64,000 nt of DNA. It comes from Leucosporidium creatinivorum (lineage: Eukaryota > Basidiomycota > Microbotryomycetes > Leucosporidiales > Leucosporidiaceae). Both the position numbers and the translations under genes were made by a program. The DNA lies in contig BCKL01000030.1 of NCBI GenBank assembly GCA_001600635.1, positions 236,283 through 300,282 of the forward strand. Reading direction: 5' to 3'. This document shows positions 1 to 64,000 of this stretch, piece by piece (position 1 is the first letter of the stretch; each line of letters starts with the position of its first letter). The notes beneath the pieces are model-generated. The model was not told the origin of the DNA. It worked only from the letters and a program-made list of their open reading frames with translations, and did not search any database.

Positions 1-411
1 GTTGCTCACCTCTACTAGTGAGACGAGACGATGTCCTGTAGCCGAACGAGCGGGCGAGAGAAAGAGACGAGAACGAGCAGATGGCGGAGAGAGGGAGAAA
101 GGCGCGAGTCGCGCTGGAGGGGGAAGGGGTTCGGCGAGCGAGGGGTCCGACAGCAGTCAGCTTGAAGATGGTGGAGACTTGCAGTAGCTGTTTTGATGTG
201 CCGAGAACGCGCTACAGCCCGTGGAATGCAGCTGTAGCTCTCTTTCGCGCTTCTCTCGGCGCTCGGCTCGGCTCTCGCTTCTCTTCCTCTCGTTTCACCG
301 GCTACCAACTCGAGTGGTGTTCGTCTATATTCCTCATGCGCACCACCAGAAGCTAAGGCCTCTTCCCCTTGACCCAAGCGACCAACGCCGGGCACCTCTC
401 CAGCTTCTCCT
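1..411. repeat. Duplicated intergenic segment, copy 1 (truncated at window edge)
   Basis: This stretch matches 5727-6135 almost base for base, with roughly 25 differences by eye over about 410 bp. The match starts at the first base of the window, so the repeat probably continues to the left. Near 353-411, read on the minus strand, it contains the last codons and stop of the metaxin-like gene whose complete copy lies at 6077-7038. This is therefore a 3' gene fragment plus intergenic DNA, carried along by a tandem duplication. UBC9 copy A starts just to the right. Confidence 0.85.
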
Positions 412-496
412 GCTGCGCCGAGGTTCTCGGCCTCCTCAAGATGAAGCGGTTCTTAAACAGGACAATCCTTCTTCTTGATAGCTCCTTGATGACCAG

Positions 497-1646
497 CTAC
501 TTCTTCTCGTTCTCGTTTGCCTGTTGTTTGATACGCTCGCTGCGACAGGGACGAGCGGGGGTCAGCAAGCTCGGCGACGAGTGGTCGAACGTCACAGCGG
601 ACTCGTAGGCATGCTTATCCGCTTTGTAAAGAAGATAGGCGGGCCTTTGAGCAGGGTCGCCAAGGTTCGGGCTGTCAAACAGCTGCAGAAGATTGACTGG
701 GATCAGCCGTCGCAGTCTTCAACGCTGCTGGAGAAGCGACGACTGCTCACCTCTTGCACGCCAATCAAGATCTGATTAACGGTGATAGCAGGCTTCCACG
801 ACTTCTCTTCATTGAGAATGGAGACTGTGATGTGGTCGGACTGGTCAGCTCTTGAGTAGGGCAACGGTCGGCGCAGCTCAGCACTTACGGCAGACGGTTC
901 CGTTAGGAAAGACATTAGGATGAAAGAGGGGAGGCACGAACTTGCACTTGGGCGGCTTCGAAGGGTACTCTGTCGAGCGGGAGAGTCAGCGCATGGGGTG
1001 AGAGGGGAGGCGCCGAACCTCACCTTCGGGGAAGGTCAATCGCAGCTTGTAGAGACCGCCTGCCCAAAGGGTCTTCCGGAAGGAGCGCTCATCAGCTCAC
1101 TATCCATCTCACCGACGCGGTGGTACGGTGACAGGCTGGGAGCCTCAGCCTGCTCCATGTCCCATCGCCGAGCTGCCACCGCCGGACCGAGAACTCACCC
1201 CTTCCTTCCCAAGGATCCCAGCGTCCCACACCATCAACTCTCGACCGTCACCTTTCGACTGCGGCTTAGCCCAGAAACCCTGCGAGTGACGGAGCGAGCA
1301 TTGCAGCATGTGAGGGTTCGGCGAAGGCCAGAGCGGCGGAAGGGGACAGTTCGGGCGGGGCAGCGAGTCGTACACGAAGGTCGGAGTGGAGCCACCGCAG
1401 GGTGGATTGCGAATGCGTTGGCGAGAGAGCGAGATGAAGATAACGCAGGAGGAGGGCGGGGAAGGGAGTGGAGAGAGCGGGGAGTATCGTATCAGCACCC
1501 GTCCTGCGCTCGTCGCTGGCCCTCCCGGCACATCTGCCAGCCGGAAGCGCAGTGTATCAAGTGAGTGAGATGAAGCTCACATGAGGACGATCCTTGCGCA
1601 CTAGCTTGCGCTCCTCGAGTAGGCGCGAAAGACACAAGCCCGACAT
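497..1646 (-). CDS. UBC9-like SUMO-conjugating enzyme (E2), divergent paralog A
   Basis: This is a second, divergent UBC9. SUMO E2 enzymes take SUMO from the E1 and pass it to substrate lysines. Seven exons fit in phase: 1646-1581, 1279-1199, 1072-1024, 969-889, 824-751, 682-603 and 539-497, giving 157 residues, the normal Ubc9 length. The HPN motif, the active cysteine in GTVCLSIL and the Asp of GDPAQ are all kept. Compared with copy B there are about 42 substitutions by hand count (about 73% identity). Several fall at otherwise conserved sites in the N-terminal helix (Trp16 to Val, His20 to Arg, Phe22 to His) and in the loop GILGKEG (Pro to Leu). Intron positions match copy B exactly. The last intron needs a weak donor, GTCCGC. 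No in-frame stop was found, so it may be functional; expression is unknown. Confidence 0.82.
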
Positions 1647-2020
1647 AGTCCTTGGTAGAGGATGCTGTTGGAGGGCAAGAGGGAGCAGGAGGGAGTCAGT
1701 ATACGCTGTATCGAGCCCAACAGCTAGTTCGTCAGCATTCAGCTCGGAGACAGCACGGGAATCGAAGGAGAGAGGGGAACGCGTCGACGCGCTCGGCCGA
1801 GTCTGGTTCCCTGAGACTGCGCCACCGGGCAGGTAGCTCGACTACACCCCAGGGCTCCTTATACACGCTCTCGCCGCTCCAGCTCGGCCCAGCCCTAGTA
1901 GTCGCTTCGACACCGCTTGTTTCCCTGCAGCGGTCGCCTCTCGCCGCCTGTCTGCTGAACAACGATCCCAACACGTCTGCCCACCTGGTGATAGATAGAT
2001 GAATAAAGCGAGATCCTCTA
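1647..2020. other. Upstream region of UBC9 copy A
   Basis: No gene is seen. The sequence is a diverged copy of 5390-5726, the upstream region of UBC9 copy B; both share a run around 'gagtcagta' and another around 'cgcttgtttccct'. On the minus strand, a CTGAC branch-like site followed by CAG just before the ATG suggests a 5'-UTR intron in both copies. Confidence 0.5.
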
Positions 2021-2325
2021 GCTGAGCTCGCGGTCGAGAGAACGAGTCGTGAACGAGCAGATGGCGGAAGGTGGGAGAGCAGCTTGAGTCGCGGACTTGG
2101 GGCCGACCCGCAAGGGGTTCGAGAGCAGCAGCTGAGAGATTACAGAGATTGAGAGCGCCTGTTTGAGGGGTTTGAGAGCTGGCTACCTAGCTATAGGTTT
2201 CCCTGCTCGTCCTCGGCGTTTAAACTCGGCTCTCGGCTGTCGTCTTTCCGCTCTGTCCGGCTACAAGCTGAGTGGTATTCACTCACACTTCTGCTCGTCG
2301 TCAAAGCTGGAGCTCCTTCTCCTCG
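2021..2325. repeat. Duplicated intergenic segment, decayed copy 3
   Basis: This is a diverged relative of the segments at 1-411 and 5727-6135. It keeps the word 'gaacgagcagatggcgga' near the start, 'ggctctcggct' in the middle, and a version of 'ctaccaactcgagtggtgttc' near the end. It lies between the two UBC9 genes, in the place a tandem duplication of a UBC9-plus-segment unit would put it. Its ends are approximate. Confidence 0.6.
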
Positions 2326-2465
2326 ACTAGCACGACCAGCGCAGAGCAACCCTCAGTCGGTCTCCAATGCCTCGGCCGAGGCGAGCCGAGAGGACAGCGA
2401 TGACAACGAGGTCAATGCGATTGAATACAGATGATTCTCTTCCTGGTAAACTTAAGTCCGGCCTC

Positions 2466-5389
2466 CTACTTCTGCATGTTCTCCTTCGCCTGCTTCTTGA
2501 TCCTCGCGCTGTCGGGGAGATGAGGAAGGGTCAGCGACCGCCCCGAAATCTGCGCTGTAAGAGAGATGGACCCACTTGTAAGCGTTCCTATCCTTCTTGT
2601 AGAGCTCGTAGGCTGGCGCTTGAGCGGGGTCGCCGAGGTTGGGTGCGTCGAGGAGCTGCCGAGCGAGACGAACACCGGTCAGCGCTCGCTCTCCCTCGCG
2701 GTGAAGCACTCTAGGATGCTCACCTCCTGAACACCGAGAAGGATCTGCTTGACGGTAATGGCGGGCTTCCAGGACTTCTCCTCATTGAGGATCGAGACTA
2801 TGAGAGGCGGACATCAGGACTCGGCGCTCTCGGCGACGAAAGAACGGCGCAAGACTCACGGCAGACGGTGCCCGAGGGATATACGTTAGGGTGAAAGAGA
2901 GGGGGGGTGAACTTGCATCGTGGTGGCTTCGAGGGGTAGTCTGTTGAACGAGCAATCTGTCAGTTCGAGCGGGAGAGGGAGGGAAGGCGCCGAAACTCGC
3001 CGTCCGGGAAGATCATCTGGAGTTTGTAGATGCCGTCGGCCCAAATAGTCTGCAGAGGCAGGGGGTCAGTCAGCCCGTTCAAGTTCGGATCACTAGTTGG
3101 CACGTGCTCCGCTACAAGAAGCCTCGAGCCCGCCTCGTCGCCGCGATGCGGGCGTTGTGGCAAGCGGAGTGCGCCAGAGCGGTGCGATGTGAAGGAGGGT
3201 CACTCTGCGCCCGCCGGCGAAGGCAGAAATGCTACAAGCACGGAAAGAGCCCGGCAACGTATGGCGCCGAACTGACTTCTCGAGGCTCATCGCCAGGCCT
3301 TCACCAATGGGCATCTTGCACCAGAGAGGCTAGGAAAGGGTGTGATCGTCTTCGCGATCCGTCAAGTCCGGGAGCCCGCTCCACGCAGCGAGCCAGGGCT
3401 CGCAGCGAGTGGGAGAAACCGGCGATGAACGAAGGCTAGTCTTCGGCGATGCTCCGGCAGCTGTCGCCGAGTACACCGCGCCAGCGGCAAGGCTATCATC
3501 GCCCGCTAGAAGCGTGTCCCAAGAGGCAATTGCCCTGCGGGAGCTGCCTCCCAAGCGGATCAGCGCGTCCCCGCTCCAACCCCCCTCGGAAGATACACAA
3601 TCGGCGTCCTCTGCCCGCTGCTCGCTGCTCGTTCCACAACGACCTACGTACTCTGGTTCCTATCCCGCCCGCCAGAGCGAAACGAGCCACAGAGAAGATG
3701 TCGGCTCGACGAGCAGGCATCGGCCCTCGTTGCGAGCGAGTGCCAAGGGCCGCTGAAAGCAGCGCAGGGAGGAGCTACTACGACGAAACCGATAGAAAGC
3801 GAACCCGAGCGGCCCTCGCCGCACAAACTTGCGTCTCTGTCGCTCGGCGGCTGCCCTTTTCCTGCTCTCCACCGAGGCGAGCTCCAGCGCTCTTCGATAT
3901 CTTCTAGCTCAGCCAGCTCGATCAGAAGCTGGTGCATGGCTACGGTGTCCCAAATCGCATGGACCGGCCAGCTACAGCCCCCCGGCCCGTCAGAAGCGAG
4001 CTCGAGAACCGCAGCGACCGAGCGATGAGTGGACGTAGACACATCTGCTCCTCGTCCCGAGGCCACATCTTGTGAGCGCCGACAGCAAGACGACTATGCA
4101 GAAGACGCAGGGGATGCTGTTAAAGGTCGCAAGGCTAGGCAGCACCCTCGCCGCCCGAACCTGGCTCCCAGGTCGCTCCTCTGGCTCTGCTGCACCGCCA
4201 AGCGAGTTCTCCTAAGTAGCAAGTTGCAATGTCGGTGACATCCAAGTCCACTGCCAGCAGCTCCAGGCCCATCACGCCGCAGCGAGCTGAGCCACAGAGC
4301 GAGGCGAGCGACCAAGGAGTCAGGCTACCGAGATTGGGGGCTGAAGAGCTCGCGAGGCACGCGAGAGTAGGGGAAGAGAGAGAAGAGAGAGGATAGCACC
4401 TCGAGGAAGGGTGAAGGGCAGAACAGCTCTCGCCGTTCGAGCCGCCTCCCAGCCGCTGAGCCGCCTCCCTCTTCTTCCTTCTCGCACCGGTCGTCTGCTC
4501 CGCAAGGAAGGGCATGGCCCTCGCTCAGATGGCGAAGCGTCAAGCCTCGTTCCGCCCTGCGAACCGAGACTCAGCGCAAGCGACTGAGCGAGCGCCGAGC
4601 CAGCTGTTGACCATTGAGCAGCTGGGAGAGCGAGCTGAAGAAGGCAGGGACCATGGAGACCTAGAGAGCAAGCCCAAGCAGTTCCACTGCCCGAGCCTAC
4701 TCCCAGTCCGCTCGTCTCCCCTGCCCGCTCTTGCCTCTCGAGCAAGCCAGCTCCGCCGAGCCCTTCCTCCCCCTCTCCTCCCGCGCCGAGCCCTCCCCCC
4801 ACGCATCCCGCCGGCCTCCTCGCCTTCCACAGTCACCCTCGCCTCCCTCCCAGCCCTCTCAAGACCTCGCATGCAGCACCGAAACCTCGCCAGCATCACC
4901 GAAACTCACCCCTTCCTTCCCCGGGATCCCAACGTCCCAGTTCATCAGATCCAACCCGTCGTCCTTCTTTTGCGGGCGGGCCCAGAAGCCCTGTGTGATT
5001 CGGTTCGAAGCAAAGGGTGGCGTGGTGAGGTAGAGGAGGGGTGAGAGAGGTTGGCGAGCGGCGAAGGGACGGCGCGGTCGGCAAGGCGGTCGAGGAGGCG
5101 ACAGTTGGGCGAGCGAGCGGGAGGAGGTGTGAGATGGTGGTGATGGGCACAGGTAGACGGGCGTGTGCAGGTCGGCAGAAGTAGGCGAGCGAAGGGAGGA
5201 GAGGAGCGAGCGAGAGAGAGCATCAGCACGCGTCTCCCATGTGCACGACCGAGCGCACCACCCCAGCAGCTGAGCTGCAGCCTCAACGAGAGCGAAGATG
5301 GTATGAAGCAGCCCGCTACTCACGAACGGGTGATCCTTCCTCCATTGCTTGCGCTCCTCCTGTAGGCGCATGAGGCAGATTCCCGACAT
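2466..5389 (-). CDS. UBC9: UBC9, SUMO-conjugating enzyme E2 (conserved copy B)
   Basis: This is the E2 enzyme that transfers SUMO to substrates, acting mainly in the nucleus. Seven exons: 5389-5324, 4990-4910, 3049-3001, 2940-2860, 2797-2724, 2655-2576 and 2508-2466, total 157 residues. The N-terminal helix ends in WRKDHPF as in animal and yeast Ubc9. LMNWD, IPGKEGT, the HPN motif, the active cysteine in SGTVCLSIL and DPAQ all follow in order. The start is the first ATG of the conserved MSG N-terminus. Intron 3 uses a GC donor (GCGAGT). Intron 2 is about 1.86 kb, while the matching intron in copy A is about 126 nt. This is the copy expected to supply the essential function. Confidence 0.93.
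3050..4909 (-). other. Unusually long intron 2 of UBC9 copy B
   Basis: The intron has a GTGAGT donor at 4909 and a CTGAC branch followed by CTGCAG just before 3049. Most other introns in the window are 50-130 nt. The interior has open frames on both strands, but they look like GC-rich noise, and no protein family, terminal repeat or target-site duplication was recognised. It may be an insertion, or an embedded non-coding or unrecognised gene. Confidence 0.6.
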
Positions 5390-5726
5390 TGCTGGCTTGG
5401 CTTTCGAGGGAGTGCTGTAGCGTAGAGAAGGGGGGAAAACGAGAGTCAGTACAGCGCTGAAGCGAGGCCGGGAGCTGTAGGCTCAAAGCAGCGCCGGCTG
5501 AAGCAAGCGAGAGGACGGCACGCGTCTCTGCTCGTTGGATTCTGCACCCGAGCAGCCAAGGTGCGGCTGAGCTGCTCNCTTACATCCCCATACCTCGCTC
5601 GTCTCGCCGCTACCGCCCCTCGACGCTCCAACGCCCTCCAGCGCCCCTCCAGCGCGCTTGTTTCCCTCCCCTTGATCGCCTCTCTTCGTGCTGCTCGACT
5701 CCAGGCGAGGAGAGTAGGAAGGGCTG
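5390..5726. other. Upstream region of UBC9 copy B
   Basis: No gene is seen. The minus strand has a branch-plus-CAG site about 25 bases before the ATG that suggests a 5'-UTR intron. The single ambiguous base of the window (n) is at 5578. The region is homologous to 1647-2020. Confidence 0.5.
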
Positions 5727-6135
5727 GTTGCTCACCTCTACTAGTGAGACGAGACGATGTCCTGTAGCCGAACGAGCGGGCGAGAGAAAGAGACGAGAAC
5801 GAGCAGATGGCGGAGAGAGGGGAGAAAGGCGTGAGTCGCGCTGGACGGGGAAGGGGTTCGGCGAGCGAGGGGTCCGACAGCAAGTCAGCTTGAAGATGGT
5901 GGAGTGTTGCAGTAGCTGTTCAATGTGCCAAGGACGCGCTACAGCCCGCGGAAGGTAGCTGTAGCTCTCTTTCGCGCTTCTCTCGGCGCTCGGCTCGGCT
6001 CTGCCTTCTCTCCCTCTGGTTTCGCCCGCTACCAACTCGAGTGGTGTTCGTCTATATTCTTCCTGTGCACCAGAAGCTAAGGCCTCTTGCCCTTGACCCA
6101 AGCGACCAACGCAGGGCACCTCTCCAGCTTCTCCT
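5727..6135. repeat. Duplicated intergenic segment, copy 2
   Basis: This is the partner of 1-411. Its right end lies inside the last exon of the metaxin-like gene, so this copy is in the original context and the one at position 1 is the transplanted one. Similarity stops near 6135, in the middle of coding sequence, which marks a duplication breakpoint. Confidence 0.85.
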
Positions 6136-7038
6136 TCAATGCTCCTGCCGAAGCGTGAGGTAGCTCGAGGATGATGGAGAGGAGGGCGTAGAGGGTGGCG
6201 TCTAGGGGCGTTGGCGACCTGCTCGAGCAAAAAGGTCAGTAAGAAGCACAGTAGAAAAGGAAGAAGAACCCGAGACTGACGCAGCCCCGCCGAACCATTC
6301 CCCCTCGGCCTCCGTCTCCCTCATCTTGACTTCCAGCGCTCCCAACGCAGCTACCGCCTCCCTCTCGACCGCCTCCAGATCCAACGGGGTTTTAGCTCCC
6401 TGTTTCCCTCCCCTTAGTTGCTTGATCTGGGCAATCCTGGCCGTTCGGGATTGAGGGATTGTGGTGAGTGAGGAAGCGAGGGCGGTGAGGTAGGGGAGGG
6501 ATTGAGGGGGTGTGATGGGGTGGGGAGTAGGGGAGAGGTAGAGAGAGGAGAGGACTGAGGGGAGGAGAGTGGTCGTGAGGAGGGAGGTGTAGGCTTGGTG
6601 GGTTGGGTCGGCGGCCGTCTCTTTGGTCGCTGAATCCAAGCCGAGAATCTTGTTGAGCACTTCCTCGGAGCCGAGAAGTTCCCCGTTGGAGAGATGTAGA
6701 GCTGGTAGTTTCTCCCCTGGTGCACCTGTTGGGCTGTTGAGCCAGCGGAGTTGGATCGAGTAGTTTGAGAAGCGAGCGAGGGCTTGAGCTTGACGGCAGG
6801 TCGGGTCCAAGGATTCTGTAGCTGAGGGAGCAGGGCCCAAGAGCCACAGTGTGGGTACAGAGGGAGGAGGTGTAGAGGTAGAAGGGGCGGGGTAGGTGAT
6901 CAAGGGGAACAAGGAGAAGAAGGATGAGATGACGGAGGGGATGGGAATGGATGGGACAGCCGGTACTGCAAGGGGAGAGCACAGTGTTAGCAATTCTGTA
7001 GCACTGTAAAGTAGTGACTGAGACGTACGAGAAGGCAT
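6077..7038 (-). CDS. Metaxin/Sam37-like mitochondrial outer-membrane import protein
   Basis: Metaxin-type proteins have a glutathione-transferase-like fold and take part in the SAM complex, which inserts beta-barrel proteins into the mitochondrial outer membrane. Three exons (7038-7029, 6965-6281, 6218-6077) give 278 residues. Residues about 45-105 read as the thioredoxin-like N-domain: a hydrophobic strand, then CRQAQALARFSNYS and GEKLPALHLSNGELL, the layout of metaxins. The last exon begins SPTPLDATLYALLSIILEL, the usual 'SLDA' metaxin C-domain motif, and ends in a short basic tail. The final 20 codons were copied into the repeat at 1-411. It is divergent from Ku80. Family confidence is good; the choice between Sam37, metaxin-1 and metaxin-2 is open. 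Confidence 0.72.
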
Positions 7039-7321
7039 TGATGAGCTACAGTTAACAGAACACGAGCGAGAAGAGCAAGAAGGAGAGAGAGCGAGACGCG
7101 CTCAGTTGGGAGGGAGCTCAAGTCAGGGGTAGCAGCGGGTCGAAGCAGCTCGAGAGGAAGCATAGAAGGCTACATACTCACTTGGCGGCTCTGACAGCTC
7201 TCTGTACCTCTTCACCTCCCTCTCTGCTGCTCCATGACACCCGCACTCGCTCGCGCCCTCGCCTCTTAGCTTCCCACTTGCACCTGGCAGCTCTCTCGCC
7301 TCAAGGGCTCTGTAGCCCATC

Positions 7322-10300
7322 ATGTCCATCGTATGTCTCTCCTCTTCTACTGCTCTCCTACAGCTCCCAGCTCCCACTAACTCTCACGCCACTACAGACC
7401 TCCAACTCGGCGGCCTTGTTTGTGCTCGACTGCTCCTACTCGATGGCCCAACCTCGTCCCTTCACTCAAGGAACAGGCGACCGCGCATCTACTACAGATC
7501 AACCTCCCATCGACCTCGCGAAAACCTACATCAAGTCCAAAATCATCCAGCGGGTCCGTCCTCGCCTTCAGCTCACTCCCCCACACGCGAGAACTGACTT
7601 CTTACGCTTGGCTGCACTACACCTACAGATCCTTCGCGACCTGAAAACCACGCCCATCTCCCTCCTCTGCTACGCCCACCGCAAGTCCAAGAACATCCTC
7701 ACTCAGCGCCAAAAGGACAAGGCGGCCGAAGGGGAGAGGGAGCCTTACGTCAAGGAGGAGGATGCGTATAGGAATATGTACGAGCAGATTGGCTTGAAGT
7801 ATGATATGGAGACCGAGTTGATTGGCAAAGTGGATGAGGTCAAGGCGGGGGAAGGACCGGATGCTTGGGAGAGGGAGGAGGGCGAGGCCGGCTTCTCAGC
7901 GGACGGTTAGTTCGAGATATCGCTTGCTCGGCCGTTCGCTCTCTACTCTATCACTGACAATCTCCACCACCTCTCATTCTCCTTCCCGCTCCCCTCCCAC
8001 CTGCTTACACCCCCCAAAGCCCACTCGGCCCTCATCCTCGCGCTCGAGACGCTCGACGCCGCTCCCCGCATCTGGGCTCCCAGCTGGAAGCGCGACATCT
8101 ACCTCCTCACCGACGGCGAGAGCGAGAGTGATTGGGATGGCTGGGAGAGTACGAGGGATAGGTTGGAGCAGAAGGGCGTGGGCGTGAGGGTCGTGTGAGT
8201 TGTCTTTGACCCGAGTGAAGGCGGGAGAGAGAGCTGACAAGGGTTCGATGTGATGGACAGAGGATTCAACTTTGATGATGAGGAGACGGGGTATGTCGAG
8301 AAGGACAAATCGGCCATCAAGGTGAGTTGCTCTCATTCTCCTTCTCGGCGTTTAGCCGTAGCTTCTACTCTCGCTCACTTCTCTTCCACACGACCAACAG
8401 CGCACCAACGAAGCCCACCTCCACAAGATCACCGACCACCTCTCCAACACCGAACCCCTCTCCTTCTCCGCGACCATCTCCCTCTCCTCGGCCCTCGCCT
8501 CCCTCTCCATCCCCAATCTCAAAGCCGTCAACTCGACCAAAACGAACATGACCCTCACGATGGGGTCCAAGGAGGATCACCCCGAGAGCTTCATCTGCAT
8601 GTTCGTGGATGTCAAGAAGGCCGTCTCGAGCGCGGGAGCGATGAGTATGAAGAGGTTCTCGATGAGGGGGTTTAAGAAGAGCGCGAGGACGGGCAAGGAG
8701 ACGGAAAAGATTGTGGAGGAGAAGAGGAGGGAGAGTCAGGCTGTTGGTCAGGGAGGGCACAGTCAGAGTCTGACGCAGAGGGACGAACCCATGCCCACCT
8801 CGGCCGCTCCAGCTCCCACGCCCAGCATCTTCGCCACCACCACCCAGCCTGCGCCTCCCTCCTCCTCCGCTTTTGCTCCCACCTCCACCTCCACCCTCCT
8901 CCCACCGCGCACCTACGAAATGGGCGACATTGGCCGCACCCTCCCTCGCACGCTTCTGGAAGAAGGGCTCGCCGCTCCCGATTCGGACGATTCCGAGGCG
9001 GAGGAAATCAGCCATGCTGTGACTATGGATAAGGTGTATCGGTATAGGCCTTTGCCGGAGGAGTTGGAGGCGAAGGAGAGGGAGAGGGAGAAGAGGAGGG
9101 AGGAGAGGAAGAGGGCGAAGAGGGCTGGGAAGGGGGGGAAGGCGCAGGCGTTGGGGTCGGATGAGGAGGGGGAGGAGGAGGAGAGTGAGGAGGACGAGGG
9201 GGAGGAGGAAGAGGAGGATGAGATGAAGAATTGGGAGGCCGTGTTGCCCGAGAAGTTGAGCAGCGTGTACCAGTATGGAGGGGAGTTTGTGCCCGTCGAG
9301 GATATGCTGAATGGCGTGGGCGATTTGGTTGGGTTGAAGACGGGGTTGGAGATTGTCGCGTTCATGAAGATGAGTGATGTGAGTCGTCTGTCTCTCTTTT
9401 CGCTGTTGTGTCGAGGCGGTAGAACGAGTTGCAAGAAGCTCGGCGCTGACCCCCTCGTCTTCGCCTTCGCACAGGTCAAGTTTCACCACCGCCTCGGCGA
9501 CGTCTACTACATCCTTCCCGACGCCTCTGCCCCCGGCTCCTCCCTCACCTTCTCGGCCTTCATCAACGCCATGTTTGAGCGCAAGTCGTGCGCCGTCGTC
9601 CGCTTTGTCGGCAAGGGCACCAAGGCGCAGGGGAGGGAGGAGCTCAAGTACCCGGACCCGAAGATGGGGGTGATGTGGCCTGTGGTCGAGGAGGAGACGG
9701 GCGTGGAGTATTGTTGGTGGGTCAAGGTGAGTTTCTGCTCGTTTCGCTGCTCGGCGGGCATGCAGCTAATCAGCCCCGCTCTCACGACCGAATAGATGCC
9801 CTTCGCTGAGGATGTCCGTCTACTCGACTTCCCCTCCCTCACCTCCGTCACGACGGCCAAGGGCAAAGTCCTCACCGAGCACGCCAACCTCCCCACCGCG
9901 GCGCAACAAGAAGCGATGGACGCCTTTGTCGATGATATGGACTTGAGCGAGGCGGGTGGGAAGGACGAAGATGGGTTGGTCACTCTCTCTCGCTCATCGG
10001 CCATCGCGGAGAAACTGACGCGACCCAACGCCGACACAGCGACCCCCTCCCCTGGTTCCGCGTGGCCGACTCGTACAACCCCGCCAACCACAACATCACC
10101 AACACGCTCGTCTACCGCTTGTCCAACCCCTATGGACCGCTCCCGCCCGTCTCGGAAGAGTTGGTCAAGTACCTCGACCCGCCTGAGGAGGTGGTGAGGA
10201 AGTCGCAGGCGAGTTTGAAAAGGGTTCGGGAGGTGATGGGGGTGAGGGCCGGTGAGTTTTCTCTCTCTTTACTGTCCCAGTTTGAGCAATGCTGACGAGG

Positions 10301-11276
10301 AACGGAGATACAGTCCCGCCGAGGCCGAAGCGCACGGCCAAGAAGGTCGACAACTTCTCGGGCGCGCAAGAAGCTGCGAGGGCGATTGTGACGAACCCGG
10401 ATCTCGAGTTTGACTTTAGCGGGCAGTTCGGGCTCGGAGATGTGGGTGGGCAGTCGCAGGGAGAGGTATTGGGATTGGGAGTCGGCGGTGGTGGGAAGGG
10501 GAAGGGGAAGGGGAAGGATGAGGGGTGGCTGAGTGGGGAGAAGATGGATTTGGATGACTTGGAGGAGGAGAAGGAGGAGCCGACGCCCGTGCCGATGGAT
10601 ATGGACGAGGAGGAGGACGTCAAGATCAAGCCCTCGCCTTCGCGAACCCAGCACGCCATCAAATCCGAGCCTTCCCAATCCCAGCCCAAGCCCTTCATCC
10701 CCGAACTCACCCTCTCTGACGACGAAGACGAACCCGAAACCGAGGACGACGAGGCCCCTCCTCCCTCCAGCACCACTACCGCCGCCGCCGCCGCCTCTGC
10801 GCCGAGTGTCAAGCTGGACGAGTTGAACTACATCGACCACTTTGTGCGCGTGAGGGATGAGAAGGGCGTGGAGGTCGCGGTGAAGAGTCTGGTCGAGTTT
10901 GTGGGGAGGTTGGTCGAGAAGAGCTTCTCGACGCAGAATTATGAGAAGGCGGTCAAGGCGTTGAAGAGGGCGAGGGAGGAGGCTAGGAGTGTGAGTCGCT
11001 GCTCTCCTCTTTCTCGCCATCCCTCCTTCTTGCCCCTGGCCTCCTCGCCGCCTCCCCGTCGCCTCTTCGCCGAGCACTCGCTGACCCTGCTTCTTCGTCT
11101 CGCAGTCCCCCTCCTCCTACAACATACCCTTCACCACGCTCCTCACCTCCCTCCGCGCTAATCCCCACAAGACCGACTTCATTCCCCGCATCAAAGAAGC
11201 GGGAGTCGGAGCCATCATCGGGGCAAAGATGAGGGGTGGGATGACCGAGGAGGAGGGTGAGGCGTTGTTGCGTTGA
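7322..11276 (+). CDS. KU80: Ku80 subunit of the DNA end-binding Ku heterodimer
   Basis: With Ku70 it would load on double-strand ends, start non-homologous end joining and protect telomeres. Eleven exons fit in phase: 7322-7330, 7398-7553, 7629-7905, 8020-8194, 8261-8321, 8401-9378, 9475-9726, 9796-9974, 10040-10251, 10314-10990 and 11106-11276, giving 1048 residues. The N-terminal von Willebrand A-like part shows ALFVLDCSYSM and DIYLLTDGESESDW. The beta-barrel core follows, with MTLTMGS, VEDMLNGVGDLVGLK and ERKSCAVVRFVGKGT. The helical arm has DPLPWFRVADSYNP and NTLVYRLSNPYGPLPP. The C-terminal helical part has YEKAVKALKRARE. It is clearly longer than human Ku80 (732) because of two low-complexity acidic or basic inserts near residues 350-505 and 805-930. 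Confidence 0.9.
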
Positions 11277-11622
11277 GGAGGAGGATGAGTGCTGGGTTAC
11301 TTGCTTGCTTGCTTTGCTTGTTGTCGATACTTGATCTTGGTGCCCATCTCGAGCGAGAGGAGAAGGAGGGAGGCGAGTTGAGCTGACCCCGAGCGAAGGA
11401 CTGCTCGGCGCTCGGCTGAGCTCGGCTGCGCTTGCTGGGCTGTATGGAGAGCTCTCGATTCGCTGATCCCACTCTCAGTCTATCTGTAGCTATACATCTT
11501 CGACAGTCACCCCCGCTCTGAACGACGACCACCCTCGACCCCTCCGAACGAGCTGTGACCCTCGTCTCTCTCCCTCCTCCCACTCACTCGCTTTGCTCTC
11601 GACTCGTCGCTCGGCTCTCAGG
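11277..11622. other. Intergenic, KU80 to F-box gene
   Basis: No gene is seen. It contains the recurring word GCTCGGCG at 11403 and presumably the promoter of the F-box gene. Confidence 0.5.
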
Positions 11623-13868
11623 ATGGAAGCAAGCTTGTCGAAGCAGCTGGAGGAGCTCTCTGTGCACTCCGGGATTACTACAGGTGAGCTACAGCCTCTC
11701 CCCTTCAGCTCAGCTCGAGCCTTCGAAGCTGACACTCCGCGCGTCCTCTTAAACAGCACCTTCCATCCCCTCCGAGATCATCCAGCACATCCTCGGCTTC
11801 CTCGATCCCAAAGCTCAGGACACCCTCACCACCCTCCTCCACTGCCAGCTCGTCTCGCGCTCCTTCGCCGCCGCTTCGCTCGCCCCCGTCGTCTGGCGTC
11901 CGCTCGTCAAAGCTAGGTGGAAGCGAGGAGAGCTCAAGTATCCAGCGCATAAGCTACCGCTCGAGGAGGATCAAGATCTAGTCGACAAGCTCTTCCCCTC
12001 GCCTGCACGACACGCCCCTTCGGACCCCTTCCCCGTCTTCCGCGCTCGTTCGCAGCTCGACCAACTCACAAGGAAGCACGTCAACCTACTCGCTGCTGGC
12101 TCGCATGATCGACTCGTCTCTGTCGAGACCACCTCGGTGCTCGGCGACCTCGTTTTCGATCAGCTGGTGAGGCCCGCCGAGCGAGAGGACCCGAACGCCA
12201 GCGTAACGAGAGGAAGGTGGCGTCTCGAGCTCTTCTACTGTCCCCAACGATTTCAGGCAGCAAAGACCTGGCGCGCCATCTCTGAGCAGAGGATAGTTGC
12301 TGAGGAGGCGGTCGAGCTCGGCATTGCCGCCTTTGATGCTTTCCTCCCGATTGGTGTAGCGAGTCTGGTGCGCGCTGGGACCTAGCAGTCGAGTGTAAGT
12401 CGAGCTAACTTTGAAGTCATCCAGACCGCCGCCGTCCTCGAATCCTTCGCTACCTTCGCTGTCAAAGGCCTGGAGGTGCTGCAAGGCGGACTCGCATTCG
12501 GGGAGCGGATGGAGGTCAAGCTACGCATTCAACTCATCCTCAGCGTCCTCCGCGTCAAGCGACTGGATCCCCTGCAAGCCCACAGCAACGAGCTCCGAGT
12601 TAAGCTCGATCAAGTGAGTCGCTGCTGCCTGCCTGATCGTGTCGAGCTGACAGTCGTGCACCACTCTCAGATGTTCCTCGGCCTCGTGTTTCAACCGCTC
12701 GATACTGAGGAGGCCTCAAACCCAAATCTCAAGATGCTGCTCGACCCTCTCGCCTTCGCAGCAGTCTTCACGAGCGTGGCGCGGCATCTCCCACCGTCGC
12801 TCGCTCTAGCTATTAAGCTTTCTTCTGATGGGGCGCTCCGTATCTCGTGGCAAGGAGATCGCGGCGCAGCGTATATCGTTGACACGGCTTGCTCCATCGC
12901 TGTCTATCGCACGATGAAACCTGAGGAGGACCCGGCCTGGATGGCTCCCGACAGGCTGGTGAGCGGAGTCGGATTTGAGTGGTTGGGTGCGATGGAGCTA
13001 ACTGTGCTGCTCTCATACAGATCGCTGCGTATGCCGAACGCATGAGCCATTTCGCCGAGCTCGCCGAGCGAGGCCACGGCGATGAGCAGCAGTTGGCCGG
13101 CGTGGCTTCTTTCGCCTCTACGATCTGTTCCGCCTTCCTCGAACCCAGCTCTACGATCAAGCGCCGACTCCTTCCTGCCTTCGTCCATCAATTCCAGCGG
13201 GCTCGGACCCTCGACCTCGCCATCCTCGAACGCTGCATACTTCCAACCCTCATCGACCCTCGCATGATCACTTTGGCAAAGAAGGCGATCCGAGACACCA
13301 AATCCGAGGACGCGAAGCCGCCTACGCCCCATCGCCGACCCACCGATGGCTCGTTCAAGCTCAAGCTTCGCGTCGGCGATATCTTCCTTCTTCGTTCGAC
13401 GGGCGAGCTGGGTGTAGTCGCGGGATGGGAGGCTCGAGAGTCAGCAGGCGCGGTGCGACGTGAGATCTGCTGACTGTTGTGCCGTCTTGAGGTGATGCTC
13501 ACCCCTTCGTTCGCAGCTGCGCCTCGTCCCGCCCGAGCTGGTCGTGCGAAGGAGAAGGCTAGGCCTCTTCCTCGTCAAGTCGAATACGTCTACCTGGCGG
13601 TGCGTGGTCGTATTATGCTTCTCGAACGACCAGAGAATTGTTCGCTGACTCGTCCTCGTAGATCCTCGAATCTCAAACCGCCCACGCCGAGCCGAGCCGG
13701 CTGGTCGACGCCGAGCTTGACACCACGACGCGCCCGAGGGAAGCCCAAATCAGAGCACTACTACTGGCTGCACCCGTCGGGCGGCTCTTTAGAGATTGTC
13801 AGAAGGAATCTCGCCGAATTGTCTTCAACCCTTCCGCCGAGACGCTGGCGAGGTGGCCGGATGGCTAG
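11623..13868 (+). CDS. F-box protein with C-terminal YccV/HspQ-like domain (FBXO21 type)
   Basis: Likely a substrate receptor of an SCF ubiquitin ligase. Seven exons: 11623-11683, 11757-12367, 12425-12613, 12671-12958, 13021-13459, 13517-13599 and 13662-13868, total 625 residues. The F-box is at about residues 20-65, reading PSEIIQHILGFLD and then CQLVSRSFAAASLAPVVWR. A helical middle region occupies the place of the SirB1/transglutaminase-like part of FBXO21, but is too diverged to call firmly. The C-terminal domain shows KLRVGDIFLLRSTGELGVVAGW and then VEYVYLAILESQT, the pattern of YccV/hemimethylated-DNA-binding-like domains found in FBXO21 and bacterial HspQ. The frame of exon 6 was chosen because it alone avoids a stop and continues the YccV motif. 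The substrate is unknown. Confidence 0.8.
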
Positions 13869-14183
13869 GGAGGAGGGTCGGACCGCAGTAGGAGAGAATA
13901 GCTTTGGAACTTGCTTTGCTTTGTACCAGTTGGACCCGGTGGTGTGAGCGGACGCAGCCGCAAAAGAGCTCCAGAAAGGCTCGGCGATGCTGGTGACGAC
14001 CATCTCAGCTCCGAGAAGCAACCAACTGCTAGTTCAGGCTCTTCAAAAGCGACTGTTGGCACCTCTGCAAGCTTCCGAAGGTGCTGCAGCGAGCTGAGGT
14101 GCCTCCTCAGTCAGCTCCCTCTCGAAGCCCCAGCTCAACTTCGCCCTTCTCCCTTCGACGTCTCACTTCGCTCAAGGCTCACG
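13869..14183. other. Intergenic, F-box gene to FYV10
   Basis: Nothing recognisable is seen beyond the presumed promoter of the next gene. Confidence 0.5.
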
Positions 14184-15827
14184 ATGAGCTCTTCGAAACT
14201 CAATCCAAACGAGGTGCTCTTACTCGACCAGGCCACCCTCAAAGTAAGCTGCTGCTCTGTCGCCCCACAGGCCGCATCCCGCTGACCTCTCTCAATAGGC
14301 GCCCGTCGACAACCTCCGTCGCCTACAGAAGGTCACTCAGAAGTTCTTCGAGCATAACTTGGGCCCTACCTCTACGTTCCAGCGCGACTTGGACGACGTC
14401 CTGCGCAAGAGCGCCATCGCCTCGTCCTCGACCTCATCAGCCGACACGGCGGACGGAGGCGAAGCTCAGCGGGCAGAGATGCTCAAGACGGTCGAAGGGA
14501 TGCTCGCCAAGATGCGCAACACCAAACGCAAGCTCGCAGACCTCTCGGCGCAATCGGCAGCGGCTACCCAGGTGGCGAGCGCGCGACTGGACCATCTCGC
14601 CGCCCTGCCGGACTCGAGCGATGCTGCAGGCTATCCAGCGTGGGCTCGCAAGAGGCTGTCGCACCAGCTGAGCGATTACTTCTTGCGCTCTACTCCGCCC
14701 CTCAAAAGGTCAGCGGCGGTACTCGCTCGGGAGGAGGGGATCGAGGAGCTAGTCGACGTTGAGCTGTGGGAGGAGTTGGCCAAGGCGGAGAAGGGACTGA
14801 GGGAGGGGAGATTGGAGGAGGTGCTCAGCTGGGTAGGAGAGAACCGCACCACGCTCAAGAAGATGAAGGTGAGCCTGCTCGGCAGTCTCCAGCTCGACCG
14901 AAGCTCATGCGGCGTCCTTCGCAGTCGACGCTCGAGTTCACCATCCATCTACAAGCCTACATCGAGCTCTGCAGGTCGAGGTCACTGAACGAAGCCATTG
15001 CTTACGTCAAGAGGAACCTCTCGCCGGTCACCGTGTCGGAGCTGAGCGCCGGAGGAGGGACCTCGCAGATGGAGGAGCTAAGCCGAGCCATGGCGTTGCT
15101 CGCATACGCTCCCGACACAACCTGCCAGATCTACCAGGTGAGGAGAGATATCTGACTGGTGAGCCCGAGGCGTAGCTAACGGCCTCGACCACTGCAGGAG
15201 CTCTACTCGCCCGCACGATGGGACTACCTCCTCGACCATTTCCGCTCGACCTTCCTCTCCCTACACTCTCTCCCCTCGGTCCCACTTCTCCACATGTCGC
15301 TACAAGCTGGTATCGCCTCCCTCAAGACCCCCATTTGCTGCCCACTACCCTCTTCCGCCCTCTCCACCAACAAGCTCAACGGCTCGGCGCCCCCGGTTCA
15401 TCCTCTAGAAGGCAATCCCTCGGCCGAGTGCCCGATTTGCTCGAGCCCACTCGGACAGCTGGCACCAGAGGTCCCTTACTCGCATCACGTCAACTCGACT
15501 ATTGTGTGCAGCATCAGTGGCAAGGTCGTCGAGGGAGATGGAGGAGAGGGTGGGCAGCTGGTCGCTCTGCAGAGCAGAATGACGGGCGAAGCGAGGGTCT
15601 ACTCGAAGGAGGTGAGTGTCTAAGGCTATCCCCCGAGGTTTGAGCGCTGCTGATGCCCGTCTCCTACAGGGATTGGTCCTCCGAGCTTCGCAGCATCCCG
15701 AAGGCAAGCTCGTCGACCCTCATACAGGCGAGGTGTTCCAATGGGAAGATATGAAGAAGGTGAGTTGTATGTCACGCCTCTTTTGGGCTGCTCGCTGACT
15801 ATTAACCTGCAGGTCTTCATCTCGTGA
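14184..15827 (+). CDS. FYV10: Fyv10/Gid9 (MAEA) subunit of the GID/CTLH E3 ubiquitin ligase
   Basis: In yeast this subunit pairs with Rmd5 to form the RING module that degrades gluconeogenic enzymes. Six exons: 14184-14243, 14299-14868, 14925-15137, 15198-15611, 15670-15759 and 15813-15827, total 453 residues. In order: a helical N-terminus; a LisH-like stretch (RKRLSHQLSDYFLR); the CTLH region, with LWEELAKAEKGLREGR and ALSWVGEN-like sequence, then FTIHLQAYIELCRS; the CRA region (AIAYVKRNLSP, ELSRAMALLAY); and a C-terminal atypical RING reading ECPICSSPL, then CSISGKVV, and a final DPHTGEVFQWEDMKKVFIS. The last exon codes only four residues, and the ending VFIS matches the short end typical of the family. 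Confidence 0.85.
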
Positions 15828-16058
15828 AGGAAGAGAGCGAAAGGGAGCTGGTCCGAGGTTCGATTTGTGCAGCCGTGTCCGAGTTTGTTGTAGCTATACA
15901 ACGCGCCTGCTGTTCTGTAAAGATATCGCTTCACATGTCGGTACAGGCTTGACCCCCTTCAACATCAGACCTTAAGTGCGAAAGTCGGCGCTCCTCCTTG
16001 GTCAACAACCACTTCGTCGTTCGTGCTCGTCTCTTTCGCTTCGACTCTGTTCGGGATC

Positions 16059-19249
<3,191 letters not shown>

Positions 19250-19397
19250 TCTGGGCTCGGCGCTCAATCCAGCTCTCTTTCTTATCTAGCTCTCTCCCTC
19301 GCTCTGTGACAGCAAAGAGAGCTGCAAATGGGTATATAATTGCTTGTGGGTATCTACATGCGTTGACTCTGAGCCTGCGAAGCTCGGCGAGCGATGA

Positions 19398-21090
19398 CTA
19401 GAACTCCTCCCCCTCGCTGGCCTGCTCTTCATCCGTCAGCTCGTCCTCGTACTCCATCGAGAACTGCTCCCAGCCCTCGGCTTTCTTCCACGTCCAGCCG
19501 TCGCTTGATGGTGGGATCTCGAGGGGGAGGAAGACGGTCGCCCAGTGACTGCGAGGGTAAAGATCAGCGTCGCCGAGCAGAGCCGAATCGCGAAAAGCGC
19601 GATTGGGGAAGGGGGGAGCTCACTATCGACCAGGACCAATGTTGAAGAAGTATTGGAGGTTCTCGCGCCGGCCAAGATGGTAAGGATTGCGGAACTCGCG
19701 ACCTCGAGATTTGGCCGTCTTGCGATACCAGTCTGCAGGGAAATGGGTCAGCGGGAAAGAGGGAATGAGTGACAGCGTCACGCACCGTTATCGTGCGACT
19801 CTACGGCGCTTTCACCGAGCATAACGAGCCAGACTTGGCTGCCGAGGGAGGAAGGGGTCAGCCATCGCCGAGCGTAGCAGTGAAGGAGGACTCACAAGAT
19901 GCCCATGACACCAACGGCTAGAGACATGACAGCAGCAAGAATGAAGAGGAGGAGCATGAAGGCCCTTGGTACGTGGTGTGGCCATTCCTGCGAGGGAGGA
20001 CGATCAGCTTCGGTGCGAGCACGAAGGGGACCACTCGACGCACCTGGCTGAAGCTCAACGCTGCCATCAACGGCTTCCATCCCCAGAAAGCGGCGAAACC
20101 ACATGCAACCGAGAAATAGAGGAGGAAGAGAAGGAAGTAGCGCTCGTTATGCAGGCCGACGCATTGCTTGATCCACGGGCAGCTGTAGTTGTGGCGAAGT
20201 CAGCGAGCCGCCAGTGCAGGGAGAAGATGGAGAGCGTACTGGTGATCGAACTTGAGGATGCAAGTCCGGCAAACGGAGCAGTGGTGAGAGCGTTCTGCGG
20301 AGCGGAAGTAGGGTGAGTTGCTGGCTCGCGCAGTTGCCCTTTGGAACAGGCTCACCTGGCTTCGGTGGTCGCACGCCGTCCACCGGGATACACTTCTTGC
20401 ATGTCCGACCCCTCCTATCTGCCCGTGCATGTCGACTCTCTTTGTCCATCGGCGAAGAGAAGTTGGCCGAGGAAGCCGAGCCGTGGCTCGTCGATGCTGC
20501 TCGTTCGACTTGAGCTGCTTGGATCTCGCGAATAGCTCTGGACCGTCTCGGATCCTCCTTTCCCCTTGATGACAAGCTGCGGAGTGGGCCGAAGCAGAGA
20601 GCTGAAGGGAGGAGCGCCGAGAGGCTGCGAGGGGCGATGTAAGGGCGTGGTGGGTCGAGAGGGGAGCCGGGGCGGACGGTGACCGCCTTGTAGTCTATAG
20701 GGAAGACGTGTTAGTATCTGAGCAAGCTGCGGCCGTCTCAGAGCACTCACAGTGGAAGGAGAACATCCAGACGAGGTAGACGCTCGTGAAGGTGCCGAAG
20801 AGGAAGTAGAGCCACGAGGTCTCCGAGTCAAGGAAGACCGATGGGTAGACGACATCGAAGAAGGTGATTGCGCACCCTCCGATGAGGATGCAAGCGAGAG
20901 CAACAAAGACGGGGCCGACATGGCCTGGAGGGAGGGAGCACCCGTCAGCTGAGAAGCCCGAGTCAAGGACAGCAGAACAGGGGAGAGCACAGTACATACC
21001 TGTGAGTCTGTCCATGCCCTTCTCGAAGCGCTTGAAGGTGCGAAAGACACATCTTGAGCAGGCGCTGAACAGCGGCACTGACCTCACCAT
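19398..21090 (-). CDS. DHHC palmitoyltransferase (PFA3-like)
   Basis: It attaches palmitate to cysteines of membrane-associated proteins. Nine exons in phase: 21090-21000, 20924-20751, 20694-20356, 20294-20240, 20182-20044, 19987-19896, 19838-19786, 19732-19624 and 19548-19398, total 400 residues. Two hydrophobic segments (FVALACILIGGCAITFF and SWLYFLFGTFTSVYLVWMF) precede a cytosolic loop. The cysteine-rich domain reads [23 protein letters not shown]; the DHHC codons are split across two introns. Two more membrane segments follow (FLLFLFYFSVACGFAAFWG and FMLLLFILAAVMSLAVGVM). After them come the QYFFNIGP region, like the TTxE/NxxF area of the family, and an acidic tail. A four-segment topology fits Pfa3-type enzymes, but the exact ortholog is not certain. 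Confidence 0.87.
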
Positions 21091-21631
21091 CTCAGCGAAC
21101 GTCGTAGAGCTCTAAAGACTTGGCTGGGGTTGCGGGGAGAGCGCCGAGAACTTTGTACTCGTCCTGTTGGTAGTGTGGTAGAACCAGTGCAGTGCAGGAA
21201 GCTAAGCAGTTGACCTCTCCGGATTCAAGACTTGGGCGCTGCGCGTCGCTCAGCAGCTCTCCCTCCTCCTCGTCGCCTCGACCAAGCCGCGATGGGAGCT
21301 TCTGTACACTCGGTCGATCTCAAGCCTCGAGGCCCCAGGCGGGAAAAGGCGATCCTCGAGTTTTAGCCCGCCCTCTCTCTCAGACGCGCCGAGCCCGCCT
21401 CCCCTCGACGCCATCTCGCTTCTTCCTCTGGAATCGCTCCGAAACGAGGCTCCGGCGGGCTCGCTCGGCGCTTCAACTAGCAAGCAATGCTAATGCTTCT
21501 ACGACATTAGCGAGGCGGGCTATGGCAGCCTCTGCGAGACCAGACGAGGGGAACAGCTCGCCCCTCCTTCTTTCTTCCTTCCACCTCGCTCGTCTACCGC
21601 CTCCGACCATACACGCAAGATCTTTACCAAC
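21091..21631. other. Divergent intergenic region
   Basis: No gene is seen. It should contain the promoters of the DHHC gene (leftward) and of the repeat-bearing membrane protein (rightward). Open frames here look like noise. Confidence 0.5.
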
Positions 21632-24600
21632 ATGCCTGCACTCTTTGCCCGCCACAACGCCAAGCGACAGCGTCTCTCGGCCGAACCCAACTTGCTCGAG
21701 CGTGCGAATGATGGCTTCTGGACACCAGGTGAGCGGCGCTGGGAAAGCAGCCACTCGGCGAAGCTCACTCTGATTCACTGTACAGCCATGGGAGAGACTA
21801 ACGCCGCTCCAGTCCGTATCATCAACCCCAAGCACACCGCCGTCGTCGCCGAGCCGACCGTTTTCACTATCGAATCCCCTACCATTGTCACTCTCACGCC
21901 TAGCGTAATGGTCGTGACCGTCACCTCTCTGGTAGAGGAGACTGTACCTACACCAACCCCCACTTTCGCCGCCACCCTCTCCACCGAAGGCAAGCTCTTC
22001 GGAGGATCCTCGTCTTCGGCCATCAAGATCATCAACGGCTCGGATGAGGCGACCACATCAAGTGCACTCGAAACGGAGTCCTCGTCACCCAGTACCACCG
22101 ACTACACTACGCCTTTACCCAGCGCCTCGGCAGCACTTTCGGAGTCAAATTCGGGGGCCGTCTCGAGCACGGACGCACCCTTGGACAGCTCGAGCTCAGC
22201 AGAGCCATCTGCTACTGAGACGGAGAGGCTGTTCGGGCTGCCCTCGCAGAGCCAGATCGCTCTCGTGTCAACCTCGGCTGAGTCGCTCGAGTCGTTGTGA
22301 GTTCTCTCTTCCCCTTCCGCTCTACAAGTCCCGCTAATCTGTCGACTTTCGCAGAGCATCGATCACTACTGCCGCAGTTCCCACCGTCGCCCTACAGAGC
22401 GCACCGCCAGTCGTCAGCTTCCCCTCTTCGTCGGCAAGCTCGTCCGAGGAAGCCATCTTCTCGCTCGCCTCCAGCCGAATCGCCGTCGTCGCTTCCTCCT
22501 CCTCTGAGACTCTCTCCGCCTCCGTCACCCTTTCAAGCATCATCAGTGCATCAAGCGCCTTGCCTCTCGCTACCTCACTCCCGTAAGTTCTCCCGTCTCA
22601 ATTCGTTCTCGACACCATCTGACCCATGCTCCGTTCTCAGCGTCTCATCGGCCTCTTCTGCATCATCAAGCAGCGAGAAGCTCTTCAGCATCGCTCCCAG
22701 TCGCATTGCCGCCGTCTCAACTGGAGCCGAATCCTCTTCCAGCTTGGCAGCCGCCTCGTCGTCTCGGCGCTCAGTCTCCTTGGCTTCCTCCGCCTCCTCT
22801 GTCTCCTCCGCCTCAGCAGCAGCTTCTCGCTCAGCTGCTGCCACCGCTCATGGCGGAGGCTCCCCCTCTCCGACTACCTCCTCCTCTCGCTCAACCTCCA
22901 CTGGCGCATCCACCTCGGACGACGTCGCCGGCAGCAGTGGTCAAACCTCCACCGAGCAATTCTTCAGGTCGATCGGCCGCTCGCCCATCTCTATCACCAT
23001 CACCGCCCTCGTCAGCGTCGCCATTCTCGCCATCATCCTTGGCATCGTCGCCTTCTTCACTCGCCGATGCGTGAGGCGTCGAAGGAGGGCCGCCGCTGGG
23101 CACCGTCAGCTCAGCAGCGAGGGAGGATCTCCTCGTCTGGGCGCAGGCGCCTGGGGCGAGAAAGACATGGAGGAGAAAGGCGGAGACGCGGACTCGGACG
23201 ACGAGACGGACGAGGAGGCGGTCTGGCGTCGTCGAGTGGATAGGATGAACGCCCAGGCGGCGCAACGCTACCCTTCCCTCGCCCCCGCCGCTCCCCTCGC
23301 CAGGATGAGGAGTCAGCTCGCTGTTGCTCCCGAGATGAGCCCCATCAGTGAGCAAATGACCTCGAGCGACTGGACCTCCTTCATCGGCGACGGCGACTGG
23401 GGAGAGTCGGTCGATGGAAGGAGCAGGACGGGCAGCATCGACTCGAACGCCTCGACAACCGAGCCCGCCATCCTCGCCTCGTTCAGCACCAAGGGACTGG
23501 GTCCCAACAACAGCAATCCTCACCCTCTCCGCCACTCCTGGGTTCCCTCCTTCGGCTCCTTCGACTCCCCTTCGCTCAAATCCCTCGGTTCTCCCTCCTC
23601 TCAATACTCGCCCGACGACGAGGAGTCTTTGGTAGCTGGCCTTCCTCCTACTCCTCGCTCCCGCAACTTCAGTACCACCGAGCCCGCTTCGCCCAGCACC
23701 ATCAAGGAGGCACCCCACTCGCCGAGCAAGACCAACCTCCAGCACTCGCTGGATCGACTCGTCGGCTCGGCGGCCGAGTACCTCGGAGGCTTCTTCTCGG
23801 ACGACGGCCACAGCAAGCTGGAGGAGGCGGATCACTACACGGCCTTCAAGAGCCCTCGCAAAGCCCCTCCTACTCCCATCGTCATCCCTCCTACTCCTCG
23901 CGCCCTCGCCTCGCCTCCCACCTTCAGCGGCCCCGCCTTCCCTGAGCGCGCCGCCACCTACACCGCCGCTGCAGCCGAGGATACCTCTCGTCCAGCCACT
24001 TCGCGCGGAACCAACCTCTCCTTCCTCGAGCGTAGCTACTCGGACGGCGCTCAATTCCTCGGCGTTGCTCATGGTCACGTCGCGAGGAGCGTGAGGGGCA
24101 AGTTGGCGGTCGCTGCTGGCAGGGAGAAGCCGCTTTACAGCAGCAGTAAGGGAGTGACGAGCTGGTCGTTGGACGAGGAGGCAGCCAAGGAGGCTTGCGA
24201 GCAGGACTCGCTTCTCGGCGGCGCCGGATCGTCGCCGGTGCAGCGACCTCAAAACGTGGACTCTATCGACCCCTTCGACGACTCTCACGCCGCTCGCGCA
24301 CCGCAGTCCCCTCCTTCCCCGACCACTCGCGCCGAGACGCCTCCTCCCACCTCCGCTTCTCAGCCTCTCCTTCCCTTCCTCTCGCCTTTCGGCAACCCTC
24401 GTTCGATGGACTTCCCCGCCGCCAACGCCAACGCCGACGAGGACAAGGAGAAGGATAGTAACTACTGGTCAGACGAGACGACTTCCACCATCAAGCGACC
24501 TCTCTCGATGGGCAGCACCATCCGCCCTACGCCGAGGAAGGAGCGCCCCCTCGCCGCTACTCTCGTCACTCGTCGTTTCTCCACCAACTCGGCATCCTCC

Positions 24601-24912
24601 TCTTCTTCCTCCGACAACGACGACCAAGGCAAGCGTACCTCGAGTCAGCTGCAGCGCAGCTTTTCCGACTCGCAGATCGCTGCCTCCACTACTCGGCCTC
24701 GACCGGTTTCGACGGCTTCGACGGGCACCTTCGGCTCGAGGGACAGCGAGGAGGACGAGACGACCAGTACGGAGAGTGGAGGGAGCGATGAGAGCGATAG
24801 TTCGAGGACTAAGAGGGAGCGGATGAGGAGGATCGAGGAGCAGGAGAGGACAAGGAGACTCATGGCCGAGAGGAGGAGGAGGAGCAGTGGCGAGATCATC
24901 AAGAGGGTTTAG
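21632..24912 (+). CDS. Unrecognised single-pass membrane protein with Ser/Thr-rich repeat ectodomain
   Basis: Not recognised as any named family. Four exons (21632-21728, 21786-22296, 22355-22582, 22641-24912) give 1035 residues. The first 390 or so residues are Ser/Thr/Ala-rich. They contain four loose copies of a motif (Lys/Arg/Ile-Leu/Phe-Phe-Gly/Ser...Ser-x-Ile-Ala-x-Val) near residues 101, 179, 236 and 291, for example LFGLPSQSQIALVSTSAESL and IFSLASSRIAVVASSSSETL. One membrane segment lies at about 394-416 (ITALVSVAILAIILGIVAFF), followed at once by RRCVRRRRR, which predicts N-outside/C-inside. The tail of about 610 residues is disordered, with RSYSDGA and RSFSDSQ sites that look like basophilic kinase targets. 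No N-terminal signal peptide is visible, so either the segment is a reverse anchor or an upstream exon was missed. The layout resembles fungal cell-surface sensors, which is inference only. Confidence 0.65.
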
Positions 24913-25171
24913 TTAGGGTTCAGTCTTGGATATCATCGGTTTTCTGTAGGGTTTTGACTGTTGTGTGGCATCTTATTCTCGCTTTCGTATATCCTTTCGA
25001 GCTCGGTCTTCGCGAGCTTGCCTCTGGCGGTCCTCATCCACTACAGCGAGCCAGGGGAGAGAGAATCAAGATATCTTCCGTTTCTTGCGAGGCTATCGGT
25101 ATACACAGGCGCGCTCGGATCAAGCTATCCTTCTCCTTCGCCATCGCCGAGCTTCATCGCTCCTCGCTCCT

Positions 25172-25812
25172 TCAAGCGAACTCGATCCTCTTGCCGGGGG
25201 TCTCCTCAGGCTTAGCAGGGAACTCGAGCCTCAACACCCCATGCTCCATCTTGGCCTTGATCTCCTTCTCGGTCAATCCGTGAGGAACGCGGAGGTTGCG
25301 CGAAAAGGACGAGTAGGAGCGCTCGCGCTGGATGTGGGAGCAGTCCTCGGTGAACTCTTTGAGAGGGAGGGTCATCCGTTAATGCTGAGGATGTTGCTGT
25401 GCGTTGTGAGAGCGATGAGAGGGGAGATGGGTCAGCTCAGAGCGACGGCGAAGGAGCGCTCGGCGATGAGGCAAAAGGAGAGCCTACTCGTGAAGAGCCA
25501 CTTCGACATCCTTCTTGGTGAGACCGGGAAGCTCCAACGAACAGACGACCTTGCCCTCCTTCTCGAACCTGTAGCGCAACACGCCTGTCAGCCGAGGCCG
25601 AGCCCGTCTCGCTCCTCCGCTTCTCTTGCTGAAGCCTGCAGCGAGTCGACTGACCTATCCATCTTGGGGTGAAAGATGTTGCTCTGCTTGCGGTTGGCTC
25701 CCTTCCCGCCCTTGCGACCGCGACCACGTCCTCCAGCGCCGTAGTCCTCGTCGTAATCCTCGTGCTCGCCGAGATCGAAGAGGGGAGCGTCAAAGTCGGG
25801 GTAGAAGGCCAT
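25172..25812 (-). CDS. HSP20 small heat-shock protein, copy 1 (apparently frameshifted)
   Basis: Alpha-crystallin chaperone. Exons are 25812-25655, 25568-25488 and 25396-25172. The N-terminus (MAFYPDFDAPLFDLGEHED) and a basic Gly-rich stretch lead to NIFHPKMDRFEKEGK, then LELPGLTKKDVEVALH. The last exon carries the end of the crystallin domain (RNLRVPHGLTEKEIKAKMEH, GVLRLEFPAKP). The intron positions equal those of the neighbour at 26283. Exon 3 entered in phase runs into a TGA at 25374-25372, after DNILSING, while the homologous continuation (TLPLKEFTEDCSH) is open in another frame; no alternative GT-AG choice tried restores the frame. Either one base is missing in the assembly or the gene is a fresh pseudogene. 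Confidence 0.75.
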
Positions 25813-26282
25813 TGAGGTGGTCTGTGGGGGTTGGCAGAGAGGCAGAGGTCAGCTTTACGTACATGGGGGTCGAGGTGCAGCCTTACAGTATCGAGGTGAG
25901 GGTGAAGTGAGTGGTGGGAGAAAGAGAGGCGATTCGGACTTCGCCGTCAAGAGAGTCGAACGCGCTTGTGACCTGCTCTCTGCAGCTTGGTAGCTCGGTG
26001 ATGGAGTGCGGGCGAGGATTTGGCGTAGCAGACTTGCAGCATGACGGCACAAGCTTCTCCGTCTTCTGCACGCAAGCAGCCTCAGCCTTCGCCGAGCTCG
26101 CTTTCATCCTCCTCGAACGCTGCTTCAAGCTACAGCTCAGAGCTTCTTTCGACCTTCATCCGAGCAAGCATATCTGTTTTCGACTTCTGCTCCATATCAG
26201 ACGTCTCGCAAGCTATCCAAGCAAAGCTATCCTCTCCCTTCCTCGGCGCTGCTTAATCTCGGCGCTCGACTCCCGCCCTCGT
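25813..26282. other. Intergenic between the two HSP20 genes
   Basis: No gene is seen. It is the presumed promoter of HSP20 copy 1 plus the 3' region of copy 2. No convincing array of heat-shock elements was found by eye. Confidence 0.45.
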
Positions 26283-26943
26283 TCAAGCGATCGTAATCTT
26301 CTTCGTCTCGCTCTCCTTGGCCTGCTTGGGGAACTCGATCTTGAGCACGCCGTGGTCCATGCTCGCCTTGATCTCGTTCTCCTTCAATCCGGCGGGGACG
26401 GTGAAGGGGCGCGAGAAGGCTCCGTAGCGGCGCTCGCAGATGTAATGCGAGGCGTCCTCTTTGATGTCCTTCTCGGTGGCGAGACTACCGGAGACGGTGA
26501 GTAGGTTCCTGTTGGTGATCGAGAGGGAGCGGGTCAGCTCTGATGAGACCGAGATCGAGCATGCTCGGCGAGGGAGTCTGCGAGACGACTCACTCGTGAA
26601 GGGAAAGCTCGACATCCTTCTTGGTGATACCAGCGAGCTCAAGGGTGACGATGTTCTTGTCCTCCTGCTCGATCCTGTAGGGGTTAAAGAAGCGACTATG
26701 TCAGCCCTCTCGCCGAGCCGAGCTGCCTCGTCTCCGTCTCTCGCGCTCGCTCGGCGTCGCTACAGAGACTCACCAGTCCATCTTGGGGCGGATTAGAGCG
26801 GTCGTCTGACGCTGCTGAGCGGGCCTAGCACTGCGACCGCGCTGTTGTCCTCCACCGAGCGCCGAAAGAGGCCAGAAGTCCTCATCGCCCCAGTCGCCGC
26901 CGAGACGGAGCTGGTTGGTGTCGAAAGGGTAGAAGAGGGTCAT
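26283..26943 (-). CDS. HSP20 small heat-shock protein, copy 2
   Basis: A small heat-shock chaperone that holds unfolding proteins in oligomers. Three exons (26943-26774, 26674-26594, 26508-26283) give 158 residues, normal for fungal HSP20. An N-terminal arm begins MTLFYPFDTNQLRL. The alpha-crystallin domain contains NIVTLELAGITKKDVELSLH, then NLLTVSGSL, YGAFSRPFTVPAGLKENEI and the hallmark GVLKIEFPKQ. It ends in ITIA, which resembles the C-terminal I-x-I tail motif. It lies 470 bp from a same-strand relative with identical intron positions, so the pair arose by tandem duplication. Heat induction is expected from the family. Confidence 0.9.
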
Positions 26944-27297
26944 GGTGTGTGAGCTGTAGGGAGCTGCAGAGGTCAGCTGTGCCACTCCGTAATCGACTGC
27001 AGAACTCACTTGACTGTTTGCGAGATGGGCGAGGTTGTGGGAGAAGGAAGAGAGGGAGAGAGGCTCCCGCCGAGCTCTTGACCTCATCGCCTCGGCTGAG
27101 CGCGCTTCTCCTGTTTCGCTACAGAGAGGGTACTTGCACCATATAGCGTTGTTTTCGCAGTGTAGCAAGCCCTCACCCCAGCCACAGGCCGCCTTTACTT
27201 GCCTCCAGGAGCGCCGCGGCCTTGATCCACCTCGTCGCCGAAGCCTCTTCCCAAGCCTGGCTCCTCCCAAGTGAGGCGCAATGGCAAGGATAGTTCC

Positions 27298-27305
27298 GAA
27301 AATTC
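27298..27305. promoter_or_regulatory. Possible heat-shock element core (GAAnnTTC)
   Basis: GAAAATTC forms one inverted nGAAnnTTCn pair, the unit bound by heat-shock factor. It is about 355 bp upstream of HSP20 copy 2. A full element needs three units, and a third is not clear, so this is tentative. Confidence 0.3.
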
Positions 27306-27740
27306 CTTTCCGAGCTCCTCTCGTCTCTACGTGATGATTGCTGCCTCTGTCATAGCCGAGAGGTCGAGCTGACAGGCTCGGCGAAGGCGAATTGCGCGAA
27401 TCAGCCGCAGTGAAGGCGAGAAGACCCCATCCAACAGTCCACCGTAGCTACCTGTACTCTCTCTATCCTCATCCTGTAGCCCAGCTCACCCCAGGACCTC
27501 ACTACAGCTCCACCGACCTTCGGGGCTGGGGGTCCGAGCGGGATCCTCGATGAGCTTGTCTGGGGGTCTTGAGCTGCTGTGAGAGCTCGATGATATCTCT
27601 GAGGACTGATCCATACTATTGGGCTGCTAGGCGAAAGCTGTAGAGCTTCCCGTCGTTGACCCAAACGTGCGAAAGCGCGCTGGGAAGGAGGCGCAGAGCA
27701 GTGGCTCGGTCGGGAGCGCCGAGGGGGCTGTAGGAAGGGG

Positions 27741-27748
27741 TATAAGAG
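27741..27748 (+). promoter_or_regulatory. TATA-like box of the phosphate carrier gene
   Basis: TATAAGAG lies about 160 bp before the ATG at 27900, inside otherwise GC-rich DNA. A strong TATA box would fit the high expression of a mitochondrial carrier. Confidence 0.4.
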
Positions 27749-27899
27749 CTCTGCGACATCTCCATATTGTTCTAGTACACATCGGCTTACACCCCAGCAG
27801 CAAAAGTCGAGTAGATGCGGGATTTGGTCGTCACCCAAGGGAGACCGACGAGCTGGCCCAAGGCTTTCACTCCCCCCTCCTCCTCACTTCTCCGTCGTC

Positions 27900-29782
27900 A
27901 TGTCTGCTTTCACCTCCATGTTCAACCTTGGCTCGGCTTCGATGCCCTCCGTCGTCCCCAACTTCTCCCTTGGAGGAGTCTCCGCCTCGGTCCTCGACGG
28001 TGAGCTGGAACGACACGCCTTTTTCTCTCGACGGAGCGGGACCGCCTCTGAGCGCCAGCTTCAGCTCCCGAGAGAGGCCAAGCTCGCTAGATTACAGCTT
28101 ACTGATGCTTTGATCTGATCTGCACCCCTACAGATGCCAAGGCCAAGGCTGCTAAGATTGAGGCCGTGAGTTCAACTGCCCCGACTGAACCCGATTCGCT
28201 GCCGCGTCGTCGTTGAACGAAAGCTGACCTCGCTGTTCTTCCTTGCACTACAGTCGGCCGAGAACAAGTTCGAGGCTGCCAAGTCCGCTGTCGCCACTGG
28301 TGCGCAATTTCATGTAGCTCGACCGCCTCCGCGAGCGTAAATGCTGATCGCTATCTCGCCGACGCTCTACAGGAGGACAGCAGGCTGCCGCTAAGGTTCA
28401 GGGCAAGGGCATCGCCCTTTACTCGCCCGAGTACTACTACACCTGCGCCCTCGGTGGAGTTCTCGCTTGCGGAACCACCCACGCTCTCGTCACCCCCCTT
28501 GATCTCGTCAAGTGCCGCAAGCAGTGCGTTGTTCGCTGGCTCTACTGCTCGGGATTGATAGCTGATGATGTTTGCTACCCCACAGGGTCAACAAGGACCT
28601 CTACAAGGGAAACATGGACGGATGGTCCAAGATCATGAAGACCGAGGGAGGAGTTCGCGGTCTCTAGTACGTCTAGAGTGGCTTTAACGCCTTATGCTGT
28701 GGCTCTTGAGCTGCAGATAGCTCATACGGAGTACCCAGAGCTAACCGTTGATCGCCCACAGCACCGGAGTCGGACCTACCCTCATCGGATACTCCATGCA
28801 GGGAGCCGCCAAGTACGTGACCCTTGGCTCTCCTGCACTTCCTCGTGACCTCGGGCTGACTTTTCTTTTCCAACAGGTACGGTTTCTACGAGTGTAAGCT
28901 GTCAACCCGCAGCTTCGAGCGAGAGCAACGTCGACGGAGCTCAACAGCGCCGAGCGACCAGCTCGCGTCCTATCGCCCAGGTTGCTGACCTTTCACCACT
29001 CCAACAGACTTCAAGAAGTTCTACGCCGACCTCGCCGGACCCGAGAACGCCGTCAAGTACAAGGATGCCATCTTCCTCGCCGGATCCGCCTCCGCCGAGT
29101 TCATCGCCGATGTTGCCCTCGTCCCCATGGAGACCGTCAAGGTCCGCATGCAGACCACCTTCCCCCCCTTCGCCTCCGGAGCCGCCGATGGAGTCAAGAA
29201 GGTCATGGCCGCCGATGGAGCCGGAGCCCTCTTCAAATCCCTCCCTTCCCTCTGGTCCCGTCAGATCCCTTACACCATGATGAAGTTCTGGTCGTTCGAG
29301 GCTACCGTCGCTAAGATCTACTCGATGATCCCCAAGCCCCGCTCGGAGTGCAACAAGCTCGAGCAGCTCGGTGTCTCCGCCGCTGCTGGGTGAGCTGCTC
29401 GCCCTCATCTCTGGTCTTTCCTGCGCTGACCCTCCTCTCCATCTCTCAGTTACATTGCTGGTGTCTTCTGCGCCGTCGTCTCCCACCCTGCCGATACCAT
29501 GGTTTCCAAGCTCAACGCCCCCATGAAGGCCGGCGAGGCCAAGCCCACTGTCGGCTCCATCTACGGCCAGATCGGATTCGCTGGACTCTGGGGAGGACTC
29601 GGAACCCGTATCGTTATGATCGGTACCCTCACCGCCCTCCAGTGGCTCATCTACGACTCTTTCAAGGTCCGTCGCCGACGCTCGCTCGCCCACCGCCGAG
29701 CTGCTGCTGACTCGCTCCGCTTTTACAGGTCGCCATGGGACTCCCCACCACCGGAGCCGCCGCCCCCGCCAAGAAGGATTAA
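27900..29782 (+). CDS. MIR1: Mitochondrial phosphate carrier (Mir1/PiC)
   Basis: It imports phosphate with protons across the inner mitochondrial membrane. Ten exons in phase: 27900-27999, 28134-28165, 28254-28299, 28373-28523, 28586-28666, 28762-28812, 28877-28893, 29008-29389, 29450-29666 and 29729-29782, total 376 residues. Three carrier repeats are visible: [16 protein letters not shown] in repeat 1; [17 protein letters not shown] with the phosphate-carrier PMExxKVRxQT form in repeat 2; and [15 protein letters not shown] in repeat 3. [17 protein letters not shown] and [18 protein letters not shown] are typical of PiC. The N-terminal extension before residue 75 is split over four exons. 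One exon is only 17 nt. Codon choice is strongly biased to C-ending codons, suggesting high expression. Confidence 0.95.
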
Positions 29783-30147
29783 TTACATCTCGTCCCGTTA
29801 TCAAGAGTGGAGGAGTGCGATTAGAAGAAGGAGGAGCGAGAGAGGAGGAGGAGCAGAACCGTGCAAGAGGGAGGCGTGGAGGCTGCGAATCATATTCTCT
29901 GGTAGCCCAGATCTGTGCAAAACTTTCTCGGATTCTGTCACAACCTTGCCTGCCATGCCTCAAGCGAGAGTAGCGAAGCGAGCGAGGGGCTTCTCGGCGC
30001 TGACTGCTCTCGACAAGGCAATGAAGAAGACCCTCAGTGACTGCCTCATATGTGTGTCAAGTGAATGTTAAGCTGCTGCTAATGCCCCGTATGATCCCTA
30101 GACCCGACCCGTGAACCCAAAAGATTGACCCTGCTCCTCGCCATGCT
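29783..30147. other. Convergent intergenic, MIR1 and histidine kinase
   Basis: Nothing recognisable beyond the 3' ends of the two flanking genes; the word TCTCGGCGCT appears near 29992. Confidence 0.5.
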
Positions 30148-33100
30148 TCATCGACCAAGCGACCCCACGCTCTCCCACTTGCGCCGCATCGCCTCGATCT
30201 CCTCACTGATGTGCTTAAGAGCAGATCCACCCTTACAGACCCAATCGTCGACTGTGAGAGCGTGCACGAAGTCAGCGGTGCACTCGACGAGCCGAAAGGA
30301 GAAGCCACTTACTCGGCCCGCCGTTGTCGAGTCCTTTCGCCATGTCTTCAGGGTTCGACAAGCCCGTGAGAGCGATCTGTGGAATAAGAGCTAGTCAGCG
30401 AAGGTCTTGAGGAGACAGCAGACTGGACGCACGATGCGATGGCGGCTCCAACCCATCTCGAGCTCATGCTCTCGCATCTCGTACGAAGCGGCGATACCGT
30501 CCTGCAGAAGGATGAGAGGTCAGGACGCCGATTGAAAAGCTCGGATGAGATCGAGGCTCACCTTGCGAGGCATTTGAACGTCCACTGCAGGAAAGGAAGG
30601 CGAGGAGGTCAGCTTCGGCGAAGGTGGCAGGCGACAAGGGGGGCCGTACTCAGAGTCACGTCGGGGCGGAAGTGTCCAGACTTGAAGACGTCAACAGCAC
30701 GCTGACCGTCCTCGACGGCGAGGAAGTTGTAGCCCTGCGAATAAGCGAAGTGATCAGCGCGAGTGGACTCGGCCCGAAAAAGGCCGAGACGGTTTACCTT
30801 CTGCTCGGTGAACATGGCGGTCAAGAGCCTCCTTGCGATGAGATTATCCTCGGCAGCGAATACGGTGAACCTGCGCCTTCCGTGGGCATCGTAAGGCTCG
30901 AATCCGAGCTTCGTTGTCGGCATGAGGGGCGAGGCAGAAGGAGGCGTCTGGATGAAAGACTCGTCGCTAGCTGAGTCGCATCCGTCGGCCGTCGTGGTCA
31001 TCGAGCCGATTGATGATGGTACCGAGATTGAGTTGGAACGCGAGGCGTAGTGGTGCGAAGGTTGAGGCGAGCCGAGGCATTTGGTCAGGTCGCCGAGCTC
31101 GTCGGCGAGCGTTTGGTGGACCGGAGGCGCTGGCGAAGAGGGTACGAAGTGCACGGGCAAGATAACTTCGACGCTGGTCCCTGGTGGTCGAAGGGAGGGT
31201 CAGCATGCTGCGAGACGACAGCGCGAGGGAGATAAACCAACCTTGACCGAGCACCGAGTGCACGTTGATCCTTCCCTTCAGCCTCATCACCAGCTCGTTT
31301 ACGATGGCCATACCGAGACCCGATCCGGGGTTGAACGAATTTCTGTATGCAAGAGCGAGTCAGCCAACGCCGAAGCGACCTCTCCGCTCGGCCGAACTCA
31401 CGCTTGACGGAAAGGCTGGAAGAGCTGGCCTGAAGCGAGGAACTCGTCGCTCATACCAACTCCAGTGTCCTCGATCTGCACCGCGACAGCCGACTGCCCA
31501 TCTGCTGTTGATGTCTCGAGCAGCTTGACGGTGACCCTGCCGCCGGCTGGCGTGAAGGTGAAGGCGTTTGAGAGGATGTTGGCCAGAGTTCTGCAAGACG
31601 GAAGGAAAGTCAGCGAGCGCACGGTAAAGATAAGTACGCCGACCTCACCTCCGCCAATCGGCAACGCTGACGCTCGCCTGCCAGCCCTCGGCGCGACCAG
31701 CGAAATCGAGCACGACCTCGACCTCCTCAGCTCCTCCCGACCAATCTCCATCCCCCTCGGCTGACTCTCTCCTCATCTTCCTTGCCCACGCCGACTTGGT
31801 CGTATCCCGCAATAACGCCGAGATATCGACCAACTCGCTTGCCTCGGCGGCGCCGAGCGTTGGTCTTGACGCAGCGGCGCCAACTTGACTGAGCTTGGCG
31901 AAGGAGAGGGTGTCGTCCAATATCTCGCGAAGGGATTCCAGGCAGACGTCGGCGACGGCGAAGGTCTGAGCGTCGATCGGGGCTTGTGGTGAAGCCGTGC
32001 AGGCGGCGCGGATGAGCTCGAGCTGGCCGGCGAGGCCGTGGAGGGGAGTGCGAAGCTCGTGACTGATCTGCGAGACGAAGGCGAGCTTGGCGTGGTCCGC
32101 TTGGATCGCCTGTTCCTTGGTCAGGCGCGAAAGGAGGATGTGGCCGACATTTTCGACGAAGGACTTGTCCGAGGGCTCGAGGAGGACGCCTTCATCACAG
32201 GAAATGATGATGAGGAGGGCGAGTTGGTCGGCGTGGTCGAGGATGGGGATGGCGAGGCGGGTAGCGACAGGAGAGGGGACGGTAGTCGAACCGGCCGAGG
32301 CGAGGGGGGCTGAGAGAGCATCGCTGAGAAGGTAGTCGCGCTTATGGTCCTGTACCGCCAAGGAGGTCAGACTACGCAACAAAATGACGAGTGCCCGTAT
32401 TAACCCACCGACCGCCACTGGTGCAGAGCACGCTCAATCGAGAGCAGCGACTCTTGCCCGTTCAAGCGCTCGCCGAGCCCGGACTCGGTGCCCGAGGTGG
32501 TACCCAGCAAACCGATGGGACGAAGGCGCTGGACTGAGAAGGCGATCCCGTCTGCTCCTTGAACGGTACCCTGGGCGCGCTGAGTCGAGACAGTGGCCGA
32601 GAAGGTGCGCCGAAGGGCTGGCCGCCGAGCATCTGCCACCGTCGAGGATTCGTTTGACGACTTGACGAACGACCGCATGTCGAGGACCGTGGCCGAGGTA
32701 GCGTGCGAAATCTGGGCCATCTTGTTGATGGCGGTGACGAGGGAGTCGGCGGCGTTGGTCGAGAGGAGTGACATGCCGAGCGAAAGCTGATCGCGGTTGA
32801 CGGCGCTCATCCCAGGACTCTCCTTCGTGCTCCGCCGTGAGATATCGAGCTGCGCTCCTTGTCCTTCCTGTAGTAGCTGCGATACGAAGAGAGCCTGATC
32901 CTGCGCCCTCAACCGCCGACGCTCTTCGTAGCCGAGTTGCAACTCCCGAGAAACACGCTTGGCGAGGTTGCGGAGGACCGAATGGTCTTCTTCGGTGAAA
33001 GATCCGGGAGCTCGAGGGTCGCTACCCAAGAGGCAGAAGTTGCCGACCGCGAGTGTCGGCGCAGGAGATCCGTCGGGCGAGGGAGAATCGGAGAGGGGGA

Positions 33101-34045
33101 GGAGGACTCGAGATGAGGCGTAGAACGAGAGGGGACCGCCGCGTTGGCTGAAGACGGGACTAGAGGTGAGAGGAGGTCAGCTGGGTGTCGGTAGGTAGCC
33201 TGCGACGCGTGCTCACTTGTCGGCCACTCGCCAGTCGGACGCCGAGTCCAGGATGAGAAAGTTCTCCGAGTCCCGACGTCCGAGCATACCATGGCGACAC
33301 AGGCTGCGAGAGAATATTTGAGCTCGGTTCGCCCTTGTGCTGAGCTCATTACTCACCTCAGAGACTGGTCAAGATCCCGCAGGGCGCCTCCCCAATCCAT
33401 CTTGTCGTCAAACTTGGCCGCTTGTCCCAGAAGGATGACACTTTCCTCTAGGACTGCGGTGACAATCACAGTGACATTCTTGTAGTAGAGCCGCCCGAGG
33501 TCGGCGATCGAGTCGATACTGGCGAGGCGGTTGGTGTCTGTGCCGAAGGAGAGATCTGAGCTTCGCCGAGCTTCGGCGCTGGCGCTGCAACGACTTACCG
33601 TCCAGTCCGTAGCGACGAATGATAGCTCGTCGTTTGGCCTCATCTTCAGAGACTGGCGAGGGCAGGTAGCGGTGGATCCGAAAGAACTCGAGCACTATTT
33701 GGGGCCGAAGGGTCAACGCCGAAGTAGGCAGAACATCTCTTCGAGATACTACGCACACTCTTCTGGGGTTTCTGGACGAGCCCAGCGGTTGTTGAGCCAA
33801 GATGGCGCTGCGTTGTTGTCGCTGGTGGCCGCCCAGGGAGAAGCGAGCAACAGAGAGATGGCGGCTGGGATGGGAGGAGGGGCATCTCGAGGGAAAGCAC
33901 CTGCTTGGTACTTGGCTACAAAGACTGCCCATTCAGCTAAGGCGTCGGCTGTAAACTGCTGGGACAGCGGCGAGGGTGCTTTCGAGGTGGGCGTGGGAGC
34001 GTCGACCGTGGTCGAGGTTGGAGAGGGCGGCAGGTCGGGGGCCAT
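30148..34045 (-). CDS. GAF-domain hybrid histidine kinase with receiver domain
   Basis: A two-component sensor kinase that would autophosphorylate on His and pass phosphate to its own receiver, then to an Ypd1-like protein. The gene has about 13-14 exons. A Ser/Pro-rich N-terminus and the stretch EFFRIHRYLPSPVSEDEAKR lead to a GAF domain of the fungal type (LGRLYYKNVTVIVTAVLEES to roughly LLGSDPRAPGSF). The H-box is FVSQISHELRTPLHG. The ATPase domain shows the N-box (NILSNAFTFTPAGG), VQIEDTGVGM and SGLGMAIVNEL. The receiver has the acidic pair in FAAEDN, the phospho-acceptor in TLMDVQMPRKDG, ALTGLSNPED and the Lys of WVCKGG. The start MAPDLPPSP was chosen as the first plausible ATG; the frame is open further upstream. 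No membrane segment is seen, so it is probably a cytosolic sensor. Confidence 0.83.
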
Positions 34046-34421
34046 CTTCTGGCAGGCGAGGTTGTAGGCCAGGAGGACGAGGTCGAGTGTAGTGTTAAGG
34101 CTGCTGAGGAGCAAGGGAAAACCCACGCAGAGCCTCGCGTTGGAGACCAGCAGGCTGCAGGGTCGAGGCGAAGGCGGGGGAGGTCGAGACTCGGCTCCCT
34201 CGACTCCAAAACGGAAGGGTCTAGGGGCCGCGTGTGACATTGCAGGACGAGGAACAAGGCTCTCAACAGCGAGGGTTCGCTCCCGAATTGTAGCGAGAGA
34301 CAAGAGATCGCCTGAGGCTCCTCTTCGGTGTGCTTCTTTCGCGCCTGCAGCACCAGAGTACGAAGCCACAGCGGGTCCCATTAACATAGAGAGCAAGAGA
34401 GGAGTCCCTAAACACACAGCC
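34046..34421. other. Intergenic, SIN3 to histidine kinase
   Basis: Nothing distinct is seen. An open frame continues upstream from the kinase start, so part of this may be 5' UTR or coding. Confidence 0.4.
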
Positions 34422-37400
34422 CTACACGCCCTCCATCGCAACATCGTCGTCGCCCCCGCCTGCCCGACTCGACGTTCCCGAACCTGCAGCCTCCTCGAGC
34501 CACTTGGCGAAGCGCTCCTTCCTCCTCTCAGCCACGGGAACGGCTCCAGGGCTTTGTGGTTCGGGAGCTGGTCGGCGACGATGAAGGTAGTCCCTACACA
34601 GATGGAAAGAGGTCAGCACAAAGGGTTCGGCGACCGAAACAGAGTTGGAATCGACTTGCTCGGTGTTGGCGACAAAGTGAAGCTGGTAGCCATCAGCTGC
34701 CACCTTGGCCTCGAGTCCTGGTACGATGTCGAACTCCTGAGGATCCTCCGCCTCCGAGAGCATTCGATTCCTGTGCGCGTGGGAGAGGATTAGCGTCCCG
34801 TCGCTCGCATGGAACAGAGGCAACCAAACTCACCTCTTCAGTAACGGCGCCTTGACCTGTGCTCCTACACCCTCGGTCGACGATGTAAGCGCATACGAAG
34901 CGACCCAGGAGGCGTGCATCTTCTCCTCGGAGCCGTAAGCGTCGTCGAGCGTGAGGTCCTCCTTGCCGAGCAGCTGAATCGTAAGTGCCATGATCTCGGG
35001 AATCTGTAGGGTAGCCGCGCGGTCAGTAACGCTTCTAGAAGCAGTCGAGCTCGACCGAACGTACCCATTCGATGCGGTAGAGAGGATCCTCGGCGCCGAT
35101 GGCAGCCTCAGCCTCCATGCGGTAAGCGATCTGCTGGCGAGTGGTGATGAAGTCCCGTGCGCGATCCTTCTCGAGAAGCGTGACGAGGTCCTGACACCTC
35201 GAGTCGCTGTTGACGGTGTGGATCTGTAGGGTCGAAGGGAGACGAGTCAGCTTCGGCCGGGGCGAGGGAAGCGGGAAGGCGACATCTACGTACGTGCTTG
35301 ATGACGGTGGAGATGAGCTTGTCGACCGTGTACAGCGGGTAAGCCTTGACTCCTCCCATGTACCTCAGCTGCTCCTCGTAGGTCTGCTGATCGATGTCGC
35401 CGTCAAAGAGCTTCTCGGCGAGGTCGAGGGCGTGCTCGTAGTAGCGCTCGGCGGGGTTGTCGCCTTCATCGACGACGGGAGCGGGGATGGCGAGACCGAG
35501 CTCGACGGCGAGGGGGTTGAGACGGCGGTGCGTGTGCTCGGCGGCGAGTTGGGCGGTGAGCTCCTTGAAGGTCGCGAGGCGGTGGTAGACGGTCTGCGCG
35601 ACGAGGGGAGGTCAGCTCGCAACATCGCGGCGATACGGACGGAGAGAGACGTACGTGGATCAAGCGAACGAGGCAGTAGTAAGTCGAGTTTGCAAAGAAG
35701 TTGAACCTCCTCGACGGCAGCGGCTTGTCCATCGCCGGCTCCTCCTCGCCCGACTCACTCAATCGGATCCACGTCTGCTCGCCGAGGATGCCTCCATGAG
35801 GAGTGAAGATGCCCTCCTCGGGCGAATTGGCCCTCGAGTTGGACTTGGGCGGTGCTCCCTTGCCAGCGGCCGTCGCGGCGTGCTTCAGCAACCGCTTCCT
35901 CAAGTCGGCGGCTCCTCCCTTCTTGTTGACGCCGCCGCTGCCGTTCTTTTTGCTCCCGCTGGCGGGAGAGGCCGAAGTCGAAGCACTTTCGGTCGAGTCG
36001 CCGTTGGGAGTCGATCCTTCGACATCGCTGCCTGCGTTGGTGTCGGCCTCCGACTCGGCATCCTCGTCGTCGCCTTCCTGAGACTCGTCGGTATGTGCGA
36101 GGTTGGCCTCCATCTCCGAGTGAGGGACGCCGAAAAGAAGGGGCACGAAGAGGCGGAGGAAGGCCTCGACCCTCGCTCGTTCGGGCGCCGAGAAGCCCGA
36201 TTGATCTCGGTCGAGGAAGGAAAAGGTGAGCTTGAGGACGTCGAAGAGGACGTCGCGGTCGGGCATGCCGAGCTCGAACTGGTGCAAAGGGCGGAGGGGA
36301 GGGGAGGCGGCAGGGAGGTCGAACCGCTTTTGCTGCTTGTCGCGGCGGAGGGATTCGATCTCGGTGGTGAGGGCTTTGGAGGTGGTCGTGGCTTTCTTGT
36401 CGATGGCTTTGAAGGGAATGCCCTGGTGGTCCAAAGCGCGGTAGAAGTTCTTGTTATCCTGCGAGCGAGCGAGCGAGCGAAGGGGGGGAGATGATCAGCT
36501 CTCGGCGTCGCTATCGAAGGAGACTGCGCAGAACTCACCACCTCCCGCCAGACCTTGTTCCACTCCCTCTCGGCCCTCTTCCACTCCTCATCCTTCTGCT
36601 TCAACCTCGACAACACAATCGGCACCGCCACGCTCGGGTTATCGAACAGCGCCGTCAAAATCTCCCACCCATGGTCCTTGCCATAGACCTTCCTGATGAT
36701 CCTCTCATACACACTCGGCGCCGTCCCTCCAAACCCTTCATGCATCTTGAACGCGACCCTCTCCTCGGGAGTCATGAGGGCGATCCGAGCGGCGATGGGT
36801 TCGAGGTAGGCGATGGTGCGGAGGTTGGATTCGATGTGGAAGGAGTACCAGTGGCGCTCTTGCTCCGAGTTGTACAAGGCCTCCTCGTAGGGGTTTTTGC
36901 GGTGCGCGGAGGAGCCCTCGGAGGCCCAGGTGGCGAAGGCGACCCATTCGTCGTTGAGGACGGACCAGTCGAGAGGCTCGCGGCCGGAGCAGGCGAGGTC
37001 GATCTCCTGATGTTGTTGAACGTCGAGAGAAGATCAGCGAGCGCTTCGAGAGAGTTAGGAGAAGAGAGAAGGAAAGCTCACCGAATCGGGCAGCTTCCGA
37101 TAACTCGGCCCAAAGCTCGTCATCAGATCCAACCTGACCCCCGGCCTCTCAAACACCGACTCATTATCCACGATCCAATCCTCGCCCGCCACCCTCCCAT
37201 CCTTGACCGGATCCCACCCGACCAACTCCTTGAACTGAGCCACCAACTCCTCATTATGCCCAAAGAACAGCAAGCTCTTCTCCACCAGCGTGGCGACGTC
37301 GATGATCTCCTGCGTAAACAGGTTGAGCAGCTTGAGGAACTCGGTGTAGGTCGTGCGGTCGTCCAGGTACTTCTTGACGCGGTCGAAGAAGCCGAACTCT

Positions 37401-39763
37401 TCGGCTTGGACGAGTTGAGGCGAGCGGTGGTTGGCGAGGTAGGCGTCGTAGGCGGATTGCATCCTCGGTGCGCCGGGGAAGCCGGGGGGTGGCGCGCCGT
37501 ACGGTTGGATGTGGTGGTAAGGCGAGGGACCGGCGGCGGTGGGAGCCATGGGAGCGTCCGAGGCGATGGAGGCGGCGACGGAGCGGTCGCGCTCCCGCTC
37601 TCGCTCGCGGTCGGCAGGGCGGTCGGGGGCGCGCTCTTTCGAGGTGGAGGGGACGACCGGTGGGGAGTCGACGTGGTGCGTTTTGGCGCGTTTGGCCTGT
37701 TCAATCGTGAACCGAGGTCAGTTCGGCGCTCTCCCCCCTCGGCGAGCGTGAGAGCAACATACCTTAGCTCTCTCGCCCATCCCGGGAGCCGCCCTCTTCT
37801 TCTTCTCCTCCCCCGCCTGCGGCTTCTTAGCCGACGACCCATTGGCCTTGCCTCCTCCCGCCTCCTTCTTCTTCTGCGCTCCCGCCGCCTGAGCCTGCTG
37901 AGCCGCTACGACATTCGGATCGGTCGTATCGGGAAGGAAGGCCTTGAATTCGTCGAGAAGGTCGGGTGCCGAGTGGAAGAGCGCCGTGACTTGGGTGTAG
38001 ACCTTTGGACGAGAGAGGGGAGGTCAGCTCGGCGCTTGGGAGGAGAGGGAGAAACGCAACGAACCTCTTGAATCGGCCTCGTCTCCTTCTGATACGTCTG
38101 CAGGATCTCCAAGAACGTCTTGTACGTCTCCGGATCCTTGACGAACCGGTTCTTGATCTTGTTCACGTAGTTGATGGCGTGGTTGAACTCCATGACCTGC
38201 GGTTGACCTCCCGCGGCTGCAGGAGCCGGGGCGGGCTCTCCCGCTGCGGTAGCGGAGGCTGTGGCTGCTTCTCGACGAGCGACGGCTGGTGCGGAAGAGA
38301 CGATCGCGTCCGCTGCGTCCGAGGCTTCGACGGCGGATTTGGCTTTCGCAGCATCTTCTTCGGCGTTGGGTCGGGAGGGGGTGGGGCGGGCGGTTGCGGA
38401 TGAGGCGATGGGAGGAGCAGCGGTAGAGGTGGATGTGGGAGGAGCAGCAGGAGCGCCGGTACGGTTGACAAACCCTCCTGTCGCTTGGCCTGGTTTGGCG
38501 GTGAAGGGGGATTGCCAGAAGGGGACGGTGGCGCCCGTGGATTTGGCGGCTGATCCGCCGCCGTATGGTGGGATCGGAGCGGGAGGGGAGATGACGCTGC
38601 GAGCGGTGGTCGCCGTGGGAGCGGCAGAGGAGGGAGTCGCGCCGGCGCGAGAAGTCGAGGCGGCATTAGGGGTGGATGCCAAGGGAGTTCCTCCTGCAGC
38701 AGGAGTGGAAGCTGATGATCCACTGGCGGGGGTTGTGGCTCCTGTTGCGGCTCCTGGGCGACCTCCAGCGGGAGCCTTGCTCGTCGACGCCGAAGCGCCA
38801 GGATGGGCCTTGACAAACTCCCTCGCCTCGACTCCGGTTACATCCTGCGTCCTCGTGGTGATGCCCATAGGCGTAGTGACGGTGATGGTGTTGCTCGCCC
38901 CTTGCTCGTTGGCGGTCGAGACGAAGCATTCGATGCGATAGCCGGGAGGGAGGAAGGTGTTGAAGCCTTGGATGAGGGAAGGGTGGCCGCGGAAGAGGGT
39001 GCTGACTCGGTCGATGACGCCGGGAGTGTCGATGCTGTAGGCGAGCAGAGAAAAGGAGGTCAGACAGGTCGTCGAAACGCAAAGGCTGGCGGAGGGCGAG
39101 CCGGCGAAAGAGCTGAACGTACGCTTGAGTCTTGAACTGCTTCATGATCCTGTTGATGAGAATATGAGGATCAGTTTCGGCTTGAGCTCCGGAGTTGTAA
39201 GACTGCTACTCACGTCAAGAACTGGTCGTAGACTGAGCGGCGGGGAGGAGGCAAGGCGGGTTAGCTCCAACAGTTCAACGAGAGCCTGCGATGCCAAGCC
39301 GAGAGCTGTGGGCTACTCTACAGACTCATGCGCGAATGATGAGCTGACGACCTACCTTCATACTCTGCCGAGAATTGCTGCTTTACGCGGTCGAGGTAGC
39401 TGGTTTGACGCGGGCAAGGTTAGCTCTGCTCCGCCCGCTGTCGAGCTACAAAGAGACTCACGAGAGAGCATCTCTAACATTTAGAGGTCTGAAAGCGGAA
39501 GCAGCGCCTTGAGCCTGAGCGCTAGGAGAAGCTGTAGTAGTGGCATTGGGCGATGCCTGGCGCGAGGCGAAGGGGGACACGCGCGGGGGTACAGCGGCGG
39601 CGGAAGCTGGTGTAGGGGCTAAGGTAGCAGCAGGAGTAGCTGTTGTAGCTGTAGCCTGTGCTGGGGTGGAAGCAGCGGCGGTTGAAGTGGAAGCGGCGGG
39701 AGGAGCTGATGCGGCTGGAGGTTGCTGGGCGGGAATTGGAGCTGGAGGAGGAGGGGCTGACAT
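34422..39763 (-). CDS. SIN3: SIN3 transcriptional co-repressor (histone deacetylase scaffold)
   Basis: It is the scaffold of the Rpd3/HDAC complexes and recruits deacetylase to repressors through PAH domains. It is multi-exon. The N-terminus is a long Ala/Pro/Thr-rich stretch (start MSAPPPPAP). PAH1 begins [19 protein letters not shown] and ends near [19 protein letters not shown]2 reads [20 protein letters not shown] and then [18 protein letters not shown]3 shows [19 protein letters not shown] and [19 protein letters not shown]. The HDAC-interaction domain follows with LPDSYRKLP-like sequence, [30 protein letters not shown] and [22 protein letters not shown] (these last two shown in part). 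The C-terminal Sin3_C region is recognisable by FHLCRDYL near the end. An acidic Ser-rich linker lies at about 35900-36100. The start is 212 bp from a divergent helicase gene. Confidence 0.92.
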
Positions 39764-39975
39764 GGCTACAGAAGAGGCGAGAGCCGAAGCAGAAGCGAGC
39801 TACGAGCTGACCCTGCTGTCCTACAGCGCCGAATTGCCGACGAGTCCCAGCCGAGGGGAAGGGGAACGAGTTGGCAAGAGGGAGAGCCGGGAGAAGTGCG
39901 TTTCAAGGTTGCTCTCCTGCCGTCTGCCGCTGCTTCTGCTTCTCGCGTCGGTCTACACGCTGTACCAGAACAGGA
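39764..39975. promoter_or_regulatory. Short divergent promoter, SIN3 and RNA helicase
   Basis: Only 212 bp separate the two start codons, so the two genes must share promoter DNA unless one start is wrong. No TATA box is seen. Confidence 0.5.
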
Positions 39976-42900
39976 ATGGCCCCTACTCGACCGCCGAAAC
40001 CGCCTGTAGCAAAGCCCAAGTTTGTCGACGAGGGCTTAGGAGACAACCCCTTCTCCTCGTCCAAGTCGGCCACCAAGAAACCGCCTGCTAGGAAGCAGAA
40101 CATTGTCAAGAGCGGTAACGCTGGATCATCCAAACCTGCTCCTGCTCCCTTGGCTCCAGGCGAGGTAGCACCTCCTCCACCGCTCTTTCGTGAGCTCCGT
40201 CCTTCTCTTCTGCCGCCGAGGCCAGCTGACGAGTCTATCCTACAGCCATCGGGTTCAAGACACCTATCAGCCTACTCACAGAACGCTGTCAGAAAGCTGG
40301 ATGGGAACGACCGGACGTCAATCCCAAGCGACTGCCCTCAGGTGAGCTCGCTCCTCCCTTCTTCCTTGCAGACGTCGGTCAGCTTAGCCTGCTCTCGCTT
40401 CGATAGGCAAATGGACCGCTAGCGTCACTATTAAGCGCAAGAACCCAAAGACCAAAGAGCTCGATACCGTCCTCATGCGCCCCCCGCCGAGCCCTTCAGC
40501 CATCGCCGTCGAGAAGGAGAGTGCTATGGAGGCCAAGTGAGTTGCTTTGCTGTCGGGGAGAGATCGAGGGTACTTGCTGATATCCGCTGCTACCTCTCGC
40601 AGACACTGGGCAGCCGTCTTCGCCCTCTTCCGCTTCGCCAACAACCTTCGGCTCAACATCCAGCTCCCTCCCCAGACCCGAGGTCCGTCTTTCCTGCTTC
40701 CCACATTCCTCTCCTCTCCTCACTGACCATCTTCCTCCCCACCTGACAGACTACTGGTCCGCCCTCGAAGCCGAGAAAGCCTCCTCCACGCCCAACAAAA
40801 CCTGGCTCTGGTCCCTCACTCCCTTCGAAACCGCCGCCTCTGCACCACCTCCACCGGGCGCCCGTCCACCGCCTTCAGCACCAGCACCCGACGCTTCGCA
40901 CCTCGCTTCGTCCAAAGCAGTCCCTCAGGCTCCTTCCCCTTTCTCCTCCAAGCCAGGCTCGGCGTTCAGCTCGGCGACTTCCTCCACCCTTCCCTCCCGA
41001 GCACCGACGCCCAAACCCTCGTTATCGAAGTGGTGGGCAGAGGCGCCGGAGGTGAAGATGCCCACCGCCCTGCGAGATCTAGTGGAGGAGACGATCCGTT
41101 CGAGCATGACTCTCCACCCGTCGCTCGCCCTCCCCTCTTCCTCCAACGACGACGTTGCAAACGACTTTGACGACCTCACCCTCGCTCCTCCTCGCGTCTC
41201 ACCAGAAGAGCAGCACGCAGCGAACGAGCTTGTGCAGATGGGTTTCCGGCGAGGGCACGTCGCCAACGCCCTTTCCTACGTCTCCCACGCGCGCCATGCC
41301 TCCCCTTCCGACCCTCTCTCTCGCTCGCTCTCCACCCTCCCTCTTCGGACCGCCCTCCTCTCTCATCTCCACCTTCATGTGCCCGAAGAGGACCTCCCGC
41401 CTTCGTTGAGGAGCAGTCGGCCGGCGGACGCGACGGTGAGAAATGCTACTAGTATGGGAGTCGAGGCGCTGGGGAGGTTGTGGAAGGCCGAGAAGGTGGC
41501 GAGGGAGGTGGGAGTGCCGGTGGGGGTTGTGGAGAGTGTATTGGGAGAGGAGGGGGTCGAGGGGGAGGAAGGGAGGGCGGTGGAGCTGTTGGTGAGGAAG
41601 TTGGTGGGGTGGGAAGGTGTGGAGGAGAAGGAGGTCGAGTATGGGTTGAGTAAGGAGAGGTTGGTGGAGGCCTGGATGGAGAGGGGGGAGTTGAGCGAGG
41701 AAGAGAGGAAAGAGTTGGAGGAGAGGAGGGAGGATGAGCTCGTGGGATTGGAGGGGATGCTCGGCGATCGGTTCAGGAGGGTCGAAGGTGGCGCAGAAAT
41801 CCTGGCTTCCTCCCTCGCCCCTGCTCGGCGCAGCCCCGGCTCCCCACCACACGAGCAAGTCATCCTCCGCATTCTTCACCACCCCTCCTCTCGCTACCCC
41901 ACGCCTTCCGACGACCCCGAGACCAACAGCCCCATCCTCCCGACCTTCTACGTCTACTCTTCCACCCTCCCCCCTTACCTCCGCCTCCACCTCACCTCCC
42001 TCCTCGCCCGCCAATTCCTCTCCGACCCCCACGGCGAGGATTGGCGCGACCTCGCTCACGCAGGGTACGGCGGCGTCGTTGGGGAGATGGCCTCCTTCCT
42101 CCAAGAAAACTGGGCCGCCGCAGTGGAGAACCCACCGGACTCTCGAGCCGTCTTGTCCAACCTCCTCGGCTCGAGGATCGTCCAGCAGGCTCCTTCGGCC
42201 ACGTCGACCAAGCAGACGAACCAACCGAGGAGGGCGGGACCGAATACGAGTAAAGTGAGGGCGACGCCGGCGATGCAGGAGGGGTTGAGGAGGTATTGGG
42301 AGGGGACCAAGGGGAGGCAGGGGTATCAGAAGATGCTGGAGACGAGGAGCAGGCTGCCGGCGTGGGGCATGCGGGAGGAGATTGTGGAGCTTATTAGGAA
42401 CAATAGGGTCGTCATCGTTAGTGGGGAGACGGGTAGTGGAAAAACGACGCAGGGTGAGCTCCTTCCCTTGCTTCGTGATCGCCGAGCACCGAGCTGACCT
42501 CCTCCTCCTCCCTCCCTTGGGTCCACAGTCCCTCGCTTCGTCCTCGAAGATGCCATTCTGCGCTCCGAAGGCGCCTCGTTCAACCTCATCATCACCCAGC
42601 CCCGCCGAGTCAGCGCCATCGGCGTCGCCTCTCGCGTCGGCGCCGAAATGATGGAGGATATCAACGATCCCTCGTCCCGCCATCTTGTGGGATACGCCAT
42701 TCGTGGAGAGAGGAAGGCCGGCAAGGATTGTAGGGTCTTGTTTTGCACGACGGGAGTGGTGTTGAGTCGGTTGAGTAGGGGAGGGGATCCGGATTTGGAC
42801 GGTGTTAGCCATATCTTCATCGATGAGGTGAGTTTGGTTTCGCTTCTGCTATAGATGAAGAGCCGAGCTGATGCGTCTGGTGCCCCACAGGTCCATGAGC

Positions 42901-45341
42901 GTAGCGTCGACTCGGACTTCCTCCTCCTCGAGCTTCGCGACATCCTCAAACGAAACAAGAAGATCAAGGTCATCCTCGTACGTTTCGCCGCTCACTCGGC
43001 TTATACCCAGATCGCTCACTCGCCTTCTACCACCCTGCAGATGTCCGCCACTATCAACCAAGCCCAATTCTCCAACTACTTCGGCGGCGCCCCGTGCATC
43101 GAAATTCCCGGCTTCACTCACCCCGTCCAAGATCACTACCTCGAAGAGATTCTTCCTCATCTTCCTTCGACCTACTACCCGAGCAACAAGCCCGCCAAGA
43201 AGGCCACTCAGGCGCAACTCGACCGGATGCGCCAGTCGTTCGAGGCGAGGGGGATCACCAACGAGAGGACGTTGATGGCGCTCGAGTCGCTCACGAGGTC
43301 GGAGAAGATCGACTTCAACCTCGTCGGAGCTACGGTCGCTCACTGCCTCGAGCGCTCCAAGGAACAGGGAGGAGACGTTCTCGTCTTCCTCACGGGAGTC
43401 TTCGACATCAAGCAAGGAGTCGACGCCATCCGCCAGGCCGTATCTCACACCTCGGAGCGCATCGAGGTCCTTCCCCTTCACGCCAACCTCACCTCCGCCG
43501 AGCAGCAGCTCGTCTTCCGCCCCGTCAAGCCGGGTCATCGCAAGGTCGTCGTCGCGACTAACGTCGCCGAGACGTCCATTACCATCGACGGCATAATATT
43601 TGTCGTCGATTGCGGGCGAGTGAAGGAAAATACATTTGACCCCGAAACGAGCATTACCAAGCTTGTAGAGACGTGGACGAGTAAGGCTAGCAGTCGGCAG
43701 AGGAGGGGACGAGCTGGACGTACGAGGCCGGGAGAGTGCTACAGTGAGTTATCGTATCGTCACCCTCCTCGGACGTCAGCTGACATCTTCCTCCATTGTA
43801 GAGCTTTTCACCCACTACACCGAGGAGACCGTCATGTCGCCTCACCCCACCCCCGAGATCATGCGCATCCCTCTCGAGGCCCTCTGCCTCCAGATCAAGG
43901 CCATGCGCGCCGACGAGGACGTCAAGCTCTTCCTCGGCAAGGCTCTCGACCCGCCAGACGTACGCGCCATCGACTCGGCTTGGGCTACGCTGAAGCTGTT
44001 GGGAGCGATTGAGGAGACGGGAGGGACGGCGGCGAGGTTGACGCCGCTGGGGATGCATTTGAGCATGATTCCGGTGGATCTGAGGCTCGGAAAGGTGTGT
44101 TTAACTTGCCAGGACTCGACCGCAGGCGACGGCTGACCTTCCTTTCTCCTGCAGATGCTCGTTCTCGCCGCCATCTTCAAGTGTCTCGATCCGGCAAGTC
44201 GTCTCGCCGAGCTTTCCTTCCCGCTTGTAGCTGACTCTGACCGTCGCCATCACCCAACAGATCCTCACCGTCGTCGCTCTGCTTTCGTCGAAGCCCTTCT
44301 TCCTCAGCCCGATGGAGAAGCGCGACGAGTCGAAGAAGTGGGCTCGCTCGGCTCCCCCTCCTCGCTCACCCCGAGCTGACCACCGTATTTCTCTTTAGGG
44401 CTCGGTCCATGTTCTACACGGGTCGTTCGGATCTGCTGAGCGACGTCAAGGCTTTCAACGCATGCCTCGCCGCCCGCAATGACGGTCACGCCGCCCTTCG
44501 CAACTTCGCCGAGGACAATGTGAGCTCGCTGCGCCGTCTCTGCGTCTCGGAGCCTCGCTCATAGGCTTTTCTGTCGCAGTTCATCTCCCAATCCACCTTC
44601 CGCGACGTCGTCCAACTCCGCAACGAGTACCTCCAAGCCCTCTCGGACGTCGGCTTCGTCCCCTTCCGCGCCCAGTCCACCTCTTCCGCCTTCAACGAGA
44701 ACGCCACCAACGAGAACCTCCTTAAGGCCATCATCTTTGCCGGAACGGGTCGCCTCGTCAAGGTCAAGCTGCCTCAAGCTACGTTTGACAAGGGAGCTTC
44801 TGGTGCGATTGAGCGGGATCGCGAGTCGAGGGAGATCAAATTCTTCGAGAAGGATGGTGAGTGGCTTCTTTCCCCTCGAGGGCTTCGTGCTCAGTCCTTT
44901 TCTCTCACAGGCCGTGTCTTCCTGCACCCTGGCTCCCTCCTCTTCAGCGAGAATCGCTTCGCAACGCCCTTCATGACCTTCTTCTCCAAGCACGTCACCA
45001 CCAAACCGTTCCTTCGCGATGCCACCGAGGTCCCCAACTATGGCGTACTCCTCTTCGGCGGCAAGGTCAACGTCGAGCTCGAGAAGGGCGTGACGGTCGG
45101 CAACGATGGCTGGGTCATGATGCGAGCATGGCCGAGGATCGGAGTACTTGTCAACAGTCTTCGCAGGCTCTTTGACGCTGATCTTGAGGCCAACTTTGAG
45201 GCGCCGAACTTTGGAGGTGAGTTCTTGCTCTCCCTGCTCGGCGTTCGCTTTCCTGACTCTCGGCCTCTCGCTTTAGGCCAACCGAGTCCTGTTGTACAAG
45301 CTATGTTGGCGTTGTTAGAGAGGGATGGTGGGCTGTACTAG
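39976..45341 (+). CDS. DEVH-box RNA helicase (YLR419W/Ucp12, DHX57-like)
   Basis: An ATP-dependent RNA helicase of the DEAH/RHA group. Domains in order: a Pro-rich N-terminus; a dsRNA-binding-like stretch (KTPISLLTERCQKAGWERPD); HWAAVFALFRFANNLRLNIQ, typical of this subfamily; a UBA-like domain (HAANELVQMGFRRGHVANAL); an RWD-like region; then the helicase core. The core shows Walker A GETGSGKTTQ, TQPRRVSAIGVASR, motif II IFIDEVHERS split by an intron, MSATINQAQF, FLTGVFDI, TNVAETSITIDG and QRRGRAGRTRPGECY. The HA2/winged-helix region (RIPLEALCLQIKAM) and an OB-fold (GSLLFSENRFATPFMTFFSK) end the protein. One exon from about 40750 to 42454 is unusually long. The order UBA, RWD, helicase matches DHX57/YLR419W. 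Its cellular role is poorly defined in the family. Confidence 0.88.
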
Positions 45342-45921
45342 AATCGTAATCGAGTCTGCACCAATTTATACTAGATCCACAATCGCGCCGGCGCCGAGCC
45401 TCTTTTCTTTCGCATGGAGGCAGTGCGAAGACGCCTTGCGAGCTGGAACGTCCCATGAGCTTGCGCTGTATTGACGAGCCTGGCTCTGTACAGCTCAAGA
45501 GAGAACAGGTCGCGTTGCAAGGCGAGCGCTTGAAGCTCGGCTCTCATCTCCCTGCTCCCATCTTGGCGTTCGCCCACCCTTCGGCCACTCTCTTCGGCAC
45601 TCGTCACGGACAAATCAGAGGTGAACTCGCCTCTCATCCCGACTCCCCGCTCATTCTCGGACGCCGGGACCAGCGAGCACGTCGAATCACGCCAGATCTG
45701 AGCTTTCCCCGGCGTCTCTTGCCCTCCCTGGACCTTCGTTAGCTCTTTTCCTGCCGTCTAGATGTATTTCTGTCTACGATTTGCGTGGAGGAGAGGCGTC
45801 GCAGTCGGATGGCGTGTTACAAGAGCTGGGTTGCGCCTGCTCGCCGCCGCTGCAGAGTCTGTCCGCGGGCAGATGCTGTGCTCTCACTCCTTCTTGTAAC
45901 TCTGCACCCTATACCTGGGCC
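45342..45921. other. Intergenic, helicase to transporter
   Basis: 580 bp with no supported gene. The frame of the transporter is open upstream but has no ATG before 45922. Confidence 0.5.
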
Positions 45922-48274
45922 ATGACCTTCTTCAACCGTTTCCAACGCAGCGCGCCCGTCTCGGAGACCTCGTCGGCGGACGAGAAGGGCGAGCTCTACG
46001 GCGACAGTGCCCTCGAGGCGAAGACCGTGGATGGCAGTTTAGTCGCTGCTGGATCTCTGACATTAGCTGAAGCCTCTGCTGGAGGTCTGGGTCGGCATCT
46101 CGGCGTGTGAGTAGCTTCGGCGCCCCTTCGTCGTTTCGAATGGTGGGGCTGACCTGCGGTTCCGAGCAGTACAACAAGCACACTCCTAGTCGTGGGACGA
46201 ATTATTGGCACTGGCATTTTTGCCACCCCATCATCGATATTGAAGAGTGTAGGATCAGTCGGCGCAAGTGAGTGAGAAGCCACCTCGGCCGAGGGCATGG
46301 TTCTCGCTCGCCTCTAGCAACTTTTCAACTGACCTGCCGCCTTCTGTCAGCTATGATGCTATGGGTCTTAGGCCTGCTTCTCTCCTTTGCTGGGCTGTTC
46401 GTGTGGCTCGAATTCGCCGCCATGTTCCCTCGCTCGGGAGGCGAGAAGCTTTACCTCGAGGCCGTCTACAAGAAGCCCAAAGTCCTCACCACGATCCTGT
46501 TCGCCGCCAACGCCATCCTTCTAGGCTTCACCGCCTCTGGCTGTATCGTCTTTGCCAGCAACATCCTCGTCGCCGCCGACGTTGCCTCGACCCCCTGGAA
46601 GAGCCGAGGAATCGCTGTTGGCGTCATCTTGTGAGCCTCATAGCCTGTGTCCAAGTCTCAAAAACATGCGACTCACCCCTTGCCCCTACAGCTTCGTCAC
46701 TGCCATCCACGGCTTCACCCCCAAGTTCGGCGTTCGGCTCATGAACTTGATCTCCATTTTTAAGGTGCGCTTGCTTCTCCACAGCTTTTCACGGACTGTT
46801 GACTCACCGTCTGATCGTACAGATCATCATCCTTCTCATCATCGTCGTCTCGGGCTGGGTGGTGCTTGCGGGCGGTGTCAAGTCGATCCCCGACCCTCAC
46901 CGAAACTTCCGCAACGGCTTCGCTGGCAGCTCTCACTCGGCTTACAACTACGCGTCGGCACTGTTCAAAGTTTTGAACTCGTTTACTGGGTGCGTTCAGG
47001 CCACTCTCGAGCCTCATCTCTCCCAGAGTCGACTCGGAGCTGACCCGCTCTCCTCCGCTCGCAGCTGGTCGAACGCTTGCCTCGTACTCAATGAGGTCAA
47101 GAACCCGATCAGGACGGTCAAAATCGCTGGAGCCCTCGGTTTGGCTATCTGCTCAGTCCTCTACATATTTGTGAGTCAGCCAAGCTTGGGAAAGATCGCC
47201 GAGCGGTCAGTCGACTCCATACTCAGGCGCCTCATCAACAGGCCAACATCGCCTACTTCGCTGCAGTCGATCTCGATCAGTTAGCCGCTAGTGGAGTTAC
47301 CGTAGCATCCTACTACTTCCTCGTTGTCTTTGGCCGCACGGCGCAACGAGCCCTCTCGGTCTTCGTCGCGCTCAGTGCCCTAGGCAACGTCCTTTCCGTC
47401 ACCTTCGCCCAGTCCCGCGTGAACCAGGGTGAGTTTACTCCTCCGTCGAGCGCATGCTTCGTGACTCGAGCTCGTTCTATCCGCCGAGGTCGGCATTGTC
47501 GAAATCGCTGTCCTTCGCCGATATCGAGAAACGAGTCCGAAGGCTGACCTCTTTCGGCCCATCCTCCAACAGAGCTCGGCAAGGAAGGGTTCCTCCCTTG
47601 GACCAAGTTCTGGGCGAGCAACTGGCCAGTCGGCGCTCCCCTTCCCGGCCTCATCGTCCACCTCATCCCTTCGCTCGTCATCATTTTGGGACCTCCCGCC
47701 GGTATCGCCTACTCGTTCATCCTTGGTGAGCTACGTTCAAATGAGCTGCTCCTCTCACTGTCGACGAGGGTTTCTGCGATAAAACTGTACAGCTGGAGCA
47801 GACGATCGGCGGCGCTGACCCATCGCCGAACTTTTCAGACGTCGAAGGCTACCCTTCCCAGATCATCAATTTGGCCGTCGTTCTCGGGCTCTTCTGGCTA
47901 CGCTACCGTCACCCCGAAATCGTACGCCCCTTCAAGGTCTGGCTCCCACTTGCCTTCTTCTTCCTCGTTGCCGCATGCTTCCTCCTCGTCGTTCCCTTCC
48001 TTCGCCCGCCTGGAGGCATCGGGGACACTCCTCCTCTACCGTACTGGCTGTACCCAATCGTCGGAATCTCAGTGTTTGCCCTCGGGTTCCTCTACTGGTT
48101 GGTATGGTGGGTCCTCCTGCCCCGAGTCGGCGGGTATATCTTGAGCGCCGAGAAGGCGGTCCTCAAGGATGGCACGGTGGTGACAGAGGTGAGCCTCCTG
48201 ATCTAGAGTCTCGGATTACTGGCTCGAGTGCTGACGGCTCTGTTGCTCAGTACAAACGGATCAAGAACGAATAA
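45922..48274 (+). CDS. Amino-acid permease, methionine permease (MUP1)-like
   Basis: A plasma-membrane APC-superfamily transporter of the fungal LAT type, likely for methionine or related amino acids. An acidic soluble N-terminus (SETSSADEKGELYG) contains Lys residues that could serve as ubiquitin sites. The first membrane helix has the unwound substrate motif RIIGTGIFATPSSI. Further helices include MMLWVLGLLLSFAGLFVWLE followed by FPRSGGEKLYLEAVY, a signature of the MUP1 group. Others are IIILLIIVVSGWVVLAGGV and FRNGFAGSSHSAYNYASALF. LVLNEVKNPIRTVKIAG is the cytosolic motif shared by LAT transporters. About 12 membrane helices can be counted over nine or more exons. The C-terminus is short (EYKRIKNE). 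The substrate is inferred from the family. Confidence 0.85.
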
Positions 48275-48879
48275 GAAACGAGCGGAGGCGGACACCGAAG
48301 AGGAGGAAGGGGGCAGCGGGCCCGTAGGAGGGCGTTCTGTGGCTGTGAGACGGATCTAGAGGGCAATAAATGCTTAGATGTCCCGCACTGAGTGAAGTGA
48401 GGTTCGAGAAGCCGGAGGGTAGCGAGTGAAGCCGGCGCCGAGCCCCTCGCCGAGCGTCTCTTCGCTGGAAGCCAGAGCTAGAGAAACCTCTGCGAAAGTG
48501 CGGAGATTAAAAGTTGCGTATACTCTGCTTCCGCAGCTTTTCAAACCGCAAAATCAAGGAGCAGGAGGAGAGCGAGCGCCAGCTCGGCGCACGCCAGCTC
48601 GCGCTGCAGACAGGCAAAGGGGGAACGTCAGAAGTACGAAGGGGTAGGGATCGAACCTATGAGTGTCTTCCAGGCGTCTCCCCCTCTTGCACAGCTGGTC
48701 GATAGCTCTACAGAAATCCAGCCGTCGTTCAACCTCCCCGCTCGCGACGCGCCTTCTCTCGCTCCGCCTAACTTTCTCAAACTTGCCTTGTCGCCTCTAC
48801 TCGACCACGCGCGACCACAAAATCTCCAAGGCAAACCTGCAACACCCTACACCACAACCTCTCAGCTCCTTCGACTAGA
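48275..48879. other. Intergenic, transporter to MAD2
   Basis: 605 bp with no supported gene. Around 48645-48660 the minus strand has a perfect tRNA B-box-like word, but a full cloverleaf could not be built (see rejected list). Confidence 0.5.
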
Positions 48880-49829
48880 ATGGCGACGAAACGCAAGACG
48901 GGCCAGGTGCTGAGCTTGAAGGGCTCGGTCAAGATGGTCTCCGAGTTCTTTGAGTACAGCGTCAACTCGTGAGCTCTTCCTCATCTCTCTGCGGTGCTGC
49001 CGCTGACCTGAAACTCTGCAGGATCCTCTACCAACGCGGCATCTACCCACCGGAGGACTTCAAGATGGTCAAGAAGTACGGCTTGACGCTGTTCACCAGC
49101 GCGGACGAGAGCCTGGAGGCGTACATCCAGTCGGTGATGAAGCAGGTGCAAGGTGAGCTGCTGCAGTAGATGTCAAGAAGCGCGAGCTGACCCGCGCTCC
49201 TCCAGCTTGGATCTTGGCGGGCAAGCTCGACAGTCTCGCTCTGATTCTGATGACGAGGGAAACGCGCGAGGTGGTGGAACGGTGGCAGTTTGATATCGAG
49301 GTAGAAGATCCTGCCGAGGTGGGAGGCAAGGAGAACGCTGGGTGAGTGCGAAGGGGGCGGAGACGCGTCTCGAAGCCGAGCTGACCTGCCTCACTACAGA
49401 CCTGAGGGAACGGTGAAGCCACCCAAACCCGAGAAGACAGCCGAACAGATTCAGAAGGACATCCAAGACATCATGCGCCAGATTACGTCCAGCGTAACCT
49501 TCCTGCCGGCGCTCCAGGACAAGTGTAGGTCTCGCCGAGCTGCTCCGCCCGCTGTAGAGCGGTTGCTAATTCCCTTTTCTTCCACTAGACGTTTTCACCA
49601 TCCTCACCTACGCTGCCAAAGACACCGAGGTGCCCAAAGAGTGGATCGACAGCGACCCTCACATGATTATCGGCAACGCCGAGCAGGTGCGCCGTCGAGC
49701 TGGGGACCTTGGGCGAGACCTCCTTGCTCACGCCCTCTCGATCTACAGGTCAAGCTTCGCTCCTTCAGCACAAATCGACACAAGGTCAAGGGCCTCGTCG
49801 CTTACCGCCTCGGCGCCGACATGCTTTAA
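48880..49829 (+). CDS. MAD2: Mad2, spindle assembly checkpoint HORMA protein
   Basis: Mad2 binds Mad1 at unattached kinetochores and Cdc20 in the checkpoint complex that blocks the anaphase-promoting complex. The HORMA domain is complete. The N-terminus reads LSLKGSVKMVSEFFEYSVNS, followed by ILYQRGIYPPEDFKMVKKYG, matching the family. The WILAGKLDSLALILM strand and VVERWQFDIEVED follow, then DIQDIMRQITSSVTFLPAL. The mobile 'safety belt' end includes VFTILTYAAKD, VPKEWIDSDP, LRSFSTNRHKVKGLVAYRL and the end GADML. About six exons. An insert of basic/acidic residues (PEGTVKPPKPEKTAEQ) lengthens the middle loop. Convergent with GUF1, 101 bp apart. Confidence 0.95.
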
Positions 49830-49930
49830 GGCTCGCTACACCCTCCTCTACCCACTCACGACCCCACGCCTTCGTCCTTTCACTCTTGTAGTACAACTAT
49901 GTCTATTTCCTTCTACTTTACGCAACGAGA

Positions 49931-52925
49931 TCACTTGTCCTTATCTTTAGTGCCACCCTTCCGCTTGCCCTCCTGACCGCCGAGCACAGTATACAGACTC
50001 TTGAGGGGAATAGTGACGTTGCCGCTGGGAGGATGAAGGGAGAGATCAGCGATGTGAAAACGAAAGAGCTCGAGAAAGAGCAAGACGTACATGCTTCGCT
50101 CGCGCAGCCGCTTCTTTCCCTCCTTCTGCTTCGCCAGCAGCTTGAGCTTGCGAGAGATATCTCCACCTCCATGAATCCTAGCGGTGACATCCTTCTTCAT
50201 CGGCGCGACTCTGTAGATAGCGTATCACATCAGCGAGGAGCGCCGCAGCGAAGGGGGACGAGACGAACCGTTCCCTGGCGATGATGCTCGAGCCGACAGC
50301 GGCTTGGATGACGACCTGTGGTGAAGAGAGAAGGGTCAGTAATCACCTCGCGCCATTACGAGCAGGATTAAGACTCGCCTCGTACTGCTGCCTCGGCACA
50401 ACCTCCCTCAGCCTCTTCGCCCAATCCCTTCCCTCCTTCTGCACAGCACTACGATGCAGCACACTGCACAGCGCATCGACCTTGACACTGTTGACGAGGA
50501 TGTTCATCCTGCACAGGTCTCCACGCTCATACGGCCCTTCCTCGTAGTCGAACGAAGCGAAGCCCGAGGTGAGTGACTTGAGAGTAGAGTGGAAGTTGGT
50601 GATGATGGAGGAGAGGGGGAGGGAGTAGACGAGGGTGATACGAGCCACGCTGTGGGTAGAGGCGGGGGTGGAGAGGTAGGTGTGGGAGAGGGGGACACCG
50701 CGATGCGCCTGCGAGAGAGTCAGGGTGAGCGAGGTCGGCGAGACCAGAAGCAGGCAAGACAAACGGTGCAGAGGTTGATGATGGCTCCAGTGTATCTGAA
50801 GACACAGAGGTCTGGTGAGCTAGCGAGCTGTAAGCCAAGATGCGATGGACTCACTCCTCGGGAGCAACGATTGTGGCTCGAATCGTTGGCTCGAGAATCT
50901 CGGCGACCTTGAGCATCTCTCCGGGGTCGGGAAAGTCGTCGGGGTTGTCAATAATCTTTTCGGTACCGTTCTTGTAGACGACTAAGAGGAGAGGCAGCGT
51001 CAGCGGCGTTCGGCGACGAAGGGAGGGAACACAGCGAGCTCACTTCGAACGGGCACGAGAGGACGGGTGACGATGATCTCCTCGGCGTATTCGTCCTCAA
51101 GACGTTGACGGAAGACGTCCATGTGCAGACTGCCGTTGAAGCCGAGGCGGAAACCCTGGCCGAGGAAGGAGGAGGATTCTCGGTTTGAGGTCACGCTTCG
51201 GTCGGTGAGGGTGAGCTGTGAGAGCAGGATTAGCGAGTATCGAGGAAGAGACAAGCAACTCTATACTAACCCTCTTGATGGCATCCTCGAGCTTGGGGAA
51301 CCCTCCTGGCTCCATCGGATAGCAGCCAGCAAATACCATACTCTTCAGCGGCTCGAACGACTCGAGGGGCGGCATCGGCGCATGAGTGTGATGGAAGGTA
51401 TCGCCGAGATGCGCATCCTTAACGTCCTTCATGGCGCAGACGACCCAGCCGACCATGCCCTTGCGAAGAGTGCGGGAGGCGACGACGGGGTTCTCGGCGA
51501 TGCTGATCTCGCGAGGGGAGAGGATGCCGAGGTCGAGGATGGGGTAGGAGAGGCCGGTCGTGGTGGAGGTGATTTGGTCGCCTAGCGCGGACAACGTGAG
51601 GAGAGGTGAGCGTGAGTCTCGTCAAGCGAGTATGAGACAGCTCACCCTTCTTGATCTCTCCCTCGACGACGGCGACGAGCGAGACAACGCCACGGAACGA
51701 GTCGTAGTAGCTGTCGAAGGCCAGAGCGCGCATCTTCTCGTTCTGAACGTAAGGCTGTGGCGGTGGTATCCGAGCAACGACTCCCTCGAGCACCGACTCA
51801 ACGCCGAGGCCCGTCTTGGCGCTGACCCTCAGAATCTCGTCCTCCTCACAGTCGAGTAGGGCAGACAGCTCCTTGACAGCCGCCTCGCCACGACCGTCGT
51901 CCTTGACAAGATCCCACTTGTTGACTGTGTGCGGGGAGCCGTCAGTACTGGGGTGAAAGCGACGGGGGGGGAGAGGACGGACCAGCGCCAACGACGGTGA
52001 GGTTGCGCTTGCGAGCCTCGTCTAGAACACTGAGCGTCTGCGCTTGGATGCCCTGGGATAGAGTACGCTTGTCAGCGATAGTGCCGAGACCAAAGAGCGT
52101 TCAGCGCTCACCTGAGCAGCGTCAACGAGGAGAAGAGCTCCTTGCGAAGGGAGAAGGGATCGAAGGAGCTCAGAAGAGAAGTCGGCATGCCCAGGGGTAT
52201 CGAGGAGGTTGAGGAGGTATTTGGTGCCGTCAGGGTGGTCATAGAACATCCTGCGAGGGCTGTCAGCAACGAGCTCGGTCGAGAGGAGCGGGCAGACTCA
52301 CGAAGCGCTCTGTGCTCGGACTGTGATCCCTCGTTCTCGTTCGACCTTTAGCGTGTCCAGCACCTGCTCGTTCTTCTGATCCTCATCCAGCCTATCCACA
52401 GCGACTTGCGACGGAGGAATCGTCCCTGTCAGCTCGAGCATCCGATCCGCCAGAGTGCTCTTGCCGTGGTCGATGTGAGCTGTTAGAAGGAGGTCAGCGG
52501 TGCTCTCAGAGCAGCTGTGACAGGACTCACCAATGATGGCAAAGTTGCGGATTAGATGCGGTGGATACTTGGACAGGTCGAGCGGCGGAGGCTGTCGGAG
52601 AAGGAGGTGAGCGAGCGCGCCAGAGCTGTAGGATCGTCGAGCTCACTTTGGGCTTTACCACCTTGGCATCCGGCTTTTCTGTACTGCTCGAGAAGCATCG
52701 CGAACAGCCTGTCGTCTGAGAGATCGCTGGTATCCGCGTCGACGACAGCTGCCAGCTCGAGGAAATCTCTTTTGACCACAGTGAAGGGCTGCTGGATGGT
52801 GCGACTCGTCGTGATGTAGGCCTACTGATAGGCGACGGTCGTACTGCTGCTCGGAGCAGCCGAAGAGCGCCTCTTTCTGTTGGCATCGTAAGCGGCAGAG
52901 GGCAAGACGCGCCGTGGTGCTTCAT
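49931..52925 (-). CDS. GUF1: GUF1, mitochondrial LepA/EF-4 translation GTPase
   Basis: A mitochondrial ribosome back-translocase that aids accurate translation under stress. An Arg/Ser-rich presequence (from [19 protein letters not shown] at 52886, or the upstream in-frame ATG at 52925 used here) leads to PDAKVVKPK. The GTPase motifs follow: G1 [12 protein letters not shown], the effector [13 protein letters not shown]3 [10 protein letters not shown]4 NKWD and G5 [12 protein letters not shown]. The elongation-factor domains have [20 protein letters not shown] and [12 protein letters not shown]. The LepA-specific C-terminal domain shows [20 protein letters not shown], then KKRLRERS and [11 protein letters not shown]. 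The stop is after a Lys-rich tail. G4 reads NKWD where bacterial LepA has NKID; the N, K and D are kept. Confidence 0.93.
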
Positions 52926-53424
52926 CTCGACTAGACGTCAGTTCTCCTGCTCTGTAACAGCCGCCAGAGCAGTGCAAGTACTTTGCAATGCTGGACTCCT
53001 TCCAGCGAGCTTGCCAGATTCGCTGCATCGGGTGTGAGAACGCTGCGAGCCTCCGCCGAGCCATCGCCGAAGCTCCAACTCGATATACGAAGGACCTGCA
53101 GGAGCGGGGTCGGCTTGAGGCTCAAATCGAGAGAATGAAGCTGCTCATTATCATCACTGACCTCACGTCGAAGTATGTAGCCTCCTACTCGCCGACTTCG
53201 CGCCCGAGCTCGCCGAGGAGAGGAGCTCGACTTCTTACAGCGACCCCCGACGGCTTGAAAAGCGCATGTCGTAAGCTGTGTAGCGTGGCCGCACAGCTAG
53301 GCAGAGCCCCACCCTTCACGTGTTCTCGCCGACGAGGGTGCCGTTCGCGGCGACTGAACTCTTTGTCTCCGCCCGCTTCTCGTCTCTTTCACAGCAACCT
53401 CGGCTCCTCAAAGTGGACGACAGG
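52926..53424. other. Divergent intergenic, GUF1 and P450
   Basis: Presumed shared promoter. It holds the small uncertain open frame listed next and nothing else recognised. Confidence 0.4.
52988..53274 (+). CDS. Small hypothetical protein (72 residues), uncertain
   Basis: An ATG at 52988 opens a frame that, with one phase-consistent intron (53173-53240, GTATGT donor and TTACAG acceptor), reads through to TAA at 53272. The middle part (ERGRLEAQIERMKLLIIITD) is amphipathic, and the end (DPRRLEKRMS) is basic. No family is recognised. It sits inside the divergent promoter of GUF1 and the P450, so it could be a chance frame. Confidence 0.25.
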
Positions 53425-55933
53425 ATGTCAGCCAACACAGCCCGCCATCCTCTACTAGGCCACTCAGCTCGCGCGTTGGCCAAGTTCCTCCTCGTAACGC
53501 TCATCTCTCCCGTCGCTGTCCTCGTCCTGCTGCGGCACTTCACACACATCAGGCTGGGCTGGATCGAGACAATTGCACTCTATGCTGCTCTGGTGGTCAC
53601 CGAGATCTGGACGATGGTCGGCTTGAAGGAGTTTGAGCAAGCGAGACGGGCCCGAGCAGCCGGAGCAGTCTTGGTGCCGAAAGTGAAGGGCAGCTGGCCG
53701 TTTAACGTCGATGTGAATTCTCTATTCATCCTGTGGGAAAGTGAAGAGCTCGCTGACACCCCTTCCCGACCTCCTGACACCCTTTCCCGAAGATCCTCCG
53801 AACCTTCATTCGCCGCTTCCCTCTAGAGCGCCCCGGCACCTACGTGGAAGAGCTCGCAGATCAGGCAGGAAGCACTTCAATCAACCTGAACATCCTCGGC
53901 GGTGCTGTTATATGGACCCAGGATCCGGCCTTCATAAAAACGATCTTGACGAGCACCGAGCCGGCTTCGCATGCGCTCGTGTACGAGAAGGGAGCTTGGT
54001 TACATGATGTTCTCGGAGACTTCCTCGGACAAGGTGGGTGAAAAGGCATGACAGCTCGCCGTTCGACTTACTGCGAGCGAAGCGCCGAGCTCCTGGCTAA
54101 CCCCTTCGGCTTTCGCATCCAGGCATCTTCAACAGTGATGGCGAGATGTGGAAGAGTACGCCTTTCGAAAACCTTCACCTCCCTCGCTCTCATCACTTTG
54201 CCGAGTCTGTGACAGCCGAGCTGACCTTCCTCCTTCGCAGGCCACCGCGCCCTCACTCGGCCGTTCTTCGCAAAGGAGCGCATCTCGGACTTCGAGACGT
54301 TCAACAAGCATTCCGACCACCTTCTCTCGACCATCCGTCGACTGTCGACTGCCTCGGGAACTTCACTATCGCATTCGAAGGGCGCCATCGAGATCCAAGA
54401 CCTTTTCGGGCGGTACACGCTCGACTCTGCCATCGAGTTCTTGATGGGAGGCTCTATGGTAAGTTTTGACGACGGTGTAGATCGCCCTGCCGAGCTTGAC
54501 CCATTCCTACCATGCAGGAATCGCTCGCCGACGTTCCCCAAGACGAGGTCAAGACAAGCTCGTCGCTGTCGAACCGCTTCCTCAGTGCGCTCGCGTCTCT
54601 CACTCCCTCGCAGACCAGTGCTGACCCCAATCTCTCTTGCAGATGCCTTCAACACGGCGCAAGAGAACGTCTTCCTCCGCTCGCGCTTCGGCCTGATCTG
54701 GCCACTTTTCGAACTCTCGGGCAGTAAGAACAAGGCTCCTATGAAGGTGCGAGCGGTAGTCGTGATACTTCGGTTGAGCAGTCACTAATGCTTATTGTCA
54801 AGTGCAGGTCATCAGCTCATACGTCGACACCGTGGTTCAATCGGCCCTCGACAAATCCCGAAACGTCAAGAACGGTGAGGAGACCGAGACGCTACTGGAT
54901 CACCTCATTCAGGAGACGCGGGACCCAAAGGTACTCAAAGACGAAGTGCTGAACGTGAGTAGACCAACTACCGAGCGCGTCTCCCTGCAGTGCTGACCTG
55001 GCCTCTCGCCGAGCAGATCCTCCTCGCGGCGTAAGGTCTCGGACATCTCCGTCTCAGCGAGCTTCGCTGACCTCTTCTCACTTAGTCGCGATACTACACA
55101 ATCGACTCTCACTTCTGCCATCTACGTCCTCGCTCGCAACCCCCCCATTCTCGCTCGCCTTCGTTCGGAGATCCTCACCGCCGTCGGCGAGGATGGCATT
55201 CCTACCTACCAGCAAGCCCGCGACATTAAGTACCTCCGCGCTTTCCTCAATGAGGTTCTCCGTCTCTACTCGCCTGTACCTTTCAATGTCCGCTGCGCCG
55301 TCTCCGACAACGTCGTCGAGTCGAACGGCCGAGCATACTTCGTTCCCGCCGGCACTAGGGTACGTCGTCTGCTCTTCTCTAGATTCTCTCAGCCGGAAGA
55401 TTCGCTTGCAGGCTGCTCAGACACCCGGACAGACTTGTACTGACCGCTCCGCCGAGCAGATGACTCTCGCGCTGCTCAGCTACCAACGCCGAGTCGAGTT
55501 GTGGGGGCCGGATGCCGAGACGTTTGACCCCGAACGCTGGCTCGATCATCGTCTGAGCTACTTCAAGGCCAGCCCCTTCATCTTCACCGTGAGTTGACTC
55601 GCCGCTCAAGCTCGGCTTGCGCTGACTGGCTCGCTCTTTACAGCCCTTCTCGGGAGGTCCTCGAGTTTGTCTGGGTCAGCAGTTCGGTACGTGATTTCGT
55701 TTGTATCTCTCGGCTCACTCGCTAACCTCATACCCCGCTCAACAGCCTACAACGAGGCATCGTTCGCCCTCATCCGGCTCCTTCAAGTCTTCGACCGAAT
55801 CTCCCTCGCTCTCGACGTGCAGCCGCCCTCGTCGCAGTTCGGCGACGGCGAGGTCTTGCTTTCTACTCAGATCACCCTGTTTTTCAAGGGCGGCCTCTGG
55901 GTTCGTCTGCAAGAGGCTGAGCGAACGGCTTGA
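53425..55933 (+). CDS. Cytochrome P450, CYP63/CYP52-like hydroxylase
   Basis: A haem monooxygenase of the endoplasmic reticulum; the closest families (CYP63, CYP52) hydroxylate alkanes and fatty acids. Two N-terminal hydrophobic segments (LAKFLLVTLISPVAVLVLL and IETIALYAALVVTEIWTMV) anchor it. Next come GHRALTRPFFAKERI (helix C region with the Trp/Arg area) and DLFGRYTLDSAIEFLMG. Helix I reads LLAARDTTQ, helix K has FLNEVLRLYSPVPFNVR (Glu-x-x-Arg present), then ETFDPERW. The haem loop is PFSGGPRVCLGQQF with the Cys ligand. It has about a dozen short introns. Substrate cannot be read from sequence. Confidence 0.9.
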
Positions 55934-56232
55934 GGGGAGCTGGGGCCGCGGTTCGGCTGGTGTGGAGGGAGTGGGGTGAGGGAGGAGCAGGGAGGGTGGG
56001 AGAGGGTGCAGAAGCTTTCTAGTCTATTTGTGCTGTACAGCTTGATCCTTTGTGAAACAAGTGCAGCGAGAGAGGTGCTTCTAAAGCTTAAGGGGTTCGA
56101 GATCAGCGACCTTCGAATTCGGCGAGGCCCCGCTCCTCCTTCGACCACTTCTCCTCGCCACAGCTTCGTTCGACCGCCCTCGTCTCTTGTACAACAGCGC
56201 ACAACCAGCAAGAGCAAGAGTACTACTCGCAG

Positions 56233-59200
56233 ATGGCTAGTCGCCAGTACACGGAAACACCTGCAGGACAGGGAGAGAGCGAGGACTACTCCTCAGAAGA
56301 GGACGTCAAGGGGAAAGGAAAGGCGCCCAAGGACCCCAACAAGCCCGTCAAGCGTCGTTCATCCAAAGCTTGTGAGTGTGCCATACCCCTGCTGTCTTAC
56401 AGAATCACTTCTCTGCCCAGCACAACACCGAGGCTGCCGTTTGCTGGGCTGGAAGAGCACGCTGAACGCTCGCCTGTGTCTCGGAGAAGCTGACCAGCCT
56501 TTGCTTCGATCTACTCGCCTACAGGTGACAAGTGAGTCTAGCTACTTGCTTCTGCCGCTGCTTCCCGTCGTCGATACTGACCTACACCTCGTTTCCCCCC
56601 ACTCAAAGCTGCCGCAAATCCAAGTGCAAGTGCACTCGCATCCTCGATCCTGGGACAGGCCAACCCGTCGGACCATGCTCCAACTGTATCACAGTAGGCG
56701 CAGAGTGCACCTACCTCGGCGCCAGTCGCAAACGAGGCCCTCCCAAAGGGTGAGTGGTTCCGCCGCCTGGCTGAGACGGTGGGGGACTCGAACGTCGTGC
56801 TGATGAGACTGATTTGTGCAGATATATCGAGGCAATCGAGTCGAGGCTGCATCGTATGGAAGCGCTTCTCGGTGGTCTGCTGCAGAACGACGACCCTCGC
56901 GCTGCTACGCTGCTGGGAGAGCTCATCGGTGAGTCGCCGTGTGAGTTCCAAAGGCGAGAGCGACTCGCTGACTTGCTCACTACAGGCAACGAGGAAGCAC
57001 GGGATGTGCTCACCAAGGATCTCCGCGCTGCTTCGGCCGCCCCTTCCGCTACGAAGCCTCGCAAGTCGTGGAAGAAGGCCGACGACGCGGCCGAGCAGCC
57101 CCTTCCCCCTCCTCAGCAGCTCCCTCCTCAGCGACCTGTCGTGTCTCGCGGCTTCTCGACCTCCTCCGCTGTACCCGATATGAACGCTCCCGATTCCGCC
57201 CCTCGCTGGTTCACCGATGAGGAGCTCAGCTTCACCAACACCAACTTCGGCGGCATGAACGGCTCGACCGATTTTGGCATCGGCAGCAGCAGCAGCATGG
57301 GCATGAGCCCCTTCGGTAGCGCTCCCAATTCGCTCGGCTTCGACCCGACCGGCTCGATGTACCGCACTCCTGGACTCGGAGGATCGGACGAGGGCTCGCC
57401 TGCCTCCATGCCCGGCGCCTCGCCTTCCGTCTTCGGCGGCGTCGACATCCCTCTTTCAGCGCCTCAGCCACCAGCAGCGGGTACGATGAACCCTCGCAAC
57501 GCCTCTGGCAACTCGCTCCCCCTCTCCCTCTCCCTCCCACACGCCTCTCATCTCGCCGACCAGCTCGGCGCCGCTTCCTCGCCTCGCCAGCGTCGACGAC
57601 TCAACAACCAGTCGCCCCTCGTCGGCACTTCGCAGCTCGTAGGAACCGACGTCAGCGAGCTCAAGAGCATGGCCTACAGCTTTAGCTCGCAGAACAAGCA
57701 GAACATGCCCGCTACCGCCATTAACCACACCGGCACAGCGAGCTACACGCTGAGCTCGGAGGCGGATCTCGCGCAGGCGAACGAGGGTGCAGATGAGAAT
57801 ACGCCGGGCATGTCGGAGTTGGCGGATGTCGTTGGGCAGCTCTCGCTCAACGAGAACGCCGAGGTGCGATATCATGGAAGGTGCGTAGCGGTACTTTTGA
57901 AGAGGAGCTGCATCGCTGATCGGTATCTCCACAGGTCGAGTGGACTCTACCTCATCTCGAAGAGCGCGAGGTACAAGGACTTCTTCTGGCAGTTCCCTTC
58001 GGCGGGAGTCTGGCCGCCTACTGACGGACGAGTGGTGAGTTTTGTCTCGCTTGTCGGCTTTCGGAGTAGCTAGCTGACCTCTTCCTCCTTCCTTAGCTCA
58101 AGACCGAGACGGAGATTCTCGCTCTCGCCGACGCCGAGGATCCGCTGCCGGACCGAGCGACTCAGCAACATTTGCTCGACCTGTACTGGACCTACGTTCA
58201 CCCTCACTTCCCCATCCTCTACAAGGTCTCATTCCTCCGCCAATACCGGCACTCCATCTCCAACCCCAACTCGACCGAGCCCTCCACTCCCGCCGGAAGC
58301 GGCAAAGTCCCCATCGTCCTCCTTCTCTCCATGTTCGCCCTCGCCGCTCGCTACTCGGACCTCGACCCTTCCCGCTCGGACGGCAAGTACTGGACTGCCG
58401 GACAGGACTACCTCGAGAAGGCAAAGAGGGTCCTCAACTACGACTATGGGTCGTCCAAGCTCGTCAGCGTGCAGGCGTTGCTGTTGATGGCCTACAGAGA
58501 GATTGGCACGGGAGGCATGTCGGCCAGTTGGCTTTTCACGGGAATGGGTAGGTCGTCGTTTCCCCTTCCTCCGCGCTTCCTGCCCTCGCGCTTCGCCTCG
58601 CCTCCCCCGAGCTGGACTGACGCTAATCCGCCCTTCCTCCACATAGCGATTCGCATGGCTCAGGATCTCGGCCTCTTCCGCGACGTCGAGAAGTGGTTCC
58701 TCCCCGTCCAGCGTTTCTCGCACGAGGAGAAGCAGACTCGCAAGCGCGTCTGGTGGGGCTGCATCATCCTCGACCGCTACACCGCCTCGTACATCGGCCG
58801 ACCTGGTTCGTCTGACCTTTTCCTCTCCGAAGCACTTCACTGACCTCGCCGACCTACAGGAACGATCCATGAGCGCGACTACGACACCTCCTTCCCTTCG
58901 GAGGACGAGCCCGACGAGCACGAGCAATGGCGCCCTATCCGACCGGACGGAACCGACTGGAGTGTCCCTCCCAAGTCGAGCGATGCGGACGAGAGTCGAC
59001 CTTTGCAGCGCTACCCACCCACGAAGGCGAACACCCTCTCCTGCTTCAACGCCGCCGGAGCCCTCGCCGTCGTGATTAACCGAGTGAATCGAGCTCTACG
59101 ATAGTCAAAGACGTTTACTGACTCTGTACACTATGGCAGATCATCGCCAACATCTACGCCATCAGGATTCGTGTCCTCGGCCAGAGCTCGGAGACGCTCC

Positions 59201-60973
59201 TCTCGCTGCTCGACCAGAGTTTGGCCAGCTGGTACCTGGCGCTACCGCCGCATCTCGCCTACAACCCAGCCTCGAAGAAGGTCCCACCTCCTCATGTACG
59301 TTGGAACCCTGCTTCGAGAGCCCGGAGCTGGAGCTGACCTCTTTCGCTCGTCGACAGGTGCTCTCCCTTCATCTGCAGTTCTATTCGGCCCTCATTCTGC
59401 TGCACCGTCCCTTGTACGTCGGTCTTCGTTTTATGGGGCACTGCAGAGCTGACTCCCCTCACCCACAGCATCCCTGGGCAGAACAGCGCAGGAGCGCCGG
59501 GCAGCTTCCCTTCGCACTCGATTTGCACTACCTCGGCCAACGCCATCGCCAAGTGAGCCGTCGCTAGCCATCGAGAGGGCGTCGACTAATCTCTCGCACT
59601 CCTTCAGCATCGTCACCATCTTCCGCAAGACCTTCACCTTGCGTCAATGCCCTCCATTCCTGACATACCCCATCTTCTCGGCCGCCGTCATCTGCGTGAG
59701 TCTTTACTCCAGCTCGCGAGATCTGTCGCTCACACCTCCTACTCCACAGGTGTACAACGCCTCCTTCGACGATGCCCTCGCGCAACCGGCCAAGATCCAC
59801 CTCGCGCAGTGCATGAACGCTCTCAAGGAGATGGAGGTGAGTCGCCTCGCCTCTCTTCTCGTCAAGCTTCGCTGACCCTCTGCGATACATAGCTCATCTG
59901 GGGATCCGCTATCCGCCAGTGGGAGCTTCTCCACGGCCTCGTCGACTTGCGCGACGCCGAGCTCAGCGCCGAGCTCCACCAGGGCATGCAGCAAGAGGAG
60001 GAGGACGTGATGCGTGGCCTCAAACGACCTGCCGACCCCGACACTCCTGGAAGTTCGGCCTTCAACGGTCTCCCTCCCACCAACTTCCATGCGAGGCCGC
60101 TGGGACGAGCGCCTTCCGGCGGAGGTGCCAAGCCGAGGAGGAGGAGTTCGAGCGCGAGCAACAGGGTCAAGACGGAGCCGGGAGCGAGGGTGCCAGGGTC
60201 GATGGCGCCGCCTCAGATGGTGCAGATGCAGGGCTCACCTTCCATACCCGAGAACGCTACCCTTCCTCCTCTGCCGACGCTCCAACCACCTCCAACTCAG
60301 CCTCAGCCGCCTCAGCAGCCGACGATGCCCTCCCTCCCTCATCAGAGTCAAGGCATGTTCGGTCACGAGCTCCCTCAGCAACAGTCGACGAGCGGTCTTG
60401 GTGGCCACGAGGGAGCCCATCAGACGTATGATATCCTCGCTGGCGGCGGACCCGTGCTCGATCTCTCGCAGTTCCGCTCGCCGCCTGGGACTAGTGGAGG
60501 AGTGACGAACTTCTCCGATCTGTGCGTTTTTCTGTATTGCTTGCTACTTCGACGACTGAAGCTGACCTCCCTGGCTTGCAGACTCAACTCCTTCCTCTCG
60601 CCGACCGAAGCCGCCGGCGCCGAGCTCACTCACTTCCCTCAAACCTCACTCGGGGGGGATGGACAAGCTCAGGCCAACTCTACGGGAGCCTTCGATACCT
60701 CTGCCTTCTTCGGACTACCATTAGGCGCCGATATGACGGAGGAGTGGTGCGTTCCAACGTTTCTCGGCGGTTGAGGTAGTGCGAACTGACGCTCCTTTTC
60801 TTCTTCCTCTACCTCCTTCTCGACTGCTACCGACATACAGGGCTACCTACCTTCCTCAAGCCTTCTTCTCACCAGCGCAAACGGGCGACGCAGGTGGATC
60901 AAGCGGCGTCGACCACCCCTCGGTTTCGGACCAGGGGTCGAGCGGAGGAGCAGCGAACCACCCTTCATCGTAG
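56233..60973 (+). CDS. Zn(II)2Cys6 transcription factor with fungal-specific domain
   Basis: A nuclear DNA-binding regulator. After an acidic N-terminus and basic KRRSSKA, the zinc cluster reads CDNCRKSKCKC, a long spacer, then GPCSNCITVGAECTY. The gap between the third and fourth Cys is about 13 residues, longer than usual. SRKRGPPKGYIEAIESRLHR and MEALLGGLL form the linker and coiled coil. A Ser/Gly-rich disordered region follows. The fungal_trans domain contains LLDLYWTYVHPHFPILYKVS, LLSMFALAARYSD, AIRMAQDLGLFRDVE and KRVWWGCIILDRYTASYIGR. A Pro/Gln-rich C-terminus follows. The first Cys codon is split across an intron and completed in a 7-nt exon (56525-56531). Targets unknown; the GPPKGYIEAIE linker is seen in a broad basidiomycete group. 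Confidence 0.88.
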
Positions 60974-61270
60974 CTTAGCGAGGAGCTTATTGTCAGTGAC
61001 ATCAATTCTTGTACTTGTAACACGCGCTTAGGACTTGCAAACGAACGAGTAACTAGTCAAACTTCTGGTGCGAACGGCTGAAGCTCCTTCGACGAGCACA
61101 ACCATCTCGAAACAGCCTCTTTCGCTCTTTCCTCGTCTTTCACCGCACAAAGTCTCATTCCCGCCACCCTCTCTGTACCTCACCAACAGCTGGACTGCGC
61201 CCTCGCAGCTCCCCTCTCATCGACTTGGGCCGTGCGTCTTCAAGCTCTCGCTCGCTCAACTTGTAGGGCG

Positions 61271-62183
61271 ATGGGACGCCTCGGCCTCCTCCTCCCCATC
61301 CTCTTCCTATCAAACAATACACTTGCCTCCTTTCGCTTCGTACCCATACCCTCTCGACTCGTCGCTGCACCTTCCTCCCCGCTCCTCGTCAACGTCAACG
61401 CCGAGCCATCCTTCTCACTATCTCTCGAGCTGGCAACATCAAACGAGCTACAACAAGAGCAGGAGCTACACTGGGAGAAGGTGGAGACTCGCCGGCAGGA
61501 GAAGGAGCTGTTCGAAGGGCTGTTGCGGGAGGTATTTCGGGGCAAGGAGAGCAAGCCAGGGTGGGCTGAGGAACTGCTGCAGGATGTTGTTGAGCAGGCG
61601 GAAGAGGAGGAGAAGGAAGTGAAGGTAGTTAGTGAGGAGGTGCTGCGGGATGCGATGGGGTGGGAGTGGCTGAGCCCGCCGAGTAATGAGAGCGAGGAGG
61701 AGCCTGGGCCGATGCTGCGAGCGGCCGAGAGAAGGGCGGGGAGGGAGATGTATGGCGCCAAACCTGTAGCAGAGCACAAGGTCGTTGGGTTTGATGTTGA
61801 TGGGGATGTGCTGGTGAGTAGCGAACGTCACTTCGAGGCTCGAGCGGCGCTGATCGAGGATGTTCTCGGCGCAGGTGAAGGACTCGACGGAGACGACCGA
61901 CGACTCTACCAAGCATGCCTCGTCGTTGGACTATGCTCTGGATCACCGTGAGCCTATCTCTTTGCACTCTCGACCTCTTCTCGCTGACTTTGCGCCTCAA
62001 CAGCCGCCAACCCACCTGCCAACGTCGCTCCTCCAAATCCCCTCGTTCGTCGTTCGCCTTCGCTCCTCATCACCGCTCACTGAGCTCCTCGTTTCGCAGG
62101 CCGACCCACTCACCCCAAAAGACGCCATCTTTACCGCGCTGGACAGCTCCACTCCTCCCGAGCTCTTCGCTTTCCAGACCTAA
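61271..62183 (+). CDS. Unrecognised protein with signal peptide
   Basis: Not recognised. Four exons (61271-61813, 61875-61947, 62004-62044, 62100-62183) give 246 residues. The first 20 residues look like a signal peptide (MGRLGLLLPILFLSNNTLAS) with cleavage likely near AS-FRF. A Glu/Lys-rich helical region (about 65-130) has LHWEKVETRRQEKELFEGLL and AEELLQDVVEQAEEEEKEVK. Next are DAMGWEWLSPPSN and a C-terminal part ending TPPELFAFQT. It has no second membrane segment, so it may be an ER-luminal or secreted protein. Exon 4 uses a weak donor (GTTCGT), and the C-terminus is less sure. Confidence 0.6.
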
Positions 62184-62392
62184 ACCTCTCTCTTCCTCGC
62201 CGAGCGCCGAGATCGCTCCTCAAAGGACACTCAATCTAGAATACAGCAGTACCGCTTGCACAGTAGAATACAGTAACACTACACTTAGACTATCCCCTCC
62301 TTCCCCTCTTGCTTGTGTGACCCAATAATGCAGACAACATCGTTCCTTCTCCCTCCCTCTCCCGTCGCCCTCCAACTCGCGAGCGGCATCGG

Positions 62393-64000
62393 TCACCCAA
62401 GAACATCCGCGCACCACCTTCCCCACCTCTCCACTACCTCTGCAACCCACTCGTCGAAAGCTCCCTCTCTCACCTCAAACAACTCGAGATGTGCCCTTCC
62501 GCAATCTGAGCACACCTTTCTCTCTCCCCTTCCCCCTCCTCCTCCCAGATCCACCTCCGCCCTCCCCGCCACCTCAATCAGCACCAACCTCTCCCACCGA
62601 TGATGGTTCCTCGTTCCCCTCTCCTTGACCCTCAATGCACCTGCGCCTCCCACGCCCCCGACCGAGGAGGAAGGGTGGAGGGGGAAGATTCCTCGAACTA
62701 TGGGCTCGCGGGAGGGGCATTGGGAACGCCATTGCGAGAGGCGGGTGATTGGGTGGATGGAGCGGCCGAGTTTGAGGTGGGTTGTTGGGGAGGAGGAGGC
62801 TGGAGGAGGGCGAGGGTTAGCGAGAGCGAAGGCGAGTGTAGAGCAGAAGGAGGCGACGCACTGGGAACGAGAGGGATCATTTCGTGGACGTAGATGTAGC
62901 TGTTGAAGTTGAAGTTGGGTTCGAGTGATGATCAGCCTTCGGCTCGAGACGGAGCAGACGAGAGGTTGAGCAAGGCGAATTCACCCCTCCTCATCCTTCG
63001 GCGAGACGGGCATGGCCATCTCATGCCTCAACAAGATCTTAGTCTGCATCGGCAAATCGGGGAGGATCCAATCTGTGCCAGTCGCGCGCTCTCCCGTCGG
63101 TCAGCTCCTCGCTCGGCTCGGTGGAAGAACAGCGCCGAGAAACTGAACTCACCATCAAACTCGACCCACTTACTCCTCCCCTCCCTCGGACTAACGAAAC
63201 AGCCCTTCTCCCCCATCGCTTGTTTCGCATGCTGGAAACAGAACCTCACTACTCCTCCTCCATCCGCGTCGTCGCTAGCGCCGAGCATCTCCTCCAACTG
63301 GTCCATCGCTCCCCCTCCCCCTCCTCCTTTGCCAGCCGACTTGCAAGGCGTAGACCCCGGCGTACTAGCTACTGAACGGGTACACCGTTTCCCCGTGCCC
63401 GTGGTGCCGTGGCATTGGTTCTTCGTCGCCGCCGTGGAGGAGCGAGGCGGTGAATCGGGGAGGTCGATGACCTGGGTTTGTGATGGCGGCTTGCGGCGTG
63501 GTGGGGTGGAGAGGGTGGTGGTGGAGAGATGGGGAGCGGAGAGGGAGGAGGACATCGGCCGAGGGGGAGGGCGGGTGAGGAGTGGTGGAGGAGGAGGCGG
63601 AGGAGCGCCGAAGGCAGGTTGAGAGGGTGGATGCGGGTAGTAGGTCGGCTGTTGCTGCTGAGTAGGGTAGCGCAGGAAGAATACATCCCCATCATCATTC
63701 TGCACCTGCTGCTGTACCCCTCCTCCTCCTCCCCCGTTCCAAGGCTTCGGCTCCGGCATCGTCCATCCTCCCTGCTCTCCATCTCTCGGGAACGCGCCGG
63801 GCAGCATCTGCCCCCACACACTCCCTCCACTGGTGTTTCTACTCTGCGGCGCGGTGGAGGGCGCAGAAGGGGCGATTTGGCGGATCGGGTTCGGACCTCG
63901 TAGTTGGGGCGCTGGAGCCGGCGAGGAGGATGGGAAGGAGTGGGAATGGGGTGGAGGACGAGGTGGTGTCGGGAGGGCTTGCGCGTAGGGTGATGGACGG
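62393..64000 (-). CDS. T5orf172/Mug113-type protein (DUF1766), 5' end beyond the window
   Basis: A fungal family related to meiotically up-regulated gene 113, with a GIY-YIG-like T5orf172 domain; molecular role not established. The frame is open to the right edge, so the N-terminus is missing. A disordered Pro/Gly-rich part is followed by a zinc-binding-like segment (NQCHGTTGTGKRCTR, later RFCFQHAKQ). Then come KWVEFDDWILPDLPMQTKIL, SPKDEEGYIYVHEMIPLVP, THLKLGRSIHPITRLSQWRS, HHRWERLVLIE, KVCSDCGRAHLELFEV and WGRWCADVLG at the stop. The order GYIYxxE, LKxGRS..RLxQW, CxDCGxxH is the hallmark of the family. Introns were placed so that these parts join in phase. Confidence 0.78.

Follow-up and report, generated by a model that had tools for sequence, protein, structure and literature searches.

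A tandem array of UBC9 genes beside metaxin in Leucosporidium creatinivorum, with signs of later exchange between two of its copies

Results

The window, that is, the whole stretch of 64,000 nucleotides analysed here (C30:236283-300282), lies on a contig (C30) of 315,548 bases in a Leucosporidium creatinivorum genome of 27.7 Mb assembled into 63 contigs. Immediately before position 1 of the window lies a run of 3565 N (C30:232718-236282). Two intact UBC9 genes with seven exons, copy B (1646 to 497) and copy C (5389 to 2466), lie on the minus strand (Table 1), head-to-tail as an earlier note on this DNA had described them. Both encode 157 amino acids in exons of identical lengths and contain no internal stops. 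The earlier note had also proposed that the array continues to the left, and a third minus-strand gene, copy A, was located there, its start falling within the N gap that abuts position 1: exons 3-7 are readable, and exons 1-2 fall inside the gap. Copy C introns are GT-AG apart from the GC-AG intron 3, and intron 3 of copy A is likewise GC-AG. A search of the whole genome with the copy C protein returned 18 matches, 12 of them on C30 (53-100% identity), all inside copies A, B and C; the other six, elsewhere in the genome, had 34-46% identity and resembled other E2s. No UBC9 beyond A, B and C was found by this search. At this locus, at least three UBC9 genes stand beside metaxin in an old tandem array, in the order A-B-C.

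Table 1. Positions of the genes and repeated segments at the UBC9 locus (window numbering, unless contig C30 is named)
Feature	Position	Strand	Remarks
UBC9 copy A, exons 3-7	C30:230812-231376 (window-style -5471 to -4907)	-	about 5 kb left of the window
Upstream segment of copy A	1..411 (C30:236283-236693)	-	intergenic part and passenger metaxin tail (409-353); directly after the 3565-N gap
UBC9 copy B	exons 1646-1581, 1279-1199, 1072-1024, 969-889, 824-751, 682-603, 539-497	-	157 aa; GT-AG introns of 54-301 bp
Decayed upstream/metaxin-end segment of copy B	1981..2400	-	80-bp core at 80%, ~58% overall; metaxin reading lost
UBC9 copy C	exons 5389-5324, 4990-4910, 3049-3001, 2940-2860, 2797-2724, 2655-2576, 2508-2466	-	157 aa
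Long intron 2 of copy C	3050..4909	-	1860 bp; intron 2 of copy B is 126 bp
Putative collapsed A/C tract	4447..5821 of C	.	1375 bp; upstream region, exon 1, intron 1, exon 2 and part of intron 2; edges seen, middle putative (A reads N)
Single ambiguous base N	5578	.	inside the putative collapsed tract
Native segment	5390..6135	-	UBC9-C upstream region and end of the metaxin last exon
Metaxin/Tom37-type gene	6077..7080	-	approximate model

The assignment to UBC9 was examined with Pfam and with a PDB comparison that covered copies B and C. UQ_con was matched at E 3.2e-47 (C) and 3.8e-43 (B), and also by copy A, which was read in exons 3-7 only. The best PDB matches of B and C were S. pombe and other UBC9s (best E 1.3e-64 and 6.4e-76, respectively), far above other E2s, as the best entry not named UBC9, SCE1 or Ube2i reached 5.2e-35 for B and 6e-33 for C. 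Like S. pombe Ubc9 (3rcz; 68% identity to C, 61% to B) and human UBC9/UBE2I (1z5s), all three copies have a UBC fold with the HPN motif and the catalytic Cys93. Unlike the S. pombe and human proteins, they are encoded by three linked genes, B is altered at H20, Y87 and S89, and near residue 35 B and C are each shorter by one residue. We predict A and C to be SUMO E2 enzymes of the ordinary kind.

The metaxin gene, with a stop codon that ends at 6077, lies upstream of the UBC9-C start at 5389. Its hand-joined two-exon product scored just above the cut-off for GST_C_6 (PF17171) and just below those for GST_N_4 (PF17172) and Tom37 (PF10568). Beside metaxin, at 7322-7910 on the plus strand, there is a gene start that by eye we take to resemble a Ku-type protein; a hand-joined piece of this gene gave no Pfam match at E 0.05. 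By eye, a plus-strand gene at 1-2118 of locus L009 carries a KSDGVRV motif that we assume to be like that of mRNA capping enzyme.

The segment at 5727-6135 recurs at 1-411 with 93% identity, and the two are closer to each other, as had been claimed, than are the two UBC9 genes of the window (73% nucleotide identity between B and C over exons 3-7). Of the three metaxin-end segments that the earlier note had counted, the third, at about 1981-2400, is real but decayed: identity is about 58% overall, with a core of about 80 bp at 80%, and the metaxin reading is lost. Of metaxin, the shared segment carries no more than the final 18 codons of the last exon with the stop; in 1-411 this tail (409-353) is in frame and unchanged at the protein level. 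The stretch 5727-6135 is the real end of the metaxin gene, and the array holds two passenger fragments besides this native one. The metaxin pieces are thus passengers: the unit to which they belong starts inside the metaxin last exon and includes an upstream region for each UBC9. As its anatomy shows, the repeated unit extends from the last metaxin codons through the metaxin-UBC9 intergenic region to the UBC9 end, and it probably originated by unequal exchange.

The ages of the copies were compared by pairwise dS and dN over exons 3-7 (108 codons). The values, of which dS is near saturation, were 0.89 and 0.116 for A-C (79.9% nucleotide identity), 1.31 and 0.173 for A-B, and 1.59 and 0.169 for B-C, with dN/dS of 0.107-0.132 across the three pairs. 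In a genome search that skipped simple repeats and very common words, the sole other match to the long intron 2 of copy C was intron 2 of copy A, at 70% and 82% identity in two blocks. A mobile element was rejected as the source of this 1860-bp intron, since no match was found elsewhere in the genome and no terminal inverted repeats were seen; Rfam at gathering score, checked for the origin of intron 2, found no family in loci L009 and L011. The dS values, together with the long intron 2 and the GC-AG intron 3 common to A and C, indicate that A and C are sisters and that B split earlier. By these measures the three appear to be copies of old origin, B being older than the A-C split. The physical order A-B-C is at odds with the tree ((A,C),B), and because B sits between the sisters, a further rearrangement or loss is needed.

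At least two duplications of different age had been deduced earlier from the close match of 1-411 to 5727-6135. Two ages are borne out by dS and by the long intron 2 confined to A and C, but the 93% match does not date a duplication. It was rejected as a date since the rest of the A/C unit is at 68% (left alignment) and at 79.9% in exons 3-7. Because A/C identity is this low in the rest of the unit, the stretch at 1-411 must have been homogenised later, most simply by gene conversion.

The edges of the gap bear on this exchange. Copies A and C are identical over exactly 95 bp at both of them. To the left, the A-C alignment comprises 1918 columns at 68% identity without the last 95, and the exact run of 95 ends at the gap; the longest exact run in 5000 column shuffles of this alignment was 36. 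The left side is a mosaic, with 82-87% at C 4120-4319, 66% at 4320-4419, and then 100% up to the gap. To the right, the first 95 bp are exact and the rest of the 411 bp is at 93%. As identity does not change in one clean step on either side, more than one exchange is needed.

The length of 95 bp points to the assembler. Two long N runs were examined, this one and one at a polyubiquitin locus on C6, and all four edges end in repeated strings of exactly 95 bp. The polyubiquitin locus (C6:235600-240600, L037) has a gap of 580 N with repeated edges like those of the UBC9 gap. ALLPATHS-LG uses k = 96. Edges of 95 bp equal k-1 for this k, and are as expected where a de Bruijn assembler leaves a path shared by two copies. 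The N at 5578, inside the tract in question, could be a site where A and C differ. A further lone N on C30 sits in a poly-G run (C30:221846). On C16, two paired genes are identical over about 549 bp, each with one N at the corresponding position, and this stretch was assembled without a gap. The C16 pair shows that this assembly can run unbroken through more than 95 bp of identity, and together with the N in the poly-G run it means that neither sign, the single N or the gap, amounts to proof. Only the 95-bp edges are observed, and between them the sequence of A may not be that of C. For a simple collapsed tract, 1185 bp between the edges would suffice, so that about 2.4 kb of the 3565 N is left unexplained, whether as estimate error, other sequence or a further copy.

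A near-identical block between otherwise diverged paralogues, the criterion of gene conversion, was found here, in a mosaic pattern. With A and C so diverged elsewhere, the tract is better explained by gene conversion than by a young duplication. A recent second tandem duplication would leave just such a match of 93-100%, yet one event gives one identity level, and the same pair stands at 79.9% in exons 3-7 and at 68% in the left alignment; by reasoning, moreover, C-like sequence between the 3' half of A and B is not expected from one unequal crossover of A with C. We consider such a duplication improbable as the cause of the A/C likeness near the gap. The identity of 1-411 and 5727-6135 might instead reflect strong selection on a common promoter, as part of the region may be regulatory, given the 80-bp core kept at 80% in the copy B segment. 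However, the near-identity takes in the passenger metaxin tail (353-409), the 95-bp identity left of the gap sits within intron 2, the upstream region of B is only 54% identical to that of C, and its proximal part, at 48.9%, falls within 20 shuffled controls (mean 45.3, highest 51.8). Little credence can therefore be given to promoter selection.

Exchange by gene conversion is thus the favoured reading. Much later than the duplications, a non-reciprocal exchange would have homogenised the 5' parts of A and C along as much as about 1.4 kb, including the upstream region and exons 1-2. The assembler would then have collapsed the two tracts, leaving the 3565-N gap at whose end the window begins; the edges of this tract are seen, and its middle is inferred. 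An artefact, by haplotype duplication or mis-scaffolding, could also be suspected behind the array or copy A, for the array contains the gap, whose edges carry the mark of k-mer overlap. The earlier note had named an artefact as what would overturn it: the gap does resemble an assembly collapse, but the copies are too different for an artefact, with dS of 0.9-1.6 between A, B and C, far beyond allelic difference. B and C moreover lie on one stretch broken only by a single N, and the 3' exons of A are on the same contig in the same orientation. An artefactual array or copy A is very improbable.

We then considered copy B. Human and S. pombe UBC9 have the same residue at 101 positions. Copy C departs from it at 16 of these, all in exons 3-7 and including K74R, and B at 25, including W16V, H20R, F22H, K30S, N40V, P46L, M62L, Y87F, S89N and K110N. 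Copy A, read in exons 3-7 only, departs at 15, including P80A and I125P. According to the accessible part of PMC8636563, the backside SUMO-binding residues of UBC9 are R13, R17 and H20. Copy C keeps all three, B keeps R13 and R17 and has R20, and exon 1 of A is in the gap. At the substrate contacts K74, Y87, S89, T91 and D127 (from the part of PMC5727262 available), A keeps five of five, C has R74, and B carries F87 and N89. At the D127 column, S. pombe Ubc9 also deviates, with S. Of the E1 contacts R13, K14, R17, K18 and Q at position 10 (as given in the accessible text of PMC3012696), copy B keeps the first four, but L replaces Q at position 10.

Relative-rate tests, made after the alignment had been inspected, gave 8 changes in C versus 19 in B with S. 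pombe as outgroup (p 0.034), and 5 versus 18 with human (p 0.007). The excess in B falls mainly in exons 1-2 (2 versus 11 with S. pombe, 1 versus 7 with human); in exons 3-7 the counts were 6 versus 8 and 4 versus 11, respectively, and those for A versus B were 7 versus 10 and 5 versus 11. For B-C, dN/dS over all exons was 0.14, made up of 0.107 in exons 3-7 and 0.236 in exons 1-2. With four branch lengths and 5000 runs for each, neutral evolution of the C coding sequence in simulation gave stop-free sequences in 0.2-1.3% of runs; copy B has 157 codons without a stop.

These data allow two readings of copy B. It could be a gene in early decay without function, as its departures from residues shared by human and S. 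pombe (W16, H20, F22, K30, N40, P46, Y87, S89 and others) and the relative-rate counts would suggest. Against this, B has an open frame with canonical splice sites, low dN/dS to C, and the catalytic residues and the E1-contact residues R13, K14, R17 and K18, and it is free of stops although its dS to A and C is 1.3-1.6. We regard decay as unlikely; judged from its coding sequence, copy B is intact and constrained, and a functional, altered enzyme is more likely than a dead one. We predict, with less assurance than for the rest, that it is a SUMO E2 with altered chain-forming or substrate preference, because H20R lies in the backside SUMO site and Y87F and S89N lie at the sites for the substrate lysine and acidic residue. 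The changes could also be drift.

An expansion of the rest of the SUMO pathway was considered and rejected. The genome has one zf-MIZ match, one short exon match to canonical SUMO on C10, and two SUMO-like ORFs on C16. PF11976 gave 14 matches, of which 13 were read by eye; most resembled ubiquitin, one a Rad60-type and one a ubiquilin-type domain. The two C16 ORFs (C16:358752-358967, L046; C16:401212-401406, L047) have a SUMO-like domain ending in GG that leads into a shared KPV(I/V)YLFPPSAL... region; they form the pair with the identical stretch of about 549 bp and one N, and the second has an in-frame TAG. Diverged single ubiquitin-like ORFs on C1, C11 and C23 (L032, L040, L042, L043, L044) are, by eye, possibly decaying or specialised ubiquitin genes.

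Discussion

Taken as a whole, the account is an old A-B-C array from which B split first, a recent A/C conversion collapsed in the assembly, A and C as ordinary E2s and B as a changed one, and we hold it to be probable. Tandem gene arrays in which gene conversion is patchy are already known as a type of locus. The blocks of high and low identity between old paralogues seen here are like those of other tandem arrays under partial gene conversion; the difference is that the gene involved is a normally single-copy gene of the SUMO pathway.

Extra E2 copies have been kept in other lineages as well, as SCE1 in plants and as the Ube2i2 protein (PDB 4l83), presumably a fish protein. In contrast to these, the present case is fungal, and is a linked tandem array with exchange between copies. 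As far as the accessible part of PMC6680281 states, the SUMO E2 is mostly a single gene outside plants, with additional SCE1 copies in eudicots and grasses. The portion of the literature searched, in which coverage of subscription journals is limited, contained no report of UBC9 arrays in fungi.

A bolder and rather doubtful extension is a divided SUMO E2 system, in which A and C would be held as one general UBC9 by repeated conversion of the N-terminal half, and copy B would serve as another E2 whose backside SUMO binding and choice of substrates have changed. The half converted between A and C would carry the surface that binds E1 and SUMO. Between B and C, no near-identical tract was seen.

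The locus is of moderate interest, owing to copy B and to the unusual gene for such an array. It illustrates that an assembly gap can be read, through identical edges of k-mer length, as a sign of recent exchange between old duplicates. Three linked UBC9 copies long kept in a fungus would offer a natural test of whether the SUMO E2 step is divisible between paralogues.
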